Shown: one piece after another, positions 1-58,954 of the stretch
Layout of the letters: the number at the start of each line of letters is the position of its first letter
How positions within the stretch are numbered: the first letter of the stretch is position 1
IMG/VR virus record: IMGVR_UViG_3300035698_003405
Coordinates: 1-58,954 of that record
DNA from: a virus
Strand: one strand, 5' to 3'
DNA: 58,954 nt
Program-made: the position numbers and the translations under genes
The notes under the pieces: generated by a model
Told to the model about the DNA's origin: nothing
Database searches by the model: none
The model's input: the letters and a program-made list of their open reading frames with translations, nothing else

Positions 1-159
1 ATTAGATAGCTCGGCCCGAATTGCAAAGTTAGGGTTATCTTTCGCATCCTTGATTGTATCCACTATCTCTGTCTGTAACTGGTTAGTGATTATCATGGGG
101 GCACGGGCCTGCGCTGTCGGTGGGACTCGCTTTGTTATACCTCGTATACGGCGTTTCAT
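1..159 (-). CDS. Hypothetical early protein, N-terminal part (cut by window edge)
   Basis: The frame is open from an ATG at 159 to the left edge of the window, giving 53 codons with no stop. The ATG overlaps the TGA of the upstream gene (ATGA). The protein starts MKRRIRGITKR and so shares an RRxIRG(V/L/I)(S/T)K-type N-terminus with the genes starting at 554, 4973 and 6236. Function is unknown. The translational coupling makes a real gene likely. Confidence 0.6.
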   Translation of the reverse strand, partial: MKRRIRGITKRVPPTAQARAPMIITNQLQTEIVDTIKDAKDNPNFAIRAELSN

Positions 160-554
160 GTTATAGGTGTGTCCGTACTTGAGAGAGGGTAGTTCTGCAC
201 TACCTTCTCCGCGATGGCCATTACTTCGTTCGTGCCCCCGGCTATGTCGCAGAAATACTCATATTCTAACTCGATACTCTGTTTGTATATGGTAACAGTG
301 AAACCCTCGTGCCGGTCGGTATCTTCAATATAGTATTTAAAGAATATCTCGGTTCCATTACCTAGTACAATCCTAGGCACCATTAAGGCGGTAAAATCAT
401 TCTCGGGATTGGCTCGCGCTTGAAGCAGTCGTTCTATAGCTTGCTTAATCTGAGCTAGTTGAGTTCTCGTCTCTTCAGCGGTACGCCCGAGATGCGGGTC
501 TACGCGAGTTATGGTGGGGCGGGGTTTACTAACCCCTCGGATATGGCGGGCCAT
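156..554 (-). CDS. Hypothetical early protein with MARHIRGVSK N-terminus
   Basis: 132 aa. The frame is open further upstream to 641, but that part overlaps the preceding gene, and the ATG at 554 sits 4 nt after that gene's TGA. This start also places the MARHIRGVSKPRPT motif at the very N-terminus, as in its relatives at 4644-4973 and 5703-6236. The rest is a helical stretch followed by a mixed domain (VTIYKQSIELEYEYFC). No known domain recognised. The ribosome-binding site is weak, so coupling to the upstream gene is likely. Confidence 0.6.
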   Translation of the reverse strand: MARHIRGVSKPRPTITRVDPHLGRTAEETRTQLAQIKQAIERLLQARANPENDFTALMVPRIVLGNGTEIFFKYYIEDTDRHEGFTVTIYKQSIELEYEYFCDIAGGTNEVMAIAEKVVQNYPLSSTDTPIT

Positions 555-558
555 GCGA

Positions 559-795
559 TCAGCTATGCGTGTGGCCGTCAGGCTCGATACCGAGCCACAT
601 ACCGCACCACGGTACCATAAGACAGCCCGGTCCCGGTCCAACCGTGCGGCGAAACTGGCGGTACGTTAACTGTTCCCCGGTTTCCGCATAGACGGGTTGC
701 CGGTCATATACCCGCTTTATGGCTGTCCGCTGGTCCTTTGTGATGACTGTGAGCCGATGCCGTAGGGGTGAGGTACCCGAGAGTGGTGAAGTCAT
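559..795 (-). CDS. Small conserved phage protein of unknown function
   Basis: 78 aa. The ATG at 795 was chosen because it follows an ACGGAGA Shine-Dalgarno inside a leader (CTCAACCACGGAGA) shared in part with the genes at 1372, 3414 and 5675. The C-terminal half (LTYRQFRRTV, then MVPWCGMWLGIEPDG) looks like a short, tryptophan-rich protein seen in many phages but without an assigned role. It is the first gene of a short run coupled to the next two genes on the left. Confidence 0.65.
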   Translation of the reverse strand: MTSPLSGTSPLRHRLTVITKDQRTAIKRVYDRQPVYAETGEQLTYRQFRRTVGPGPGCLMVPWCGMWLGIEPDGHTHS

Positions 796-800
796 TGTGC

Positions 801-816
801 GATCTCCGTGGTTGAG
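801..816 (-). promoter_or_regulatory. Partial copy of the shared early leader, with RBS
   Basis: On the minus strand this reads TCAACCACGGAGATCG just before the ATG at 795. The last 10 nt of the shared 13-nt leader (CAACCACGGA) match; the first three or four do not. I see no convincing -10/-35 pair upstream, and the site lies at the end of the preceding gene, so the leader may serve translation only. Confidence 0.45.
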
Positions 817-823
817 GTGAAAA

Positions 824-1114
824 CTAGAGGTATTTGACCGATAGGCGTAGCACATTGGAAACGTGCGACCCGCGACAAATAATGTCGATTGTCAGTGTGG
901 TGTCGCCATCGTCGTATTGAGCGTCAAACACTTCGGCCCCGAGGGTCTTCATGAGTTCCGTGTATGCCTCGGCGAAGCTTCCCTCGAAGCCGGTACCGTA
1001 CTGAGACAGTATGTCCCTGATTACGTTCTTGGCGTGGTTGAATTCTATGCCTCTGCCGAGCGGGTGAAACATCGCAATGCTTGTGATCAGGTCGTTTGTG
1101 TCAACAATAGGCAT
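824..1114 (-). CDS. Hypothetical protein
   Basis: 96 aa, starting MPIVDTNDLITSIAMF. It lies 3 nt after the stop of the gene at 1118-1372 and belongs to the same transcript. The N-terminal two thirds are helical with an acidic stretch (FDAQYDDGDTTLTIDI) and a basic C-terminus. No motif recognised. A plus-strand frame across this stretch (863-1306) is only a shadow. Confidence 0.6.
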   Translation of the reverse strand: MPIVDTNDLITSIAMFHPLGRGIEFNHAKNVIRDILSQYGTGFEGSFAEAYTELMKTLGAEVFDAQYDDGDTTLTIDIICRGSHVSNVLRLSVKYL

Positions 1115-1117
1115 GAC

Positions 1118-1372
1118 TCACGCCTCCTCGTTCAGGTCGGGCATGAGTGTAATTACAATGCCCTGCTCGGGTACGCCGTAGTAATCTGCGCTTACTTGGC
1201 GCAGCATTTCGTCAAGCGTAATCAATCCGCTTTGCTGCTGCGCAATAATATCTTGCGCTTTCTTGTTGGCCGCTTCCTGTGCCCGCCACCCGAGATCGTC
1301 GGATAGTTCGAAGGCAGCTTCAACGATCTGATGCATGGATTTCGGTGCGCGTGGCTTATCATAGTTAAACAT
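1118..1372 (-). CDS. Hypothetical early protein behind an operator-promoter
   Basis: 84 aa. The open frame runs up to 1453, but its first 27 codons are promoter sequence; the ATG at 1372 follows CCACGGAGAAACTCCA, a good ribosome-binding site. The protein starts MFNYDKPRAPKSM and is mostly helical (IVEAAFELSDDLGWRAQEAANKKA). No domain recognised. It is the first gene of the transcript started by the promoter at 1407-1434, which carries one copy of the 16-bp palindrome. Confidence 0.7.
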   Translation of the reverse strand: MFNYDKPRAPKSMHQIVEAAFELSDDLGWRAQEAANKKAQDIIAQQQSGLITLDEMLRQVSADYYGVPEQGIVITLMPDLNEEA

Positions 1373-1377
1373 TGGAG

Positions 1378-1399
1378 TTTCTCCGTGGTTGGTTGATAA
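1378..1399 (-). promoter_or_regulatory. Shared early leader with RBS for the 1372 gene
   Basis: Minus strand reads AACCAACCACGGA followed by GAAA. This 13-mer is identical in the leaders of the 3414 and 5675 genes and is the exact complement of the loop at 1839-1853. It covers the Shine-Dalgarno bases, so pairing there would be expected to change translation. Confidence 0.6.
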
Positions 1400-1406
1400 C
1401 GATAGT

Positions 1407-1434
1407 ATTATATCGTGATTGCACACGTTTGCAA
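1407..1434 (-). promoter_or_regulatory. Sigma70-type promoter overlapping a palindrome copy
   Basis: On the minus strand, -35 TTGCAA (1429-1434) and -10 TATAAT (1407-1412) are separated by 16 bp. The -35 box is the outer half of palindrome copy 1419-1434, so a protein bound to the palindrome would cover the promoter. A terminator ends the upstream transcript just before it. Confidence 0.75.
1419..1434 (-). repeat. Palindrome copy 1, at a promoter
   Basis: TTGCACACGTTTGCAA on the plus strand, intergenic. Its right half on the plus strand is the -35 box of the leftward promoter of the 1372 gene. Confidence 0.85.
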
Positions 1435-1453
1435 ATAGGGGATAACTCGACAA

Positions 1454-1482
1454 GAAAAAACCCCGCCGTGGGGCGAGGGTTT
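1454..1482 (-). terminator. Intrinsic terminator of the 3414-1866 operon
   Basis: On the minus strand an AAACCCT-C-GCC arm pairs with GGCGGGGTTT around a CCAC loop, with one bulged C, and runs into six T residues. It lies directly upstream of the promoter at 1407-1434 and so separates two transcripts. Confidence 0.8.
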
Positions 1483-1862
1483 ACATCTCTTTCAATCAAT
1501 CTTAGTGCGGGGATTTATAACTAATAGAATGGAAGCATGGTATACCCACTTTCTTTCGGTTAATCGACGGCGCGGTGGAACAATAGTGTGGGTGCAGTGT
1601 AACTGGGCCGTCTGGTGCTAAATCATATCTAGTTATCCAATCAGTGAGTAGGTTGATTGCCATAGCCTCGTTGGCAAGGTGGCTTCTCCATCTATACCGT
1701 CAGTATTACGCCTCCCACGAGGACCCTGACGTTTTAACGCCCCTGCACGGGTCACATTGCCCCTACAAGGTGCCGCTAAACTGGTGGGAGAGAGGCAGCT
1801 ACATGGGGCAGCACAATCCTCTCTCCCGCTCGGTGGGGAACCAACCACGGAAGCCCCGCCAA
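1458..1862 (-). ncRNA. Candidate structured 3'-UTR small RNA with anti-leader loop
   Basis: About 385 bases without a convincing gene between the stop at 1866 and the terminator at 1454-1482. Two strong hairpins are visible on the minus strand. One (1832-1860) has a GGCGGGG/CCCCACC stem around the 15-nt loop CTTCCGTGGTTGGTT; 13 nt of this loop are the exact complement of the leader AACCAACCACGGA in front of three early genes. The other (1786-1827) has a perfect 10-bp stem GGGAGAGAGG/CCTCTCTCCC. A 53-codon frame (ATG at 1659, stop at 1498-1500) also exists here, but lacks a well-spaced ribosome-binding site. An RNA function is inferred from structure and complementarity only. Confidence 0.45.
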
Positions 1863-1865
1863 GTC

Positions 1866-2204
1866 TCATAACTCTCGCCGTATAAAGCTGGCGAACTGTT
1901 TGAATGTTATTTCATCGTGGTCGTTCATGTTCCAGATAGTCATCGCCGCGTCCGAGTCTATATCCATAAGCTCCAAGAAATCTGAGGACGGCTCGCTTGA
2001 GTGTTTCTTTGTGGGATTATGGACTACGGCTTTAACACCCTTGTATTCCGACGTAAGTATACTGTCACCTTTGGGGTGTCCGGTGGCAACATGTATCAGT
2101 ACCCCGAAGACGCAGTACTTACCGTTTTCGAAGATATCAATACCCTGTCTGTAGTTTCTGCTTTCAAGCGCAGCGCACCAGCGGCCCTTCCAGTATTTAT
2201 TCAT
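1866..2204 (-). CDS. Conserved phage protein of unknown function (W..AL.S..Y.QG type)
   Basis: 112 aa from the ATG at 2204, which overlaps the stop of the gene at 2201-2383. The N-terminus (WCAALESRNYRQG, then KYCVFGVLIHV) resembles a short family common in phages in which a Trp/Tyr-rich start is followed by a C-x-G-V-L segment; no biochemical role is known to me. It is the last protein gene of the operon that starts at 3414 and is followed by the structured 3' region and the terminator. Confidence 0.65.
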   Translation of the reverse strand: MNKYWKGRWCAALESRNYRQGIDIFENGKYCVFGVLIHVATGHPKGDSILTSEYKGVKAVVHNPTKKHSSEPSSDFLELMDIDSDAAMTIWNMNDHDEITFKQFASFIRREL

Positions 2205-2383
2205 GTGTCGCACTCACATTCTATCATTGTTTCTTCGCATGCGGGGCAGAGTTCCTCGCTACAGCCCTGAGTGTGTAAGGTAGCCTGCTTCATCCCGCAT
2301 TCAGGGCACTTTATACGTCTTATCAGACGGCGGCGGTAGGATACGCCTCTACGCACTATATAGGCAGGGATATCGCCGGTCAT
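2201..2383 (-). CDS. Small zinc-ribbon-like protein
   Basis: 60 aa. Two Cys pairs (CPEC at about residue 25 and CPAC at about 46), plus further Cys in QGCSEELC and IECECDT, suggest a zinc ribbon. The basic N-terminal third (RRGVSYRRRLIRRIK) would fit nucleic-acid or protein contact. Stop and start overlap with both neighbours. No specific function can be given. Confidence 0.6.
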   Translation of the reverse strand: MTGDIPAYIVRRGVSYRRRLIRRIKCPECGMKQATLHTQGCSEELCPACEETMIECECDT

Positions 2384-2568
2384 AGCTCTTGCCCCGAGCC
2401 TACCCGATGCCCCGTAACGTACACACCTAAGTCTCTGTCCGGGTGCATGATCTCCTCGTGCATGGCTTTCTCAAGCAGTATGCAAAGTTCGATCTCCCCT
2501 TCCTCAGTCATGGGCTGCTTCTTGTCTGAGAGGCAATCGATGGTGAGTGATACTGTGACCCGGCTCAT
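2380..2568 (-). CDS. Hypothetical small protein
   Basis: 62 aa, MSRVTVSLTIDCLSD at the N-terminus, then an acidic middle. Its ATG overlaps the stop of the 2565-2879 gene and its stop overlaps the next ATG, as is typical of tightly packed phage early operons. No motif recognised. Confidence 0.55.
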   Translation of the reverse strand: MSRVTVSLTIDCLSDKKQPMTEEGEIELCILLEKAMHEEIMHPDRDLGVYVTGHRVGSGQEL

Positions 2569-2879
2569 CTGCTTTCCTCCCGAGCGGTAAGCTCCATGTC
2601 GATTTCCTCGCCGTCCGGCCCCTTCGCTAGGAGGCAGAACACATACGACCGGTGGACTTCCTTGACATCGAGGATAAGCAGGGTGACATTGCGGTACGAG
2701 TAGATACCCCGCAGCGGTATCAATGGCTGTATCAGCCGCCGGATTATCAGGGGTGGGCTACTAATGAAAGCGTCATAGGAGTAATCGTCGTCCCATGATT
2801 CCACGAGTTGCCGTACTGTTTCTCGCTCACTCGGGGTCAGGCCCGGAATGGCGATATCATTCGTGATATAACCGGTCAT
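2565..2879 (-). CDS. Hypothetical protein
   Basis: 104 aa. Features visible are an acidic patch (ESWDDDYSYDAF), a proline-rich hydrophobic centre (SPPLIIRRLIQPLIPLRG) and a beta-rich C-terminal half (NVTLLILDVKEVH). Coupled by 4-bp overlaps to both neighbours. No known domain recognised. Confidence 0.6.
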   Translation of the reverse strand: MTGYITNDIAIPGLTPSERETVRQLVESWDDDYSYDAFISSPPLIIRRLIQPLIPLRGIYSYRNVTLLILDVKEVHRSYVFCLLAKGPDGEEIDMELTAREESR

Positions 2880-3121
2880 CTGGCGTCCTCCGTTTCCATG
2901 AGTTCTTTGTTCAACCCTGTTATACGGTCACGGAAATCCAGTAGCGCATAAATCAGATTGTCATGCTGTGCGTAAGAGGTACTGGGAGTTTCTCCGTTTA
3001 CATAAGTAAGCACGGTGTAGCAGTCTATACCATCGCCCGTATTGTGGGAGACGGTAACCCTCTTACTCACGCGTCCATGTACGTGGGAGTCCACGAGGAT
3101 TTCGCTCATTGTCGTACCCAT
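2876..3121 (-). CDS. Hypothetical protein
   Basis: 81 aa. The frame is open to 3163, but the ATG at 3121 overlaps the preceding stop (TAATG) and has a GGAG eight bases upstream, so I start there. The sequence MGTTMSEILVDSHVHGRV is followed by a beta-rich stretch and a helical C-terminus (ALLDFRDRITGLNKELME). Function unknown. Confidence 0.6.
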   Translation of the reverse strand: MGTTMSEILVDSHVHGRVSKRVTVSHNTGDGIDCYTVLTYVNGETPSTSYAQHDNLIYALLDFRDRITGLNKELMETEDAR

Positions 3122-3414
3122 TACATATGCTCCGGGATATCGCAGCCCTCGGGGACGAGCCAAAGATCGCCGTTCTGGTACAACGTGTAGACGATGCCCG
3201 TGTCTGGGGAGGTGATCTTGGCGTTATCCTCAAAGAGGCACCAAGTATCCCAGTACTGTTCGTGTTCCGGGTTCTTGAGAATCTCCCAATCTTCGTCGGT
3301 TACGCCCGTGACGCACTCGCGTTTGGTGCTATCAACGAAGTCTCTGGGGATATATACCCCACGAGCATCGGACAAGTAGAGTTGCGCGTCGTTCTCGAAA
3401 ATAAAATCAGGCAT
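3121..3414 (-). CDS. Hypothetical early protein, short product from the internal start
   Basis: 97 aa from the ATG at 3414 (MPDFIFENDAQLYLSD), which follows the leader AACCAACCACGGAGATCATCA and the operator-promoter at 3448-3476. The same frame is open upstream to 3690, so this product may be nested inside a longer protein. The domain is rich in Trp, Tyr and acidic residues; no family recognised. First gene of the operon ending at the 1454-1482 terminator. Confidence 0.65.
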   Translation of the reverse strand: MPDFIFENDAQLYLSDARGVYIPRDFVDSTKRECVTGVTDEDWEILKNPEHEQYWDTWCLFEDNAKITSPDTGIVYTLYQNGDLWLVPEGCDIPEHM

Positions 3415-3690
3415 TGATGATCTCCGTGGTTGGTTGATCGTGCGCATAGTATAACGGAGATTGCACACGTTTGCAAACGCCGATTCCTGCTCTACCCGAA
3501 GCGCCGACCTTTTCGAATTCGACCAGTTTCCGCAATCCGATATCTTCACAATCGCCCCAAGTATCAGCAACCCGCCAGACATCCTGTCCCGATCATCTGT
3601 ATGCTCTGCCGCGATCTTGTCGGCTATTCCCGCGCACCGTTCGCGTTCGGTAAAATGTGGGCGGGTTTCGCTGTGTTTTTTATTCCCCAT
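3121..3690 (-). CDS. Hypothetical protein, long frame reading through a promoter
   Basis: 189 aa from the ATG at 3690. The first part (HFTERERCAGIADKIAAEH, then MSGGLLILGAIVKI) reads like real protein. Residues from about 70 to 92 are encoded by the 16-bp palindrome, the -10 box and the leader of the downstream gene. Either this is a true fusion with an internal start at 3414, or an older stop codon has been lost. The unusual arrangement lowers confidence in the full-length product. Confidence 0.45.
   Translation of the reverse strand: MGNKKHSETRPHFTERERCAGIADKIAAEHTDDRDRMSGGLLILGAIVKISDCGNWSNSKRSALRVEQESAFANVCNLRYTMRTINQPRRSSMPDFIFENDAQLYLSDARGVYIPRDFVDSTKRECVTGVTDEDWEILKNPEHEQYWDTWCLFEDNAKITSPDTGIVYTLYQNGDLWLVPEGCDIPEHM
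3421..3440 (-). promoter_or_regulatory. Shared early leader with RBS for the 3414 gene
   Basis: Minus strand GATCAACCAACCACGGAGA, immediately before the ATG at 3414. It holds the full 13-nt match to the loop complement at 1839-1853, and lies on the same transcript whose 3' end carries that loop. Confidence 0.6.
3448..3476 (-). promoter_or_regulatory. Sigma70-type promoter overlapping a palindrome copy
   Basis: Minus strand -35 TTGCAA (3471-3476), 17-bp spacer, -10 TATACT (3448-3453). The palindrome 3461-3476 supplies the -35 box and the start of the spacer. The promoter lies inside the open frame 3121-3690. Confidence 0.75.
3461..3476 (-). repeat. Palindrome copy 2, at a promoter
   Basis: TTGCACACGTTTGCAA, identical to copy 1 and placed the same way relative to a -10 box. 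Confidence 0.85.
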
Positions 3691-3702
3691 AATCCGCTCG
3701 AT

Positions 3703-3867
3703 CTATCTGGATTCGCAGGCGTCGCGAAACGCTGCATCGTGTGGGCAATGTCGCCCTGATGTTTTAGGTTCGCCGTCCCGGAGCTGTGGGCAATCTTCCC
3801 ATGTGCAATCCCCGTCGCAATCGGCGTGGCAGGGTGATAGCGCGGACATAATGCTGTCGTGGCTCAT
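3703..3867 (-). CDS. Small cysteine-rich protein
   Basis: 54 aa, starting MSHDSIMSALSPCHADCDG and ending before a TAG at 3703-3705. Seven Cys residues are spread over the protein (including CHADC, DGDC, WEDCPQ and GRHCP), suggesting metal binding. A GAGGGAATAGGCGA Shine-Dalgarno precedes the ATG, and the stop is 12 bases upstream of the next ATG at 3690. The Cys pattern and context make it a credible gene of unknown role. Confidence 0.55.
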   Translation of the reverse strand: MSHDSIMSALSPCHADCDGDCTWEDCPQLRDGEPKTSGRHCPHDAAFRDACESR

Positions 3868-3942
3868 TCGCCTATTCCCTCAATGGTGTCTTTCAACGTG
3901 GGTTTCAACTCGATATTCCGGCATGTCCCTGTTCCCTCCCAA

Positions 3943-4122
3943 TCAGGATTGTTCTGCGTCGCGGCCCTCGAAGGCTTTGGCCTCACAATCGGGGTGATCT
4001 TCCCGAGCCAGATTTTCCGCCGCCCGGAAAGATTCGAGGTAATGCAACTCCCCTTCGCCCTTCGGAACCCGATAAGTTTTTGTGAGTGTGATACGCACCT
4101 GCACGTCATATTGGTCAGTCAT
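3943..4122 (-). CDS. Hypothetical small protein
   Basis: 59 aa from the ATG at 4122, which follows GAGAGGAAAGACAG. The sequence MTDQYDVQVRITLTKTYRVP is a beta-type start; the C-terminal half (LHYLESFRAAENLARED) is helical and acidic. No family recognised. Between its stop and the next gene (3868-3942) only a 14-codon frame is visible, so that short stretch is left unassigned. Confidence 0.55.
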   Translation of the reverse strand: MTDQYDVQVRITLTKTYRVPKGEGELHYLESFRAAENLAREDHPDCEAKAFEGRDAEQS

Positions 4123-4179
4123 CTGTCTTTCCTCTCGCTCCATTTTAACTGTTCGGGAATCCCGAATGGTTGCTCGTTG

Positions 4180-4404
4180 CTATTCGGCTAAATCGGACAG
4201 GGTGACGCTTTGCAGGTCTCCCCAATTTATCGGCTCTGCGTCGATGTCTTGTTCGGCGGGATACCTCTCGTCGTAAGGCAATTCGCCGTAACATTCCTCG
4301 CAGATAGGCTTGCCTTTCAACATACGAACCATGTGGAGCGGATAGCTGACGTTCTCCGCGCAGTTTTGTTCCTGACACCCGACAAGGGCTGTAATCTTTT
4401 CCAT
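4180..4404 (-). CDS. Small zinc-binding-like protein
   Basis: 74 aa from the ATG at 4404, with GGAGCGAAACG in front of it. A C-x4-C (CQEQNC) and a later C-x2-C (CEEC) could form a zinc knuckle. The C-terminal part is acidic (DIDAEPINWGDLQSVTLSDLAE shortened: acidic and Leu-rich). It follows an 18-codon frame with a strong ribosome-binding site. Function unknown. Confidence 0.55.
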   Translation of the reverse strand: MEKITALVGCQEQNCAENVSYPLHMVRMLKGKPICEECYGELPYDERYPAEQDIDAEPINWGDLQSVTLSDLAE

Positions 4405-4417
4405 CGTTTCGCTCCAT

Positions 4418-4474
4418 TCATTTCCGTTTGGCAGCTTGGTTCGCGGCCTTTTTCTCATTCCAGTCGCGCCCCAT
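4418..4474 (-). CDS. Putative 18-aa basic micropeptide
   Basis: MGRDWNEKKAANQAAKRK, with an unusually good ribosome-binding site (AGGAGGGAAATC before ATG) for such a short frame. Its stop lies 14 bases before the ATG of the 4404 gene. It may be a real peptide or a leader that couples translation; nothing in the sequence decides between the two. Confidence 0.4.
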   Translation of the reverse strand: MGRDWNEKKAANQAAKRK

Positions 4475-4490
4475 GATTTCCCTCCTGTGA

Positions 4491-4601
4491 TTATGCGTTC
4501 GGACCGACAATCTCGGCCCAATGAGTAATTCTCCGGCCCCCAATTGCTTCTTCGAGCGATCCCTTGAGTGACCCGCCCATATGAAACTCAATATTCAACA
4601 C
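4491..4601 (-). CDS. Possible 36-aa protein
   Basis: Starts at GTG 4601 or TTG 4598 and ends with TAA at 4491-4493. The peptide includes NIEFHMGGSLKGSLEEAIGG and RRITHWAEIVGPNA, an amphipathic and plausible composition. A GCGGGG stretch lies shortly upstream. It fills the gap between the genes at 4474 and 4644. Too short to be sure. Confidence 0.35.
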   Translation of the reverse strand: MLNIEFHMGGSLKGSLEEAIGGRRITHWAEIVGPNA

Positions 4602-4643
4602 TGGCCCCGCTTCGTGACGGACGGTTTACTAATACCCTTTATC

Positions 4644-4973
4644 CTACGTCTGCGCATTGAAATGCTCCATAATGGCTTCGCCTACCCCGACTAGTAAGGC
4701 GCTAAAAGCGGTGTACATTGTTTGCGTAAGTTTCTGGTCAACGTATACGAACGTGTGATATTCTTTAATAGGCTGCATGTACACAGTTACATACTTGCAG
4801 TTGTTTATGCTCACTATAGCTTCATGGCCATTTCTAGGGGCAGCGGGCATCTCGGACATTAAAGCCTCAACTACAACCGTAAGGTTGATTGCGTCTACTT
4901 CCCGAATTTCAGGGTCTTTCCCGCTTATCGTGGGCTTTCGTTTACTAACCCCGCGTATGTAACGTCTAGCCAT
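4644..4973 (-). CDS. Hypothetical early protein with MARRYIRGVSK N-terminus
   Basis: 109 aa. The N-terminus MARRYIRGVSKRKPTISGKDP closely matches that of the 156-554 protein (MARHIRGVSKPRPT), while the remainder is different: helices, then a beta segment (KYVTVYMQPIKEYHTFVYV). The start overlaps the stop of the upstream gene by one base. A common N-terminal tag with varied bodies suggests a small paralogous family; function unknown. Confidence 0.65.
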   Translation of the reverse strand: MARRYIRGVSKRKPTISGKDPEIREVDAINLTVVVEALMSEMPAAPRNGHEAIVSINNCKYVTVYMQPIKEYHTFVYVDQKLTQTMYTAFSALLVGVGEAIMEHFNAQT

Positions 4974-5386
4974 TACCGTCTCCGAAGGTACCCGAGAACC
5001 ATTGCCTCGAATAGTACTTTCTGGGACGGAGAGGTTTCATCGTATGCGGCCCGGATAGGTGCCATGCAATCGAGTATGTCAGCCGACGAATTGACCTTGT
5101 TGATGAATGACTTCTCGCGTCGTACTAACTGATCACGCATACGCCACTTTGTGCGGTCATCCGAGTTAGGGTGCAGGTCCACAAACACCGCAGCGCGAAG
5201 GTGGACATTGTTACCGTCCTCGTCCCCGGGTATGTCGTAAATGCCGCCCACACCCATGCCGCTAGCGTCCGATTGTTTCTTTGGTGAGTAGTGGCAAACA
5301 GTGCCACTCTCTAGCAGAAGTGCGTGAGTTCCGACTGCAATTAAGCCGATGTACGTCATGCGTACTGTGTTTTGTTCCTCAGACAT
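4973..5386 (-). CDS. Hypothetical protein
   Basis: 137 aa starting MSEEQNTVRMTYIGLIAVG. A Gly-rich centre (SGMGVGGIYDIPGDEDG) precedes a beta-strand and a helical C-terminus rich in Arg. The ATG overlaps the end of the 5379-5675 gene. No domain recognised. Confidence 0.6.
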   Translation of the reverse strand: MSEEQNTVRMTYIGLIAVGTHALLLESGTVCHYSPKKQSDASGMGVGGIYDIPGDEDGNNVHLRAAVFVDLHPNSDDRTKWRMRDQLVRREKSFINKVNSSADILDCMAPIRAAYDETSPSQKVLFEAMVLGYLRRR

Positions 5387-5675
5387 TGACGTATACCGAG
5401 AGCGTGCCGGGGTTTTCCCATTCGATAGTGTAGCCGTGGTCGATGGCCCACTTCTCTATCTCGGGGCATACCCACGGGTCGCCGCCCGAGAACTCGCCGT
5501 AGTAGTCGGCGGCTCCGTCGCCTTCTTCAGCGCTAATGGTGATGTACTCCCCGGTATCTCCGGGAAGGGCCGTTAGTTGTTTATCGTTTACAATCTGATT
5601 GGTCAGACCGGTGCGCACTAAGCGCGGCAGGAGAGGAAGGCTGGCGATTACTTGCTTCAAGTCGGGCATTTGCAT
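5379..5675 (-). CDS. Hypothetical early protein
   Basis: 98 aa from the ATG at 5675, directly after ACGGAGAAC; a second in-frame ATG at 5669 is possible. The N-terminus is hydrophobic and helical (LKQVIASLPLLPRLV); the C-terminal part is acidic with aromatic residues (DGAADYYGEFSGGDPW). It is the first gene behind the third full copy of the shared leader. Function unknown. Confidence 0.6.
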   Translation of the reverse strand: MQMPDLKQVIASLPLLPRLVRTGLTNQIVNDKQLTALPGDTGEYITISAEEGDGAADYYGEFSGGDPWVCPEIEKWAIDHGYTIEWENPGTLSVYVNV

Positions 5676-5678
5676 GTT

Positions 5679-5697
5679 CTCCGTGGTTGGTTGATCG
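5679..5697 (-). promoter_or_regulatory. Shared early leader with RBS for the 5675 gene
   Basis: Minus strand GATCAACCAACCACGGAGA, a full 13-nt match. Unlike the two other full copies, the promoter in front of it carries no palindrome. Confidence 0.6.
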
Positions 5698-5702
5698 TAG
5701 TT

Positions 5703-6236
5703 TTAGTATAGACCCGATGTTCCAGTTTTGGTACGTTTTAATAACTGTCTGTGTTTACTGAAAATTAGGTCCATATCAAGTACGTCAATCTTGTGGTTCT
5801 CGTTATACATGAGTTGCCTATTCAGTTCATTGAGCGCCCCGAGTAAAGCTTTCTTTGTCTTAATCGTATATACAAATACCCTGCTGGCCCGCATACCCGG
5901 TACCATCCAATCATCCTCTCCTTCGGGGAAATAACTGCGTACCGTTACCTGCGCAAAGTTAGGGCCGGTCAATGGCTCAAGCTGTATAATTCCAACGACT
6001 AATTGACTGTGTTCACATAGGTTAAACCTAAACCAATTGGTAGGGTCGGCTATATCCCTACCGGTGACAAAGCCGGTAACTGGCAGGTTCGCGGGTGTTA
6101 AATCCATGTAGATACCGGGCATATCTGGTATCGAGATTTTAGTTTCCGTATACTCGTATTGTGCCTGCGCGGCCCGGGGGTCCTCGTGGTTAGGCAGTGG
6201 TATGCGGGTTAGTCCTTTGATGATACGGCGTGACAT
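5703..6236 (-). CDS. Hypothetical early protein with MSRRIIKGLTR N-terminus
   Basis: 177 aa from the ATG at 6236, preceded by AAAAGGG. The open frame extends to 6311, but that part covers the palindrome and the end of the next gene. The start MSRRIIKGLTRIPLP is a variant of the IRGVSK motif of the 554 and 4973 genes. The body is beta-rich with one helix (KKALLGALNELNRQLMYNEN) and a basic tail. Function unknown. Confidence 0.65.
   Translation of the reverse strand: MSRRIIKGLTRIPLPNHEDPRAAQAQYEYTETKISIPDMPGIYMDLTPANLPVTGFVTGRDIADPTNWFRFNLCEHSQLVVGIIQLEPLTGPNFAQVTVRSYFPEGEDDWMVPGMRASRVFVYTIKTKKALLGALNELNRQLMYNENHKIDVLDMDLIFSKHRQLLKRTKTGTSGLY
5705..5710 (-). promoter_or_regulatory. Probable -10 box for the 5675 gene
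   Basis: Minus strand TATACT at the same distance from the leader as in the 3448-3476 promoter. No -35 hexamer stands out upstream, so use of an activator or a weak promoter is possible. Confidence 0.45.
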
Positions 6237-6248
6237 GGTTATACCCTT

Positions 6249-6264
6249 TTGCAAACGTGTGCAA
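6249..6264 (+). repeat. Palindrome copy 3, intergenic, reversed
   Basis: TTGCAAACGTGTGCAA on the plus strand. It is the only asymmetric copy in the opposite orientation. It fills the gap between the 6265-6471 stop and the ATG at 6236; no promoter-like -10 is at a useful distance. Confidence 0.8.
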
Positions 6265-6471
6265 TTACTTACGTTTCTTAAGCCGCTTACGTTTCTTAGG
6301 CTCTGAGTCATTCAGGCAATCGCAAAGGAACTGCGCTACACCTTGGCTATTATTTAGCGCTTTCTTATTCATCCCGCGCTTTACGAAAATGTCCCGGCCC
6401 GGATTCTCCTCGAACCGAATGATGTGGTGCATCAAATCATCCACATGGTTAATCGTCCATGGTCCACTCAT
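6265..6471 (-). CDS. Hypothetical small basic protein
   Basis: 68 aa starting MSGPWTINHVDDLMHHIIRF and ending in a strongly basic tail (EPKKRKRLKKRK), which suggests nucleic-acid contact. No domain recognised. It ends at the edge of palindrome copy 3. Confidence 0.55.
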   Translation of the reverse strand: MSGPWTINHVDDLMHHIIRFEENPGRDIFVKRGMNKKALNNSQGVAQFLCDCLNDSEPKKRKRLKKRK

Positions 6472-6474
6472 AAT

Positions 6475-6738
6475 CTATACCTCGTTATAATTACGTTTCT
6501 TCTCTCGGTCCCGCTCGGTAGGCGAAAGGTCGTCATACTCGCGCATCCTGTCGGTCGCTTCTGACTTTATAGCGCTGTTGGGTACCTCATACCATTCGTA
6601 CTTACCGTTGTGTGAGTTCCTCCACCACCCCGACTGTACCCCGGGGACCGCTACTTTACCCGCGTTACGCGCCACTTGACGCTCCATAGCGAGCCGTGCG
6701 CGCTGTTCTCCTAGGGTTTTACGCTTATTCTCCTTCAT
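6475..6738 (-). CDS. Hypothetical small basic protein
   Basis: 87 aa. A Lys/Arg-rich helical start (KENKRKTLGEQRARLAMERQ) is followed by a Trp/Tyr-rich centre (SGWWRNSHNGKYEWYEVP) and a charged helical end. Three bases separate it from the next gene. Function unknown. Confidence 0.55.
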   Translation of the reverse strand: MKENKRKTLGEQRARLAMERQVARNAGKVAVPGVQSGWWRNSHNGKYEWYEVPNSAIKSEATDRMREYDDLSPTERDREKKRNYNEV

Positions 6739-6987
6739 TCACCATACCGATACGTGTTTAGCGGCTTCGGCGCGGACTTCCGCATAACCGAAAACACGGC
6801 AGAGTTCTCCGATCTCCGCGTCTGTCTCTGGGTAGTTGTGTACTTGCAGGCAGCTTATGACCATCTCCGCAACGCACTCGGCATCGCTAGCGCTTTTGGG
6901 GTCTGCTTGGTGCATATCTGCGGCGATATCCTGACTCATACTGTTGAGGTCGAGCCGTGCCTTTTCGCTTAATTCAAGTGTGGGCAT
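6739..6987 (-). CDS. Hypothetical small protein
   Basis: 82 aa, MPTLELSEKARLDLNSMSQD at the start; an all-helical, acidic protein. Directly abuts its neighbours on both sides (stop at 6739, next stop overlapping at 6987). No motif recognised. Confidence 0.55.
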   Translation of the reverse strand: MPTLELSEKARLDLNSMSQDIAADMHQADPKSASDAECVAEMVISCLQVHNYPETDAEIGELCRVFGYAEVRAEAAKHVSVW

Positions 6988-7190
6988 TAGGCTTCTTTCT
7001 TTATTAGTTCAACAAACACCCGGCGATGAAAATCTTCGAGTTCGCCGTTAGGGCCAAGCATTTCAAGGTGACCCGCTAACTGCTCGTGGGCATGCAACAG
7101 GTCTTCCGCGTCAAAGCTGATATACTCATGATCCTCTTCGAGAGGGTCGTCCTTACGCTGGACGAAATGAAGCACAAATCTCTTTAGCAT
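6987..7190 (-). CDS. Hypothetical small protein
   Basis: 67 aa, MLKRFVLHFVQRKDDPLEED, then an acidic helix (FDAEDLLHAHEQLAGHLEML). Overlaps both neighbours by one base. No motif recognised. Confidence 0.55.
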   Translation of the reverse strand: MLKRFVLHFVQRKDDPLEEDHEYISFDAEDLLHAHEQLAGHLEMLGPNGELEDFHRRVFVELIKKEA

Positions 7191-7384
7191 TAGACGACAA
7201 TCTTTGCTTTGGCGCGGATGCTCGTCCTAACATCCACGAGTATCTCTCGGGCTATAATATCAGCCGGTCGTTGGTGGCCGTGATCCCGGTCATACTGTAG
7301 TATGTCAGCCACAATCTTAGTAAGGTCGCCGTCCTCTACATCGAACGATAACCTCGCCTGAACTAATGGGAAATGTCTATTCAT
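7190..7384 (-). CDS. Hypothetical small protein
   Basis: 64 aa, MNRHFPLVQARLSFDVEDGD. First gene of the 7384-6475 run. It is preceded by ACCACAGAGAAACACA, a diverged copy of the shared leader. No domain recognised. Confidence 0.55.
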   Translation of the reverse strand: MNRHFPLVQARLSFDVEDGDLTKIVADILQYDRDHGHQRPADIIAREILVDVRTSIRAKAKIVV

Positions 7385-7390
7385 TGTGTT

Positions 7391-7411
7391 TCTCTGTGGT
7401 CGGTTAATCGA
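7391..7411 (-). promoter_or_regulatory. Diverged copy of the shared early leader
   Basis: Minus strand AACCGACCACAGA in front of the 7384 gene; two differences from the 13-mer, one of which would still allow a G-U pair with the loop RNA at 1839-1853. A CATAAC/TATCAT stretch upstream may be a -10 box. Confidence 0.4.
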
Positions 7412-7415
7412 TTAG

Positions 7416-8084
7416 TTATGATAGATCGCCCGGCCACCCCGACCTAACGTTAATTGTCTCCCTAGTATTATTAACCGTTATCCACATTTCGGTATAACCC
7501 TCGTCGGCCATGCCCTCTCGTTCTAGGGCTTCCCGGTGAATCTTATCAAAGAGTTCGCAAGCGCCGTAATGTCCCATCTTACGATAGCGTCGGGCAGCAC
7601 GTCTATAGCCTATGCGTAACCAATTAACCATACGTTGATGTAGGTCCGTTACAAACACGGTATTGTAGCTCTCATCCCCGGGGTAAACATTACCCATACT
7701 CATCTCTGACTTAGCGTCCCGGATCATGGCAGTGACCCATTCTTGTAAGAATTCCTCGGCTTCATCATTGTAGAGTTTACGCCTAGGGCGTAGGTGCGTG
7801 ACGGGGTACTCGCGTTCCTCCACATACCGCATAAGGAAGGAGAACTCTCCTTTAAGAATATTGATGGGGTCTCCCCGGTCGGTTATACCATAAAGCCGCC
7901 ACCAGTTCGGTATGACTCGGACATAGAGCATGGCCCCGAAAGCCATTAACTCGGCCTCTACCGATCCGTCATCGTTAGGGAAATGTTCGATGCAATCGTG
8001 TGCAACTGTGAAGGATGCACCCGAGTCTGCCTCGGGCATCCATAGGGGTTTCCACCCACTTTCTTCATACCGGAATTTGAACAT
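7416..8084 (-). CDS. Hypothetical protein
   Basis: 222 aa from the ATG at 8084, which lies 2 bases after the stop of a 24-aa membrane peptide. The frame is open to 8156, but that part is AT-rich and encodes the small peptide in another frame. Notable are aromatic-rich N-terminal segments (KFRYEESGWKPLW), a tract of Arg and Tyr (RIGYRRAARRYRKMG) and a C-terminal helix. No domain recognised. Confidence 0.6.
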   Translation of the reverse strand: MFKFRYEESGWKPLWMPEADSGASFTVAHDCIEHFPNDDGSVEAELMAFGAMLYVRVIPNWWRLYGITDRGDPINILKGEFSFLMRYVEEREYPVTHLRPRRKLYNDEAEEFLQEWVTAMIRDAKSEMSMGNVYPGDESYNTVFVTDLHQRMVNWLRIGYRRAARRYRKMGHYGACELFDKIHREALEREGMADEGYTEMWITVNNTRETINVRSGWPGDLS

Positions 8085-8086
8085 GA

Positions 8087-8161
8087 CTAACCTACCGATA
8101 AGGCAAAGTATAAGATAGTCCACAGAAAGCCCAGTTTTATAATAAGAAAGAACCAATCCAT
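8087..8161 (-). CDS. Putative 24-aa single-span membrane peptide
   Basis: MDWFFLIIKLGFLWTILYFA plus four residues: almost entirely hydrophobic, enough for one membrane span. The stop TAG is followed after 2 bases by the ATG of the next gene, which suggests coupling. Only a weak AGAG Shine-Dalgarno is visible. Small hydrophobic peptides of this kind are common in phage early regions, but this one is unproven. Confidence 0.4.
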   Translation of the reverse strand: MDWFFLIIKLGFLWTILYFALSVG

Positions 8162-8191
8162 TATGTTGCTCTGTTAAGTTGATATTGCGTT

Positions 8192-8221
8192 TTTATATAA
8201 TGAGATAAAGCGCACTTTTAA
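8192..8221 (-). promoter_or_regulatory. Possible promoter for the 8161-7416 genes
   Basis: Minus strand TTAAAA (8216-8221), 18-bp spacer, TATAAA (8192-8197) in the AT-rich gap 8162-8240, which holds no gene. Confidence 0.4.
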
Positions 8222-8240
8222 GAAAGCAGGTTGTTCTTTA

Positions 8241-8756
8241 CTAGGGGTTAGCTACGAGTTCGCCGTCGCAGAACCACTCAATACCCTCATACTCTCCCGC
8301 TTCAATAACAATGTTACCTGATACCGAAGTCACGCGATAGTACCTGCACTCGATCAGCGCTGTTGCCGGTGGCCGTTCTGTGGAAACGGCAGTATTGATC
8401 TTCTTGGGTATGTGTTTCTTCGTGTTCTCGGTCATGTGCGTGAAGTTGCGGTTGGCGAGAAAGGGGCAAGCCTTAAGCGAGAATATTGCGCATTCCCGGT
8501 GACTCGGACCATCGTTGAAGTAATGGCTCTTGGCAGATATTGGCCCACCTATAAAGAAGCGGTGGCGACCAAGGGGCTGTCCGCAGATGAAGCACATGCC
8601 CGGGATAACGAGCCTGACATGTATATCGTCTGCACATATATCGAAATGAGGCTTACCCTCACTGTCGATATGGGCGAACTTTGGGATGGGGTAGCCCCGG
8701 TGATCCAAGGGCAGGGCTTTCATCTTATCGGGTATCTCAATATCTGTATTAAACAT
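8241..8756 (-). CDS. Conserved phage protein with Cys-rich zinc-site-like region
   Basis: 171 aa from the ATG at 8756, which follows GGTGGACAGA; an in-frame ATG at 8768 is also possible, and the frame further up overlaps the end of the tmRNA. The centre (CFICGQPLG, then GPSHRECAIFSLKACPF) matches a Cys/His pattern met in many phage hypothetical proteins, probably a metal site. The C-terminal part is a beta domain. First protein gene downstream of the tmRNA. Confidence 0.6.
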   Translation of the reverse strand: MFNTDIEIPDKMKALPLDHRGYPIPKFAHIDSEGKPHFDICADDIHVRLVIPGMCFICGQPLGRHRFFIGGPISAKSHYFNDGPSHRECAIFSLKACPFLANRNFTHMTENTKKHIPKKINTAVSTERPPATALIECRYYRVTSVSGNIVIEAGEYEGIEWFCDGELVANP

Positions 8757-8779
8757 TCTGTCCACCATTATAATTAAGT

Positions 8780-8809
8780 GGGGAGGCTTCTGTTGCAAGG
8801 TGCCTCCCC
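8780..8809 (-). other. Hairpin closing the tmRNA coding piece
   Basis: Perfect 8-bp stem GGGGAGGC (8802-8809) with GCCTCCCC (8780-8787), 19 bases after the tag stop codon. It marks the probable 3' end of the coding piece and may also work as a weak terminator (ACTTAATT follows). Confidence 0.7.
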
Positions 8810-8827
8810 GAACCCCGTCACCTATTT

Positions 8828-8872
8828 CTAGGCAGCAATGGCGATTGCGTCCGCCTGAACGTTGTCGTTTGC
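8828..8872 (-). other. tmRNA tag reading frame
   Basis: GCA resume codon, 14 sense codons giving ANDNVQADAIAIAA, then TAG. The ANDN start is typical of alphaproteobacterial tags; the AIAA end (rather than the common ALAA or AVAA) is still small and hydrophobic, as needed for ClpXP-type recognition. Confidence 0.93.
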
Positions 8873-8955
8873 ATTTACATGCGTGGCCCGCTACGTGGGT
8901 GCCATTCCGTGTCGCGCAAACAGCTTCTAAATCCCGTCGATCCTATTTCGCCCCC

Positions 8956-9094
8956 ACTAAAGAAAACACCCGGGAGGTCCCGTCGAGAGCAACCCCGAGA
9001 AACCTACTCACGTACCGCGACACCCGTATGATCACTCTGGAGTGTGGCAGGGGCCGTCCTGCTTCCTTAAAGGGAAGAGACGAGGTGTTCTCTT
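8956..9094 (-). other. Spacer removed between the tmRNA pieces
   Basis: 139 nt between the CCA end of the acceptor piece and the GGGGGCG start of the coding piece. In known permuted tmRNAs such a segment is cut out of the precursor. It contains a GGACGGCC stretch but no gene. Confidence 0.75.
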
Positions 9095-9283
9095 TGGTGG
9101 AGGCGGCGGGTACTGCCCCCGCGTCCGGTAATCCTTCGTCTATTTACGAGTTACGACAATAAATAAGCGAGCGCGTTACTTAACGATCCTGAACTTACTC
9201 ATAAACTTACGGTATTTCTAGATTACCGCTTGCACCAAGTTGTTCATTGCTGGTTAAAGCTGCTCGCCGTTAACCAATTAGGG

Positions 9284-9381
9284 GCCGCGCACCTTAAGGG
9301 TGGGCCTGTGGCAGGTAACCCACCGAAAACTCTATACTCATATCGGTGTTTCGATTACCTAAACCCCGTGGGGTGCGCGGC
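9284..9381 (-). other. Strong nested inverted repeats (unassigned structured RNA)
   Basis: GCCGCGCACC (9372-9381) pairs perfectly with GGTGCGCGGC (9284-9293). Nested inside are GGTAA/TTACC and CACCGA/TCGGTG arms. It starts at the stop codon of the protease gene and lies upstream of the tmRNA, so it may be a processing signal, a terminator or a separate RNA. The stretch 9181-9283 shows a smaller CGGTA/TACCG hairpin and no gene. Confidence 0.5.
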
Positions 9382-9812
9382 TAACGTATAGTAACGCGGG
9401 TTACAGTCCGGCGCAAGGGTAGATTGTCCAACACCCTTAGAGCGGTAAGAACATCACAGGATTGACGAAAGTTTCTATCGACGTTGCGCAACTTCATGTT
9501 GACCTCTCCTGTGAGGTTGCGCAGAAGCCCGCCGTTCCTGTGCCGGGTAGTGGTTAACTCGTGGTGGTAGTTCATGCCGTTAGCCCTAAGCAGGATATGC
9601 CCTATCTCGTGGGCTAACGTGATATCCGATCTCGCGTTGGGCAAGTTGTATAGGTAGATGGTATTGGACTTGGGGAGGGCGAGGCCATCGAAGGCATGAT
9701 GCGACCCCGCGCTAACCACATTGGGTACGATGACTGAGCCATCCGGGTGTGTAGGGGCTTCCACGTTTAATAAGGAAGCAACGCATACAACGATTTTAGC
9801 CAGTGCCAGCAT
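9381..9812 (-). CDS. Secreted or membrane-anchored zinc metalloprotease-like protein
   Basis: 143 aa from the ATG at 9812. The N-terminus (MLALAKIVVCVASLLNVEAP) looks like a signal peptide or anchor. The zincin motif HEIGH sits in ITLAHEIGHILLRANG, giving the two His ligands and the catalytic Glu; a third ligand is not obvious. This predicts proteolysis outside the cytoplasm or at the membrane; the substrate is unknown. The start overlaps the 3' end of the 9796-10278 gene. The ribosome-binding site is poor, so an upstream start (to 9866) cannot be excluded. Confidence 0.65.
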   Translation of the reverse strand: MLALAKIVVCVASLLNVEAPTHPDGSVIVPNVVSAGSHHAFDGLALPKSNTIYLYNLPNARSDITLAHEIGHILLRANGMNYHHELTTTRHRNGGLLRNLTGEVNMKLRNVDRNFRQSCDVLTALRVLDNLPLRRTVTRVTIR

Positions 9813-10278
9813 GAGACGGTACCCTATATAAATCGTTCGTTTTGCAGACGTTTGCAATGGACTCACGGAACGTCTCGACCGCTTTCATGTCGAATTCGAT
9901 TTCCGTAAGCTGGAATAATTGGTTTAAATGATTGCACAAGGAGTTTAAAGCAGTTTCGGGTGGACAGTGCAATGCCCCGCTGTCGAGGTATTCTGTCAGG
10001 GTGAGGTGTACCGCTATCAGCACTACGATGGGACGGTTAGACTTGCCACCGAGAATAGCGTTGGATACTCGCACAAGCCTACGATTGACCGTAACTGTGT
10101 CCTTGTAGTCAAGCCCCTCGCAGGCTTCAATGGCACAGAGTTCAACGTCCTTACGTAAAACCCTACCTACCTCGTGGCCGTGATCCGCCATGATCTCGGC
10201 GGCGGCGGATATCAGTTGAGGGAGTAGCACATGTTCAACGCGGCGGCGCATGGACAATCTGCCGAAGTAATACTTCAT
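9796..10278 (-). CDS. Hypothetical protein
   Basis: 160 aa, MKYYFGRLSMRRRVEHVLLP, almost wholly helical, with two Cys and a basic centre (VNRRLVRVSNAILGGKSNR). Palindrome copy 4 is translated near its C-terminus as ANVCK. Overlaps its upstream neighbour by 4 bp. No domain recognised. Confidence 0.6.
   Translation of the reverse strand: MKYYFGRLSMRRRVEHVLLPQLISAAAEIMADHGHEVGRVLRKDVELCAIEACEGLDYKDTVTVNRRLVRVSNAILGGKSNRPIVVLIAVHLTLTEYLDSGALHCPPETALNSLCNHLNQLFQLTEIEFDMKAVETFRESIANVCKTNDLYRVPSHAGTG
9842..9857 (-). repeat. Palindrome copy 4, inside a gene end
   Basis: TTGCAGACGTTTGCAA, 30 bases upstream of the protease start and inside the end of the 9796-10278 gene. A TATATA stretch follows on the minus strand, but at 21 bp rather than 17. 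Confidence 0.8.
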
Positions 10279-10652
10279 TCTATAAGCCCTAGGTCAACTT
10301 CGATTTCAAGCAGTCGGTTAGTCCACTCTCTCTTCTTACCGATTAGTGAAAGTGTTTTTACTGTTCTTCCTTCGACATCCATAATACGGATAAACATTCC
10401 GTGTATCAAGACAAGATCGTCGCAACCAACCATCCTCTGATAGATGGGCGTGATCTCCGCCCAATAGCCATCGCTAAAGAGCAACTTCTGGCCCGCGAAA
10501 ACCTTCATCCAATTGTTTGTAAAAGCATTTACTGTTAACTGCGTACCCGGCTTTGGGTAGCTGGAAAGGACGCCTTCGACCGAGGTTATATCGACCCTTT
10601 GTGGTTCCTCCACAAAAAAGTGCCCCTCGCTGATTCTACGTCTAATAGGCAT
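10275..10652 (-). CDS. Hypothetical protein
   Basis: 125 aa, MPIRRRISEGHFFVEEPQRV at the start, then beta-strands (MFIRIMDVEGRTVKTLSLIG) and an acidic helical end. A short basic N-terminus followed by a small beta domain is all that can be said. It overlaps the 9796-10278 gene by 4 bp. Confidence 0.6.
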   Translation of the reverse strand: MPIRRRISEGHFFVEEPQRVDITSVEGVLSSYPKPGTQLTVNAFTNNWMKVFAGQKLLFSDGYWAEITPIYQRMVGCDDLVLIHGMFIRIMDVEGRTVKTLSLIGKKREWTNRLLEIEVDLGLIE

Positions 10653-10670
10653 ATATTGACCCCCGCCTGT

Positions 10671-11114
10671 TTAGTGGGTGATATCCTTGGGGTTCTGCTC
10701 AAGGATCGCCCGGGATAAGTTTCTGAATAATTGAATGACGCAATTCATAAGAGTTAGCCTTGGGGTTTTACCGAAAGCCATAGGCTCATCCTTGTCGAGG
10801 ATAGCCCCGATGTAGCCAGCGTATAGCAGCCCGTTCTCGGCAAGATACCCCGCCTCCCCTGTTGGGACATCCTCAAGCAGCCATATAGTAACCGGGCCGA
10901 ATTGTAAGGCCCAATCTAGCAGTAAGCCCGTATCCTGTAGAATGGTGTCGGTCGGGCCAGCTATATTACCCTCATAAAAGTATGAGGTGTATACTCGGAA
11001 GTTATCGTACATGTACTGTGCTTCCTCCCCGGCCACTACGTCCTTAAACATCGTCTCAAGGTGTACGTCGCGGATTATACCTTCCGGGTCCACGTAGCTA
11101 TTATTCTGTGGCAT
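10671..11114 (-). CDS. Hypothetical protein
   Basis: 147 aa from the ATG at 11114, preceded by AAGGAAAAAGAG. Acidic, with aromatic residues (YMYDNFRVYTSYFYEG) and several hydrophobic helices, but no clear membrane span. No domain recognised. It follows the SWIM-containing gene by 23 bases. Confidence 0.6.
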   Translation of the reverse strand: MPQNNSYVDPEGIIRDVHLETMFKDVVAGEEAQYMYDNFRVYTSYFYEGNIAGPTDTILQDTGLLLDWALQFGPVTIWLLEDVPTGEAGYLAENGLLYAGYIGAILDKDEPMAFGKTPRLTLMNCVIQLFRNLSRAILEQNPKDITH

Positions 11115-11137
11115 GTTAACTCTTTTTCCTTCTTGGT

Positions 11138-12418
11138 TTAGTACCATAGTTCATTTACTGTGGTATGTAATTTCTTGGGCCATTTTACCTTGCCCCATTC
11201 GACATCGCACGTTCCGAATTGATCGTAGGCGAGCATGCGCCACGCCACTCCGAAGTAAGCCCCGCACCAGCGCAAGTCGAGGTGTTCCTGTTTCGCCCCG
11301 GGTTTCAGTTCGCCGGGATATCTACGGATCGCCGCTTTGCCGCCCCAAGTATGGTTATCGTGGGCGTAGAGTGGGACTTTAGGCCATTTTCCGAGGGCTA
11401 TAGGCAGCGTTTTAGGCCGTTTTAAGAGCATACGCCGGGATTTGACGGGTAGGCACCCGTAATCGTGGGGTTCGCCTGCTATGAGGTCGCAGAGAGCGTT
11501 TAAATCATGGTATCCGATAGGGTGACGCATAGCCCCCCGCAACAATATATCGTGCTGCATTTCGGAGTAGCCATCGACGCTATTCTTCTGGGCGCGTTTG
11601 GTGAGCATGGACATTATCCGCGCCCGGTGCCGGTCTTGATCGTCGCCGTCTCGGTGCTTAAGTTTAAGCAGCCCCTTAAGGCCGTACTGGGTATCCGATA
11701 GGTTGCCCCGATCAATCCCGAATAGCAGATGGTTCTTTAGTACTTGATATTCCAGATCGTCAATTTGTTCTGCGGGCTTGGCGACGTTACGGCCATACTT
11801 TTCTACGAGCCGTGAGTAGCCTTCCATCTCCCCGGTGAAGGTATCTATACGCCCGGGGAGTTCCCATTTCTTAGGGGTTCGGCAGAACCACAGAACGGCT
11901 TTGCACACGTTTGCAATATCGACCGGCTTATTCTTTTGGAGCTTCATGAGGTACGCCCCGAGCTTGTGGTCCCGTGTCTCCTCATAGAGAATGTTTTGCA
12001 TGTAGGTAACGACGCCCTTAGAGCCGCGAAAGGCCATAAGGATTGAACCCCAGAACCAAGCCTTTTCTTCGTCGCCCCGGCGTAGCTCTTTATGGAAGGC
12101 GCTGACGACCTCGTACCGATTGTATCGAGTAGCTAATGCTTTGACATAAGGCCAGACTAATTCGTCGTAGTCCTTGGCGGTGAGGCTGGCCAACGCCTTT
12201 AGCTTATGTATGCAGTACTTATTAGGCGTCCACTTACTGTCGCCCGCGTTCCAAACCCACGCAGCCCCGTTATCGCAAGAGCATTCGCCCGTATCAAGCT
12301 CGATTACGTAGCTATCACCGGACTGCATGTGATCCGCTTTGGCGACTCGGCATCGCCCGATAAACTTGGGGTGAAGTGGAGTGAATGATTCTTCTGGGTA
12401 TTCGCTATCGTTGAGCAT
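11138..12418 (-). CDS. SWIM zinc-finger protein with MgsA/RarA C-terminal-like region
   Basis: 426 aa. Near the N-terminus, ECSCDNG and, about 20 residues on, YCIHKLKAL fit the C-x-C...C-x-H pattern of a SWIM zinc finger, which binds DNA or protein. Residues about 100-145 (EVVSAFHKELRRGDEEKAWFW, cut short here) resemble the tetramerisation region of the clamp-loader-like recombination ATPase MgsA/RarA, where a conserved S-x-(K/R)-S-L-R-G-S-D-x-x-A-x-x-W occurs. No P-loop is present, so it is not an ATPase. A role at replication forks is inferred. It has its own promoter (12442-12470) and a good AAGGA site. Confidence 0.5.
   Translation of the reverse strand: MLNDSEYPEESFTPLHPKFIGRCRVAKADHMQSGDSYVIELDTGECSCDNGAAWVWNAGDSKWTPNKYCIHKLKALASLTAKDYDELVWPYVKALATRYNRYEVVSAFHKELRRGDEEKAWFWGSILMAFRGSKGVVTYMQNILYEETRDHKLGAYLMKLQKNKPVDIANVCKAVLWFCRTPKKWELPGRIDTFTGEMEGYSRLVEKYGRNVAKPAEQIDDLEYQVLKNHLLFGIDRGNLSDTQYGLKGLLKLKHRDGDDQDRHRARIMSMLTKRAQKNSVDGYSEMQHDILLRGAMRHPIGYHDLNALCDLIAGEPHDYGCLPVKSRRMLLKRPKTLPIALGKWPKVPLYAHDNHTWGGKAAIRRYPGELKPGAKQEHLDLRWCGAYFGVAWRMLAYDQFGTCDVEWGKVKWPKKLHTTVNELWY
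11901..11916 (-). repeat. Palindrome copy 5, intragenic
   Basis: TTGCACACGTTTGCAA in the SWIM-protein gene, translated as IANVCK. No -10 box downstream. Confidence 0.8.
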
Positions 12419-12441
12419 GGGTGATCCTTGTTAGATTTATA

Positions 12442-12470
12442 ATTATATAGGTCGCAGCCTCGGTTAACAA
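12442..12470 (-). promoter_or_regulatory. Sigma70-type promoter for the 12418 gene
   Basis: Minus strand TTGTTA (12465-12470), 17-bp spacer, TATAAT (12442-12447), in the gap between the 12483 stop and the 12418 start. No palindrome here. Confidence 0.7.
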
Positions 12471-12482
12471 TAAGGTATATTC

Positions 12483-13028
12483 TTACTCCCGGATAATCCC
12501 GAACTTACCTACGTCCTGTTTGATATCCTCTACATCTATGGATCGGTGAAACTTCTCAAGAGCTATGCGGCTTCCGGCTTCCATCATCTTGATATGGTCT
12601 TCGATTCTTTCGTACTTTAAGGCTTTAACGCCTTGCCCGAATATATCATTCAGCGTTAATACGATAGCCGTGGCCTGCCCCTGTAAGTACATGGGATTAT
12701 TATGGGTGCGCTCCATGTAGGGGTCGGGAAGTATTCCTTTACGGTACCAACGCTGAAAGCTGCTTACTGGTATCCCGTACAGTGCCGCTAAATCCTTAAG
12801 CCGTATAAGCTTGGTACTACGGCCCGCGATAGAAGCCGCTACCCCTATGTTGCGGTAATCGTATATAGACTGTACTCGGGCAGGGGCTATCCCGGGTTTC
12901 ATATGTACTAGGGAGTATTCCCCGTGCTTCTTTCGTGTGTACTTCCTCTGGGCTATCTCCGATACCTTTAGCGACCGCGTGGTAACGATCTTGATAGAGT
13001 GGAACCAATCATCTGGTAATCTTCCCAT
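12483..13028 (-). CDS. MerR/excisionase-like HTH DNA-binding protein
   Basis: 181 aa. The middle contains a winged-helix type segment (IRLKDLAALYGIPVSSFQRW, followed by YRKGILPDP), the usual layout of MerR- and Xis-like domains in which a Tyr/Gly-rich turn precedes the wing. The C-terminal third is helical and could mediate dimers. A candidate binder of the 16-bp palindrome, though nothing links them directly. It overlaps the end of the 13009-13356 gene by 20 bp, with GGGACG upstream of its ATG. Confidence 0.6.
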   Translation of the reverse strand: MGRLPDDWFHSIKIVTTRSLKVSEIAQRKYTRKKHGEYSLVHMKPGIAPARVQSIYDYRNIGVAASIAGRSTKLIRLKDLAALYGIPVSSFQRWYRKGILPDPYMERTHNNPMYLQGQATAIVLTLNDIFGQGVKALKYERIEDHIKMMEAGSRIALEKFHRSIDVEDIKQDVGKFGIIRE

Positions 13029-13356
13029 TAACCACGTCCCTGTGTGGGATACCGCGTAGTCTGGCTATGATCCGCGCCCGCGCTCTTGCGAGTAGTATGC
13101 GGCGTTGTCTCGGTCCAGCGCTGTGTAATACAGTGTGTTCGGCAGCGGTGAATCCCTTCACGCCGTTGTGGTCTAGGTACTGTGTGGGTTTCCATTTCCA
13201 CGACTTTAACTCATTAAGGCAGTTCAAGGGGACATTGTAGTAATCGACCGCTTTGCCTATAGCTATCGCTCGGTCGAAAGGACATTCAATGTTATCGAAC
13301 ATAAGAAGAGGGGGCGAATTACCTCCCCCTCTCTTTATCCGTTTACGGCGAGCCAA
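13009..13356 (-). CDS. Hypothetical basic protein
   Basis: 115 aa, very basic (MARRKRIKRGGG start; RQRRILLARARARIIARLRG near the end), so nucleic-acid binding is likely. The first 20 codons contain the hairpin at 13308-13331. It begins 3 bases after the stop of the 13359-14450 gene. No family recognised. Confidence 0.55.
   Translation of the reverse strand: MARRKRIKRGGGNSPPLLMFDNIECPFDRAIAIGKAVDYYNVPLNCLNELKSWKWKPTQYLDHNGVKGFTAAEHTVLHSAGPRQRRILLARARARIIARLRGIPHRDVVNGKITR
13308..13331 (-). terminator. Possible attenuating hairpin behind the 14450-13359 gene
   Basis: GAGGGGG (minus strand) pairs with CCCCCTC around a 10-nt loop and is followed by TTCTTATG, a loose T-rich tail. It lies in the first codons of the next gene and could lower its expression relative to the gene upstream. 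Coding constraints alone (Gly-rich and Pro-rich codons) might also produce it. Confidence 0.4.
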
Positions 13357-13358
13357 TG

Positions 13359-14450
13359 CTAGGCCGCTTTGGCTTTTTCACGCCCGGACGTGTCAACGCC
13401 CTTGCCGCTGAGTTCCTTCAGCTTTTTCCGACCGGCGGATTTGGCTTTCTTGACGGCGCTGTCACCAAGATTGTCGCCAGCCCACTCCGTAAGGATGTGT
13501 TCGAAGGTATCGTCCAGTTCGAGGCCGAGCTTCTTGCTCGCCTGTTCGAGGATCATCTTCGCACCCTCGGCCTGATCTTCGAAGAGACGGAAGCTGAACG
13601 CGATCTTCTTGATCTTCGTTGAGGTAGGGGTCGGTCGGGAGTTCCCGGTCACTTCGTAGTTTTCCTTGAAGTGAGCTTTCAAATCGACCACCGGCTTGTC
13701 TTCGGCTTCTTCGATAAGCTGCTCGACGTTATCTTCGTTCGCATAGCGGGCAACTTCCGCCGCTTTCGACCAGCCGATCTGCTTGAGCATGCCTTCGTTG
13801 AAGTTCTCCATTTTCGAGAACGACATGTAGATATCGATGAAGTATTTCGCCTTACGGCCTTTGAAGCCGAAGTTGGCTTCGCAATACTCGTCCCAACCCT
13901 TGCGCTCGTCGGTGAAGCCTTCGTCCTTGTACACGCCGTCGTAGTAGACATGAGCGAGGAGACCGCCCATTGAGAAGTAGGAATGGCTCTGATACTGCTC
14001 GACATCGAGAATGATGGCCTTTACCTGATCGGTAAGACCGCCCTTCTTGACGAGTTTGCCGATATCGCCGACATCAACGATTTCGATGGGGGGTTCAATG
14101 ACCTTGCCGTTGCCGCGTTTGAGTTCGGCTTCAACGAGTTCTTCAGCGTCGTAGCTGTCGGGGTCGGCCTTGTAGGCTTCGGCTTCAGCAAACTTGACGC
14201 AGGTATAAATCTTACCGGCGTCCTGTTCGGCAACGTCGATGACTTCGACTGCTTCGCCGACCTCGAACAACGGATCATCGTTCTTTTCGGCGTAACCGGC
14301 GAAAGCGCGGCGATCACCGACAACGGCGAATGCTTTCTTCGGCTTGGGGGGAGCGGCCTTTTTCTTGGTAGCCTTTTTGGGGCTTGCCTTTTTGGCGACG
14401 GAAGCCGCCTTGGCCGGGGTCTTGCCTGTCTTCTTAAGTTTCGGTGCCAT
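13359..14450 (-). CDS. Putative DNA-associated protein with histone-like basic N-terminus
   Basis: 363 aa from the ATG at 14450, preceded by GGAGGATTAACACCT. The first 45 residues are Lys/Ala/Pro-rich (KKASPKKATKKKAAPPKPKK), like histone H1 tails. A central helical domain (ERKGWDEYCEANFGFKGRKA, then IGWSKAAEVARYANE) resembles helix-turn-helix regions of phage and plasmid proteins, but I cannot name the family. The C-terminus is basic again (VKKAKSAGRKKLKELSGKG). A strong promoter (14513-14541) and a hairpin after the gene suggest high expression. A genome-condensing or replication-associated role is a guess. Confidence 0.5.
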   Translation of the reverse strand: MAPKLKKTGKTPAKAASVAKKASPKKATKKKAAPPKPKKAFAVVGDRRAFAGYAEKNDDPLFEVGEAVEVIDVAEQDAGKIYTCVKFAEAEAYKADPDSYDAEELVEAELKRGNGKVIEPPIEIVDVGDIGKLVKKGGLTDQVKAIILDVEQYQSHSYFSMGGLLAHVYYDGVYKDEGFTDERKGWDEYCEANFGFKGRKAKYFIDIYMSFSKMENFNEGMLKQIGWSKAAEVARYANEDNVEQLIEEAEDKPVVDLKAHFKENYEVTGNSRPTPTSTKIKKIAFSFRLFEDQAEGAKMILEQASKKLGLELDDTFEHILTEWAGDNLGDSAVKKAKSAGRKKLKELSGKGVDTSGREKAKAA

Positions 14451-14512
14451 AGGTGTTAATCCTCCAATTGGCATTTAAAAATATCGTTATGACGTAAAGT
14501 GCAGTCGAGTTG

Positions 14513-14541
14513 TTTATAGGTTAAATCGGGTAAGGGGTCAA
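14513..14541 (-). promoter_or_regulatory. Sigma70-type promoter for the 14450 gene
   Basis: Minus strand TTGACC (14536-14541), 17-bp spacer, TATAAA (14513-14518); about 55 nt of leader before the ATG. Confidence 0.75.
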
Positions 14542-14567
14542 TACGTAAAACCCTTCCTTTGTAATTA

Positions 14568-15137
14568 TTAACCGGCCCGCGCTATGCACTCTACCTCGGC
14601 GATGCTTATGTCACGGTAAAAGCTGTGACAGAGTTTAGCGGCTACCACTGCATCCGCTATGTTGTCGTTTTTTGTCCTTAGCCCCCATAGTCTCTCGACC
14701 GCGAGCATGACGCCTTCCTTAGAGGCTCCTCCGTGGAAGACGAATTTCTTCATCGTCGTAGCTTGGCAAACGTACACGCCGTACCGAGCATTGAACGCCA
14801 TAAGTTTAATGAAGCCAACTAGCTCTAACCGTACGATCAGTTTACCCGCGAACCTACTAGCACCCGGCAACTCGATCAGTACGTTAATCTTGTCTGCCAT
14901 TAAGCAGTTCTCTTCAATGGCGGTTTGCAGACGTTTGCAAATATACATAGTGCGGTGGAAGTCGTTTAGGTGATCCTTGTTAGTGGTTACAATCGACTCC
15001 GTGTAAACGATATCCCCATCGCCATTCAGTATGCATATACCGGAGTCACTTAACGCTGGATCGACTCCTACGCTGAATACGTTTTCGTGTTCTTGGGTTC
15101 TTTGTGGCTTTTTTGATATTCTTTTTCGCTTGGTCAT
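14568..15137 (-). CDS. RuvC-like Holliday junction resolvase
   Basis: 189 aa from the ATG at 15137; the start lies inside the end of the nuclease gene 15046-16068. RuvC-type enzymes cut four-way DNA junctions during recombination and packaging. The acidic catalytic pattern of the RNase-H fold is visible: Asp in VGVDPALSDSGICIL, Glu in VLIELPGASRFAG and Asp residues in NDNIADAVVAAKLC. A basic N-terminal tail (MTKRKRISKKPQ) precedes the fold. Palindrome copy 6 lies in its coding sequence. Confidence 0.75.
   Translation of the reverse strand: MTKRKRISKKPQRTQEHENVFSVGVDPALSDSGICILNGDGDIVYTESIVTTNKDHLNDFHRTMYICKRLQTAIEENCLMADKINVLIELPGASRFAGKLIVRLELVGFIKLMAFNARYGVYVCQATTMKKFVFHGGASKEGVMLAVERLWGLRTKNDNIADAVVAAKLCHSFYRDISIAEVECIARAG
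14925..14940 (-). repeat. Palindrome copy 6, intragenic
   Basis: TTGCAGACGTTTGCAA in the resolvase gene, translated in a different frame from copy 5 (as CKRLQ), which argues against selection at protein level. Confidence 0.8.
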
Positions 15138-16068
15138 AGGTGTTCTCCATGTGAAAGCAGGGTACAGCCACTTTGCATTTCTTGGCCCTGCCCTCGTCAA
15201 CCTTGGTGCATATGCGGTCTGGTAGATCGCCGGTTATCATTCCATCAGTAACGAGGCGAGCCTTATCAATGAAGGGTACCAGCCGACTACGCTTGCCGAC
15301 CTTTTGTACAAACTCCTTGTAAGGGTGACCAAAGAACAATTTACTGTTGCTGCGGTCAACGTACAGGTAGTGAATATTAGCGCTGACGTTATAGCCCATA
15401 TCTCGGAGCATCCAATAGTAGAAACACGCTTGCAATGTGTGATCCCCTAACGGGCCGAGCATACCATCGAAATCGACATCCGCCCTATCGATGGTTTTAA
15501 TCTCATAGATAATAAACCGTTTGCCCCACTTAATCAGAAAGTCGGGGTGACCGACGATCCTGAATTTAGGGATACTAACTGTAACTTCGACGTAAGTATC
15601 TGGATAGGTGCGGCAATGGTCGCAGCGATTGGCTACCACATGTTCTGGGCGGTACCCGGTATGAGATAGTTTCCGGCAGGAACACTCCCAATCGCCCCAA
15701 GCTAAATGCCCCCACTCGCTTTTGCGCATCCACTGGTTGCGTACGTGGTCATGTAGAGCATGCCCGGTAGCAAACAGCAGACTAAATCCCGGGGACAGTG
15801 AGCTTACTGATACCTCGCGACCGAGAAAGTGGCTAACAACATATTCCCGAGAACAAAAGGCGTATTGCTTATTGACCTTCATTACATCGGATACGTGGAT
15901 ATTGAAATCGGTCGTCGCCATCCGCGTACGGTGGCTGTGGGAGGTCATACGGTTAAGGGTGTCGGCCATGAGGCTTAGGGGTGGGTTAGTCGTAGGGGCG
16001 CGGCCCGGCTTGCTCTTGGTGCGGCTTTTACCGAGGCGTTTTAGCGCTATATCAACTGGTTTTGTCAT
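15046..16068 (-). CDS. PD-(D/E)XK nuclease, Cas4/RecB-like
   Basis: 340 aa. The catalytic core is seen as GHPDFLIKWGKRFIIYEIKT (Asp in GHPD, Glu and Lys in EIK), with an upstream helix carrying His (FATGHALHDHV). Cys residues before the core (ECSC, RCDHC) and after it (ICTK, KKCKVAVPC) could hold an iron-sulphur cluster, as in Cas4 and AddB-type nucleases. The C-terminus is highly basic. Such enzymes process DNA ends during recombination. It lies between the RuvC-like gene and a second, smaller nuclease and so fits a recombination module. Confidence 0.7.
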   Translation of the reverse strand: MTKPVDIALKRLGKSRTKSKPGRAPTTNPPLSLMADTLNRMTSHSHRTRMATTDFNIHVSDVMKVNKQYAFCSREYVVSHFLGREVSVSSLSPGFSLLFATGHALHDHVRNQWMRKSEWGHLAWGDWECSCRKLSHTGYRPEHVVANRCDHCRTYPDTYVEVTVSIPKFRIVGHPDFLIKWGKRFIIYEIKTIDRADVDFDGMLGPLGDHTLQACFYYWMLRDMGYNVSANIHYLYVDRSNSKLFFGHPYKEFVQKVGKRSRLVPFIDKARLVTDGMITGDLPDRICTKVDEGRAKKCKVAVPCFHMENTYDQAKKNIKKATKNPRTRKRIQRRSRSSVK

Positions 16069-16441
16069 TTTTCAGTAAAGCCTCTAATGCCCATACCGGG
16101 ATTACAGCTACCTCTTCTTCGGTTTTGCCGTCTTTATTATAAAACTCAACGATAATGGCAGGTACTTCGTTACTAGCTACCGCTGCATTGTGTATCTTAC
16201 CTAGCATTTCGCGAGTGATGCTAAACGACTTATGGATAGTTCCTTTATGCTCGATGCGGGCAACGTCAGTTATCTGTACGTCACCTTTCTTTGTTTTATT
16301 ACCTGACCCCGGCGTACGCCACCCGCCGAAGCGTTTGGCTGCTTTCTTTTCCCGTCCGGGCGACACATGATACGAGATAGGCTGCTTCGCCTTATGTGCC
16401 GCCCGCTTCAGGTACGGGTTCTTTCTATCGCCGGGAGGCAT
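16052..16441 (-). CDS. Small PD-(D/E)XK-type nuclease or resolvase
   Basis: 129 aa from the ATG at 16441, overlapping the RecA stop (TAATG). A glycine-rich lead (RFGGWRTPGSGNKTKKGDV) is followed by ARIEHKGT, giving a G-D-V...E-x-K arrangement typical of phage PD-(D/E)XK resolvases. The second half is a beta/alpha segment. Its link to RecA and RuvC-like genes supports a role in recombination. Residue spacing fits, but the family was not confirmed. Confidence 0.55.
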   Translation of the reverse strand: MPPGDRKNPYLKRAAHKAKQPISYHVSPGREKKAAKRFGGWRTPGSGNKTKKGDVQITDVARIEHKGTIHKSFSITREMLGKIHNAAVASNEVPAIIVEFYNKDGKTEEEVAVIPVWALEALLKNDKTS

Positions 16442-17595
16442 TAGGCCACATCCCATAGTTCCCTGTGGATATCAACCAAATCGGCTACAATCTCCCGCTC
16501 TGCGTCCGGGTTTTCATATAACCATTTACTGAAGGCGTCGGCTGATTTGTGCTTACCGAAGCGCCCGTTCTCACCTACGGTGTACTTACCTTCAACGTAC
16601 CCAACGCTGGCACCAACGGTAAGGATGGTCTTGCCTTGATCTACAAAACCCTCCGGTAGCTCGTTACAGAATTCGGGGGAGCGGATGATCTTAAACTTAC
16701 CTTCCCGAATACGCCCGCCAGTCTTATCTTTAGATATAGTGAACGAGTGATCGTTGTACTTTACGGCACCTGAGTTCTGGTCCTTTTCTTCTTTGTTTTT
16801 AGCCACAATCTGTTGACTAGTGGAGAATTCAAGGGCCTTGCCGCCCGGGACCGTACGAGGATCACCAAACATAACGCCGATCTTCATGCGGTATTGGTTA
16901 AGGTGCAGCACGACCGGCGTATGCCCTCTGTGGCGCTCTATCAGCAAGGCATTGTTTACCTTACGTATGAAGTTGCCGACTAATCTCGCTTGCAGTGCAA
17001 CGTTGTGGTCTTCCGCAGATTCCTCCATTTCCTTCATAGGGGCAAGGAACGCTATACTGTCCGTGACTATGATTGATATGTTGTCACTGCGTACAAGCCC
17101 CGTGGCGATATCAACTGCCTCTTCCCCGGTTTCCGGTTCAACAATCATAAGGCGGTCGGGATCGCCGCCGAGTTTACTAAACCACTTATTATCGAACGTT
17201 CCTTCGATGTCTATAAGAACTGGGTATAGTTCCGGGAACATCCTCTGTGCGTACGCAATGTACTTGTGAGCCAAGGTTGATTTACCGGCTGAACGTTCGC
17301 CGACTATCATGGACCCCCGAGATTGCATAAGCCCGCCGCACAAAGCTAAATCGAGTGAGAGGATGCCAGATGGTATACGCCCGTAATCTAGTGATCGGTC
17401 GGAGCCTCGCCGTGCGACCCCCTTGCGGGTACTAAGCTGTGCGAATATCTCGCCTGCTTCCCCGCCGAATTCTTTAGCGTTGCTTGTTGTGGTTGCGACT
17501 AAACCCGAGGATACGCGGCGTCGTACCCCGCCCTTGGCCTCGGGGGAAGCACTATCGCTTCCCCCTTTGACCCGCTTACGTCTGACTTTCGCCAT
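16441..17595 (-). CDS. RecA/UvsX-type recombinase
   Basis: 384 aa. Strand-exchange ATPase that forms filaments on single-stranded DNA. Visible motifs: Walker A GERSAGKST at about residue 97, a Walker B-like strand (ISIIVTDSIAFLAP), the acidic VLIDIEGTFDNKW segment and the conserved FGDPRTVPGGKALEFSTS region near loop L2. An N-terminal extension is basic and Ser/Gly-rich. Length and motifs fit phage UvsX/RecA. Stop overlaps the next nuclease gene and start overlaps the stop of the acidic protein, giving a tight recombination operon. Confidence 0.85.
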   Translation of the reverse strand: MAKVRRKRVKGGSDSASPEAKGGVRRRVSSGLVATTTSNAKEFGGEAGEIFAQLSTRKGVARRGSDRSLDYGRIPSGILSLDLALCGGLMQSRGSMIVGERSAGKSTLAHKYIAYAQRMFPELYPVLIDIEGTFDNKWFSKLGGDPDRLMIVEPETGEEAVDIATGLVRSDNISIIVTDSIAFLAPMKEMEESAEDHNVALQARLVGNFIRKVNNALLIERHRGHTPVVLHLNQYRMKIGVMFGDPRTVPGGKALEFSTSQQIVAKNKEEKDQNSGAVKYNDHSFTISKDKTGGRIREGKFKIIRSPEFCNELPEGFVDQGKTILTVGASVGYVEGKYTVGENGRFGKHKSADAFSKWLYENPDAEREIVADLVDIHRELWDVA

Positions 17596-18617
17596 CAGTC
17601 GTCGTCTTCATCCTGCGCTTTGAGGATAGCGGCGACGGCTTTCTTCTTCTGGGCGGCACCCTTGCCCTTCGGAAAGGAACCCATGTCCCATTCGGTGTAG
17701 ATTTCTTTGAGTTCGGAAACGTCGGAGTCCATGAGTTCTGCCTTGGTGTAGGCTTCGTCTTCGTCCTCGTCGTCTTCGTCGTCGTCTTCGTCTTCGGACG
17801 TATCGTCGTCATCGTCGTCGTCATCGTCATCATCGTCATCATCGTCGTCTTCGGCGAGGGCTTCGATTACTGCGTTACGTTTGTCGCCGATCTTCTTGAA
17901 GTCGTCAAGATCAACGTCGAGTTCGTTTCCGTCGATAACTTCCTGAAGGTCGTCGTCCTTCATCTTTTTGATTTCAGCGGCGGTAGGTACTTCCGCTTCG
18001 TCGTCTTCGTCGTCTTCGTCGCCGTCTTCCTCATCGTCGTCTTCGAGCGCTTCGAGAACCGCAGCCTTGAGCGATTTCAATCCGCGAGCGGTGTCCTTGA
18101 ACTTGGACAGATCGATTTCGAGTTCGTTCTCTTCGATAAGAGTTTCGACTTCCGAACGTTTCTTCAGGGCGTTGACGTACGCTTCGTTGTCTTCGACTTC
18201 ATCGCCGTCTTCGTCTTCGTCGCCTTCGTCGTCGCCGTCTTCGTCTTCGTCTTCGTCTTCGTCGGTATCGTCCGCTTTCATTTTTTCAGCAAATTCGGCT
18301 GATACGGCTGACGCATCCGCGAGGTACTTACCAGCAAGTGCGCTGGCGGCTTCGGCTGCATCGTCCATTTCCTCTACGTAGGTAGGAAGTGTGACGATAA
18401 CGCTGGTTTTCACCGACTCAAAGTCCCCAACGTTCTGGGTGACGCTCTGGCCGACTGCGATGCTGCCGGGAACCGTATCGAATACACCCACTTCGATGGT
18501 CTCTTCGGAGTCGGCTATCGGGACGATCTCGCCATTGGCATATTTCTTGGTGGCGGTGATCGCTACTGTCGCAGCTTCGGCAGTTTTCTTGGTCGTTCCT
18601 TTAGGCTTACGAGCCAT
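17595..18617 (-). CDS. Highly acidic protein with three HeH/SAP-like repeats
   Basis: 340 aa. The N-terminal 110 residues form a beta-rich domain (VSVI-type strands; KTSVIVTLPTYVEEMDDAA). Then three helix-extended-helix motifs follow (LIEENELEIDLSKFK; VIDGNELDVDLDDFKKIGDK; and one in ELKEIYTEWDMGSFPKG), each separated by long Asp/Glu tracts, the last with about 16 Asp in a row. HeH/SAP motifs usually bind DNA; the acidic linkers could mimic DNA or act as C-terminal tails for partner proteins. It is co-transcribed with RecA. Function is inferred only. Confidence 0.5.
   Translation of the reverse strand: MARKPKGTTKKTAEAATVAITATKKYANGEIVPIADSEETIEVGVFDTVPGSIAVGQSVTQNVGDFESVKTSVIVTLPTYVEEMDDAAEAASALAGKYLADASAVSAEFAEKMKADDTDEDEDEDEDGDDEGDEDEDGDEVEDNEAYVNALKKRSEVETLIEENELEIDLSKFKDTARGLKSLKAAVLEALEDDDEEDGDEDDEDDEAEVPTAAEIKKMKDDDLQEVIDGNELDVDLDDFKKIGDKRNAVIEALAEDDDDDDDDDDDDDDDDTSEDEDDDEDDEDEDEAYTKAELMDSDVSELKEIYTEWDMGSFPKGKGAAQKKKAVAAILKAQDEDDD
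17800..17860. repeat. GAC/GAT trinucleotide microsatellite (poly-Asp)
   Basis: A run of tcg/tca codons on the plus strand (GAC/GAT on the minus strand) encoding the longest Asp tract of the acidic protein. Such a run is prone to replication slippage. Confidence 0.75.
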
Positions 18618-18634
18618 GTTTAGCTTCCTTTTGG

Positions 18635-19132
18635 TTAAGTTAACGATTTACGTATAATGTCCACTTTATCGTGTATAGCGTCGATAACGTGAACGTGGTC
18701 AGTGCGAAAGTATTTGACCTCAAGTTCGTGCTTTGCGAGTTCTTCCACAAATACGCGAACCTCTTCCGATATGTATACCTCCTTATTTTTAGTCAGTCCG
18801 TGAGTCTTAAAAACGGGTGGCGGTATTTGCCCCCGGTCGATGTAGCGCCACAGTGTCGGATAAGGACGCTGTAACACTTTAGCGGTTGTGGGGATATCGA
18901 ATGTCTTGAATTCCCGAAGTTCCCCGCTTGGTAGCACGATAGGTAATGTTTTACCTAACGGGTCCATGAATTGCAACGTATAAGATAGGTCCTTTAACTC
19001 GAAATCGGGTGAAGTTCTGCGGTACCGTTCTCGTTCCTTCTTTCTGTGCTTTTCCGGGTCATAGTTAGGTTTTGCCTTGTCTTGAATATGAGCGGCCCGT
19101 TTCTTGCCTATTTTACGGAGTTTACGCGGCAT
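18635..19132 (-). CDS. MerR-like HTH protein
   Basis: 165 aa. A basic first third (RKLRKIGKKRAAHIQDKAK and further RK-rich residues) leads to an HTH segment (TFDIPTTAKVLQRPYPTLWR, followed by YIDRGQIPPPV) that has the same arrangement as in the 12483-13028 protein. The C-terminal helix may dimerise. Likely a DNA-binding regulator or accessory factor; it overlaps the helicase gene by one base. Confidence 0.6.
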   Translation of the reverse strand: MPRKLRKIGKKRAAHIQDKAKPNYDPEKHRKKERERYRRTSPDFELKDLSYTLQFMDPLGKTLPIVLPSGELREFKTFDIPTTAKVLQRPYPTLWRYIDRGQIPPPVFKTHGLTKNKEVYISEEVRVFVEELAKHELEVKYFRTDHVHVIDAIHDKVDIIRKSLT

Positions 19133-20772
19133 CAGTTAACCCTCTTTACAACGGCTTTGTGTTTTTTGAAATAATTAAATCTTGCGTTAGTTTTATCAAT
19201 CAAGATTTCTAACGGCTGTTTATTACAGATTATACGATCATCGACACTAACCCATTCAGGTGTGTCTTTGCCCGGAAAGTCTCTTAACACGCGCCCTAAC
19301 GATTGGAAAACGTTTCCTCGCGGGGTTAGTTCAAAACCCATATCAAGCCGGGGTATATCCGTACCAAGGGCGAACTTACCGTATGTTGCCCCTATTATCT
19401 GGCACCGGCCCGCTATAACCCGTAGTTCATCGGTGGTAGGTTTTCTTTTTTCCTTTGATACCCGTAATTCTGACCCAGAAACTAAATCTGGGTTTTCCTC
19501 GCACCATTCGTCGTAAAGGTTCTTGGCTTGTTTTCTCGTGCTAAGAGTGCCGAGTAGTTTCCTGTTACGGCCCCCGTTGAATGAGATATTGGCCCTACGT
19601 TGCCCCGTCTCATATTCCCCTACATACAGCCCCAGATCGCCCCGGGGTACGCCTAGCTTGTTTAGCAGTCCTAGCATGTGCTGTAGGTGGAACACGCGGT
19701 CAGACAGTAATAATATATTCCTGCCTCGTTTAAAGCCTCTATCGAATATAATCTGCGCAAGTGTATCGTTCCTGCGGGGTAGCCGGGCTAACTCGGTTAC
19801 TAGCCGGAATTCATCAAAGTGGTTCCAGCCCGGGCGCTTCTCACGGTACTTGTAAACGAATACCTTTGGCTCAAACACTTGCTGCTTAGATTTAACCGAG
19901 GGCTTCCCTAGGTGGCTTACAGTTACCTTTTGCAGGGCATCTGTACGGTTAGAGGCTGTCATACCCCCACGAATGCGAGCAGGGAATTTACCGAGGACTG
20001 CGGCTAGCTTAGGGGTGGCTGACACATGTACTTCGTCAATAACGATGCGCCCGAAGTGTCTATAGAACTCCTGCCCGTAATCCCGCCTAGCAAGCGAAGG
20101 CAGCATACCTACGACAACCGCTTTATTCTTGTAGTCGCATACGTCCTGTTGGGCTATACCAACGAATGCCTCTACCCATTTCTCGCCGAAGAAATAACGC
20201 ATCCCATTCTTACGCTCAACGTTACCTAGCCATTGCTCCTTAAGGCTGTTCGTCGGCACGATAACAAGCGTAGGTAAGTGTAACTGCTGCATAAGCCAAA
20301 GGTCTGCTACCGTTTTACCCGACCCCGTGGTGGCGTTCGCTTGGTAGTCTACTATGCCATCCGCTTTGCAGACGTTTGCAAGTGAGTTCATAAACTCGGC
20401 TTGCTGCGCGTCCCTAGGCTGTATTACCCCATTCTCTACAAAATCGAAGGCGCGGCCCGTCGCTCCATTACTCGTACGATTGATATAGTTAAGGTCGAAT
20501 TCCTTTAGTCCGAATGCCCGTGGTATTCCTATATATCCGACAATGGATAAATCAAAGAGTTCGACCTTAACGATATCATCGCCTTCTTCTCTAGTGGTTT
20601 CCCGAAAGATTTCTTCCATCTTGGATGGGCCGCTATATACATTTACTGTTAACTTACGCTTGAGCTTCTTAACGTCGCCCGCCAAACGCAACGGAACATA
20701 GTACATGCTCGTTACGAATGGCCGACGCCGTAAAGCGGGGCCTCTAGGTTCTAGTCGAATTCGACGCCCCAT
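19132..20772 (-). CDS. SF2 DNA helicase (UvsW/D10-like)
   Basis: 546 aa. ATP-dependent helicase for branch migration or fork remodelling. Motif I is ATTGSGKT in QANATTGSGKTVADLW, motif II is DEVH, motif III is GMTAS and the C-terminal lobe carries ATYGKFALGTDIPRLD and QSLGRVLR (motifs V and VI). About 130 residues precede motif I. It follows the HTH gene and precedes the SSB gene by 6 bases. Palindrome copy 7 lies just upstream of motif I. DEVH rather than DEAD fits the UvsW/RecG-like branch; the exact subfamily is open. Confidence 0.8.
   Translation of the reverse strand: MGRRIRLEPRGPALRRRPFVTSMYYVPLRLAGDVKKLKRKLTVNVYSGPSKMEEIFRETTREEGDDIVKVELFDLSIVGYIGIPRAFGLKEFDLNYINRTSNGATGRAFDFVENGVIQPRDAQQAEFMNSLANVCKADGIVDYQANATTGSGKTVADLWLMQQLHLPTLVIVPTNSLKEQWLGNVERKNGMRYFFGEKWVEAFVGIAQQDVCDYKNKAVVVGMLPSLARRDYGQEFYRHFGRIVIDEVHVSATPKLAAVLGKFPARIRGGMTASNRTDALQKVTVSHLGKPSVKSKQQVFEPKVFVYKYREKRPGWNHFDEFRLVTELARLPRRNDTLAQIIFDRGFKRGRNILLLSDRVFHLQHMLGLLNKLGVPRGDLGLYVGEYETGQRRANISFNGGRNRKLLGTLSTRKQAKNLYDEWCEENPDLVSGSELRVSKEKRKPTTDELRVIAGRCQIIGATYGKFALGTDIPRLDMGFELTPRGNVFQSLGRVLRDFPGKDTPEWVSVDDRIICNKQPLEILIDKTNARFNYFKKHKAVVKRVN
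20366..20381 (-). repeat. Palindrome copy 7, intragenic
   Basis: TTGCAGACGTTTGCAA in the helicase gene, translated as LANVCK. A CATAGT follows at 19 bp but is a poor -10. Confidence 0.8.
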
Positions 20773-20778
20773 AGTTAG

Positions 20779-21564
20779 TTAGTCCCACTCTGCATCATCG
20801 AGATTGTCGGGATCGTCGTCGTCCGACTCAGTATCTTCGCCGCCGAGAGGGGTAGTTCCGCCGTAGCGTTGGCGCATTTCCTTTTCGGTCGGGTAGGGAA
20901 ATACTTCCTCGTAATCGATAACTTCGAAGGGTTTCTTTTCCTTATCGACGTATTTGGCCATTCGGGTATCGGACGCCCACCCGACGAATTCGGGATCGCC
21001 GATGCGCTGTGTCTTACTGCCGTTATCCCGGTACAATTCCAGTGACATACCTCGGAACGTTTCTTTCCGCTTATACATGCGTTCGTATTTCGGGATAGCC
21101 GTGTTCTTAATCGGCAGTAGCTTACGACTGTACTTGTACTTGTCCCCGGCCTTAGTGGTAAAGGCGCGACGATCAATAACTGTGAGGAACATCGCGTAAT
21201 AGCCCTCTGCCCCGAGTTTCTCGCAAAGGGGGCAATGACCGCTAGCTTTGATACATGCATCGAATTGGTTCCATATGCCGTCCGGTCCCTTCCAATGATG
21301 CTCATGGCGAAAGAACGGCTGATCATCGAGAATAATAACTTTTGCCGTTTCGTCGGCGGAAAGGCCGAGGCGGAACGGTGTACTGTTTTTACGCTTCTGG
21401 TTTTCCTGCTCTTGCTTGGCTTGCCTGAAGCCCGCTGCGCCCCGTTTATTAGCGCCTTTGAATCCCGCCGCCGCGCCCCGTCCGGCTTTTTTCTTTGTCC
21501 GTTCGCGAACTTTCGTTTTGGTAGATTTCTTTCTGGGGGGTGTTTTAATAAGTCGTCGTGGCAT
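20779..21564 (-). CDS. Single-stranded DNA-binding protein, T4 gp32-like
   Basis: 261 aa. Layout as in gp32: basic N-terminal tail (KSTKTKVRERTKKKAGRG), an OB-type core with a likely zinc site (HEHHW, later CIKASGHCPLCEK) and an acidic C-terminal tail (DTESDDDDPDNLDDAEWD) of the sort that contacts replication partners. It would coat single-stranded DNA at forks and control helicase and RecA loading. It is driven by a near-consensus promoter (21625-21653) and lies between primase and helicase genes. Confidence 0.75.
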   Translation of the reverse strand: MPRRLIKTPPRKKSTKTKVRERTKKKAGRGAAAGFKGANKRGAAGFRQAKQEQENQKRKNSTPFRLGLSADETAKVIILDDQPFFRHEHHWKGPDGIWNQFDACIKASGHCPLCEKLGAEGYYAMFLTVIDRRAFTTKAGDKYKYSRKLLPIKNTAIPKYERMYKRKETFRGMSLELYRDNGSKTQRIGDPEFVGWASDTRMAKYVDKEKKPFEVIDYEEVFPYPTEKEMRQRYGGTTPLGGEDTESDDDDPDNLDDAEWD

Positions 21565-21624
21565 TATGACCTCTTTAAGTTTTAATAAGTTATTCCAAGT
21601 AGCTCGTATAAATGAGCTTCAATG

Positions 21625-21653
21625 GTTATACCCTATTACCGATTTTGTGTCAA
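21625..21653 (-). promoter_or_regulatory. Near-consensus sigma70 promoter for the SSB gene
   Basis: Minus strand TTGACA (21648-21653), 17-bp spacer, TATAAC (21625-21630). The best promoter match in the window; about 55 nt of leader. It slightly overlaps the end of the primase gene. Confidence 0.85.
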
Positions 21654-22675
21654 GTGGTATAAAGTTCCGCGTTCTTGACAAGTTTGGTTATTTTACGGCG
21701 GTCTAACTGCCCCGGATCGTTATATTTCTTGTTCGGATAGTTCACTACTGATTGTGTTAAATTCTCCCTTAGCTTATACAGTGCGCCGTCCATTATTCTG
21801 CGCTCGCCATCCTCTTTAACCCCCCATAGGCAGGATAGCCCCGCTTCATCATTATCCACAAACCATATAATAGGTAGCCCTATTGCCTCTAACGTACGTA
21901 ACTTTGCACTCGTTGCATAGCTACCTAGGAGGCAAACTACGTTAGGATATCCGCATTCTATAACATTTGCGTAGTCAAATGGACCCTCAACTATAATAAG
22001 GAACTTGTAGTGACCCCGATGCTTCCATGCCCGCTCCTCCCCTAGCATTAACTGTTCTTTAGGCAACCCGAAATAATCTCGTACTTTTGGATGTTCGGGT
22101 GGGTCGGGTGTGCCTATCATACGGCCAGTAAAGCCACGGAATCTGTAATAGCGATCAAAGGCGGGAAACAGTACCCGGCGTTGGTAGGAATCCCATCGCA
22201 GGGCTAGGCGCATCATGGTATTGGCATATATCCTACGTTCCCCGCAGTAGTCTATAGCATCTGCGTAAAGTAGAGCCGGGGGATAGGTGGCGAATGCCAG
22301 ACCTTTATCAGGTAGGATTACCGATTTCTCGGACTCTTCGTCCGCATCCCATTCCGGGAATTCCTGTGTTGCGGTGTGCAGTTCGGCTAGCTCTACTTCG
22401 AGGCCGATAGCTCTTAAACTATCGTCGTCCCGGAGTTTGGCTAGATCATACGCCAGTTTCGGTAGGGAACCGTGACTATGACATGAAAAGCACTTATACG
22501 CGCTACGTCCATCCTCTTTAACAAGAATGCCGAAGGACGGGGAGCGGTCCAGCCCTTTATTGTGACGCCAATGGGCGAAGGGGCATTTACTGGAAGTCCA
22601 CCCGCTGCGGGCTATCCTTGCATCGAGTGCTATACCAAGCTTGGCCGCGTACTGCCGAATACCCGCTTCGTTCAT
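21650..22675 (-). CDS. DnaG-type DNA primase
   Basis: 341 aa. Makes RNA primers for the lagging strand. An N-terminal zinc-binding region (CPFAHWRH, then KCFSCHSHG) is followed by a core with a TOPRIM domain: VEGPFD with the catalytic Glu and VDNDEAG with the Asp pair. It is shorter than bacterial DnaG and lacks an obvious helicase-binding C-terminal domain. The DnaB-type helicase is at 27577-28893 in the same direction. Confidence 0.8.
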   Translation of the reverse strand: MNEAGIRQYAAKLGIALDARIARSGWTSSKCPFAHWRHNKGLDRSPSFGILVKEDGRSAYKCFSCHSHGSLPKLAYDLAKLRDDDSLRAIGLEVELAELHTATQEFPEWDADEESEKSVILPDKGLAFATYPPALLYADAIDYCGERRIYANTMMRLALRWDSYQRRVLFPAFDRYYRFRGFTGRMIGTPDPPEHPKVRDYFGLPKEQLMLGEERAWKHRGHYKFLIIVEGPFDYANVIECGYPNVVCLLGSYATSAKLRTLEAIGLPIIWFVDNDEAGLSCLWGVKEDGERRIMDGALYKLRENLTQSVVNYPNKKYNDPGQLDRRKITKLVKNAELYTT

Positions 22676-22866
22676 CGTGCCTTAGTCTTACCATGTATGC
22701 GTATGCGGCGTACAGCCTTGCCGTCTTTAACCCCTAAGCACCATACTTTGCTTGTGGGAAAGCTATATCTTACGTAGTCGCCTCGCGCCTCGCAGGCTCT
22801 ATAGCCTCTGGGCGTTTCCATGTTTGGCTGACCAGTGGCGCTTATGATTATAAGAAACCAAAGCAT
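22672..22866 (-). CDS. Small exported-looking protein
   Basis: 64 aa, beginning with a short hydrophobic stretch (MLWFLIIISATG) that could be a signal peptide, followed by a basic part with two Cys. It overlaps the primase start and follows the PEP-CTERM-like gene by one base. No family recognised. Confidence 0.5.
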   Translation of the reverse strand: MLWFLIIISATGQPNMETPRGYRACEARGDYVRYSFPTSKVWCLGVKDGKAVRRIRIHGKTKAR

Positions 22867-22867
22867 A

Positions 22868-23380
22868 CTACACTACTCTACGTCGGATATAGAGTAAGCT
22901 AGCGCCAAAGATAATCAAAGTGCCCGGGACAGGAACGTCTACGGTTGACCCGCATACTAACCCAATACAGAACGTGCCATTATCACCTACCTCGACTCCG
23001 GCATCGTTAGTGATGACTACCACCCATGTACCCTCGGGAGCAAGTTCTATGAATGTGGACTGACCGTTAAGAAAAGCCGTGGATACTACTGACGATGTGT
23101 CGAAATTGAACCATGTAGGGTTCGAAAGGTTGCCACCGAAAAACGTAATACCCTTGATCACGATGTCGAGTGCCCCGGTACGGGCGTTTACTACCGCCCC
23201 CGGTCCCCAAAGGGTTTCCTCAATATTCCATACTCCCCCGTGGAGCAAACTGCTGCCTTGCTCCTCGAAGATAACCGGCACGGGTAAGGGTGCGGCCCGC
23301 GCTTGCTTGACAAATACTCCTACCAGTATAGCGGCCAGAGTAACCAGTACGAGAATAATGCTTTTTTCTTTATAGTGCAT
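22868..23380 (-). CDS. Secreted protein with PEP-CTERM-like sorting signal
   Basis: 170 aa. The N-terminus is a classical signal peptide (IILVLVTLAAILVGVFVKQA, then AxA). The mature part is a beta-rich domain with two Cys. The last 20 residues have the three-part layout of PEP-CTERM signals: VPVP, a hydrophobic span (TLIIFGASLLYI) and an Arg cluster (RRRVV). In bacteria such proteins are processed by exosortase and often relate to exopolysaccharide or the envelope. I see no exosortase here, so host machinery would be needed. It sits among replication genes, an odd place. Confidence 0.65.
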   Translation of the reverse strand: MHYKEKSIILVLVTLAAILVGVFVKQARAAPLPVPVIFEEQGSSLLHGGVWNIEETLWGPGAVVNARTGALDIVIKGITFFGGNLSNPTWFNFDTSSVVSTAFLNGQSTFIELAPEGTWVVVITNDAGVEVGDNGTFCIGLVCGSTVDVPVPGTLIIFGASLLYIRRRVV

Positions 23381-23595
23381 CAGTTAATACCTTCTATGAA
23401 TTTGCGGGCTTCATCTACCCCGTTCATTGCGGCGAGTAAAGCGAGCGAAGCAAGTAGGGGAACTGTGGGCGAAAGTTGTGGGTGCTTCGACATATCTGAC
23501 ATGATAGAAGACACGGCGGTTGGCCCATCGCCCGCATCAAGGTATTCCCGGGCGCGACTTTTGGACCATTCGAGGTGTTCGTTACGCTCAATCAT
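23380..23595 (-). CDS. Hypothetical small protein
   Basis: 71 aa, MIERNEHLEWSKSRAREYLD, wholly helical, with an Ala/Leu-rich centre (LLASLALLAAMNG). A possible promoter formed by palindrome copy 8 (TTGCAA, 17 bp, GACAAT) lies about 40 bases upstream. Function unknown. Confidence 0.55.
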   Translation of the reverse strand: MIERNEHLEWSKSRAREYLDAGDGPTAVSSIMSDMSKHPQLSPTVPLLASLALLAAMNGVDEARKFIEGIN

Positions 23596-23599
23596 GATG

Positions 23600-24052
23600 T
23601 TATTCCCCGTACTTGTTGCCGCTGTTGCATACCCGATACCCGGCGCAGATTGTCAGGAATGTTGCAAACGTTTGCAAACGAGAGCGAACCGCCCACCAGA
23701 ACGCATGCTTCAGGTAGAGGTGACGTGCCGCGAGTTCATGATACTCGGCTGCGGTTGCTTCGTCCTTGAACGGGTTTTCCCCGCGTTGCATCATTTCCTC
23801 AACGAATTCATTCGTATCGGCCCCATCCCGCATGATCTGGGCGGCATCTTCCATCGTTCCGGCGATATGCTCCTGACCAAGATCGATCAACTCGAATTCG
23901 GTTTCGATCATATTGAGGTAGAGAATCTTTTCGTCCGGTGTCAGAGTACCTAATACTGGGCGACCGCCGACCGGTTCAAGTTCAATCTCTTCAAGGGTAT
24001 CGTCAATGATCTTTTGCTCGCGCATCCGCCCGAGGTCGATAACATTGTCCAT
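23600..24052 (-). CDS. Hypothetical protein
   Basis: 150 aa from the ATG at 24052, five bases after the stop of the previous gene; a GTG at 24088 with AAAGG upstream is an alternative. The protein is acidic and helical (REQKIIDDTLEEIELEP). Its end carries palindrome copy 8 (FATFL and neighbouring residues). No domain recognised. Confidence 0.55.
   Translation of the reverse strand: MDNVIDLGRMREQKIIDDTLEEIELEPVGGRPVLGTLTPDEKILYLNMIETEFELIDLGQEHIAGTMEDAAQIMRDGADTNEFVEEMMQRGENPFKDEATAAEYHELAARHLYLKHAFWWAVRSRLQTFATFLTICAGYRVCNSGNKYGE
23662..23677 (-). repeat. Palindrome copy 8, fully symmetric
   Basis: TTGCAAACGTTTGCAA, a perfect palindrome near the 3' end of the 23600-24052 gene. A GACAAT lies 17 bp after TTGCAA on the minus strand, so a weak promoter for the 23595 gene is possible. 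Confidence 0.8.
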
Positions 24053-24056
24053 TTCG

Positions 24057-24593
24057 CTATACCCGTATTTTCCGTCTGCTTTTTCCACTGGTTTTACCTT
24101 TCTTAGGTTTGGGTGGCTTCGGCTTATGGATATTGTAAATATGTACGCCTGTTTTAGCAAAGCCGGGTTTCATGTCTACCGTGCGCACGGAAGCAGCGGT
24201 ACCCTTCTTGGGTATCTGAAGGGAAAGCACCCGATCCTCGCCGATGATTTTGACGGCTTCAGTCTTGCTGACCGAGATACCCTGAATGAACTGTTCTTCG
24301 GTTATATCGAGATCATTGAATAATCCGTACCACGTCTCGGATTCAAAGGTGTAACTCGTGGCAACGCCGTTCTGGTAGGCAATACCTTCGATAACGAGAA
24401 CGCCATCTTCCCCGTGGCCCGACTTATTCAGTGCCTCGGCGACGGCTTTCTTGGCTGCTGTCTGCTGCCGGTTAAAGGCATTAAGGGCATCCTTCTTGCT
24501 TTCCGCAAATTCCTCAAGAAGCTTTATCTCGTCGGCGGCAATCTGCGCCAAAGACTTCGGTTGCTTGGTAACTCTTTTCCGCTTAGTGGGCAT
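24057..24593 (-). CDS. Hypothetical protein with helical N-terminus and basic tail
   Basis: 178 aa. A Lys-rich start (MPTKRKRVTKQPKS) leads into a long helix (DEIKLLEEFAESKKDALNAF) and a mixed domain; the C-terminus (KPKPPKPKKGKTSGKSRRK) is basic and Pro-rich. Nucleic-acid contact is likely. First gene behind the promoter at 24617-24645. No family recognised. Confidence 0.6.
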   Translation of the reverse strand: MPTKRKRVTKQPKSLAQIAADEIKLLEEFAESKKDALNAFNRQQTAAKKAVAEALNKSGHGEDGVLVIEGIAYQNGVATSYTFESETWYGLFNDLDITEEQFIQGISVSKTEAVKIIGEDRVLSLQIPKKGTAASVRTVDMKPGFAKTGVHIYNIHKPKPPKPKKGKTSGKSRRKIRV

Positions 24594-24616
24594 GCTATTC
24601 TCCGGTGTGTAGTATT

Positions 24617-24645
24617 ATTATAAAGTAGCGTCCAATTAGGTGCAA
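24617..24645 (-). promoter_or_regulatory. Sigma70-type promoter for the 24593 gene
   Basis: Minus strand TTGCAC (24640-24645), 17-bp spacer, TATAAT (24617-24622), in the gap behind the polymerase gene. Only the -35 resembles a half palindrome; the full palindrome is absent. Confidence 0.75.
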
Positions 24646-24648
24646 CGG

Positions 24649-27390
24649 CTATACACGCTTCAGCTTTCGACGTGTTCGTATCCTGCGGCCCGGTTTAACC
24701 AAGCCCCCTACCGATTGCCGTGCGTACTTGGCGCGGTTTTCCTCATCCATGGATTTAACTAGATCATCCCATGATTGAATCTTATCATTGGTCATATCGC
24801 TAGGCTTGAGTTCATACATACTGGAAAGGTTGGTACCTACCGATACTTCCGCAGTTACAGGTATAGGCAACGTCACCCCGAACATTTTCTTAAGTGGGGT
24901 ACTCTCCATGTATTCGCGAACGATCTGCGCGCACTCGATAACCTCTTCCTCTTTAACGAGACAGATAAGCGCGTCATGTATAAATCCGACGACCTGAAAC
25001 TTCTCTTGCATGATATCGCGAACGATACGACTGATAGAGATAAGCCCGAGATCATTTGCAAACGCTTGCACTGGGGAGTTGATTGCCTGCCGCTGTGCCA
25101 TTGACGATATCATTTCGTCCGGCGAGTACACGTTGGGTAAGTGGCGTGTTCTGCCGTCTAGCGCCCGCACGTAGCCGTGTTTCTTAACGAAGTCGATACT
25201 AGCATCATGCCAGTTCTTGAGGTTGCCGTACAGACGGAAGAACGTAGCTCGTATCTGTTGGGACTCTTCCTCTGTAAAGTCGATACCGTACTCCGTCTTG
25301 GCGTAGCTCATAAACTTGCGCCAGCCCATGCCGTAGAGGAAACCGAAGTTCACCGCCTTGGCTTGGAAGCGCTTGAGTTCCTGCACTGCCTGCGGGAGGT
25401 CTTTAAACTCAACCACCGTAAGCCCCATAACGGCGGCGGCGGTCATGACGTGTATATCTCCGCCATTCCTATAGATACCGAGCATGGTGGGTTCTTGCGC
25501 TAGTATTGCCGCAACTCGTAGTTCTACCTGCGAGAAATCCGCTTCCATGAGTACATAGCCCTTGGGGGCTTTGAATATAGCTCTATACTCTTTGGCGAAC
25601 ATACCCCGCTTCGGGAAGTTCTGCCCATTCGGATCGCGGGAACTGGTCCGGCCTGTAACGGTACCGTGCAAGAGGTAAGAGGGATGTATCTTACCGTTTA
25701 CAATATACTGGTACAGACCGGTAGGTTTGCCGTTCTCGTCTTTCGCGGTCCCTACATAGGTGGTTCGAAGCTTCTCATTCTTGATGTAGTCGATAAGCCG
25801 AGCCACAAACGGAATATCATTGAAGTAAGGTAAATGCTCTTTAGTGCTTACTGAGGGTACCCGATCTTCGGGATTCTTTTCTTCTCTCGTTGAAGGTGTC
25901 CATTGCCGTGCGGTAAGTTGCAGGCCGTCAGGGTGGGTGAACAGAACGGCCCGAAGAAAGGCATCTCTCGTTAGTTTTAGTCCTACCCCGGTTTCGGCAT
26001 ACTCGGCTTTAATACCATCGTCAATCTCACGCATAAGCTTGCGAGCTTCACTGCGTTGATGCTTGCCTAGTTTCTTCTCGAAGGCTTTCAACGCATCAAC
26101 GTCGATGTTGAAGCCAAACGGCTCTACTTCGCAGAACGCTCGCATAGCGGGCATAGGTACCCGTCTGTAGTTGCGGTAGTTCTGTTTATCCTTCTTGAGT
26201 TCCGTAATCATAGTGCTGCGGATACGAAAACAGGCGTCCGAGTCCCCACAACCGTACTCGATAATCTTACCGGGCGGAACGAGGTCCATCCGTGTTTTAT
26301 CTTGGTGTACTGGGTCCTTATCAAATTTGTCGGAATACCCCGACATTTCTGGTGCCCATTTGCGGGTACACTCTGATAGGGATTTAGACATCATGTTTTC
26401 GTCTAAGGCGTGGGCTAGCAGTAGTGTATCATCACTGTAGTTAGCTATCTTAACCCCTAGCTGGTGCTTGAGCATTAACCTGTCGAACTTGAGGTTATGG
26501 CCGAAGCACTTAACGTCAGGGTTCTCTAGGAGCTTTTTCAGTTGGCGTAGCACCCGAGACCTTATCGCCTTACTCACCCGCCGACCGGGTTTCCACTCCT
26601 CATCGGTGGCTATCTCTTTAGTGCTGCCATCCTTGAACGGATTATAATCAATAGGTAGACAGTAGCCATGACCTCTCTTGTCTGTGAGCTGCACCGTGAG
26701 CATCTTGGTTTTCTCGTCGTAAAATCGAAGGCCGACACACTCTACATCAACCGCTAATTTTTCTGGGGGGTTCTTTAGCAGTTTGTTGATGTTAGTGACC
26801 CACTTGTACTTAGTGGGGGTTTTGGTTTCATAGGCTATGTCGTAGCCGTTACTGATTATGCGACCAAGGGTAGATATGTCCGCTTCGAACATGTCGATGA
26901 CTTCTGGGCGGTATATGACGTGGGACAGACCGAGCGTTGGCATGATAGGCACACCGGACGTAATGTGGTTCCACGGTAAGCCCCGGGCTTTGGTTATCTG
27001 TACTGCTGACCCGGTAATCTGTCGTAGCGGAGTCTTACCCATCGTGAGAATGAGTTTCGGATTAACCGCCTTAACCATATCTAGGAACTCTTCGCGTTGT
27101 TCCTTCATATGATCGTTAAGGTACTTGTCCCGTTTCCACGTCGCCATGTCGATAGGCGAACACGAAGATAGGAATAGCGTTTGGGCTTTCTTGACCCCCG
27201 CTTTCTTTAGGTGGGGTGCCAGCCAGTTTAGCGTAGCCTTGTCTATAGGGTTATCGGTGCTTCCATCGGTAACGACCGGATCAAGGATAATAAGGATATC
27301 CGCATCCTCGTTACCATGAAACGGAATTCGTTCCGATATACCCTTTAGGCCGGAAAGCTTCTTATGCTTTTTTAGTCTTGCTCTTGGCAC
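24649..27390 (-). CDS. Family A DNA polymerase with N-terminal UDG-like domain
   Basis: 913 aa from the GTG at 27390, chosen because AAGGAG lies 7 bases upstream; an ATG at 27486 would overlap the previous gene far more. Residues about 1-180 resemble uracil-DNA glycosylase folds (ADILIILDP, LTMGKTPLRQITG, MPTLGLSHVIYRPE). Next comes a 3'-5' exonuclease (DVECVG, GHNLKFDRL, YGCGDSDA). The polymerase domain carries motif A (EADFSQVELR), motif B (KAVNFGFLYGMG) and motif C (FIHDAL). It is the phage replicative polymerase. UDG-like N-termini are also known on SPO1-type phage polymerases. Confidence 0.88.
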   Translation of the reverse strand: MPRARLKKHKKLSGLKGISERIPFHGNEDADILIILDPVVTDGSTDNPIDKATLNWLAPHLKKAGVKKAQTLFLSSCSPIDMATWKRDKYLNDHMKEQREEFLDMVKAVNPKLILTMGKTPLRQITGSAVQITKARGLPWNHITSGVPIMPTLGLSHVIYRPEVIDMFEADISTLGRIISNGYDIAYETKTPTKYKWVTNINKLLKNPPEKLAVDVECVGLRFYDEKTKMLTVQLTDKRGHGYCLPIDYNPFKDGSTKEIATDEEWKPGRRVSKAIRSRVLRQLKKLLENPDVKCFGHNLKFDRLMLKHQLGVKIANYSDDTLLLAHALDENMMSKSLSECTRKWAPEMSGYSDKFDKDPVHQDKTRMDLVPPGKIIEYGCGDSDACFRIRSTMITELKKDKQNYRNYRRVPMPAMRAFCEVEPFGFNIDVDALKAFEKKLGKHQRSEARKLMREIDDGIKAEYAETGVGLKLTRDAFLRAVLFTHPDGLQLTARQWTPSTREEKNPEDRVPSVSTKEHLPYFNDIPFVARLIDYIKNEKLRTTYVGTAKDENGKPTGLYQYIVNGKIHPSYLLHGTVTGRTSSRDPNGQNFPKRGMFAKEYRAIFKAPKGYVLMEADFSQVELRVAAILAQEPTMLGIYRNGGDIHVMTAAAVMGLTVVEFKDLPQAVQELKRFQAKAVNFGFLYGMGWRKFMSYAKTEYGIDFTEEESQQIRATFFRLYGNLKNWHDASIDFVKKHGYVRALDGRTRHLPNVYSPDEMISSMAQRQAINSPVQAFANDLGLISISRIVRDIMQEKFQVVGFIHDALICLVKEEEVIECAQIVREYMESTPLKKMFGVTLPIPVTAEVSVGTNLSSMYELKPSDMTNDKIQSWDDLVKSMDEENRAKYARQSVGGLVKPGRRIRTRRKLKRV

Positions 27391-27571
27391 GACGCTTCTC
27401 CTTGACCTGTACCGGGAAAAAGGGTGGTATCCAACGGGTGAGGCCGCTGTTGATATCAGTGCCGTTGACGCCCTGCTTACCCTCAAGAACCTTCTTTACC
27501 GTGTACGCGCCCCCGCCTTCGACGGAAAATGCTTGACCTGCTTTAAGCTCGTGCGCTTGTATTATCTTCAC
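27362..27571 (-). CDS. Hypothetical small basic protein
   Basis: 69 aa, MKIIQAHELKAGQAFSVEGG, resembling a small beta-barrel start, with a strongly basic tail (VKEKRRAKSKTKKA). It lies between helicase and polymerase genes and its 3' end contains the ribosome-binding site and GTG start of the polymerase. Role unknown; DNA contact is plausible. Confidence 0.6.
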   Translation of the reverse strand: MKIIQAHELKAGQAFSVEGGGAYTVKKVLEGKQGVNGTDINSGLTRWIPPFFPVQVKEKRRAKSKTKKA

Positions 27572-27576
27572 GTCCG

Positions 27577-28893
27577 CTACTCCATGTAATTTAGGTTTTG
27601 ATCGGGCAGAGGTTCGGTTCTTTCCTGTTCCTCTGGTGAAATAATATCCATGTTAACGGGGTTGAATTGGTAGTTAACCTGCCATACCCCTTGCTCGCCC
27701 TCTCGTCCTTTAAGGAAACCAAGATAACGCCGAGTCTCCTCAAAGGGTGGCGGGCCGCGTTCGATACCCTGCACGACCGAAGATATCTGGGAGATTACGT
27801 CCGTCTCGCCGATCTTATGCAAGCCGAGGTGAGCTATAGGGTTCTGTATACCTTCCGACGCTTGCGGGCTGTTCTGGCTTCTGACCGCCGTACGATTGAA
27901 CTGCACGGTTTGTACTATAGGCCGATCAAGCTGTAGGTTTACATCCTTAAGCTCCTCTACCGTGTCCGAGACTACCTCACGGCGTCCTGACGATCCAGAG
28001 CGCTTATTCTCAGGCTTAAGCAGGTAAGAGGCGTCAACAAAGATGATATCTGGTAGTAATTCCTCGGCAAGCCCCCGAATGATAGGAACTGACTTACCAA
28101 AGTCCCCGGCGATAAAGTGGAAAGGTACGCCGCCCTTAAGAGCGGATATCTGTTCGCGGACCTGACCACGTAGCAGAGTGTCGAGGGTGCCTTTTCGTAG
28201 ATAGTCGGGATTAACGCCGGTACCCAACGCGGCAAAACGCCGGGCCATAGGCATAGCATTCATTTCCATCGATACGAATAGAACGGAGTGGCCGTCTTGG
28301 TGAGCGCCGAATGCCTGTCGTAGTAGTAGGTAGCTCTTACCTGTACCCGGTCGCCCTACCAAGGTGTTTAGATCGGTGTTCTGGTGACCGCCCGTAACCT
28401 CATCTATTTCCGGCCAGCCCGTAGTGATACCCCGAATACCTATGGTGTTATAAGCTAATTCCTCGTCGGCAAGTACTTCGTCAAGGGCTTGATCCAGCGA
28501 CGTGTACGAACGCCCGGTAGACCTGCTAAGGGAAGCAGCCAGCGCAACGATAGCGTTAGCCGCTTCAACCACGTTATCCGGGTCACGGTCCTGCATCCCG
28601 TCGCCAATAGTGCTAACGTGTTCCCCTAGGGCATTATACAGCGCCCGCTTTCGCGCCCTGTCGATATAGTAGGTAATAGGCTCATGAGTTTTGACTACCT
28701 TGAGGCCCGTCTCTCGGGTAAACGTTCGGGGCGAGGGGAAAGAACGGTACTCACTGACATGTTCCCGAAAGGATCGTAATACCTGCCGTTCATCCTCGTT
28801 AAAATATGTTTCTGGTAATTCATACAGGAGAGTCATCGAGCCGTGCTTACGCAGGGCCGACAGTAGCATCTGAACGTCGTTGCTTACTGACAA
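27577..28893 (-). CDS. DnaB-type replicative helicase
   Basis: 438 aa. The RecA-like C-terminal domain has Walker A GRPGTGKSYLL, then VLFVSMEMN (the E-M motif of DnaB-family proteins) and PDIIFVDASYLL as Walker B. The N-terminal 150 residues are helical. It would unwind the fork ahead of the polymerase A enzyme and recruit primase. It is flanked by a degenerate loader (28895-29455) and precedes the polymerase, matching lambda- and T7-like replication modules. Confidence 0.85.
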   Translation of the reverse strand: MSVSNDVQMLLSALRKHGSMTLLYELPETYFNEDERQVLRSFREHVSEYRSFPSPRTFTRETGLKVVKTHEPITYYIDRARKRALYNALGEHVSTIGDGMQDRDPDNVVEAANAIVALAASLSRSTGRSYTSLDQALDEVLADEELAYNTIGIRGITTGWPEIDEVTGGHQNTDLNTLVGRPGTGKSYLLLRQAFGAHQDGHSVLFVSMEMNAMPMARRFAALGTGVNPDYLRKGTLDTLLRGQVREQISALKGGVPFHFIAGDFGKSVPIIRGLAEELLPDIIFVDASYLLKPENKRSGSSGRREVVSDTVEELKDVNLQLDRPIVQTVQFNRTAVRSQNSPQASEGIQNPIAHLGLHKIGETDVISQISSVVQGIERGPPPFEETRRYLGFLKGREGEQGVWQVNYQFNPVNMDIISPEEQERTEPLPDQNLNYME

Positions 28894-28894
28894 G

Positions 28895-29455
28895 TTATTT
28901 TCCCTGTCCTACGTGAAAGTCCCGCAACCGAGGCGAGGACACTGATTTGAATTCCCGGGACCACCAATCTAGGTCGGAAAGCTTTGCACACGTTTGCAAA
29001 TAATTCCTAAGATAGTTGTCGTACCTGCTGATAAGGAATTCCTCAACCATCATGCATTCCCTAGCAGTGAACGGGCGTTCGTCTACTTCCATTTGAAAGC
29101 GCACAATGCATAAAGCCTTTGCCCTAAGAAGCTCCTCGGCAGCTTCGGTGTTATCCATGACGGCCCACACCAGCTTGCTTAACGTAACGAGTCTCACGCC
29201 GTCCCCGGATAGTGCGAGTTCCTTTGCAAACACCGGCAGTATATTTGCGTGGTTGGTGCCTGTGCCGTAGAACACCGCGCCAACGCCGCTTTTACGGTCT
29301 TCGGGGTAATCCTCACTTTCGAGGTAGGCCCGGGCTTCTTTACCCGAAGCACCTAGACCGGGCAGAGTCATACCACGGTGCGCGGGACGAATTCCCGCCG
29401 TATCAAGCTTGGCGGATATACCGGGGTCTACTTTCCGGCTAGGTTTCTTAGCCAT
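28895..29455 (-). CDS. DnaC-like helicase-loader protein with degenerate P-loop
   Basis: 186 aa from the ATG at 29455, just after the initiator stop. The stretch GVGAVFYGTGTNHANILPVF sits where AAA+ loaders have GxxGTGKT, but the key Lys is replaced (GTGTNH), and the Walker B-like strand (KALCIVRFQ) lacks Asp-Glu. The order initiator, this gene, DnaB-type helicase is that of lambda O, P, host DnaB or of DnaC-carrying phages. I infer an ATP-independent loader; the fold is not proven. Confidence 0.45.
   Translation of the reverse strand: MAKKPSRKVDPGISAKLDTAGIRPAHRGMTLPGLGASGKEARAYLESEDYPEDRKSGVGAVFYGTGTNHANILPVFAKELALSGDGVRLVTLSKLVWAVMDNTEAAEELLRAKALCIVRFQMEVDERPFTARECMMVEEFLISRYDNYLRNYLQTCAKLSDLDWWSREFKSVSSPRLRDFHVGQGK
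28984..28999 (-). repeat. Palindrome copy 9, intragenic
   Basis: TTGCACACGTTTGCAA in the loader-like gene, read as YLQTCAK, again a different frame from the ANVCK copies. Confidence 0.8.
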
Positions 29456-29456
29456 G

Positions 29457-30536
29457 CTAATCGTCCCATCCTTTAAATCCATGGAGTTTCGGAGCGCCAT
29501 CATTAACGGGTCGTTTCTTTATACGTACCCGCTTCTTATGTTTGAGTCGCCTGTTTTCCGCTTGGCTCGTCTTAAGCTGTTTTTTGAGTGTGGCTAGTTC
29601 GGCTTTAGAGGCACCCGGGATACTCGTGTTTGCTTCCGGGGTGGTTATCCCCCGAATTCGGCGGCGGGGCTTGGCGCGGGCTGTAAAGCCGATACGGGTA
29701 TAGTCGTTATACGCTGCGACGAACCCGCTATAGAAGTTCATGACGAAACCGAAAGTGGGGTCAGATGGTTTGTCCTTAACATACTTCAGCTTGTCAGTGA
29801 GAATGTTATCCCATTCGGTGACGGCGAAAACCAAGAACTCTTCAACGTTGAACTCCTTGTCCGAAGATTTAATCAGGCGCTTGAGTTGCGCCATCTGTTT
29901 CTTCGTCCACCCGAGTACCACCTTTACGTTTCGGTGTTCCCGCATCGAGTCGATCCAAATGATCTGGTACGCGGATATATTCAGTTTCTTCTTGTTCTTC
30001 GCCCGCACTGCCATAGTTTCCGCAGAGATAGCGGAAACCTGTTTAATCATGGACCCGGGGATGGAATTCCCGGCTTTTATTCTCATGTTCTCTATTCCTA
30101 TGTTATAGGGTCCACGTAGGGAGACACCCGTAGTATCGCTAGGGAGACACCCCCCGTCCACCGAGGGAGACACCCCCGACCGCATTTCAGCTACCGGCGC
30201 ATTCAAATCCAGCCAGTATTCCGTCCAACGTCCTTTAATTGCAAACGTTTGCAAGCATCCTAATGCCCGAAGTTTCGCTATGTTCTTATACAACGCGGCG
30301 CGTTTAATTGGTAGCCCACCCTGTATAAGTTCGTCGCCCGACCAAACCCCTTCAAGGAAATGCCGGGCCGGGATAGTCTCACGAACTTTGCCAAACTTGA
30401 GCGTACGCTGATACACGAACCTGATTATTTGATATTCAGTCTGGGAGAGGTGCGGCATCCACTCTCGATCTATGAGGGTATCGGCCAAGTAAGCGGGCGT
30501 GGCGTCAAGTATAGGTTTGCCCGGTGGGACATTCAT
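29457..30536 (-). CDS. Lambda O-like replication initiator containing the origin
   Basis: 359 aa. Residues 1-105 look like the winged-helix N-terminus of phage O/RepA-type initiators (LSQTEYQIIRFVYQRTLKFG, then AALYKNIAKLRALGCL). A linker of about residues 115-145, encoded by the iterons, is followed by a helical middle and a long basic C-terminus (RRIRGI, KHKKRVRIKKRP). Iterons in the middle of the initiator gene, a loader and a helicase downstream follow the lambda O plan. It would bind the iterons and bring in the loader-helicase pair. GGCGGA precedes the ATG. Confidence 0.65.
   Translation of the reverse strand: MNVPPGKPILDATPAYLADTLIDREWMPHLSQTEYQIIRFVYQRTLKFGKVRETIPARHFLEGVWSGDELIQGGLPIKRAALYKNIAKLRALGCLQTFAIKGRWTEYWLDLNAPVAEMRSGVSPSVDGGCLPSDTTGVSLRGPYNIGIENMRIKAGNSIPGSMIKQVSAISAETMAVRAKNKKKLNISAYQIIWIDSMREHRNVKVVLGWTKKQMAQLKRLIKSSDKEFNVEEFLVFAVTEWDNILTDKLKYVKDKPSDPTFGFVMNFYSGFVAAYNDYTRIGFTARAKPRRRIRGITTPEANTSIPGASKAELATLKKQLKTSQAENRRLKHKKRVRIKKRPVNDGAPKLHGFKGWDD
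30118..30175 (-). repeat. Replication origin iterons (3 x 12 bp, 23-bp spacing)
   Basis: AGGGAGACACCC (plus strand) at 30118-30129, 30141-30152 and 30164-30175: three identical direct repeats exactly 23 bp apart. As 23 is not a multiple of 3, each is translated in another frame, so the conservation is at DNA level. They lie in the initiator gene beside an AT-rich stretch (about 30070-30112). Confidence 0.8.
30239..30254 (-). repeat. Palindrome copy 10, fully symmetric, near the iterons
   Basis: TTGCAAACGTTTGCAA, 64 bp from the nearest iteron inside the initiator gene. Confidence 0.82.
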
Positions 30537-30647
30537 AAGTATCCGCCAATAAGTGATAAGAATAGGTTGTACAGTTTATAGCATAGATAACTTCTTTAGG
30601 GAAGCGCTAGGGGTAGTACTACGGGACTTGGCAGGCACAAGACCTAG

Positions 30648-31022
30648 TTATTTGGTCCGTCGAGGTAACGCGATGAAGTGTTCAATCCTATTGGAGTCAT
30701 ACCCGTTCCGCGCCCATTGGTTACGCTGCCAGTTCGTCATAAGGTTAACCCGATCCTTATACCCATTACTCCCGTATGGGTTGTTGAGCTTACGACGCCG
30801 GAACCACCCTCTTTGATTATTCTTCGAGGCTCTCCGCGCTTTTTGCTTTGCGACCTTCATCGCTCGCTCAAGCCTCTTCTCAAGGCGTGTGCGGTTACGC
30901 TTACTCACTGATTGGATATGCGTGGGGGCGGGCACCACAGGGCGGTTATCGGGTAAAGCTGTCTGCGCTCCGCGCATCCCGGCCAGCAACCCCATCGCTG
31001 CCATATTAGGCGCGTAACTCAT
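30648..31022 (-). CDS. Hypothetical basic protein
   Basis: 124 aa. The central part is strongly basic (RTRLEKRLERAMKVAKQKAR, then RRASKNNQRGWFRRRK), suggesting nucleic-acid binding. The N-terminus is Met/Ala/Gly-rich. It lies upstream of the initiator with a gap of 110 bases (30537-30647) that holds AT-rich sequence but no promoter I can define. Confidence 0.55.
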   Translation of the reverse strand: MSYAPNMAAMGLLAGMRGAQTALPDNRPVVPAPTHIQSVSKRNRTRLEKRLERAMKVAKQKARRASKNNQRGWFRRRKLNNPYGSNGYKDRVNLMTNWQRNQWARNGYDSNRIEHFIALPRRTK

Positions 31023-31375
31023 CTACTATAGCCCCCGCAGTCGCAAGTTTGGTCGCGATTAGGGGCGGCGGAATTGTTGTGCCACCGACAACCGGGCTGG
31101 TGGCCTCCTAGTTTTTCAGTCAGCAGTTTTATCGCCGCCTTAAGTTCTTCGATGCGGTTGTGGGCTTCAATCAAGTCTTTCCGATCAACAACATCCGGGA
31201 CCGGGCCGTTCAACACCATGCAAAAATTTGCCGGTTTGCAGACGCAGAACGGGTACCCGCATATCCCGCCAAGACGCGCCTCAAGTTCTTCGATGTATTC
31301 GGCGGCGGCGACAAACCGTAACCGTCCGCCTTTGTCGTCCAGCGTTCGCAGATACGATTTAATATCTTCCATCAT
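31019..31375 (-). CDS. Hypothetical protein with Cys-rich segments
   Basis: 118 aa. Two Cys groups are seen: CGYPFCVCKPANFC in the middle and CRWHNN...CDCGG near the end, likely metal-binding. Between them is a leucine-rich helix (RIEELKAAIKLLTEKLGG). It overlaps the next gene by 4 bp. No family recognised. Confidence 0.55.
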   Translation of the reverse strand: MMEDIKSYLRTLDDKGGRLRFVAAAEYIEELEARLGGICGYPFCVCKPANFCMVLNGPVPDVVDRKDLIEAHNRIEELKAAIKLLTEKLGGHQPGCRWHNNSAAPNRDQTCDCGGYSR

Positions 31376-31381
31376 CAGTCC

Positions 31382-31663
31382 TCACCTTTCCGTAAGGTTG
31401 GTGTATAGGAGTTCTTTGAGGGTGACGCCATCGGCTACCCGGGTGACGATCAGTAGTGCGTATCTCCTGTCACTACTATAAACGTGTATCTGATCATTTA
31501 CTGCTAGTATGTCGCAGTCATCAAAATACCCGGGCGCTTGAATGTCTTTCATCGGCTGCACCCCGCCCGGGCTGTAGTAGAACACATGGAACCCGTGGGG
31601 TATTGCCGACAAGTGGCGTCGGTCTAACTCGGCTTGCTTACGCTTCTTACGGCGTACGGCCAT
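31382..31663 (-). CDS. Hypothetical protein
   Basis: 93 aa. A basic start (MAVRRKKRKQAELDRRHLSA) is followed by a beta-rich body (GFHVFYYSPGG; RYALLIVTRVADGVTLKEL). Overlaps its upstream neighbour by one base. Unknown function. Confidence 0.55.
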   Translation of the reverse strand: MAVRRKKRKQAELDRRHLSAIPHGFHVFYYSPGGVQPMKDIQAPGYFDDCDILAVNDQIHVYSSDRRYALLIVTRVADGVTLKELLYTNLTER

Positions 31664-32022
31664 CAGGCGACCTTAAGCCCGCGAAGCCTTACCTCATTGA
31701 AATAGGCAATCTCGAAAGCGACCGCCTCTTCGTAGGTGTCGAACAAGACATGTTCGTCGGCGTCGTGCATATGCCAATCCATACCACATTCCACGAATGG
31801 CTCCGGGTAACTGATATGCAAGCCATAAGTAATAATGTTGCCGACTTCAGTGATACGTTTGGTCGGGATGATTATGTAGAACTTCTGATCCGGCTCGCAG
31901 AATGTCACATGGGACATACGTTCTACTTCGCGGCGGGCTTCAGGTAACGGGTTGAAGAAGGTGTCTTTCAGCGTGTGTTCCACAGAACCGTCCGGGAAGA
32001 ACGCTATTACCATTCTATTCAT
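31663..32022 (-). CDS. Hypothetical protein
   Basis: 119 aa from the ATG at 32022, preceded by AAGGAAGCATGCAAA. MNRMVIAFFPDGSVEHTLKD starts a beta-type fold with many aromatic residues (CGMDWHMHDADEHVLFDTYE). It follows the CheY-like gene by 13 bases and is probably co-transcribed; a functional link is only a guess. Confidence 0.6.
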   Translation of the reverse strand: MNRMVIAFFPDGSVEHTLKDTFFNPLPEARREVERMSHVTFCEPDQKFYIIIPTKRITEVGNIITYGLHISYPEPFVECGMDWHMHDADEHVLFDTYEEAVAFEIAYFNEVRLRGLKVA

Positions 32023-32035
32023 TTTGCATGCTTCC

Positions 32036-32434
32036 TTAAAATTTACCAAAGATATTGGCTATTCTGCGTTTCAGCGACGCGGCGTTATAGGGCTTTATCA
32101 TGACTTCCTCTGGCCCACACGCCATCAGTTTGTCGAGGTGTGCGACGTTATTGGATTGGGTGACCATGATAACCGGGATATGGGCATACTTGGTGGACCC
32201 CCGCATATAACTGACAAGATCACAGCCGGTCATACCTATCACAGGTTCGTCAGACATATGGTCCGTGACCATCAATCCAATATCATCGGTGTTTAGGGCT
32301 TTCGCCGCTCCCTCGGCTGAGTACGCCTCAACAAAGTTAGTAAAGCCGATATGGCCGAGAAGGTTGCGGTTAATCCTTATCATCGTTTTGTAATCGTCAA
32401 CGATGAGTACTTTCATATTAAAGTCTAAGGGCAT
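32036..32434 (-). CDS. Stand-alone CheY-like response-regulator receiver
   Basis: 132 aa, AAGGA 8 bases before the ATG. All receiver residues are present: acidic pair Asp13-Asp14 (KVLIVDDYKTM), phosphoacceptor Asp58 (VTDHM), Thr92 (MVTQS) and Lys114-Pro115 (IKPY). TMIRINRNLL after the acidic pair is close to CheY itself. A short insertion follows Asp58 (SDEPVIGM). There is no output domain and no kinase in the window, so it would take phosphate from host kinases or small donors and might affect the flagellar motor or act as a phosphate sink. It follows the terminator at 32456-32498. Confidence 0.85.
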   Translation of the reverse strand: MPLDFNMKVLIVDDYKTMIRINRNLLGHIGFTNFVEAYSAEGAAKALNTDDIGLMVTDHMSDEPVIGMTGCDLVSYMRGSTKYAHIPVIMVTQSNNVAHLDKLMACGPEEVMIKPYNAASLKRRIANIFGKF

Positions 32435-32455
32435 TGCATGTTTCCTTGTTGAGGT

Positions 32456-32498
32456 TAAAAAGGGAGCGGACTAACTGGTGGGGCCATCGCCCGCTCCC
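32456..32498 (-). terminator. Intrinsic terminator behind the AAA+/DUF1257/DUF2997 operon
   Basis: Minus strand GGGAGCGG pairs with CCGCTCCC (8-bp perfect stem, 21-nt loop) and is followed by TTTTTAA. The CheY-like gene starts 22 bases beyond. Confidence 0.85.
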
Positions 32499-32529
32499 CT
32501 CTCTTACATCACGCAGCAAACACCTGCGG

Positions 32530-32733
32530 TCAGTAAACGAGTCCCTGCTTTGTTACTGTGGTGGCCGGGGAGTAGAAATCTTCCTTGGTGTTGTCCTTTC
32601 GGCTACCACCGGAGAACGCCATTGCGAAGGCCGAAGTATCCTCGGCGCATTTCGTGCCCTTGTATCCGTCAGCGTCGATTTCGACGTTGCCGAACTGATC
32701 ACAGGTGATCTTGATTTGTTCGTTGTCACTCAT
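32530..32733 (-). CDS. DUF2997-like small protein
   Basis: 67 aa. The pattern IKITCDQFGNVEIDADGYKG, Cys in TKCAED and a tyrosine near the end fits the DUF2997 family, small proteins often encoded next to DUF1257 (Ycf35-like) and AAA+ genes. No enzymatic role is known. GGGAGC precedes the ATG. Last gene of the operon that begins with the AAA+ ATPase. Confidence 0.55.
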   Translation of the reverse strand: MSDNEQIKITCDQFGNVEIDADGYKGTKCAEDTSAFAMAFSGGSRKDNTKEDFYSPATTVTKQGLVY

Positions 32734-32748
32734 TTGCGTTGCTCCCTG

Positions 32749-33213
32749 TTAACGCGTAGCGATAAGGGTAATGAGGCCAGTTTCTTTATTGACCTCGCGA
32801 GTTGTCACCATGCCGTTCGACGCCGCTTGGTTCTCGGCGGTGAGGACATTGATGCGCTGCGTCAGCCGACCGATAATGGCCCCGACACCATGACGGTCGC
32901 ATGCCGCGCCTTCGGTAGCGGCCTTGGCGGTATCCTGCGACCCGATAAACCGACCGACATCGCGCATGGCCATGTCTTCGACTACCGGCTCAAGCTTGCC
33001 GTTTTTGCCTTTGTTGAAGCCGACATCGTATTGGCAACCGGCAATCTTGAGGACGTGATCGGCGTGGGTGCGGGCGTTGCCCCAACCACGGAAAGTGGTA
33101 TCGTCGGTGACCGTCATTTCAACTCCCTGCTCCTTGGCGATTTCCTTAACCGCCCGCTTCAGGATCGTAATGTTGGGTATATTAACCCCCTGAATTTTAA
33201 CGTTATGGCTCAT
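32749..33213 (-). CDS. DUF1257 (Ycf35)-like protein
   Basis: 154 aa. The MSHNVKIQ start, HADHVLKIAGCQYDVGFNKG middle and the Tyr/Gly spacing agree with the Ycf35/DUF1257 family, found in cyanobacteria, plastids and some phages and plasmids; function unknown. AAGGAGCAAAAGCT precedes the ATG, and palindrome copy 11 lies about 20 bases upstream. It sits between an unknown gene and DUF2997 in the AAA+ operon. Confidence 0.5.
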   Translation of the reverse strand: MSHNVKIQGVNIPNITILKRAVKEIAKEQGVEMTVTDDTTFRGWGNARTHADHVLKIAGCQYDVGFNKGKNGKLEPVVEDMAMRDVGRFIGSQDTAKAATEGAACDRHGVGAIIGRLTQRINVLTAENQAASNGMVTTREVNKETGLITLIATR

Positions 33214-33231
33214 AGCTTTTGCTCCTTGGGT

Positions 33232-33247
33232 TTGCAGATGTTTGCAA
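33232..33247 (-). repeat. Palindrome copy 11 (one-base variant), intergenic
   Basis: TTGCAGATGTTTGCAA: the central ACGT has become ATGT. It lies in the 80-base gap upstream of the DUF1257-like gene, with no -10 at the right distance. Confidence 0.7.
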
Positions 33248-33292
33248 AGTTAATGTAACCCGCCGTGACACGCGCTACAAGTTGTTTCGTTC

Positions 33293-33919
33293 TTACAGTT
33301 TTACGTTACGGCGGCGTCTGGCTTTGCGTAGGGATATCACGTTACCCTTACGGTCGGTATCCTCGATAACCTTAGTTTGTCGAGGTGGCTCGTTCTGCTT
33401 GGATAATTGCTTAAGTTCAACCAGCCCTTCTAGGAATAAGGAATCATACTCCTCAGTGTTCTTTACCGAGATACCCATTTCCTCGAAGTCTTCGGGATTT
33501 AGCAAGTCACCTTTAATCGTGGAGTACCCCTGCGACCGAGCCGCGTCTATGTGCCCTGTAAGTAGGTGTGTTATCTGCCAAGTTGCACCTCGTTCACGTA
33601 TATGAAACATGAGACGACCTACCTCGTACGCGGGTACCTCGCCCGCCGGTAGTCCTCCTACCCGTTTGCGTTGTGAGACTATCACGTAACATCCTTCCGG
33701 TATGTCGTATCTACCTTCCAACCACGACCCGTTTTTGCTGGTCTCCCGCGCCGCGTTAAGAACTGTCTGTTGATTGTTTCGGACGACGCCTTGAGAGTAC
33801 GCCTGTACAAGAGACATCGAAGCATCGCTTGCCTGCGGCATAATTGCTATTGACACTTGGCAGGTTGCCCCCCGGAAAGTTTCCTTCCCGGAGAACAATT
33901 CGCATGATACCTCTGTCAT
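33293..33919 (-). CDS. Hypothetical protein of the AAA+ operon
   Basis: 208 aa; the ATG overlaps the AAA+ stop (TAATG) and has GGGGAG upstream. It contains a beta-rich central region (GCYVIVSQRKRVGG, ATWQITHLLTGHI) and a very basic tail (KARRRRNVKL). Its constant place between AAA+ and DUF1257-like genes here suggests a partner or substrate role; not recognised otherwise. Confidence 0.6.
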   Translation of the reverse strand: MTEVSCELFSGKETFRGATCQVSIAIMPQASDASMSLVQAYSQGVVRNNQQTVLNAARETSKNGSWLEGRYDIPEGCYVIVSQRKRVGGLPAGEVPAYEVGRLMFHIRERGATWQITHLLTGHIDAARSQGYSTIKGDLLNPEDFEEMGISVKNTEEYDSLFLEGLVELKQLSKQNEPPRQTKVIEDTDRKGNVISLRKARRRRNVKL

Positions 33920-35661
33920 TACGATCTCCCCGAAGAGGGACGCCGTTTTCCACCAGCGCGGATGGTGCGTTTCCGTTTCGTCTTGGCCGGTTTCGGTGGA
34001 TCAATACTACCCCCGGAACTAGCTCGCTTGGCGTTATCCTCGGCCCACTTATTCATAGCCTTAACGCGCTCCGCAAAGGCTCGGGAAAGAGGGATTATCT
34101 GCTCCGCTTCAGTGACGAAGCGGGCAGGGTTTAATTCTCCGTCGTCTTCGATGAAGCATTCGAGTAGTCCTTGCTTCACGATGGCTTCAAGCTCCGCACC
34201 AACGAAACCATCCGTTGCTTTGGCGATCTGATCGAGCAAAGCAATCGTAGGCGGATGCCCCCGCTTCTCGAAGTGAATAGAGAGGATTTCCTTCCTCTCC
34301 GCATCAGACGGGAAGGTTACTGCCCAGATTTCGTCAAGCCGACCCTTCCGCATTAACTCGGGCGGAAGACCCATAACGCGGTTAGCCGTCATGACAACGA
34401 AGATTGGTTGATCGTCGCTCTGCCGATCCTGCATCCACGTCAGGAAGGTGCCGAATACGCGGGCAGAAGTACCCCCGTCACCCCCTCCCTCGGCTCCACT
34501 GAAGCCTTTATCTATCTCATCCATGAGTAGGACGCACGGGGCCATGCTTTCGATCATTTTAAGGGCCGAACGGACCCGAGACTCGGAATTGCCAACATAC
34601 ATGTTGAAGACCTTTCCGATATCGAACTTGATGCATGGAACCCCAAGCACATTTGCCGTTGCTTTGGCGACCAGAGACTTGCCGGTACCCGGTGGACCGA
34701 TAATCATGCAGCCGCGTGGCATATCGATACCGTACTCTCGGGCTTCCGGGGTAAACGCCTCCCCGCGCTTGGTAAGCCACGTCTTGTATATGTCAAGACC
34801 GCCGATCTCGTTCATGGAACCGGGCGGCTGGAATTCAAGCAAGTCAGTCTTCTTAATGACCGATATCTTGCTTTTCAGGATGAAGTCGATGAAGTCCTGT
34901 TCCGTCGCCGGTTCTTCCGCGTCCGGCCCGAGCTTGTCTTTCAGTTCGACAAGGGCCATAGCGAGGGCCTGTTCGAATTCGCTGTCGGACATACCCGATG
35001 CATTTTCGATTATACGGTTTATGCCGTCTTCATCAAATGACGGGTAGTAGCCCTCTTCGATATTCTTCGAGAGTTCCACCCACGTATCGTAGAGTTCCTT
35101 GTGGGACGGCGTGAGAAAATCGAGAATGTGGATATCATCCTGAATTTCTGGGGGGATGGTTGCCCCTTCCGGCAGAACCAGAACAACGCGAATATCCGTT
35201 TCCAGTGCGATCCACGATAAGTGCCGTATGCGCTGTTGCACCCCGGGGTTATCCAAGGCATGCGATACGGACATCATCATATAGATACCGTCCTGCTCTT
35301 TCCATTCCTCGGCAAGCTTATCCATTGCTTGCCCCGGGTCGAACATGCTGTCGTGTTCCCCTTCAATAGGGGCGGTATAATCGACATCGGCCTGCTGTTC
35401 CGTTTCGTCGGTCAACTTGTGGAACGATTGCCAGCCGGTACGTAATGTCCAGCTTTTGAAATCGACGTTAATGGCCCCTGCAACTTCGTGCAGTATTGCC
35501 TGTACCCGGTAAGGCTCCCGGGTGAATACGGCGGTAACACCGATAGCTGCATCACTGGCGGCTCGGAACGACGCTTTAAAGAGGTCGCCGTTCGAAACTT
35601 GCCGCGATGTAACTGACGATAGTACCGCTCTTTTGTCGGCCTTTTTGGTTTTGGTCGTCAT
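33919..35661 (-). CDS. AAA+ ATPase, Ycf46/CDC48-like
   Basis: 580 aa. The C-terminal half is a classical AAA module: Walker A GPPGTGKSLVAKATA, Walker B CVLLMDEIDKGF, sensor I FVVMTANRV and arginine-finger region MRKGRLDEIW. The N-terminal 270 residues (acidic, helical) lack a motif I know but occur in Ycf46-like ATPases, which are often encoded near DUF1257 and DUF2997. Such ATPases remodel proteins. The target here is unknown. First gene of a four-gene operon ending at the 32456-32498 terminator. Confidence 0.7.
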   Translation of the reverse strand: MTTKTKKADKRAVLSSVTSRQVSNGDLFKASFRAASDAAIGVTAVFTREPYRVQAILHEVAGAINVDFKSWTLRTGWQSFHKLTDETEQQADVDYTAPIEGEHDSMFDPGQAMDKLAEEWKEQDGIYMMMSVSHALDNPGVQQRIRHLSWIALETDIRVVLVLPEGATIPPEIQDDIHILDFLTPSHKELYDTWVELSKNIEEGYYPSFDEDGINRIIENASGMSDSEFEQALAMALVELKDKLGPDAEEPATEQDFIDFILKSKISVIKKTDLLEFQPPGSMNEIGGLDIYKTWLTKRGEAFTPEAREYGIDMPRGCMIIGPPGTGKSLVAKATANVLGVPCIKFDIGKVFNMYVGNSESRVRSALKMIESMAPCVLLMDEIDKGFSGAEGGGDGGTSARVFGTFLTWMQDRQSDDQPIFVVMTANRVMGLPPELMRKGRLDEIWAVTFPSDAERKEILSIHFEKRGHPPTIALLDQIAKATDGFVGAELEAIVKQGLLECFIEDDGELNPARFVTEAEQIIPLSRAFAERVKAMNKWAEDNAKRASSGGSIDPPKPAKTKRKRTIRAGGKRRPSSGRS

Positions 35662-35699
35662 TTACTTCTCCGTAAGGGTTAGGTTTAGACTTATGCGAA

Positions 35700-35735
35700 T
35701 AACCGCATGCATATGATTATATATAGTGTATCAGC
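35700..35735 (-). promoter_or_regulatory. Possible promoter for the AAA+ operon
   Basis: An ATATATAATC stretch on the minus strand offers a -10 TATAAT; the -35 17 bp upstream (TAGGTA) is poor. No palindrome. Confidence 0.35.
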
Positions 35736-35768
35736 CGGTACCTAGAGGAAAGTGTCGTCCTTTCATAG

Positions 35769-35795
35769 AAAAAGGGGCAACCCTAAGATTGCCCC
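35769..35795 (-). terminator. Intrinsic terminator of the 37181-35829 gene
   Basis: Minus strand GGGGCAA pairs with TTGCCCC around an 8-nt loop and ends in five T residues, 34 bases after the stop codon. Confidence 0.88.
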
Positions 35796-35828
35796 TCTCT
35801 TGACTAAGCACGAATGGCGATTCGGTCC

Positions 35829-37181
35829 TTAGTCGGTTGCAACCACCTGAAGAGGCCGGGAAGCGGTCTGCGTGTTGTACGTCCCCGTCATCAGGTTGAG
35901 TTTCGCGGCGAGCGTTGCCATTGCGTCGGTGAGTGCATCAAGCCAAGCATCGATCTCGGAATCAAGGAGGCCGGTTGCGGCTGCGCCATTGTCAACGCCA
36001 GCGCCCGTGGTGGTAACCGCTGCCAGTGTGGTAGAGGCCGTACCGCCCGAATTGTCGGTGATCACGTCTTCGCCGAAGTAGGGGGCGAGTTCATTGACCT
36101 TCGCTGTCAAACTGGCGACGGCATTGGATACCACCGTAACAATCGCCTGCGTACCTGCGAGCGGTGCCGAGTTACTGCCCGTGCCGTCAACCGCCGTCAG
36201 CGTATCATCGATAACTTCCATCGTGGTATTCGCCGTACCCGTGGAACTGTCGGTGAGTTTGACGACATCGTAGCGATCCGCCAGCGCGTTGATGCGAAGG
36301 GCAAGATCAGCGATGTTGTTGGCAACCTTCGGTAGCTCGGTGTCGAGAGCGGCCTTCGGAGAGGAGTCAGTGCCGCCATCTGTATGCGCCGTCAGTGTCG
36401 GGTTAACAGACGCCAGCGTATCATCGCCCGAGGTGCCACCGGAGTTATCGGTCATGTCGGCAAGGCCGGTCTGACTGAGAATGTCGTTAGCCTTTGCGGC
36501 CATCGACGCATAGTTGTCGGCCAGCGTATCAAGCGCAAGATCGACTGCGGTATCACTGAGCGTGGACAACGCGGTACCATCGACGCCTGTTGCGGTTGCG
36601 GCTCGGTCACCAAGGGTATTGGTGTCCTTGTCCGGCGTTCCACCCGTGCTGTTAACCAGCGTGGCCGATCCAGCGGCGACGCACAAGCGGTTAACGTTGC
36701 GAAGGATGGTTGCAGCGTTGTTGCGGGCGATAACAATCTGTGCGTTACCGGTTGCGGCTTCAACCGCGTTGTTACCCGTACCATCAACAGCCGTGAGGGC
36801 CTTATCGAGCGCTGCGAGCGTTCCTGCGGTGCCAACCACGCCGTTGCCTTGTACGACCTGCTCTAACCCAAGACGCGCAAGGATAGGGTTCAGCCAATCC
36901 GCGAATTCTGCGGCGCATGCCGCAAGTTTCGTCGTCGCAGTATCGAAGCCTGCCTTTGGGGCCGAGTCCGTTCCCGTGTCAGTGTACAGGGCAGGTGTCG
37001 TAACAGCGACGGTCGTTCCGGCGTCAACGCCGGTCGTGCTGTCGGTAAGGTCTGCAACACTGGCCGTATCGAGGACGTTACGTGCATTGTCCTGCGCCAT
37101 TCCGCGCAGCGCCCGAACGATCTTATCGTAACCGAACTTGTCGCTTTCTTTGATCTGAAGTGCTAAGAGAGTATCAGCCAT
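35829..37181 (-). CDS. Repeat protein, probable abundant structural protein
   Basis: 450 aa, Ala/Thr/Asp-rich. After an N-terminal helical segment come six repeats of about 66 aa. Each begins near TD(N/S)SGGT or a variant, continues with a Thr/Val-rich strand and a helical part (for example LALRINALADRYD, LTAKVNELAPYFG). It has its own operator-promoter (37219-37246) and its own terminator, as do highly expressed, separately controlled genes. It lies amid structural genes. No known family; capsid decoration, fibre or scaffold roles are all possible. Confidence 0.5.
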   Translation of the reverse strand: MADTLLALQIKESDKFGYDKIVRALRGMAQDNARNVLDTASVADLTDSTTGVDAGTTVAVTTPALYTDTGTDSAPKAGFDTATTKLAACAAEFADWLNPILARLGLEQVVQGNGVVGTAGTLAALDKALTAVDGTGNNAVEAATGNAQIVIARNNAATILRNVNRLCVAAGSATLVNSTGGTPDKDTNTLGDRAATATGVDGTALSTLSDTAVDLALDTLADNYASMAAKANDILSQTGLADMTDNSGGTSGDDTLASVNPTLTAHTDGGTDSSPKAALDTELPKVANNIADLALRINALADRYDVVKLTDSSTGTANTTMEVIDDTLTAVDGTGSNSAPLAGTQAIVTVVSNAVASLTAKVNELAPYFGEDVITDNSGGTASTTLAAVTTTGAGVDNGAAATGLLDSEIDAWLDALTDAMATLAAKLNLMTGTYNTQTASRPLQVVATD

Positions 37182-37218
37182 GTCGAATTCCTTTGTGTGT
37201 GTTCATCTTAGTTTGCGC

Positions 37219-37246
37219 ATACTACACGCTTTGCAGACGTTTGCAA
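37219..37246 (-). promoter_or_regulatory. Sigma70-type promoter overlapping a palindrome copy
   Basis: Minus strand TTGCAA (37241-37246), 16-bp spacer, TAGTAT (37219-37224). The third case where the palindrome supplies a -35 box. Confidence 0.7.
37231..37246 (-). repeat. Palindrome copy 12, at a promoter
   Basis: TTGCAGACGTTTGCAA in the 71-base gap in front of the repeat-protein gene. Confidence 0.85.
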
Positions 37247-37252
37247 AGATAA

Positions 37253-37573
37253 TTATACAGTAGCTACGAGCTTCTTACCTACCCGGAAGCCCGCTCTGTC
37301 CGAGGTCCAAACCCCTATAGCGGTGGTGATCTCACCTTGGGCTTCCCAACTTCCCTCTGCGTCTATGTCGCCTAGGATCGTGACGTACTTAATCTTGCCG
37401 TCTGTACCATCCGTGTTCAGTATTGCCGTGCGTTCCTCAACCGTTCCGTTGGGCTTGGTGAAAAGCATCTTTAGATTTGTGTTATCCGAGACATCAAGTA
37501 TCGCTACCCCGTCTCGTATGGTTGCGACGATATCCGTCCCAACGTCACCTACTCTAATTACTTCCTCGGTCAT
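37253..37573 (-). CDS. Small baseplate/fibre-type structural protein (BppU N-term-like)
   Basis: 106 aa. The start IRVGDVGTDIVATIRDGVAI followed by DVSDNTNLKMLFTKPNGTV and a Gly/Trp-containing strand (ILGDIDAEGSWEAQ) resembles the N-terminal beta-sandwich of BppU-like upper baseplate or fibre adaptor proteins. Placed between two repeat-rich structural genes. The family link is by eye and tentative. Confidence 0.45.
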   Translation of the reverse strand: MTEEVIRVGDVGTDIVATIRDGVAILDVSDNTNLKMLFTKPNGTVEERTAILNTDGTDGKIKYVTILGDIDAEGSWEAQGEITTAIGVWTSDRAGFRVGKKLVATV

Positions 37574-37577
37574 CGGG

Positions 37578-38477
37578 CTAAACCTCCAAATTCAATGTAA
37601 CTATTTTACCAATCGTAAGGTCGAGCGCTAAGACCTTGTTTACCGACAAATCAATCCCGAAGATAATTAAACTGGGGGTGGAGAGACCTGACAGAGGTAG
37701 AGCATAGCTGGTTTCAAGCGCCATACCAAGACGTACCATGCGTTCGATTGATATACTGTTGGCGGTCTCGGTCTCAAGCGCGAAACCAACCTGAACTGCT
37801 CTTGCCTCATTAATCGCATTTACTGTTTCTGTGGATACGGGCAGGCCAACTTTAACAATTCGTTGGATACCCAGACTAGCTATTAGTGTGTCTACCTCGG
37901 AGGCAAGACCAAGGTTTATCCTATTGAATATATCGTAACCTATATTAAGGCCCGTGTCTGTTGTTGAGGGTAACCCTAGATTAAACCCGTGCGCTATTGT
38001 AGCAGGGAAACTTGTATCCGCACTAGCAGCAATACCTATAGGATAAGCCCGCTGTACTTGAAGGGGTAGAGTCGTGTCCGTTTCGGATGCAAGGCCAAGG
38101 GTTATCAACCGCTGTATACTAGCCGATAAGGCAGTATCTACCTCAGAGGCTATACCTAACTGTATTATATCTGTCAGTGCAAGAGAGAACGCGCTGTCAG
38201 TCTCAGACACAAGTCCGAGTCGTACCGCTCTAGCTAGTCCTGTGGGTAGGGCCGTAGCCGTCTCAGCGGCTATTCCTATATTGGTGCCCTTTCCTAGGGA
38301 TAAAGGTAGCCCTGTCTCCGTGTCGGAGCTAAGTCCGATAGATAGCCTACGTTGCAGGGTGATAGGTAAGGCTGTGTCTGTCTCCGCAGAAATAGATACA
38401 GATACACCCCCGCTGGCTTCCTCCGCTGGCTCAGAGGAAAAGGGTACTTCTGATAGGGAAGTGTTGCCTAGTAACAT
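37578..38477 (-). CDS. Protein of twelve 20-residue repeats (beta-solenoid-like)
   Basis: 299 aa. From residue about 20 to 265 the sequence consists of about twelve repeats of 20-22 aa with the pattern (I/V)xLG(L/I)AxE(T/S)DTALPLxxxR, for example LGLASETDTTLPLQVQRAYP. The regular strand-turn spacing suggests a beta-solenoid or stacked fibre. The C-terminus (NKVLALDLTIGKIVTLNLEV) continues as strands. It is 5 bases from the 37573 gene. Likely a virion or fibre component; no known family. Confidence 0.55.
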   Translation of the reverse strand: MLLGNTSLSEVPFSSEPAEEASGGVSVSISAETDTALPITLQRRLSIGLSSDTETGLPLSLGKGTNIGIAAETATALPTGLARAVRLGLVSETDSAFSLALTDIIQLGIASEVDTALSASIQRLITLGLASETDTTLPLQVQRAYPIGIAASADTSFPATIAHGFNLGLPSTTDTGLNIGYDIFNRINLGLASEVDTLIASLGIQRIVKVGLPVSTETVNAINEARAVQVGFALETETANSISIERMVRLGMALETSYALPLSGLSTPSLIIFGIDLSVNKVLALDLTIGKIVTLNLEV

Positions 38478-38480
38478 ATC

Positions 38481-38903
38481 CTACGCCTCTGTAGGTGGTT
38501 CGCCCGGCCAACCTGAGTTTGCCGACACGTCGATGTCCAGAATGTCTTGAACTTTTTGTAGTTCCGTTTTGGCACCGTCTGCGGCAATCGCCATAACAGA
38601 AGCCTCGATAACCGCACTATTAGCGCGCACAGCTTCGATCCACCCCCAACAATCATCGAGATAATCCGAACGGCTATTTTGCCCGGTCGTCAAGGTTCCA
38701 CCTTTAGCGACGGTGTTGGTATATTTCGTCGCTTCTGCGAGCATGTTGCTTTGCGTGTACGTTGGATAGGCACCGACAATTTTATGGCCCGCGAACGTCT
38801 TGGTGATAATAACTTGAGCCTCGACCGCCGCCGCTAAACAGTAAGCGTCCGTCATGTCTTGGGTCGAGCCGTCAGGCTTTGTAATGCTCCTAAGAGAAGT
38901 CAT
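38481..38903 (-). CDS. Hypothetical structural-region protein
   Basis: 140 aa, predominantly helical (LAAAVEAQVIITKTFAGHK, YLDDCWGWIEAVRANSAVIE). Lies between the repeat protein and a tail-type protein, only 3 bases from each. Some phage proteins of this size and place help join tail fibres, but no motif supports that here. Confidence 0.5.
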   Translation of the reverse strand: MTSLRSITKPDGSTQDMTDAYCLAAAVEAQVIITKTFAGHKIVGAYPTYTQSNMLAEATKYTNTVAKGGTLTTGQNSRSDYLDDCWGWIEAVRANSAVIEASVMAIAADGAKTELQKVQDILDIDVSANSGWPGEPPTEA

Positions 38904-38905
38904 AA

Positions 38906-39856
38906 TTAAATCAACTTATATTGGAGGTATCCAGCATTCCCGTTACGGATAGTGCTTTTAGCTGGACATGTTGAGGGAAGATCAGCGAGACCGCCCGCGA
39001 GTGAACCACCGTACAGCCACGGACCGCTATTCGGGTCGCGGAAGTCGCTGTCGCTCCACCCCGTCGCAAAGGTGTGCATACCCGTGCTGGCGTAGGTGCC
39101 AAATGCGGAGCTGCCGCCTGTGCCATAAATTTGCAGGGCATTACTCGTTGATCGTGCAGCCAGATAATGTAGGCCGGGGGTCAGGAGCGTGTCTAACCCG
39201 GTAATGGATTTAACGCCGGTTGTGGAACAGTCAGTGTTGCCCGATGCGAGCAATGTCAAAGGCTCTCCGTCCGCGCCACTGTTATACATTCCAATGCCGA
39301 TCTCACGACCGGCGGAATTACCTGCGTTACAGTGAATGCGAATTTCATCGAGCTTGCATATTTGTTCGATCTGAACAGGCCATGCCACAAGCTGAGAGGC
39401 ACCCACCATATACGACCCATGTAGGGCGTCAGTCCAATCGTTATTAGCTAAAAAAGGTCCGAGCCAGACGCCAATTTGCTGCATCCCCCCGCCCGTGGGC
39501 AAGGCCGCCGCCGGGGCAACAACGAACAAATCAGGCGTCGCGCTCGACCAGTTCACCGCAGCGCCGCCGTTCCACGCGCCTATACTACTGAGAGCGGACG
39601 CAACTATAGGCTCTACCGCTGCATCGTTAGCAAACCTTGAGCCTCCGGCTCCCCCTACGTCATATACTGCTTTAGTGCGCGGGGCTTCAACATCTCCTAA
39701 ACCATTAGGTTGAGCCACGCTATCGAAGCCAAGCTTCTTCCACCCCCAAGAGGCCATGCCGCTGAGTAACTGGGATATAGCATCGCCTGTGGTGGCCCCA
39801 CGCATTCCCCTTAGAGGGTAGGGTAACCCACCTGTACGGTAAATCTCGGCCTTCAT
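38906..39856 (-). CDS. Putative tail or fibre structural protein
   Basis: 316 aa. Gly/Ala/Ser-rich beta protein; a jelly-roll-like part (LDEIRIHCNAGNSAGREIGI, then GLDTLLTPGLHYLAARST) resembles carbohydrate-binding or fibre-tip modules of phages. Encoded in the block that begins at the 40495-40523 promoter. Exact role unknown. Confidence 0.5.
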   Translation of the reverse strand: MKAEIYRTGGLPYPLRGMRGATTGDAISQLLSGMASWGWKKLGFDSVAQPNGLGDVEAPRTKAVYDVGGAGGSRFANDAAVEPIVASALSSIGAWNGGAAVNWSSATPDLFVVAPAAALPTGGGMQQIGVWLGPFLANNDWTDALHGSYMVGASQLVAWPVQIEQICKLDEIRIHCNAGNSAGREIGIGMYNSGADGEPLTLLASGNTDCSTTGVKSITGLDTLLTPGLHYLAARSTSNALQIYGTGGSSAFGTYASTGMHTFATGWSDSDFRDPNSGPWLYGGSLAGGLADLPSTCPAKSTIRNGNAGYLQYKLI

Positions 39857-39865
39857 AAAATTAGC

Positions 39866-40456
39866 CTAGTACGAGTAGTGGACTAGCTCTGCCGCTGCGT
39901 CGTAGCCCTTTACTGTAACCAGCGAAGGGGCGGCGATGATGAGTCCCTTATCTTCCGGGATACGGATCGTTCCGTGCCCTGCTCCGGGACCGGCGGCTAT
40001 ATCTACCGCAGCGGGGAAACCTGTCCCCGTTGTAATCGCGCCGGTACCATCGTCGGAGAAGGTTACTGCGGTGCCGTCCTCGGCGAGAGCTTTAGTCAGC
40101 GCAAGCTGTATGTTACCCGCGTCTGTAGCAATGATGTAGTAATCAGTGGTGCCGACGATACCTGTCGGGAGAGTTGTTACAGCCTCGATAAGATAAGGCC
40201 CCTGCCCGGTGGTAAATCCGTGCGCTGCGGCTGCAAAACTGTTGGTGGCGTTAGCCGGGGTCAGTGTACGGGAAACGTAGTCACCTATACGTGCCCGGAA
40301 GGTGTTCTTCTGCGATAGAAGGACAACGATCTCCGCATCTGTCGGAGGAGTAATCAGCGTTACGGCGACACCGAAAATCGTGTCAAGTGAACCGTTAATA
40401 GTCAACGCGCCCATGTCGGCTGCGCCGATCTTTCTAGCACCGTAGAGATTGCTCAT
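39866..40456 (-). CDS. Putative minor structural protein
   Basis: 196 aa. A central segment (HGFTTGQGPYLIE, TDYYIIATDAGNIQLALTK) matches a beta module repeated in many phage tail proteins, where it alternates with FSDDGTG-type turns as here. Its N-terminal 80 residues form another small beta domain. First gene behind the promoter at 40495-40523, with ACAGGAGCAATT before the ATG. Confidence 0.55.
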   Translation of the reverse strand: MSNLYGARKIGAADMGALTINGSLDTIFGVAVTLITPPTDAEIVVLLSQKNTFRARIGDYVSRTLTPANATNSFAAAAHGFTTGQGPYLIEAVTTLPTGIVGTTDYYIIATDAGNIQLALTKALAEDGTAVTFSDDGTGAITTGTGFPAAVDIAAGPGAGHGTIRIPEDKGLIIAAPSLVTVKGYDAAAELVHYSY

Positions 40457-40494
40457 AATTGCTCCTGTAAATCCGGGGTTCAGCGTGTTGGAGC

Positions 40495-40523
40495 AATATA
40501 AGGCAAACTAGCTAGTTCTTCAA
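40495..40523 (-). promoter_or_regulatory. Sigma70-type promoter for the 40456 gene block
   Basis: Minus strand TTGAAG (40518-40523), 17-bp spacer, TATATT (40495-40500), in the gap after the o-spanin stop. Confidence 0.65.
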
Positions 40524-40526
40524 CGT

Positions 40527-40991
40527 TTATTTATCAGTGGCTCCCGGGCGTAGTATATCGTCGCCTCTTCGGTAGAAGTCGATTACCGCCCGAAGTTGCA
40601 GGATGTATAGAAGCACTCGCTGATTATACTGCCCCTCGCTTAACCAATCTTGATCCGACATCCCAAACCATACACCGTCAAGCGGCTCAAGCTCGGCCTT
40701 GCGGTCACTTTTCCATTCAGTGTTACCTGAAGTGAATACCCTGACTTCAGGGGCGCTCTGCTCCGGGATTGGTGGCGGTAGGGGCGGGTGGAAGCGCTGT
40801 ATTGGCTCCACCACCGTCTGTATCTGCACTAAAGGTGCTGGCTTCAGTAAATTGCTTCCGCACCCGGCCAATAGCACGGGTAGAGATACGGCCAACAAGG
40901 TTAGGACGCCCGGTCGCCGCCCGGTCGATTCTGTTTCGCATATTGTTGTATCTGTTGGAGTAGTCTTCAGATTTCGCTGTGAGTGCCGCAT
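40527..40991 (-). CDS. o-spanin (Rz1-like outer-membrane lipoprotein)
   Basis: 154 aa with a lipobox L-A-G-C at about residue 41-44 after a hydrophobic stretch (VLTLLAVSLPVLLAGC). Next come a Pro-rich region (FHPPLPPPIPE), typical of Rz1 proteins, and a charged C-terminal part. It would sit in the outer membrane and pair with the i-spanin to fuse both membranes at lysis. About half of the gene overlaps the i-spanin gene in another frame. The N-terminus before the signal segment is long, so a later start is possible. Confidence 0.75.
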   Translation of the reverse strand: MRHSQRNLKTTPTDTTICETESTGRRPGVLTLLAVSLPVLLAGCGSNLLKPAPLVQIQTVVEPIQRFHPPLPPPIPEQSAPEVRVFTSGNTEWKSDRKAELEPLDGVWFGMSDQDWLSEGQYNQRVLLYILQLRAVIDFYRRGDDILRPGATDK

Positions 40992-41238
40992 TTGTATCTC
41001 CTAAACGAAGTATCTTTATTTGATCGTCGCGCCGTCGATCTTTAAGGGTGTTGATGCTTTCTTCTAGTTGCGCCTTTGCGTTATCAAAGGTCAACCTATC
41101 GGCTACCCGGGCGGTCTCTGATATGGCTTTCTGCTCAATGAGGGTATCGACCCGACCATTAAGGTACCACACTGTTGCACCTAGTCCCGCTATGATCGTA
41201 AGGGCTATTGCCCCAATGATAAGTTGTATCTGTCCCAT
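40747..41238 (-). CDS. i-spanin (Rz-like inner-membrane protein)
   Basis: 163 aa. A single N-terminal membrane span (LIIGAIALTIIAGLGATVWY) is followed by a long coiled-coil helix (ISETARVADRLTFDNAKAQL and onward) and a Pro/Ala-rich end. This is the usual make-up of Rz-type spanins, which cross the periplasm to meet the o-spanin. Its 3' half holds the o-spanin gene in another frame. It follows the TTG-start holin candidate. Confidence 0.75.
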   Translation of the reverse strand: MGQIQLIIGAIALTIIAGLGATVWYLNGRVDTLIEQKAISETARVADRLTFDNAKAQLEESINTLKDRRRDDQIKILRLGDTNAALTAKSEDYSNRYNNMRNRIDRAATGRPNLVGRISTRAIGRVRKQFTEASTFSADTDGGGANTALPPAPTATNPGAERP

Positions 41239-41474
41239 TAATTACCTGCCGGGTTTTTGCCTTCCCATACCGCGCCGAAAACATAGGAGCCGACGATACA
41301 GGTAAGGCATATGAAGGAAAACATGACCGCCGTTTCAGCGGGCTTGGTATCTAGTTCTTTATATAATACGTAGGTAATAACCAGCCCGCAAAATAAGGAA
41401 ATCGCCAGCATATACCGGCGTCTGTTTTTCCATGAAGGCTCTACGTGTTTCGGGTCGTTTGCAGACGTTTGCAA
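41238..41474 (-). CDS. Two-span membrane protein, holin candidate
   Basis: 78 aa. Starts at TTG 41474, preceded by GGAGG at 7 bases. Two hydrophobic segments (YMLAISLFCGLVITYVLY and VMFSFICLTCIVGSYVF) with a short hairpin between fit a class II holin, though a simple membrane protein is possible. It lies between endolysin and i-spanin. The palindrome copy 13 forms its first codons, and a later ATG at residue 22 is an alternative start. Confidence 0.55.
   Translation of the reverse strand: MQTSANDPKHVEPSWKNRRRYMLAISLFCGLVITYVLYKELDTKPAETAVMFSFICLTCIVGSYVFGAVWEGKNPAGN
41459..41474 (-). repeat. Palindrome copy 13, at a TTG start codon
   Basis: TTGCAGACGTTTGCAA; read on the minus strand its first three bases are the TTG start of the holin candidate. 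Confidence 0.8.
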
Positions 41475-41476
41475 AA

Positions 41477-41878
41477 CTAATCCTCCGCTAGCTCAAAGTG
41501 CGGTAAATCCTTGAAGTTGTGTTCGGCATAGTCTCCATCCATATCCCAATCGGCCCCCCATATAATAGGGATATCCAATCGGTTTGCGGTTCTGACGACT
41601 AGCTGCCCGAGTTCGAACATTTTATCTTCGTCCTCGTACTGTGAAGGCCAAGGTACGATGTCTACTGCATGGCTTGGGGTTTTATTGTGCTTACTGTTGG
41701 GCCAACGCACCTTGGTACGCTGCGGGGTAGCGTCGAAGTACCCGTTCTGGGTTTCCTTGTCCCGCTCACCCTCTATGACGGAGAAGTCGTAGACCTTAAT
41801 ACACTCCTCCATTAGCCGAACCATATCGGGGTGGCAGGTATTCAACCGGCGTCGTGACACGGTACCGAAGGCGGGCAT
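41477..41878 (-). CDS. Endolysin, L-alanyl-D-glutamate peptidase (M15-like)
   Basis: 133 aa, a usual length for T5-type endolysins. Zinc ligands and active residues fit the M15 VanY/CwlK pattern: His in SKHNKTPSHAVDIVPWP, Asp in AVDIV and His in DLPHFEL near the end. It would cut the peptide side chain of peptidoglycan at lysis. No signal peptide, so it depends on a holin. Neighbours on both sides are membrane proteins of the lysis region. Confidence 0.8.
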   Translation of the reverse strand: MPAFGTVSRRRLNTCHPDMVRLMEECIKVYDFSVIEGERDKETQNGYFDATPQRTKVRWPNSKHNKTPSHAVDIVPWPSQYEDEDKMFELGQLVVRTANRLDIPIIWGADWDMDGDYAEHNFKDLPHFELAED

Positions 41879-41881
41879 GGG

Positions 41882-42388
41882 TTAACCTCGTATGTTTAGG
41901 TTGAGGGGGACTACATTATAGGTATGTACTCGTCCATCTGGGCATGTATACTTCGGGCGTATTACTAAACTCCAAAGCCCGGACGGGGCAGACCGTACAT
42001 CATAAGTTAGATCAACATATTCCACCCCTACTGGACCCTGCCGCGCTTGGCTACCCGGGGAGAAACTATCCAAGGTGCCTTCCGGGTCATCGGGAAACCA
42101 ATCATCCTTATCCGTACGGGAGACTAAGCGACTTTGAACTGATATAGGGCAATCGGCTCTGACCTTCACCCGCCAAAATCGTACACGGGCCATTTTTCCT
42201 TTACCGACGCTTGGGGTTAGCATCTCTACTTTGACTATGGTCATTGGGGGTCGATGGTCCTGCGTCACGTAATCGTAAGTCCATGTGCCAAAATAGGCTA
42301 GCGTAAATGCTAACCCTAAGACTACTAATACATAAATCGTGCGAAAACTGCTACTCATGGCAGTTATATCCCGTAGGTATTTCTGCAT
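41882..42388 (-). CDS. Membrane-anchored protein of unknown function
   Basis: 168 aa. One N-terminal membrane span (IYVLVVLGLAFTLAYFGTW) then a beta-rich domain with two Cys (ADCP, YTCP), probably in the periplasm. The ATG at 42388 has GAGGG at 5 bases. It lies in the lysis block, so roles in lysis timing or envelope exclusion are possible, but no family is recognised. Confidence 0.55.
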   Translation of the reverse strand: MQKYLRDITAMSSSFRTIYVLVVLGLAFTLAYFGTWTYDYVTQDHRPPMTIVKVEMLTPSVGKGKMARVRFWRVKVRADCPISVQSRLVSRTDKDDWFPDDPEGTLDSFSPGSQARQGPVGVEYVDLTYDVRSAPSGLWSLVIRPKYTCPDGRVHTYNVVPLNLNIRG

Positions 42389-42390
42389 CG

Positions 42391-42636
42391 CTACCCTCCT
42401 CCGGCTTTAATACCGGCCTTCATTACGGTAAGAATCTGATTACCCATACCCATAATGCTACCTCCAACTAGTACCGCTACAACCGTCCAGCCTACCTTGG
42501 AGCCGTTCTCGCAGCGTTTTCGGGTCTGGGTTGTGAAAGCGGAGTTGGCTTTTAGCTCGGCCATCCCTTCCGGGGTCCTGAGATCAATACCACCGCGTTC
42601 AAGATCGTCTAATATACGCTTGTCTTCGTCAACCAT
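42391..42636 (-). CDS. Single-span membrane protein, second holin candidate
   Basis: 81 aa. A charged helical N-terminal half is followed by one hydrophobic segment (VGWTVVAVLVGGSIMGMGN) near the C-terminus, and a Gly-rich tail. It may be a holin or antiholin, as it opens the lysis block. AGGA precedes the ATG. Confidence 0.45.
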   Translation of the reverse strand: MVDEDKRILDDLERGGIDLRTPEGMAELKANSAFTTQTRKRCENGSKVGWTVVAVLVGGSIMGMGNQILTVMKAGIKAGGG

Positions 42637-42717
42637 AGTTAATGTAATCCTAAATTAGTATAGTGGCCCACATACACTTAAGTTATACATCAGGTGGTTA
42701 TGTTTAAGATGGCTTCT

Positions 42718-43140
42718 TTAGAACTTAATAGTTCCCTTTGAAGACTCTTGTAGTATATCAACATCCTCAGAAGAAGCAAGGTTGTATATATCTACCCGAC
42801 TATCTGCCATAAGTGAAAGTAATACCCGGCTTTGAGCCGCCGCTATACTGTTAAGCTGCCTCATATTATTTCGCACCGCTTCGTCGGTTACTAGCCGGTT
42901 CCGTATGATAGGAGTGCGCACCACATGATTATCTTCGATGGTATTACTATACCCGGCTATCTCCTGCACGAGGCTATCATAGTTTTCGGGCAGGGGTTCG
43001 GTCACATTAATACGGGCGGCTTTTCGGCCATTACGTAACGTCCTGATTTGGTCGGGGTCCTCTATATTGAGGGTCCTTATACCTATGACTATTTCCGAGT
43101 CATCTTCCAGAAGGTTAATCATCGAGTATTCTTGTGTCAT
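42718..43140 (-). CDS. Hypothetical protein downstream of the QueC-like genes
   Basis: 140 aa. Helical with a conserved-looking charged start (SMINLLEDDSEIVIGI) and a basic middle (TLRNGRKAARINV). It starts 2 bases after the stop of the last QueC-like gene and is likely co-translated with it; it might be an acceptor or partner. No domain recognised. The gap 42637-42717 shows AT-rich sequence with a possible TATACT but no clear -35. Confidence 0.5.
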   Translation of the reverse strand: MTQEYSMINLLEDDSEIVIGIRTLNIEDPDQIRTLRNGRKAARINVTEPLPENYDSLVQEIAGYSNTIEDNHVVRTPIIRNRLVTDEAVRNNMRQLNSIAAAQSRVLLSLMADSRVDIYNLASSEDVDILQESSKGTIKF

Positions 43141-43142
43141 GT

Positions 43143-43934
43143 CTAATCCAGTATTCCATATGCTTCTAAAACTTGCTCGGCCAGCGGTAAATTAACCGGC
43201 CACTTAAATACCTCATGGTCGCGTACTTGCATAGCGTTACCCGGCAGATGGTCTAACAAAGTACGATGCATCTCCTCATCCGACATGTCTGAGTCCGCCA
43301 GCTTCTTAGCCATGCTGCGCCTGCCGCACGTCCTGCACTGTCCGCAAGGATCATAATATCCATTTACTGCTTGTGGGTTAAGGCAGGATATCGTCAGGTC
43401 AATAAGTCCTCTTGGTACGGTTCGGAATGCAGTTCCCTTTGTCCAATGCTCTATAGGGTTAACCATGAATGCGGGCCGTACTGTTTCTTTGCCCCGATAA
43501 ATCATACGGCGCTCAAATGCTCCGCCGCTTCCCATGAGATTTTGAAACGAGTCATACACATGGCAGATATCCGTATACATACGATCCGTGGCTATCCGAC
43601 CCGTCGCTAAGATACTAGCGTTCTGTAGGAATAGTTGATGCGTCCCTATCCACGCCACCCACATATGAGGGTTATACCATAACCTACCACTAACAGCCGG
43701 GAAATCGTGGCGACTGATACTATGAGTAAAAGGACGACAATTAGCCTCCAACCACTCAAGAACCATTCGAACGTGTACCTTTTCGGCGTCTGCGGCATGG
43801 GGTCTCTCCACTCTGTTATAATTAAAGTTGGCGTGATGTAAGTGTATCTCGTGTTTTACCGGCCATTGTTCCAGTAGATGATACGCCAGCGCCGTACTAT
43901 CCAAGCCCCCTGAGAGCATTACTACGATCTTCAT
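43143..43934 (-). CDS. QueC-like PP-loop ATPase, copy C
   Basis: 263 aa from the ATG at 43934 (ATGA overlap with the previous stop). PP-loop SGGLDST follows MKIVVML. A zinc site appears as SCLNP, then DPCGQCRTC, as in QueC. QueC makes 7-cyano-7-deazaguanine from carboxy-deazaguanine and ammonia with ATP. Relatives also act in antiphage systems and on proteins. A large insertion in the middle (MWVAWIGTHQLFLQNASILA) is shared loosely with copy B. Which substrate is used here is unknown. Confidence 0.75.
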   Translation of the reverse strand: MKIVVMLSGGLDSTALAYHLLEQWPVKHEIHLHHANFNYNRVERPHAADAEKVHVRMVLEWLEANCRPFTHSISRHDFPAVSGRLWYNPHMWVAWIGTHQLFLQNASILATGRIATDRMYTDICHVYDSFQNLMGSGGAFERRMIYRGKETVRPAFMVNPIEHWTKGTAFRTVPRGLIDLTISCLNPQAVNGYYDPCGQCRTCGRRSMAKKLADSDMSDEEMHRTLLDHLPGNAMQVRDHEVFKWPVNLPLAEQVLEAYGILD

Positions 43935-44698
43935 GAGGTGCGCTCCATTTCTTCGAAGTCGTTGGGCCAAGGCTTCCATTTGGGTTGATGTACCGGGCCA
44001 GATGGTGACGAGTCATTTACAGGGGTGCGACAAATTAGATCGTTTATCTCTTCCGTAGACATGCCTTGTGCTATGTACTCTCTAGCCTGCTTCCTACGTA
44101 GGCAGTTAATGCATTCGCCGCAAATTTCTACCACACCTGCATAGTTGTAGTTAGGACGCCAGCACGAAGATGTCATGTCTATAAGTTCATCCGGTAATTC
44201 AGCAAAGATATCGGCTTTTGTTTTACCTATGATAGGGGTTACCCAATGCCCCTTAAACGGCTTGCCATCTTTTGTGGTTCTTTTTGCGTTAGGAGCGCCA
44301 GCAGTCTCAGACACAAGGTCGAAGAATTGCCATGACCTATTAATATACTCAACGCCGCGTTCCGTAGTTTCCGATAGTATACGACCGGTAGCCATAACCT
44401 CTCCGAAACCGGCGTGTATCATAGACACACCCTGCATAGCGTACCATGCGTGGGCGTTAAGCTTTCGACCATTTAACTCGTGAAAGGATTCTGAGTATTC
44501 GAAGTCTCTAATATTTTCCCGGCACCAGTAGACGATAGCTCTTGTGGCGGTTTGCTCGATATCGCACCTATCCGATACAAAGTCAGGGTAGCTATATCGT
44601 AGGTGGTGAGCGTGAATATGGTGCGTGGTATTTTTTAGCAGATGCCATAGTAGGTAAGTGCTATCTAGTCCGCCCGATAGCATAGATATGATATACAT
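43931..44698 (-). CDS. QueC-like PP-loop ATPase, copy B
   Basis: 255 aa from the ATG at 44698, which overlaps the previous stop (TAATG). PP-loop SGGLDST in ISMLSGGLDSTYLLWHLL; zinc motif SCWRP...ICGECINC. Central segment GFGEVMATGRILSETTERG parallels that of copy C, so B and C are closer to each other than to A. Coupled to both neighbours. Substrate unknown. Confidence 0.75.
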   Translation of the reverse strand: MYIISMLSGGLDSTYLLWHLLKNTTHHIHAHHLRYSYPDFVSDRCDIEQTATRAIVYWCRENIRDFEYSESFHELNGRKLNAHAWYAMQGVSMIHAGFGEVMATGRILSETTERGVEYINRSWQFFDLVSETAGAPNAKRTTKDGKPFKGHWVTPIIGKTKADIFAELPDELIDMTSSCWRPNYNYAGVVEICGECINCLRRKQAREYIAQGMSTEEINDLICRTPVNDSSPSGPVHQPKWKPWPNDFEEMERTS

Positions 44699-45348
44699 TA
44701 AATCGTCCTGTGTGGTACCTTGAACTTGCTTAAGTCTTTGCAGGCAACGCATTCGCCGCAAGCCGTATATTTACCTTTATCAGACATAGGGTTACGGCAA
44801 CTCCATGTAATATCTTGCAGAGATTTAGGTAATTGTTCGTAGACTTTGCTTTTTGTGTGGTGGAGTATAGGGGTAAGCACCTTAGCGTTAGGTAATAACA
44901 GTTCGTATAGTTTGTCCCCTTGGTCCCACGCAGCACACAGGGCCGTGATATTGCTGCCCTGCCCGTGATATAGCCTACGTCCGTCCGCAACGCAAAAGAT
45001 GCCTTCAGAGAGTGCGTGGTTAGCTACCATGAGAGGCACCGTATACCATGTCGAAGCATGACTGCATGATATAAACATCCTGCTTTCGCTATACTGTATT
45101 TTACGTATGAGGTTTATTTCTTTGACGATTTCTCGACAAGCGAAGGCTTCTGCATTCTGCCTATTTTGCCAGTTTTCAAAGAATACATGGTGAGCAGAAA
45201 GTGGTACCTCTTTAGGTAGATCGCGGGCTAACTGGTATAGCACCAACGCGCTGTCCATGCCGCCAGATAAGGATACCATAACCCCGAATTCTTCGTTCAA
45301 TATACCGTTATCGGCTAATTCGGAAGTATCTAAATAATGTTTAAGCAT
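44698..45348 (-). CDS. QueC-like PP-loop ATPase, copy A
   Basis: 216 aa from the ATG at 45348; a GTG at 45360 is an alternative. The PP-loop reads SGGMDSA and the zinc motif SCRNP...ACGECVAC. Shorter than B and C, and near the usual QueC length (about 230). First of three, directly behind the adhesin-like gene and palindrome copy 14. Three tandem and diverged copies are unexpected for one synthase step. Confidence 0.72.
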   Translation of the reverse strand: MLKHYLDTSELADNGILNEEFGVMVSLSGGMDSALVLYQLARDLPKEVPLSAHHVFFENWQNRQNAEAFACREIVKEINLIRKIQYSESRMFISCSHASTWYTVPLMVANHALSEGIFCVADGRRLYHGQGSNITALCAAWDQGDKLYELLLPNAKVLTPILHHTKSKVYEQLPKSLQDITWSCRNPMSDKGKYTACGECVACKDLSKFKVPHRTI

Positions 45349-45352
45349 TTGT

Positions 45353-45368
45353 TTGCACACGTTTGCAA
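45353..45368 (-). repeat. Palindrome copy 14, intergenic
   Basis: TTGCACACGTTTGCAA between the adhesin-like stop (45369) and the first QueC-like start. No -10 box at 16-18 bp. Confidence 0.82.
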
Positions 45369-46088
45369 TTAAGGGATAACGGGCAGTATATCGCCCGTAG
45401 GGACGTTTAACAAGGTCGCACCGTTTACCAGTGTCAGGGTTACCCCGGCTAAACCAGCCGCACCCGAACTAGCCTCGCCGTCTACCCCGAGTATACCCCC
45501 GGCTCCTCCATCCACACCGCAACCATACGTTACGTTGCCGCAGCAAGCTCGACTGCCCCCGGGCTGTGGCAATCCACTATTCTGCGCGCCCGCGCCGTCA
45601 CCCCCATCGCCACCGTTTGCGGCACAAGGCGTGGTCCCGGGAGGGGTCTCACTGTCCCCGGAAGTGGAGTCTAATCCCCCGCCTGCATTACCCGCGCCAC
45701 CACCGCCTCCGCCTCCACGTATAATCCCTGCACCGTCCACAACCAAAGTAATAGGTACCGTGTCAACTCGTATACAGGGTCCTCCGTTAGACCCTGCCCC
45801 GCCATTGGCAACGCCCTTAGCCCCGCCATACCCCATAAGGTCACCTTTAACCGTGAGGTGTAGGGTGCTTCCGGCAGGTAATGAGCCACTATCAAATGCA
45901 TAGTTACTTATGGTGGTTGGGGTGAGTTCGGCTAGAGCGCCGACAATCACGTAGAAATCTTTCTTACGTCCATCCCACTCCGGGTAATTGGCTGCTAAGT
46001 CTGCGGCCAAATCGTAGTCGGTCTGCGATGCGAACACCACTAAGTTAAAATCCGAGGCTCCATGCGATCCTACTAATTGATTAACCAT
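45369..46088 (-). CDS. Glycine-rich tail-tip adhesin-like protein
   Basis: 239 aa. An N-terminal domain of about 110 residues is followed by Gly-rich blocks (GAGIIRGGGGGGGAGNAGGG, GGDGGDGAGAQNSG, DGGAGGILGVDGEASSGAAG) and several Cys. This design resembles T-even gp38-type adhesins, in which Gly-rich helices carry variable receptor-binding loops. It lies right behind the tail-fibre gene, where such adhesins are often encoded. Receptor binding is therefore inferred. Confidence 0.6.
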   Translation of the reverse strand: MVNQLVGSHGASDFNLVVFASQTDYDLAADLAANYPEWDGRKKDFYVIVGALAELTPTTISNYAFDSGSLPAGSTLHLTVKGDLMGYGGAKGVANGGAGSNGGPCIRVDTVPITLVVDGAGIIRGGGGGGGAGNAGGGLDSTSGDSETPPGTTPCAANGGDGGDGAGAQNSGLPQPGGSRACCGNVTYGCGVDGGAGGILGVDGEASSGAAGLAGVTLTLVNGATLLNVPTGDILPVIP

Positions 46089-46978
46089 TATGCGTCATTT
46101 CCTGCTGATAGATTATACCTTAAGCGTATACCGATAAGGCGGGCCTCAAGGTCTAGTGTGTCGGTAGTAGGGCGATACAGCCGCGCCGCGATCACGTTAT
46201 TAGCCGCGCTGGCATTATCTACCGTGATAGCGGGTGACCAATCCGTTACATACAGTTTGTTCGCGGTGCCTCCTGTGTCCGCTACGGAATAGACATTCAC
46301 GGAGTACGCATTATTAATAGAGTCATCGTCGCCTATTCCCTGCATCTGCATAGACCACGTAACCCCGAAAGCGGTTCCCCCCGAAGTGTGGGTCCATAGC
46401 GCCTGAAACTGTACGGTTCCCGCATCCCAACTCTTCGGCATAGGTAGCCACAGCATAGCCTCTTCTTGCACTAAAGTACTGAAAGTTCTGTGTATAATAT
46501 CGGGGTTAGGCGAAACTGTCTCGGTGGTTTCTATGTCACCGCAGCCGTTGGTCCCTCTAGGTGTCCATACAGAAGCGAGGGTCAGTAATTCACGAGCGCC
46601 CGAGGTAAGGACTCCCGATAACCCCGAACCATCCCCAGTGGGGGCAAGTACATCCGTGGCTATGGCAAGCCCCAACGCTGCTCTAGCAGTCGCAGCACTT
46701 GTCCCACCTGTACCGCCGTTGGCTACCTCGACAGTGGCTACATTTGTTCCTGAGTTTACTGTAAACAAGGCGAGATCGTCGGTACCGTCGAATATCTTCA
46801 AAATCCATATAGGGTCCGAAGTATCATCGATCCAAGTTGTGCCCGCTATGGCGTAGGATGGGCGGCTGGACCCCTTATGGGTGCTGTTTAACGCCGTCCG
46901 CCATGAATTAAGGTCAGTGGCTAAGTCAGCCCCGGACTTGGTGGTTGAAACAATAGTGGCGAAATCATACTGAGACAT
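46088..46978 (-). CDS. Tail fibre protein
   Basis: 296 aa. The N-terminal 100 residues include EVANGGTGGTSAATARAALG, a sequence motif repeatedly found at the linker of phage tail fibres. The C-terminal part is a beta domain with aromatic residues, likely the tip. It follows the giant gpJ-like gene by one base, and the adhesin-like gene overlaps its stop. It probably contributes to host recognition. Confidence 0.7.
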   Translation of the reverse strand: MSQYDFATIVSTTKSGADLATDLNSWRTALNSTHKGSSRPSYAIAGTTWIDDTSDPIWILKIFDGTDDLALFTVNSGTNVATVEVANGGTGGTSAATARAALGLAIATDVLAPTGDGSGLSGVLTSGARELLTLASVWTPRGTNGCGDIETTETVSPNPDIIHRTFSTLVQEEAMLWLPMPKSWDAGTVQFQALWTHTSGGTAFGVTWSMQMQGIGDDDSINNAYSVNVYSVADTGGTANKLYVTDWSPAITVDNASAANNVIAARLYRPTTDTLDLEARLIGIRLRYNLSAGNDA

Positions 46979-49900
46979 TTAGCTTTCCTCTTCTCCGTAA
47001 CCGGATGCTATGTAATCTATACTACCTACGATACCACTTCCACCGGAATTTAGTATTTGGGCAGTGAAGCCCGCGTTGGTCTTGGCCGTGATCTTAACGA
47101 TATCCCCCGCCGATAGATTTTGACCTAACACACTAATAGCGGGAGTAGCCCTAAATGGCGGGACGAAAGTAAACGCCGTTCCACCCGATAAGGTGGCAAC
47201 ATCATTGGCGCGGATAACTCTGTCAGGCATATCTATCTGTATCTCGCACGAATTAACCTTCGGACGTGTGTTGGCCTGATTACTGGTAAGCAGCAAGCGA
47301 AAATCAACGAAACGGGCGCGGTAATCGCCGACTACGAAGTCCTGCCATTCCGACCAGTCAAACCCAGATATAATAACTTCATCGAATTCGGGGGGTGAGC
47401 TTATCAATTCCTCATTCAACGTGTACTCATAATACCCATCTAATTCAGTGACCGCGTTAAGGTCTGCTACAGTGTATGTATTTGCCCCGACTGTTAGTGC
47501 GTCGCCTTTGGCTACCACCACCTCCCCCGCAGCTAGTCCGCCTACGTATAGTTTGTTACCAACGCTATTAGTGCCGAATACGAATGCCTCCACTGTGCCT
47601 AGGTCCGTCTGGTCTCCGCGTAATCCCCCGTAAGATCGGTGGCCTACCATGATGGGGGTGGTCGAGGCACTATGGTCAAGCTGCGCGTGTGCCAATAGTG
47701 CAGTACGACCGTCTAAATCCCGGGGGGCTGTCGTGGTACCTGTATCACTTTGCAGCAGTATAAAGGGGGTGTCTAATATATTAGGGGTTACGTTTACATT
47801 TTCAAAGGTGAGACTACACCTATACCAACCGTTACCCGCGTCCTCTATGGCTGTGGATATAACTTCAGCGCTGTCAACCACGCTTGGGGTACCGGTAAGA
47901 TCAAACGTAGCTATAGCTGCCGGACTTGAGAAAGATACAATAGTGATCCGGTTAATAGGGTCTGCTTCATCCGCTAGTTTGAAGTATACTGACGCAGTAT
48001 AGCTATCGTTATCTACCACCTCTCCTAATGGAAACTGACTGTTGGTCGCGAGTCTATGATTAGTGTTACCTCCCGTGGCCTCCAACTTATTACCATGTCG
48101 TATAGCCTGTATCCCTCCGAGAGCATCACTCTTTACATAGTCGTCATATGCGTCCTTAAACTGCAACTGGCGTCCCCAAACGTGGACGCCCTTGGTAATA
48201 TCCCCTAAGTAAGAAGATGTCCCACTGTCATCCAGAACTCTTACATCACAATTAAGCGCGGCTGTTGAATTAGTCGTGAAAGTGTAGCTAATCCTGTACC
48301 ACTCGTTAGATACAAAAACTATCTCTGCGGCATGGTCAGTGAACGTTGCTCCGCCTCCGTCTGCGACCGAGATAAGAGTGCCTGCGTCTATATCAAACTT
48401 GGCCTCTCCTCCATTGGCCGTGTCCGCGTTATCATCAACATAAAGGGATACCTTTGTACGTTCCCCGACCTTTATATACGCGCTAAACCTGTACTTAAGC
48501 GCCGAGGCGGCTTTAGTGTGTGCGTATCTTCTATGATGTACCCCCGTAGTGGCCACCTCTACCATCTTATCCGCAGTGACCTTGGTATCAGGGGCCTCTA
48601 TCGCGTTAACCGTTACAGTGGTATCCGCGCCCGCGCCCGCACTTAAGTCTTCTGAGTCGGCTAGTACCTGTTCAAGGTAGTCCGAATACACCCTACGCAA
48701 GGCCCAACCCCAGACGATAATATCTCCGGTCTCTGCCGCGACATTATTCAAGAATCCGTAGTTATCCGGCTCATCCCCGTTGGATAAGAAGGGGGATGTC
48801 TCGAAGAACTGCCAAGTATCCGTAACTGTGAGGTCACCTGTTTGAGTGCCATTATACTGTAAGCGGAAATCCCGTGTACCGGAAGCTACTTTTGCCCATA
48901 CCCCAAAGGTATATATAGTGTCCGCGTAGTAAGGACCAGCTACACTACTACCCGCTATAACCACAGGTACGTAAGCTGATGCGGCTGCATCGGCAGTGTA
49001 TGTGATGGTGTCTGCGGTAGTCGTTCCATCTGGAGCAACTGTTGTGTTCTGGGTGGCGCTACATAAGTTGAAATTCCAGCTATAGGTTGCTCCGGTAAGA
49101 GTGATATTATTCGCGGCGAATACGTTACGTTTGGACTGATCCAGTTTTGGTCCAGCGGCGTACCCGGCTGTTGCCGTGCAGCCTAGCTTAGTCCATGTGA
49201 CTGTGCTGAAATCCTCTGAAGAGTCATACCCATTGATGGCGTTCGCTACTTTATTAGCTGTGCCGCGAGCGTTCTCGAACGTGCCTAGGCCCGTCGCCGT
49301 ACGTATCTGAAGCTTAACTCCGTAGTTAGCTGTGTTACTTCCGCTAAGGGTGGCCTGCGCCGCAAGAGTTACCCAATCAGACATAAAGTTTTGAGTGTTC
49401 TCGCCATCCACGTTAATTATAGCGGTGATACGTGATTTGTAGATCGCGCCTAAATCCGTTATGTCCGTGAACAAGTAAGAGCCTGCTGTAAGTACGTCGC
49501 CGCTAGCGTCCGCTCCGAGTTCAAGAGTTCCAGACTGAACATAAGTATCCGTATGCAACCCGTCCCACGTTCCGCTTTCATCGATAGTTACTACGGCATT
49601 CTGGCCTTTGGCATCCACCTGATTAATAAGGAAAGTAGCATTAGCGCTCTCAAACCCGCTGGTATCCACCGCCTTGATTGCATAGGTACCCACAAGCAGA
49701 GGTACGTTAAAGGATATCAAGCCACCAGTTACTTGTAGTAGTATAGGGAGCATACTTTCCCAAGTAGCTGCGGCTAGGGCCGGAGTGTACCTTATCGTGT
49801 AGTAAGCTAAATCGAGGTCGGTGACATTATCCCAGAATATCTGTAACTGGCTATCCAGCACGTTACCGAAGAAGTTTGATACATCGGACGGGGGGGCTGT

Positions 49901-52900
49901 AAGACCCGAAAGATCTACATCTTCGAGAGTTGTAAACTTAGTTGGCCGTCCTAGTGCGTCGAACCCTCTAACACGGAAACTCCAAATACCGGGAGATATA
50001 TTAGTGACATCTAGAGATAACTCGCCTGTTACGCCCGCCTTGGTATAAGCTTCATCCCCCGGGGGTTTGGTATACACGTCAAAGCTGAGAATACGTGGGT
50101 CAGGATTTACCCAACCTATAGTAACGGCTGCGGCTACATGCGGTCCCGCTTGGTACAAGTACTCCTGTACCGTTAGGTCCGTTAGCCGTTTGAACGGGCC
50201 GGTAATAACGCTACTAGGTATCTGCTCAAGGTCTACCCCTAATTCTATCCGCGCATACTTAGTCGGATCGTGTAGTATCCCGGTAATCTCAAATATATTA
50301 GGCTCAGACTCAGTGTGGGATATAACCCTAAATTTACGGGCTGCGACTAAACTTGAATCTATAACCCATACCGCGCCGGGGATGGGGGTGCCCGCGAGTA
50401 CGCCATTAAAAGTGAGGCAACACGTTTCGGCAATCGAGTTATCTATAGTCCCTTGTCCAAGGGTCCCATCGGGTAGCATTACTGAGGCTGTGTAATCCAC
50501 AGTGTCGTCTAGGCTAAGTGGATTGTCTATAGTGAGCGTCTTGGTAAGTTGGGCTAACGTGCTTACATTGTACCGAGAGGTAGACTGCAAGCGTACACCC
50601 CCTAGGTGAATATTACCCGTCTCCGTGGAGTCCGCTAACAGGTATATACGTGCCTTGGTCTGGCCCGAAGCCGTAGTGAACCGCAACGTTATAGGCTTAC
50701 CCTCGAATTGTGGGGCCTCGTACGTTAGCGTATCAGCTAAAAACGCAGAGTTGGTTTCGTCATATATCTTACAGGTTCCTCGTGAAACCGCTGTGCCACG
50801 CGCCGCCCAGAAAGATAGTTCGTACTCGGTATCGGCGACTACATCCAAATCACCTAAGTAAACCGTTGAGGTACCTGCCGTTAGAGTTAAATTCTGTAGG
50901 GAGATAGTGCTATCAAATAGCGCGAGGTCGGTATCTTCCTTAGTCGTATTCGTCAGAGTCCATCCTTGTTCTGTGGATACCTCAACTGCCGCAGCCGCAG
51001 GAACTATATTCCCTGTACTCCATACTATATTAGGCTCAAGGGTATTTACTGTTAACTCGGACACGCTGAAGGAAACCCCCTCATCATACGAATCTATAAC
51101 TATACCACCGGCTGCATCGCTTGGGCCTATAGATGCTGATACTCTTCCTTCAAAATTAACAGAGTAAACGTCCATCCAGAGACGACGCCAGCCGTTAGGT
51201 AGATTGTCCATATCGGCATTTATAATCCGATTGTTTCCCCCAGTGGCTAAAGCATAGTCGAAGCTTGATCCATCAAAATCCGTGGCGGCGCTGTCCGGCT
51301 CGCACTGGGGTCCCCACATAAGGTACCCGTCAACTGCCGTAGAGGTGCCTCCCCAGCTTCCCCCGTCCATGGATATATACGGGCTAAAGTTTATGACAGT
51401 ATTAGTTAGAGATTTAAATGTAATGGAGCATTTGCGCCAGCCGGACCCCGCATCCTCATTCGTATACTTATAAGGGAGGTCAAGGCCTCCTATTGCCGTC
51501 ATTGTTGCGTCTGTAAGGCTAAATAGCATGCCAGCCGTATCAGTGCCGTCCGAGGTTAAAAAGGCGAACTGGTCGGAGCCATTCGCTTTGAAGTACCCTG
51601 ACAGGGTGTAGTACTCATCCATATTAACCGTTATATTCTGAGTATGGTACGCGAAGACGTTTCCGTTGCCTACCACAGAAAGGGCAGTAGTATTACCATC
51701 CGGGGCGACTGCCGCGTTTAATGCTGCGGTTGCTCGGAAGGTACTCCATGGGGAAGTTGTTAATGCTTGCGGCTTACCTATCAGGTTGATTGCAGACGTT
51801 TGCAAAGATATGGAGTTAGAGAGAAGATTGAACGCCGCCCGCGCACCAAGTTCGTCCATACCTAGGTATACGTTATTACGCCCGCCCGGTTTGACGATTG
51901 CGTGTACCCTGTAAATTTTACCGACCGAGCCAACGTAGTTATTGTCGCGCAGTTGAAATATATCATCCGTAAGCACAGATTCGGTTATATCGTAGTAGGT
52001 GCCCTCTTGGCCGTCCCATAGCGTACCTACGACGCCTGTAGCCGTAAGATTAAGCTTGTCCCACGCGCTGTCCGAGAACGTTTTAGGCTTGGTCAGGAGG
52101 TTTTCCCCTAGTGCATACCTTATCCGCCCGCCGTGGCGAATTCCTGCGTAGTTTTCGTCCAGTACGGAGACGATATCGCCGGGGATAACCATCCCGTGAT
52201 CCCATGATGCTTTGTACTGTATGAGTTCTGTTGCGTTCTTCTCCGTATCGAGCGTCCATTTACCTATGCGATTGGCTTGGCCGCGACTTGTGGTACCTAC
52301 CGCATAGATATCCGTCTGTCTGTCCCCGAGTTCGTTGATCCCGTCCGCATCCTCTACAACCTCGATGGTTGCTTTGTAGAAGTCTGACGGGTCATTCCAC
52401 GTAACATGTGCTACCGTATGCCGGTCATTGAGTGACGAGCCTGAATAGATAAACTTACCGTCAATCACATTTGCGTTGGTTACAAGCTGTATCTCTTCCT
52501 TGTCGTAATCCTGCGATACATACACGGCCCCCGAGGACCAGAACGCAATCGCCTGAAACATAGAAGCAATCGACTGTAATACCTGATAAGCGTCCTCGCG
52601 AGTGTTAAGCACTCCGTTAAACGTGAAGCGAGGCTCGAAGCCCCCGAAGCCGTCCGGCACTAATTCATCACAGCGTTGCGCTATAGTGTACAAGGTGAAC
52701 TTATCAATCTGAGTCGCGCCTATGAACTGGCCCAAGCCATAGCGAGTATTACGAACAACGTCGTAGAATACCCACGGCGGGCTGTCCGTCCACTCGTCCT
52801 TAAACGAGCCGTCCCATATTCCTTGGTACATTCTAGCGCGGCTAGTGTCCACACTGGTTACAGTGGCGTCGGTAGTCTCCAAGAATACCCCCGGGACAGT

Positions 52901-55519
52901 GGCCGGTACATTAACCGTTCCCGAGTTAATATCGGTTATCACCTGAAACCCATCGACATATATAGTCTTGCCGGAGGTTACGGCTAAACTGGCGTCTGCA
53001 TCGACTAAGCTAATACGGGTCTGCATGGCTTGGCTGGTAAACTTGCCGCCGATCCCGCAGCGGAACCAATTTATTCTGTCGGGGTCCTGCTCAATAAACG
53101 TGGTTATCGTGTTGAATTCTGAGGGAACAATACCTGTAACTATATCCCCTTCGCCTCCGACGTTAGCAGCGGTTGCACCCGTGACTATATTCTCCGTAGT
53201 GCCGGTCCAAGTCGATAGGTCGCTAAATGGCAAATAAGCCACAAGGCCCGTTTCGTTCCCTAAGAGTGGGGTGTTCATATCCGCTAGTATTTGGGCCTCT
53301 GTGCGACCGAAGTTCCACATACGGAAATCGTCTATAGTATTTTCGGCGGTGTATGCTCCGCCCGCTGCGTGTAGGTTAAGGTTACTAGTAGATGCTACAT
53401 AGGTCCAAGCCGTTTTTGCCCCTACGATTACTCCATCAACCGTAATCCACGCATCGGTGCCGTCGAAGTGCAGGCCAATGTAGTAGGGGGTGTTAATCTC
53501 ATAGATATAGTCTGTATGTACGTCGCTGCCGGTCCCGCCACTCTGACTATTCCAAAAGCTTATACGAGCCTTAGTCGGGTCGGAGGCCAAGACGCTGACG
53601 CCAGACCGGAAGCCATGGGTTAAGTAGGTTTCATTGGACAACAGTATGTTGCCATTAGCTGCAAGAGGGCTAAATTTAAATACATCAAAGCTAAACCACC
53701 CTTCCATTGAAAATTCAGTGGCATTCATTCCTACGTAGTAAGGGATAGCCAAATTAGAATCACTTCTAACTCCCTGAGTACCTACGGACTGCTTGTAGTC
53801 TGTGAGTATAGGGCTTTGTTCTAACTGTGCGCCCCAAACAGTTGCCGAACCTATAGCGGTAGGCTCTCTGTCTCCTGCCGTCGTCGTGAAGGCTGGTACA
53901 ATCTCAATACGGGCGTTAGTATTGCCTCCGCCCGTATTAGCGTGAGTGATCCAAAAACGCCAGTAAAGACCATCGCTTTCTGCGCCGTAAGTATCGGCGG
54001 GAAAAGCCGTGCGCGGCGTTACAACTCCCGTGGATATATTGATATCCGCCTGACCATGCTCAGTAGACCCGCCCGTGAACTGTAACGTCAGGCCCACATT
54101 CGCCGTCGGGGCGTCGTCTTTTAGTATATAAACACTGCCGGTATAGGGCGAAGTGTCATCAGCTACCGTGATCGTCTGTTGCTTGCTTTCTATATTTACT
54201 GCGTCGTTGTCCGTGACGGTATCCGCAGTAGTGCTTCCATCAGGCGCGACGGAAGCATCAGCGACCACAGAGGGTGTACCCGCGTTGACCCAAGCTGCGT
54301 TGTCAAACTCTTCCGTGTAGGTTAACAAGTTTGTGACGCCTGAACTTAGCTTGACTGCTTTGCTCTCTGCGGAGTAGCTCGTAAGCACCAAGCCCGCTGA
54401 CACGTTGAAGTACGCCCAGTACAAAGCACCCCGTAAGTCCTCGATTGAGAGTCTAACAAACGCCGTGGTCCCGGCCTTAAAATACCCGGAAGCAAAATAC
54501 GTGTGTGTAGCATCAAAAGTGATCGACCGCATAAGGCGGCAATCTGAGGTGCCTGCGGAGGCGGTGAGTAAGTCTGCCGTGCCGCCCAACGGGCTGAGTT
54601 CTATATTATCTGTAACTGTTATATTGGCGTTGTTCCAATACACATTACTTAGCTCGCGTGAACGGAGCATGTAATTCGTAAGGGCCGGGCCAACTGGGAA
54701 GTAGTTCTCGGGTATGGATATGATTAGCCCGTCTATCTCAAACGCTCGCTTAGGGACCTCACCTCCGAATAGCTCACTGTCTACCTCAAACCCGAAGGCG
54801 GCAGTATCCGGCATAGTTAACCGTTCATCGATAATTTCGGTGTAACGAGCGAAATGAGTCTCATTGTTTAACGCGCTAGTGGTGGCATCCGCAGTTATTC
54901 TGCGCATACGAACGTCCCAAGAAACATAGGTGGGTAAATCTATATTGTAGGACCGTTCGTAAGGGGCGGTACTCTTACCTGATATAGTGTCGTTAATCAC
55001 CTCAACCCAAGAACCTCCAGAGGTTTCTCTTGAGTCTATAGCAATCTGTACCGTTGTCTTTTTCAAGTCACCATTGGTCACGTCTTGGCGTACCAGAGAG
55101 GGGAGACGTACTGTCGCTCTTATCCGGTCAATCTCAGGATTTGAGATAGTTCTCGTTACAGACTGGGTAGTCTTAACCTCCGTACCTACTACAATCTCCC
55201 CTTCGATAAAGGCGAAGCCGGGTAGGTAGTCTTGGTCGGGAGTTCCATTTACGAGCGACCATGAAACGCCTTCAAAGTTATAGTTTCCGTCGGAGTCCAA
55301 AAGAGAGGTTTCATTCAAGAAAATGGACTGCTCACCGTTTACAAGCCCTTTGATAGCTCCTTCGGAGACCACATCAACCGCCCGGGCGACTGACTTAGAC
55401 CGTAGGTTATTAGGGTCTTCTTGAGCAACGCGGGCACTACCACCGCCACCACCTTTGCCGCCGCCAGCGCCTTCATGAGTTTCTTCGTACTCGTCGTAAA
55501 CGTCAATAATAGTTGCCAT
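46979..55519 (-). CDS. Tail tip host-specificity protein, giant lambda gpJ homologue
   Basis: 2846 aa (lambda gpJ: about 1130). The N-terminus after a Gly-rich lead (LRSKSVARAVDVVSEGAIKG, GLVNGEQSIFLNETSLLD) and the YNFEGV motif are typical of gpJ. Fibronectin-type parts appear around residues 1790-1960 (VTIGWVNPDPRILSFDVY). Extra size comes from at least five inserted jelly-roll modules marked by APDG(S/N/T)TTA and a W-G-x-Q end (VWGAQLEQS, MWGPQCEPD, VWGRQLQFK), and a LamG-like stretch at about 600-780 (WITVDGVIVG). It forms the tail tip that binds the host receptor; the added modules may bind glycans. Confidence 0.85.
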   Translation of the reverse strand: MATIIDVYDEYEETHEGAGGGKGGGGGSARVAQEDPNNLRSKSVARAVDVVSEGAIKGLVNGEQSIFLNETSLLDSDGNYNFEGVSWSLVNGTPDQDYLPGFAFIEGEIVVGTEVKTTQSVTRTISNPEIDRIRATVRLPSLVRQDVTNGDLKKTTVQIAIDSRETSGGSWVEVINDTISGKSTAPYERSYNIDLPTYVSWDVRMRRITADATTSALNNETHFARYTEIIDERLTMPDTAAFGFEVDSELFGGEVPKRAFEIDGLIISIPENYFPVGPALTNYMLRSRELSNVYWNNANITVTDNIELSPLGGTADLLTASAGTSDCRLMRSITFDATHTYFASGYFKAGTTAFVRLSIEDLRGALYWAYFNVSAGLVLTSYSAESKAVKLSSGVTNLLTYTEEFDNAAWVNAGTPSVVADASVAPDGSTTADTVTDNDAVNIESKQQTITVADDTSPYTGSVYILKDDAPTANVGLTLQFTGGSTEHGQADINISTGVVTPRTAFPADTYGAESDGLYWRFWITHANTGGGNTNARIEIVPAFTTTAGDREPTAIGSATVWGAQLEQSPILTDYKQSVGTQGVRSDSNLAIPYYVGMNATEFSMEGWFSFDVFKFSPLAANGNILLSNETYLTHGFRSGVSVLASDPTKARISFWNSQSGGTGSDVHTDYIYEINTPYYIGLHFDGTDAWITVDGVIVGAKTAWTYVASTSNLNLHAAGGAYTAENTIDDFRMWNFGRTEAQILADMNTPLLGNETGLVAYLPFSDLSTWTGTTENIVTGATAANVGGEGDIVTGIVPSEFNTITTFIEQDPDRINWFRCGIGGKFTSQAMQTRISLVDADASLAVTSGKTIYVDGFQVITDINSGTVNVPATVPGVFLETTDATVTSVDTSRARMYQGIWDGSFKDEWTDSPPWVFYDVVRNTRYGLGQFIGATQIDKFTLYTIAQRCDELVPDGFGGFEPRFTFNGVLNTREDAYQVLQSIASMFQAIAFWSSGAVYVSQDYDKEEIQLVTNANVIDGKFIYSGSSLNDRHTVAHVTWNDPSDFYKATIEVVEDADGINELGDRQTDIYAVGTTSRGQANRIGKWTLDTEKNATELIQYKASWDHGMVIPGDIVSVLDENYAGIRHGGRIRYALGENLLTKPKTFSDSAWDKLNLTATGVVGTLWDGQEGTYYDITESVLTDDIFQLRDNNYVGSVGKIYRVHAIVKPGGRNNVYLGMDELGARAAFNLLSNSISLQTSAINLIGKPQALTTSPWSTFRATAALNAAVAPDGNTTALSVVGNGNVFAYHTQNITVNMDEYYTLSGYFKANGSDQFAFLTSDGTDTAGMLFSLTDATMTAIGGLDLPYKYTNEDAGSGWRKCSITFKSLTNTVINFSPYISMDGGSWGGTSTAVDGYLMWGPQCEPDSAATDFDGSSFDYALATGGNNRIINADMDNLPNGWRRLWMDVYSVNFEGRVSASIGPSDAAGGIVIDSYDEGVSFSVSELTVNTLEPNIVWSTGNIVPAAAAVEVSTEQGWTLTNTTKEDTDLALFDSTISLQNLTLTAGTSTVYLGDLDVVADTEYELSFWAARGTAVSRGTCKIYDETNSAFLADTLTYEAPQFEGKPITLRFTTASGQTKARIYLLADSTETGNIHLGGVRLQSTSRYNVSTLAQLTKTLTIDNPLSLDDTVDYTASVMLPDGTLGQGTIDNSIAETCCLTFNGVLAGTPIPGAVWVIDSSLVAARKFRVISHTESEPNIFEITGILHDPTKYARIELGVDLEQIPSSVITGPFKRLTDLTVQEYLYQAGPHVAAAVTIGWVNPDPRILSFDVYTKPPGDEAYTKAGVTGELSLDVTNISPGIWSFRVRGFDALGRPTKFTTLEDVDLSGLTAPPSDVSNFFGNVLDSQLQIFWDNVTDLDLAYYTIRYTPALAAATWESMLPILLQVTGGLISFNVPLLVGTYAIKAVDTSGFESANATFLINQVDAKGQNAVVTIDESGTWDGLHTDTYVQSGTLELGADASGDVLTAGSYLFTDITDLGAIYKSRITAIINVDGENTQNFMSDWVTLAAQATLSGSNTANYGVKLQIRTATGLGTFENARGTANKVANAINGYDSSEDFSTVTWTKLGCTATAGYAAGPKLDQSKRNVFAANNITLTGATYSWNFNLCSATQNTTVAPDGTTTADTITYTADAAASAYVPVVIAGSSVAGPYYADTIYTFGVWAKVASGTRDFRLQYNGTQTGDLTVTDTWQFFETSPFLSNGDEPDNYGFLNNVAAETGDIIVWGWALRRVYSDYLEQVLADSEDLSAGAGADTTVTVNAIEAPDTKVTADKMVEVATTGVHHRRYAHTKAASALKYRFSAYIKVGERTKVSLYVDDNADTANGGEAKFDIDAGTLISVADGGGATFTDHAAEIVFVSNEWYRISYTFTTNSTAALNCDVRVLDDSGTSSYLGDITKGVHVWGRQLQFKDAYDDYVKSDALGGIQAIRHGNKLEATGGNTNHRLATNSQFPLGEVVDNDSYTASVYFKLADEADPINRITIVSFSSPAAIATFDLTGTPSVVDSAEVISTAIEDAGNGWYRCSLTFENVNVTPNILDTPFILLQSDTGTTTAPRDLDGRTALLAHAQLDHSASTTPIMVGHRSYGGLRGDQTDLGTVEAFVFGTNSVGNKLYVGGLAAGEVVVAKGDALTVGANTYTVADLNAVTELDGYYEYTLNEELISSPPEFDEVIISGFDWSEWQDFVVGDYRARFVDFRLLLTSNQANTRPKVNSCEIQIDMPDRVIRANDVATLSGGTAFTFVPPFRATPAISVLGQNLSAGDIVKITAKTNAGFTAQILNSGGSGIVGSIDYIASGYGEEES
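51790..51805 (-). repeat. Palindrome copy 15, in the gpJ-like gene
   Basis: TTGCAGACGTTTGCAA, read as SLQTSA inside an inserted jelly-roll region. Confidence 0.8.
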
Positions 55520-56232
55520 TAAATTTGCTCTACCTGAATGCCGGAGGAAACGATAATACTGCCGGTAGTCATTCGACCGTATACCAATGGGATAGGTTGT
55601 CCCTGCGCAGCCGTATTGACCGCACCATTAAACAGGAAAGAGGCCCGTTCATCCGGGGACTCCCTAGTGTTAACGTCTCCCGTTGAGGGGGTAGGCGCTA
55701 GTAACTGGGAAAACCCGGTAAGCGCTGTACTAACGCCGAATAGTAGAATGTCAGCGAAGGTGACGCTAAGTGACCCCACAGAGAAGGCTGTAGCAGACAA
55801 TCCGCCACCTACGGCTACTGCGGCTGTGCCCGACGCGGCTGCGGCACCACCAGCGGCGGACGAGGCTGCTGCTGCGCCAAAAGCGGGGGCTGCGGCACCA
55901 GCCGTGACAATGACCCCAACAATGATGATAATACCAACGATGATCTTGGTTATACCCTTCTTCTTAGCCCCATCATCGGCATGAAGTAGGTGGATATCTT
56001 TGGCGTTACCAAAGTCCATACGTAGGTCATGTTCGGAGTAGTTAAAGCCATTCTCAACGTCCGGCCCGCGAACTACGTTAAAGTTATTCTCTCTAAGGTA
56101 CTTCTCAAAACCGGGGAACTGCCGTAAAGCGCTACCCATCTCCGATACGTTATCAACGAAAAAGGTATGCTTCTCCCCGAACATTTCGCCTAAGCGATCA
56201 TGGAGGTGAATAGTTCTAGCGATTTGAGTCAT
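55519..56232 (-). CDS. Tail assembly protein, lambda gpI-like
   Basis: 237 aa from the ATG at 56232, overlapping the gpK-like stop. The N-terminal 95 residues form the small domain typical of gpI (TIHLHDRLGEMFGEKHTFFV); a hydrophobic, Ala/Gly-rich middle (KIIVGIIIIVGVIVTAGAAA) and a C-terminus ending IPLVYGRMTTGSIIVSSG are also characteristic. It assists assembly of the tail tip with gpJ and gpK. Confidence 0.8.
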   Translation of the reverse strand: MTQIARTIHLHDRLGEMFGEKHTFFVDNVSEMGSALRQFPGFEKYLRENNFNVVRGPDVENGFNYSEHDLRMDFGNAKDIHLLHADDGAKKKGITKIIVGIIIIVGVIVTAGAAAPAFGAAAASSAAGGAAAASGTAAVAVGGGLSATAFSVGSLSVTFADILLFGVSTALTGFSQLLAPTPSTGDVNTRESPDERASFLFNGAVNTAAQGQPIPLVYGRMTTGSIIVSSGIQVEQI

Positions 56233-56935
56233 GGCGTACCCAGTAAGGTGAACGGTTAGCCCAACGGCCAATAGGATCGTGACGGCTCAACTGGCCGTTT
56301 AGATGGTGCAGTATAGTGCTGTTACCTACGTACACCCCGCCGTGATTAAGGGTGTTAGTTTTAGACAGGACGCTGACGAAGAACACATCATGTATCTGCG
56401 GTGTTTCGTCCGGCAGTAGGGGCTTGAGTCCTACCCTTTTGAAGTTATCAACGTATAGATTCTGGCCGTTATCCCACCATCCGAATTCTCTCGGCTGCTC
56501 TGGAAACTCAATACCTAGAACTTGATGGTAGTACGAACGGATAAGGCTATAGCAGTCAAATACTCCGTGGATGAAAGGGCGGGCGGTCATCTTAATGTCG
56601 CTCATGTGCTGGTCCCACCAAAACATAGATGGAGCGCGGCCCGACTCAAGCACCACTATGCCCCACGGGATATCAGCTTTGAGTTGCCCGTTCATATCCA
56701 CTTCACTAGGGCAATCTGGTCCTTCCGGGTGGCTGTGTATCACCGCCTGTATTTTCCCGATAGTCTCCTTAACCCGTATCGTCTCAGAGGGGGCTATCTT
56801 AAACGTCAGCGCTTTCAATTCCGCGACGTTCTCCATAGGGATATACGTGTCGTTAACCACATACCCGCACGACTCGCAGGGGAACACGCTCTGAGCGTGG
56901 CTGATAGCCGCCTGCTCTATGCGGGTACTAAACAT
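56216..56935 (-). CDS. Tail assembly peptidase, lambda gpK-like (JAB + NlpC/P60)
   Basis: 239 aa from the ATG at 56935, which overlaps the gpL-like stop. A JAB/MPN domain shows the metalloprotease motif IHSHPEGPDCPSEVD (H-x-H...D); an NlpC/P60 domain follows with Cys in FDCYSLIRSYY and His in LNHGGVYVG. The two-domain order is that of gpK, needed for tail tip formation and perhaps peptidoglycan cutting during DNA entry. Confidence 0.85.
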   Translation of the reverse strand: MFSTRIEQAAISHAQSVFPCESCGYVVNDTYIPMENVAELKALTFKIAPSETIRVKETIGKIQAVIHSHPEGPDCPSEVDMNGQLKADIPWGIVVLESGRAPSMFWWDQHMSDIKMTARPFIHGVFDCYSLIRSYYHQVLGIEFPEQPREFGWWDNGQNLYVDNFKRVGLKPLLPDETPQIHDVFFVSVLSKTNTLNHGGVYVGNSTILHHLNGQLSRHDPIGRWANRSPYWVRHDSNR

Positions 56936-57695
56936 TGCCGACCAACGGAAACGCTCGGGTGGGTAAAGTTCTAGGTTCGTTGCCCGCTTCAATCTCTGAC
57001 TGACGGAAACGTAGCCGACAATCCGATAGTTTCTTACCGCATCTGTCGAGACTAATAGACGTAGGGGAGCCGTCTGCTGCATAGTGAGGTCCATCGGACG
57101 CGGGAGCGGAGCCTATGCCTTGCCACGGGCAAGTGGCCTTGTCATAGTTAAATACACCCGTTGCTGGATCAAGGTATCTGTAGGTGTGGCGGCACACGTT
57201 TTTGATTATCTGCCGCCCCGGTACCTTACGCCCGCGTTGATCCATAAGGGCCGCAAGTTCGAACTCTATGTATTCCTTGCTGTGGACCGATTTACGGTCT
57301 ACGTAAAATATGTCGATAGGGTAATGTGCGTTACCATCGGCATCGGGCTGGCCGTCAAGGAATGACTTATAAGTGCGAATACGGCTAACTGAGGCCCCGA
57401 CAAGATCGTTCAAATCTATGACCAAGCTCTGCACTAGGCCAGTGACGTTACCTATACGTATTAAGGGGGTAGGTAAGTTGCCCTTACCCAAGGTCTCAAA
57501 CCCCTCCGCTTCGATATCTACTGTCGTATAGGTGTTGCCCGCAAAAGAGATTGCCGAGCCGTCTTCGTGGCTGTTTCTGGTGAAGTATCCTATGAAAGGG
57601 TTTCCTATAGGGGTGAGGTCAAGGGAAAACAGTTCTACCCGGTTTTCTTGGGATAGTTCCTGTGCTTCTTGTGTTATGCGAGGATCGACACTCAT
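56928..57695 (-). CDS. Minor tail protein, lambda gpL-like
   Basis: 255 aa. Contains the four C-terminal Cys of gpL (NVCRHTY, ATCPWQG, DRCGKKLSDC), which in lambda-type proteins hold an iron-sulphur cluster. N-terminal two thirds are the beta domain that joins the tail tube end to the tip (VELFSLDLTPIGNPFIGYF). Position between gpM- and gpK-like genes agrees. Confidence 0.85.
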   Translation of the reverse strand: MSVDPRITQEAQELSQENRVELFSLDLTPIGNPFIGYFTRNSHEDGSAISFAGNTYTTVDIEAEGFETLGKGNLPTPLIRIGNVTGLVQSLVIDLNDLVGASVSRIRTYKSFLDGQPDADGNAHYPIDIFYVDRKSVHSKEYIEFELAALMDQRGRKVPGRQIIKNVCRHTYRYLDPATGVFNYDKATCPWQGIGSAPASDGPHYAADGSPTSISLDRCGKKLSDCRLRFRQSEIEAGNEPRTLPTRAFPLVGNV

Positions 57696-58054
57696 ACGTC
57701 ATTGACCTTTAAAAACGTGGCAGTAACCTGCCTATGGTTTACATGGGAGAACCCGCGATTAAAGGTGTTTGCAATATACTTACCCTGTACCGCGTTGAGT
57801 TCCGGGGGCGTCCAGTAAAATGCGACGCTTCCTTTATGTCTCCGAAAGAAATCTATCAGGAATACCGCGTTCACCCGGGGTAGGGTAGACCATCGAAGCT
57901 GTGCGGAGTCTTCGATACTATTGATACCGTCCGGCCCGCGCTGTACATAGCCATCGCCGAAGCCAGCGGTGTTAACCTTGGGCTTCATTTCCTCAGTAAC
58001 GCCGCCAACGTCGGGTAAATACATGTCTTCTGTAGGGAATGTCTCTAAGGCCAT
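57692..58054 (-). CDS. Minor tail protein, lambda gpM-like
   Basis: 120 aa. The segment FGDGYVQRGPDGINSIEDSA and the downstream FFRRHKGSVAFYWTPP fit the gpM/distal tail family, whose members form a ring at the tube end. Overlaps the gpL-like start by 4 bases and follows the tape measure directly. Confidence 0.8.
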   Translation of the reverse strand: MALETFPTEDMYLPDVGGVTEEMKPKVNTAGFGDGYVQRGPDGINSIEDSAQLRWSTLPRVNAVFLIDFFRRHKGSVAFYWTPPELNAVQGKYIANTFNRGFSHVNHRQVTATFLKVNDV

Positions 58055-58954
58055 TTACTGCACCTGTAGTTTGTTTGTTTGACCGCCTGCGCGTTGCTGT
58101 TTGCGCATAAGCTCGAAGAACTTCGCTTCAACAGATTTGTCAACGCTATCACCTATCTGTTCGGCGAACTTAGCAAATTCATCATTAGTATTCTTACTGC
58201 CGTTAGCAGGTAGGTTGACGCTTATCTCTATAATAGGCTGAAACAAGGTGGTATTAGCACTCCCACCCGCAGATGAGACGCCAAGACGGCCCCGGCTATC
58301 CCTGCGCAAGGGCATAATGGCTTCCGGTCCCGCTTCGCCCATAAGCCCCGGTCCGCTTGCCGACCCGAACAAGGTAGAGCCGCTTACGACTCCGCCCTTT
58401 GCAAACGTTTGCAAACCGTTCTGATTGAATACGTTACCCTTAGCGCTTAAACTTAAACCAACGCCACTAAGTAAAGCTCCCGTGGCTTCCTGAAACAAAC
58501 GCTGTGACGCCATCTTGGCCGCAAATCTCGCCCATTCCAATAGCATGCCGCTTAGGGTTTCCCGCCAGCCGTCGCCAACGCCGGTAATCATATCGGCAGT
58601 AGCGTCGGATATGCTGTCCGTCATTTTCCCGTATAAATCGGCACCCATCTGAAAGCTTGTCTGTTGGTCAAGAACCATCTGCTGCTGTGCCGCCGATATA
58701 CCATCGAAGAACGTTCCAGTTTCTCGGTTCTCGTTTACAAGCCTATTCAAACGAGCCTGAGAGAATTCCTTCTCTTTTTGTTCGCGGAATTCAGCGGACT
58801 GAATAAACATAGTTTGGCGGGCTGCGAGATCATTTTCAACCTTAATTGCATTTCTGCGTTCGTCATTAAGGTCTGACAAGGAGCCACCCGCTGCGGTTAT
58901 CTTATCAGATAGCTCATCATACTGCTTGTTAATAGCCTCTATAGCCGTAACCCG
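58055..58954 (-). CDS. Tape measure protein, C-terminal part (cut by window edge)
   Basis: 299 residues; the frame stays open to the right edge of the window, so an internal TTG at 58879 is not the true start. The N-terminal half of this part is helical and coiled-coil (FREQKEKEFSQARLNRLVNE). The end carries the C-terminal motif of lambda gpH-like proteins (FAKGGVV, GLMGEAGPEAIMPLRRDSRG). It sets tail length and passes into the host with the DNA. Palindrome copy 16 lies in the FAKGGVV codons. Confidence 0.85.
   Translation of the reverse strand, partial: RVTAIEAINKQYDELSDKITAAGGSLSDLNDERRNAIKVENDLAARQTMFIQSAEFREQKEKEFSQARLNRLVNENRETGTFFDGISAAQQQMVLDQQTSFQMGADLYGKMTDSISDATADMITGVGDGWRETLSGMLLEWARFAAKMASQRLFQEATGALLSGVGLSLSAKGNVFNQNGLQTFAKGGVVSGSTLFGSASGPGLMGEAGPEAIMPLRRDSRGRLGVSSAGGSANTTLFQPIIEISVNLPANGSKNTNDEFAKFAEQIGDSVDKSVEAKFFELMRKQQRAGGQTNKLQVQ
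58399..58414 (-). repeat. Palindrome copy 16, fully symmetric
   Basis: TTGCAAACGTTTGCAA in the tape-measure gene, read as LQTFAK. Third fully symmetric copy. Confidence 0.8.

Follow-up and report, generated by a model that had tools for sequence, protein, structure and literature searches.

Two-piece (permuted) tmRNAs are already known from phages. A 2022 survey of 18,146 phage genomes yielded 133 unique tmRNA structures, of which 53 were two-piece and mostly marine (PMC9004378), and the tmRNA database holds 79 phage sequences (PMC11915505). OM43 phage Melnitz, for which no integrase is reported, and Pelagibacter phage Mosig encode alphaproteobacterial-type two-piece tmRNAs associated with a glutamine riboswitch (PMC9004378). 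The tmRNA of mycobacteriophage DS6A lacks a tag frame and behaves as an inhibitor when expressed in E. coli (PMC11915505). The locus analyzed here is likewise a phage-encoded tmRNA, of the same two-piece type as those of Melnitz and Mosig, but Rfam places no glutamine riboswitch beside it and, unlike the DS6A gene, it has a tag frame. Since phage two-piece tmRNAs have been published, it is one more example rather than a new kind, and the novelty implied in a preliminary description of this DNA finds no support. What it adds is a well-supported viral tmRNA with its own tag in a group of phages, resembling Agrobacterium phage JP1 and Rhodobacter phage RcTiptonus, that had not been seen to carry one.

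The window, i.e., the whole stretch of DNA analyzed, is a 58,954-base IMG/VR virus record with 51% GC, a fragment of a phage genome. Its gene content identifies it as phage: PHROGs and Pfam matches reveal a PolA-like polymerase, DnaB, a helicase, and a lambda-like tail module, with a gene for a 2846-aa J-like protein at the end. The replication block is syntenic with those of JP1 (97 kb) and RcTiptonus (94 kb), whose RecA-like proteins share 45% and 43% identity, respectively, with that of the window. The tmRNA gene sits in a gap of 582 bases that separates two genes on its own strand; by PHROGs assignments and synteny, this is a co-directed gene run within the phage genome and not host flank. 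Searches near the gene for a sigma-70-like promoter and for a terminator found neither. Upstream, the 9381-9866 (-) gene specifies a HEIGH metallopeptidase motif and weakly matches the IrrE/ImmA-like family PF06114. Directly after its stop codon lies a strongly folded element, which matches nothing in Rfam and is absent from the other loci compared; whether it forms part of the tmRNA gene is uncertain.

A complete tmRNA gene of the alphaproteobacterial permuted type lies on the minus strand at 9158-8779, in the order acceptor piece, 139-nt spacer, coding piece (Table 1). The Infernal check proposed in the preliminary description gave a full-length match (1-355) to Rfam alpha_tmRNA RF01849 (148.2 bits, E 1.1e-40; cmscan, gathering 50), and tmRNA_permuted RF04321 also matched (121.6 bits, E 2.9e-23; gathering 47). 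ARAGORN independently called a permuted tmRNA at the same place with the identical tag, ANDNVQADAIAIAA. Sequence, covariance models, and context agree on a permuted two-piece phage tmRNA with its own tag, as that description had proposed. Its individual elements were borne out as well: an acceptor piece ending at 9095, a 7-bp acceptor stem joining CGCCTCC and GGGGGCG across the spacer (7/7 pairs), the tmRNA signature (GGATCGACGGG, within 8942-8932), and a tag frame ending in TAG. Compared with the extent of 8780-9180 that it gave, the gene extends farther in the 5' direction, with the first paired base at 9158 and the Rfam alignment running to 9224, to which an unpaired 5' lead of the acceptor piece may extend. 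The third acceptor pair, G3-U70 (G8953-U9101), is the alanine identity element of tmRNA. No mismatch marks fall on the acceptor, T-arm, or inter-piece H2 pairs in the alpha_tmRNA alignment.

Table 1. Features of the tmRNA locus (window coordinates) and ORFs nested in the tmRNA spacers of other viral contigs
Feature	Position	Strand	Basis, location, or carrier loci
Acceptor piece, paired part	9095..9158	-	Rfam alpha_tmRNA and tmRNA_permuted alignments, sequence
H2 strands TGTCG and GTAAATA	9158-9154 and 9147-9141	-	acceptor piece
T arm GCGGG/CCCGC, loop GGCAGTA	9122-9106	-	acceptor piece
Acceptor strand CGCCTCC	9105-9099	-	acceptor piece
Encoded ACCA	9098-9095	-	end of acceptor piece
Intervening segment, 139 nt	8956..9094	-	single closed hairpin domain fold
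Closing stem, 12 bp, AAGAGAACACCU / GGGUGUUUUCUU	9094-9083 / 8971-8960	-	register common to viral homologues, covarying
Coding piece, G1 to end of terminal hairpin	8779..8955	-	Rfam alpha_tmRNA, ARAGORN
5' acceptor strand GGGGGCG (8955-8949) and conserved AAATAGGATCGA	8937..8955	-	sequence, Rfam
Tag frame ANDNVQADAIAIAA	8828..8872	-	ARAGORN
H5-like hairpin CCUA-GAAA-UAGG around stop codon	8821..8832	-	read from sequence only
Terminal module	8780..8815	-	8-bp stem, 4/4 pseudoknot pairs
Strongly folded 101-nt element	9281..9381	-	MFE -45.8 kcal/mol, z -4.36
Nested ORF, 44 aa			L295, L301, L313, L332, L355, L385, L390, L401
Nested ORF, 73 aa			L288, L369, L379
Nested ORF, 77 aa			L175, L187, L189, L190, L197, L208, L378
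Nested ORF, 97 aa			L196
Nested ORF, 47 aa			L180, L193
Nested ORF, 45 aa			L183

The coding piece holds a resume codon (GCA at 8872), a tag running GCA..GCC (8872-8831) with the usual ..AA end, and an in-frame stop (TAG, 8830-8828). The AIAA end of the tag, pointed out in the preliminary description, is no special phage trait. It was also seen in 2 of the 68 alphaproteobacterial chromosomes sampled, as well as in three other viral contigs, so the tag is ordinary. A search of bacterial genomes with the tag pattern ANDNVQA returned 71 matches, mostly in Bradyrhizobium, that were not tmRNA genes. In the terminal module, GGGU (8815-8812) pairs with loop ACCU (8801-8798) within the hairpin GGGGAGGC (8809-8802) / GCCUCCCC (8787-8780). 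This module is present in 63/63 distinct chromosomal and 68/76 distinct viral tmRNAs examined, and its pseudoknot pairs change in a compensatory manner across homologues (GGGU/ACCU, GGGC/GCCU, GAGC/GCUU, GCGU/ACGU, and CGGU/ACCG).

The window gene thus shares with the alphaproteobacterial tmRNAs of RF01849 and RF04321 the permuted order, 7-bp acceptor stem, G3-U70 pair, CCA, GGAUCGAC, inter-piece H2, ANDN tag start, and terminal pseudoknot hairpin. It differs from the chromosomal copies in residing on a phage and in its spacer, 139 nt versus 5-104 nt (median 34) in 68 alphaproteobacterial chromosomes. Its 148 bits lie below most chromosomal scores (~240-316 bits among the best matches listed from 289 alphaproteobacterial genomes), in part because the post-tag segment of the consensus is missing (31 nt versus 66-72 in the Rfam consensus). 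The short form also occurs in 20/64 chromosomal copies; a long post-tag segment is therefore not defining.

Alpha-type permuted tmRNAs were also found in five isolate phages, namely Rhodobacter phages RcSimone-Hastad and RcRudolph, Mesorhizobium phage Cp1R7A-A1, and Erythrobacter phages XM05 and vB_EliS-L02. All five are unannotated in their records, i.e., tmRNAs of alphaproteobacterial phages go unnoticed there (5/5 checked). Their spacers (88-98 nt) are bounded, like that of the window, by a closing stem, and the tag of RcSimone-Hastad and RcRudolph, ANDNVRMDAQALAA, is related to ANDNVQADAIAIAA. The genes are nonetheless diverged from the window copy, BLAST aligning only short stretches, and their neighbors differ, i.e., a HIRAN protein, a topoisomerase, or a tRNA array. 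In XM05 (L085) and vB_EliS-L02 (L086), the tmRNA adjoins the tRNA array and a gene whose annotation reads HslV-family peptidase or proteasome subunit; its product might serve as protease partner for proteins bearing the tag. Beyond isolates, two exact-pattern scans recovered the conserved tmRNA signature in 35 and at least 120 IMG/VR contigs, phage genes having been checked in part of them. Questions of host range and tag exchange are testable in the culturable Rhodobacter phages with homologues.

No tmRNA was found in JP1, RcTiptonus, three related Rhizobium phages, or four closer IMG/VR relatives (90-102 kb). The latter were identified with a three-phage alignment of the 426-aa protein encoded next to the tmRNA gene; a single-sequence search with this protein found zero IMG/VR relatives. 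Since these relatives do without a tmRNA, it is dispensable in the group and was probably gained in the lineage of the window. The nearest of the copies aligned are chromosomal tmRNAs with the short post-tag segment (~78% identity), which, in a sample that amounts to no phylogeny, suggests capture from an alphaproteobacterial host. Such a history raises the prospect of a neutral passenger, namely an ssrA that the phage copied from a host, e.g., when an element inserted in that gene excised imprecisely; ssrA is a known integration site (PMC11915505, PMC9004378). Both the gain implied by the tmRNA-less relatives and the top scores of the chromosomal copies fit this idea, but we deem it unlikely. 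The window gene is complete rather than a fragment and sits inside a co-directed gene run, and no integrase was seen among the window proteins checked (part of the ORFs). Moreover, the pseudoknot and every pair of the acceptor stem, T arm, and H2 are still intact at ~78% identity, whereas drift would have broken them.

Complete anatomy and pairings that covary in relatives instead count in favor of function, and the window gene is very probably a functional phage-encoded two-piece tmRNA. On the other side of the balance are the comparatively low Rfam score, the negative search for a nearby sigma-70-like promoter, and the dispensability of the gene in the group. Most likely, it would behave like an ordinary tmRNA that relies on SmpB, alanyl-tRNA synthetase (AlaRS), and proteases of the host. 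A search for smpB, as suggested in the preliminary description, gave no match to PF01668 in the 58,954-base fragment, nor was one present in the five tmRNA-bearing isolates. None of these sequences thus encodes a self-sufficient trans-translation system with its own SmpB, and host SmpB is therefore presumably used. We envisage that one precursor would be transcribed together with the surrounding phage genes, and that the spacer hairpin would keep the two halves of the acceptor stem together during cleavage at G1 and behind CCA by the tRNA-processing enzymes of the host. The mature pieces would remain paired via H2, be charged by host AlaRS through G3-U70, and be delivered to stalled ribosomes by host SmpB and EF-Tu. 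The nascent chain would then gain A-ANDNVQADAIAIAA and be destroyed by host proteases. Processing, charging, delivery, and tagging are modeled here on the Caulobacter-type system. The phage most likely keeps the tmRNA to maintain the supply of ribosomes and amino acids in the infected cell while mRNAs are being broken and host genes shut off. The purposes put forward in the preliminary description, a tag swap and the freeing of ribosomes, are likewise conjecture. Alternatively, the RNA might be a decoy that occupies SmpB, AlaRS, or the ribosome in competition with host tmRNA and so blocks trans-translation, for which the tag-less DS6A tmRNA, reported to inhibit endogenous tmRNA, offers a precedent (PMC11915505). 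This is highly improbable because the window tag frame, unlike that of DS6A, is intact, with resume codon, stop, and an ordinary ...IAA end.

The spacer sets viral copies apart from chromosomal ones, although only by degree. Phage spacers measure 55-293 nt (median 93) in 27 distinct copies, window included. A larger viral set has a median of 86.5 nt, with 74% of spacers reaching at least 50 nt, compared to 21% of chromosomal copies. These length tests ignore relatedness, the viral contigs were picked by exact patterns, and the chromosomal sample covers one class and mostly the better-scoring part of the list. As viral spacers reach 388 nt, that of the window is no length outlier. Viral spacers open and close with a 12-bp stem in fixed register, adjoining CCA on one side and ending four bases before G1 on the other. 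On average, 10.3/12 positions pair in 81 distinct viral stems versus 6.3/12 in 46 chromosomal ones; some chromosomal spacers do have such a stem, hence the difference of degree. Across 33 distinct viral sequences chosen from 78 and including the window, the covariation score of the stem is 0.87, as opposed to 0.25 after shuffling and at most 0.24 when slid. In this alignment, 90% of cells pair and 125 cells have changed on both sides, the signal coming from copies of other phages and not from close relatives of the window phage. Near-identical tmRNAs also occur with different spacer contents.

The window's own closing stem pairs at 12/12 positions and is followed by a 4-nt linker (UAGU) before G1. 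Within the spacer, whose fold is only moderately more stable than that of shuffled sequence (z about -2), no credible ORF was found: the longest frame, which runs for 66 codons up to the TAG of GGGGGCGAAATAG, opens within the acceptor piece and lacks a plausible start. ARAGORN and Rfam detected no tRNA or known RNA in or near it, and it matched none of the other loci compared.

Several marine viral spacers, in turn, hold ORFs, mostly of membrane type, preceded by a Shine-Dalgarno-like site (Table 1). A 44-aa single-helix membrane-type protein recurs in 8 contigs with five different tags. Its variable columns distribute 11/7/28 over the three codon positions, its pooled pN/pS is 0.17 (pooled pairs not being independent), and its Shine-Dalgarno-like AAAGGAGA falls in the closing stem. 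A 73-aa protein in 3 contigs has a pN/pS of 0.16, again from nonindependent pooled pairs, and two variants of a 77-aa protein, present in 7 contigs, differ by 12/5/31 according to codon position. The substitution patterns of the 44- and 73-aa families show purifying selection at the sequence level. Phage genes, e.g., for ssDNA-binding protein, PhoH, and cytidyltransferase, accompany the nested ORFs on two carrier contigs. PHROGs, Pfam, and isolate phages yielded no convincing homologues of the nested proteins, and we found no mention of spacer-nested genes in tmRNA in the literature searched.

Judged from sequence comparison, selection thus acts on the spacer of viral copies as a stem, and protein genes can be housed in it. 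More tentatively, the spacer might be a phage-specific module in which the covarying stem lengthens the precursor's acceptor stem and surrounds exchangeable cargo. This would sometimes be a small membrane-protein gene whose expression depends on tmRNA processing; in the window, the cargo would consist of RNA only. It is hardly credible that the long structured spacer is the main product and the tmRNA its processing scaffold, for despite the length of viral spacers and the selected protein genes that some marine phages keep there, the window spacer has no credible ORF, folds only moderately better than shuffled, and is unmatched in the other loci compared. The spacer stem and the nested genes make tmRNA processing in phages a testable question.

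Elsewhere in the window, three adjacent ORFs (43143-45360, minus strand) each match part of QueC (PF06508), with overlapping ends, and represent a split, duplicated, or frameshifted QueC-like gene, perhaps belonging to a 7-deazaguanine pathway.
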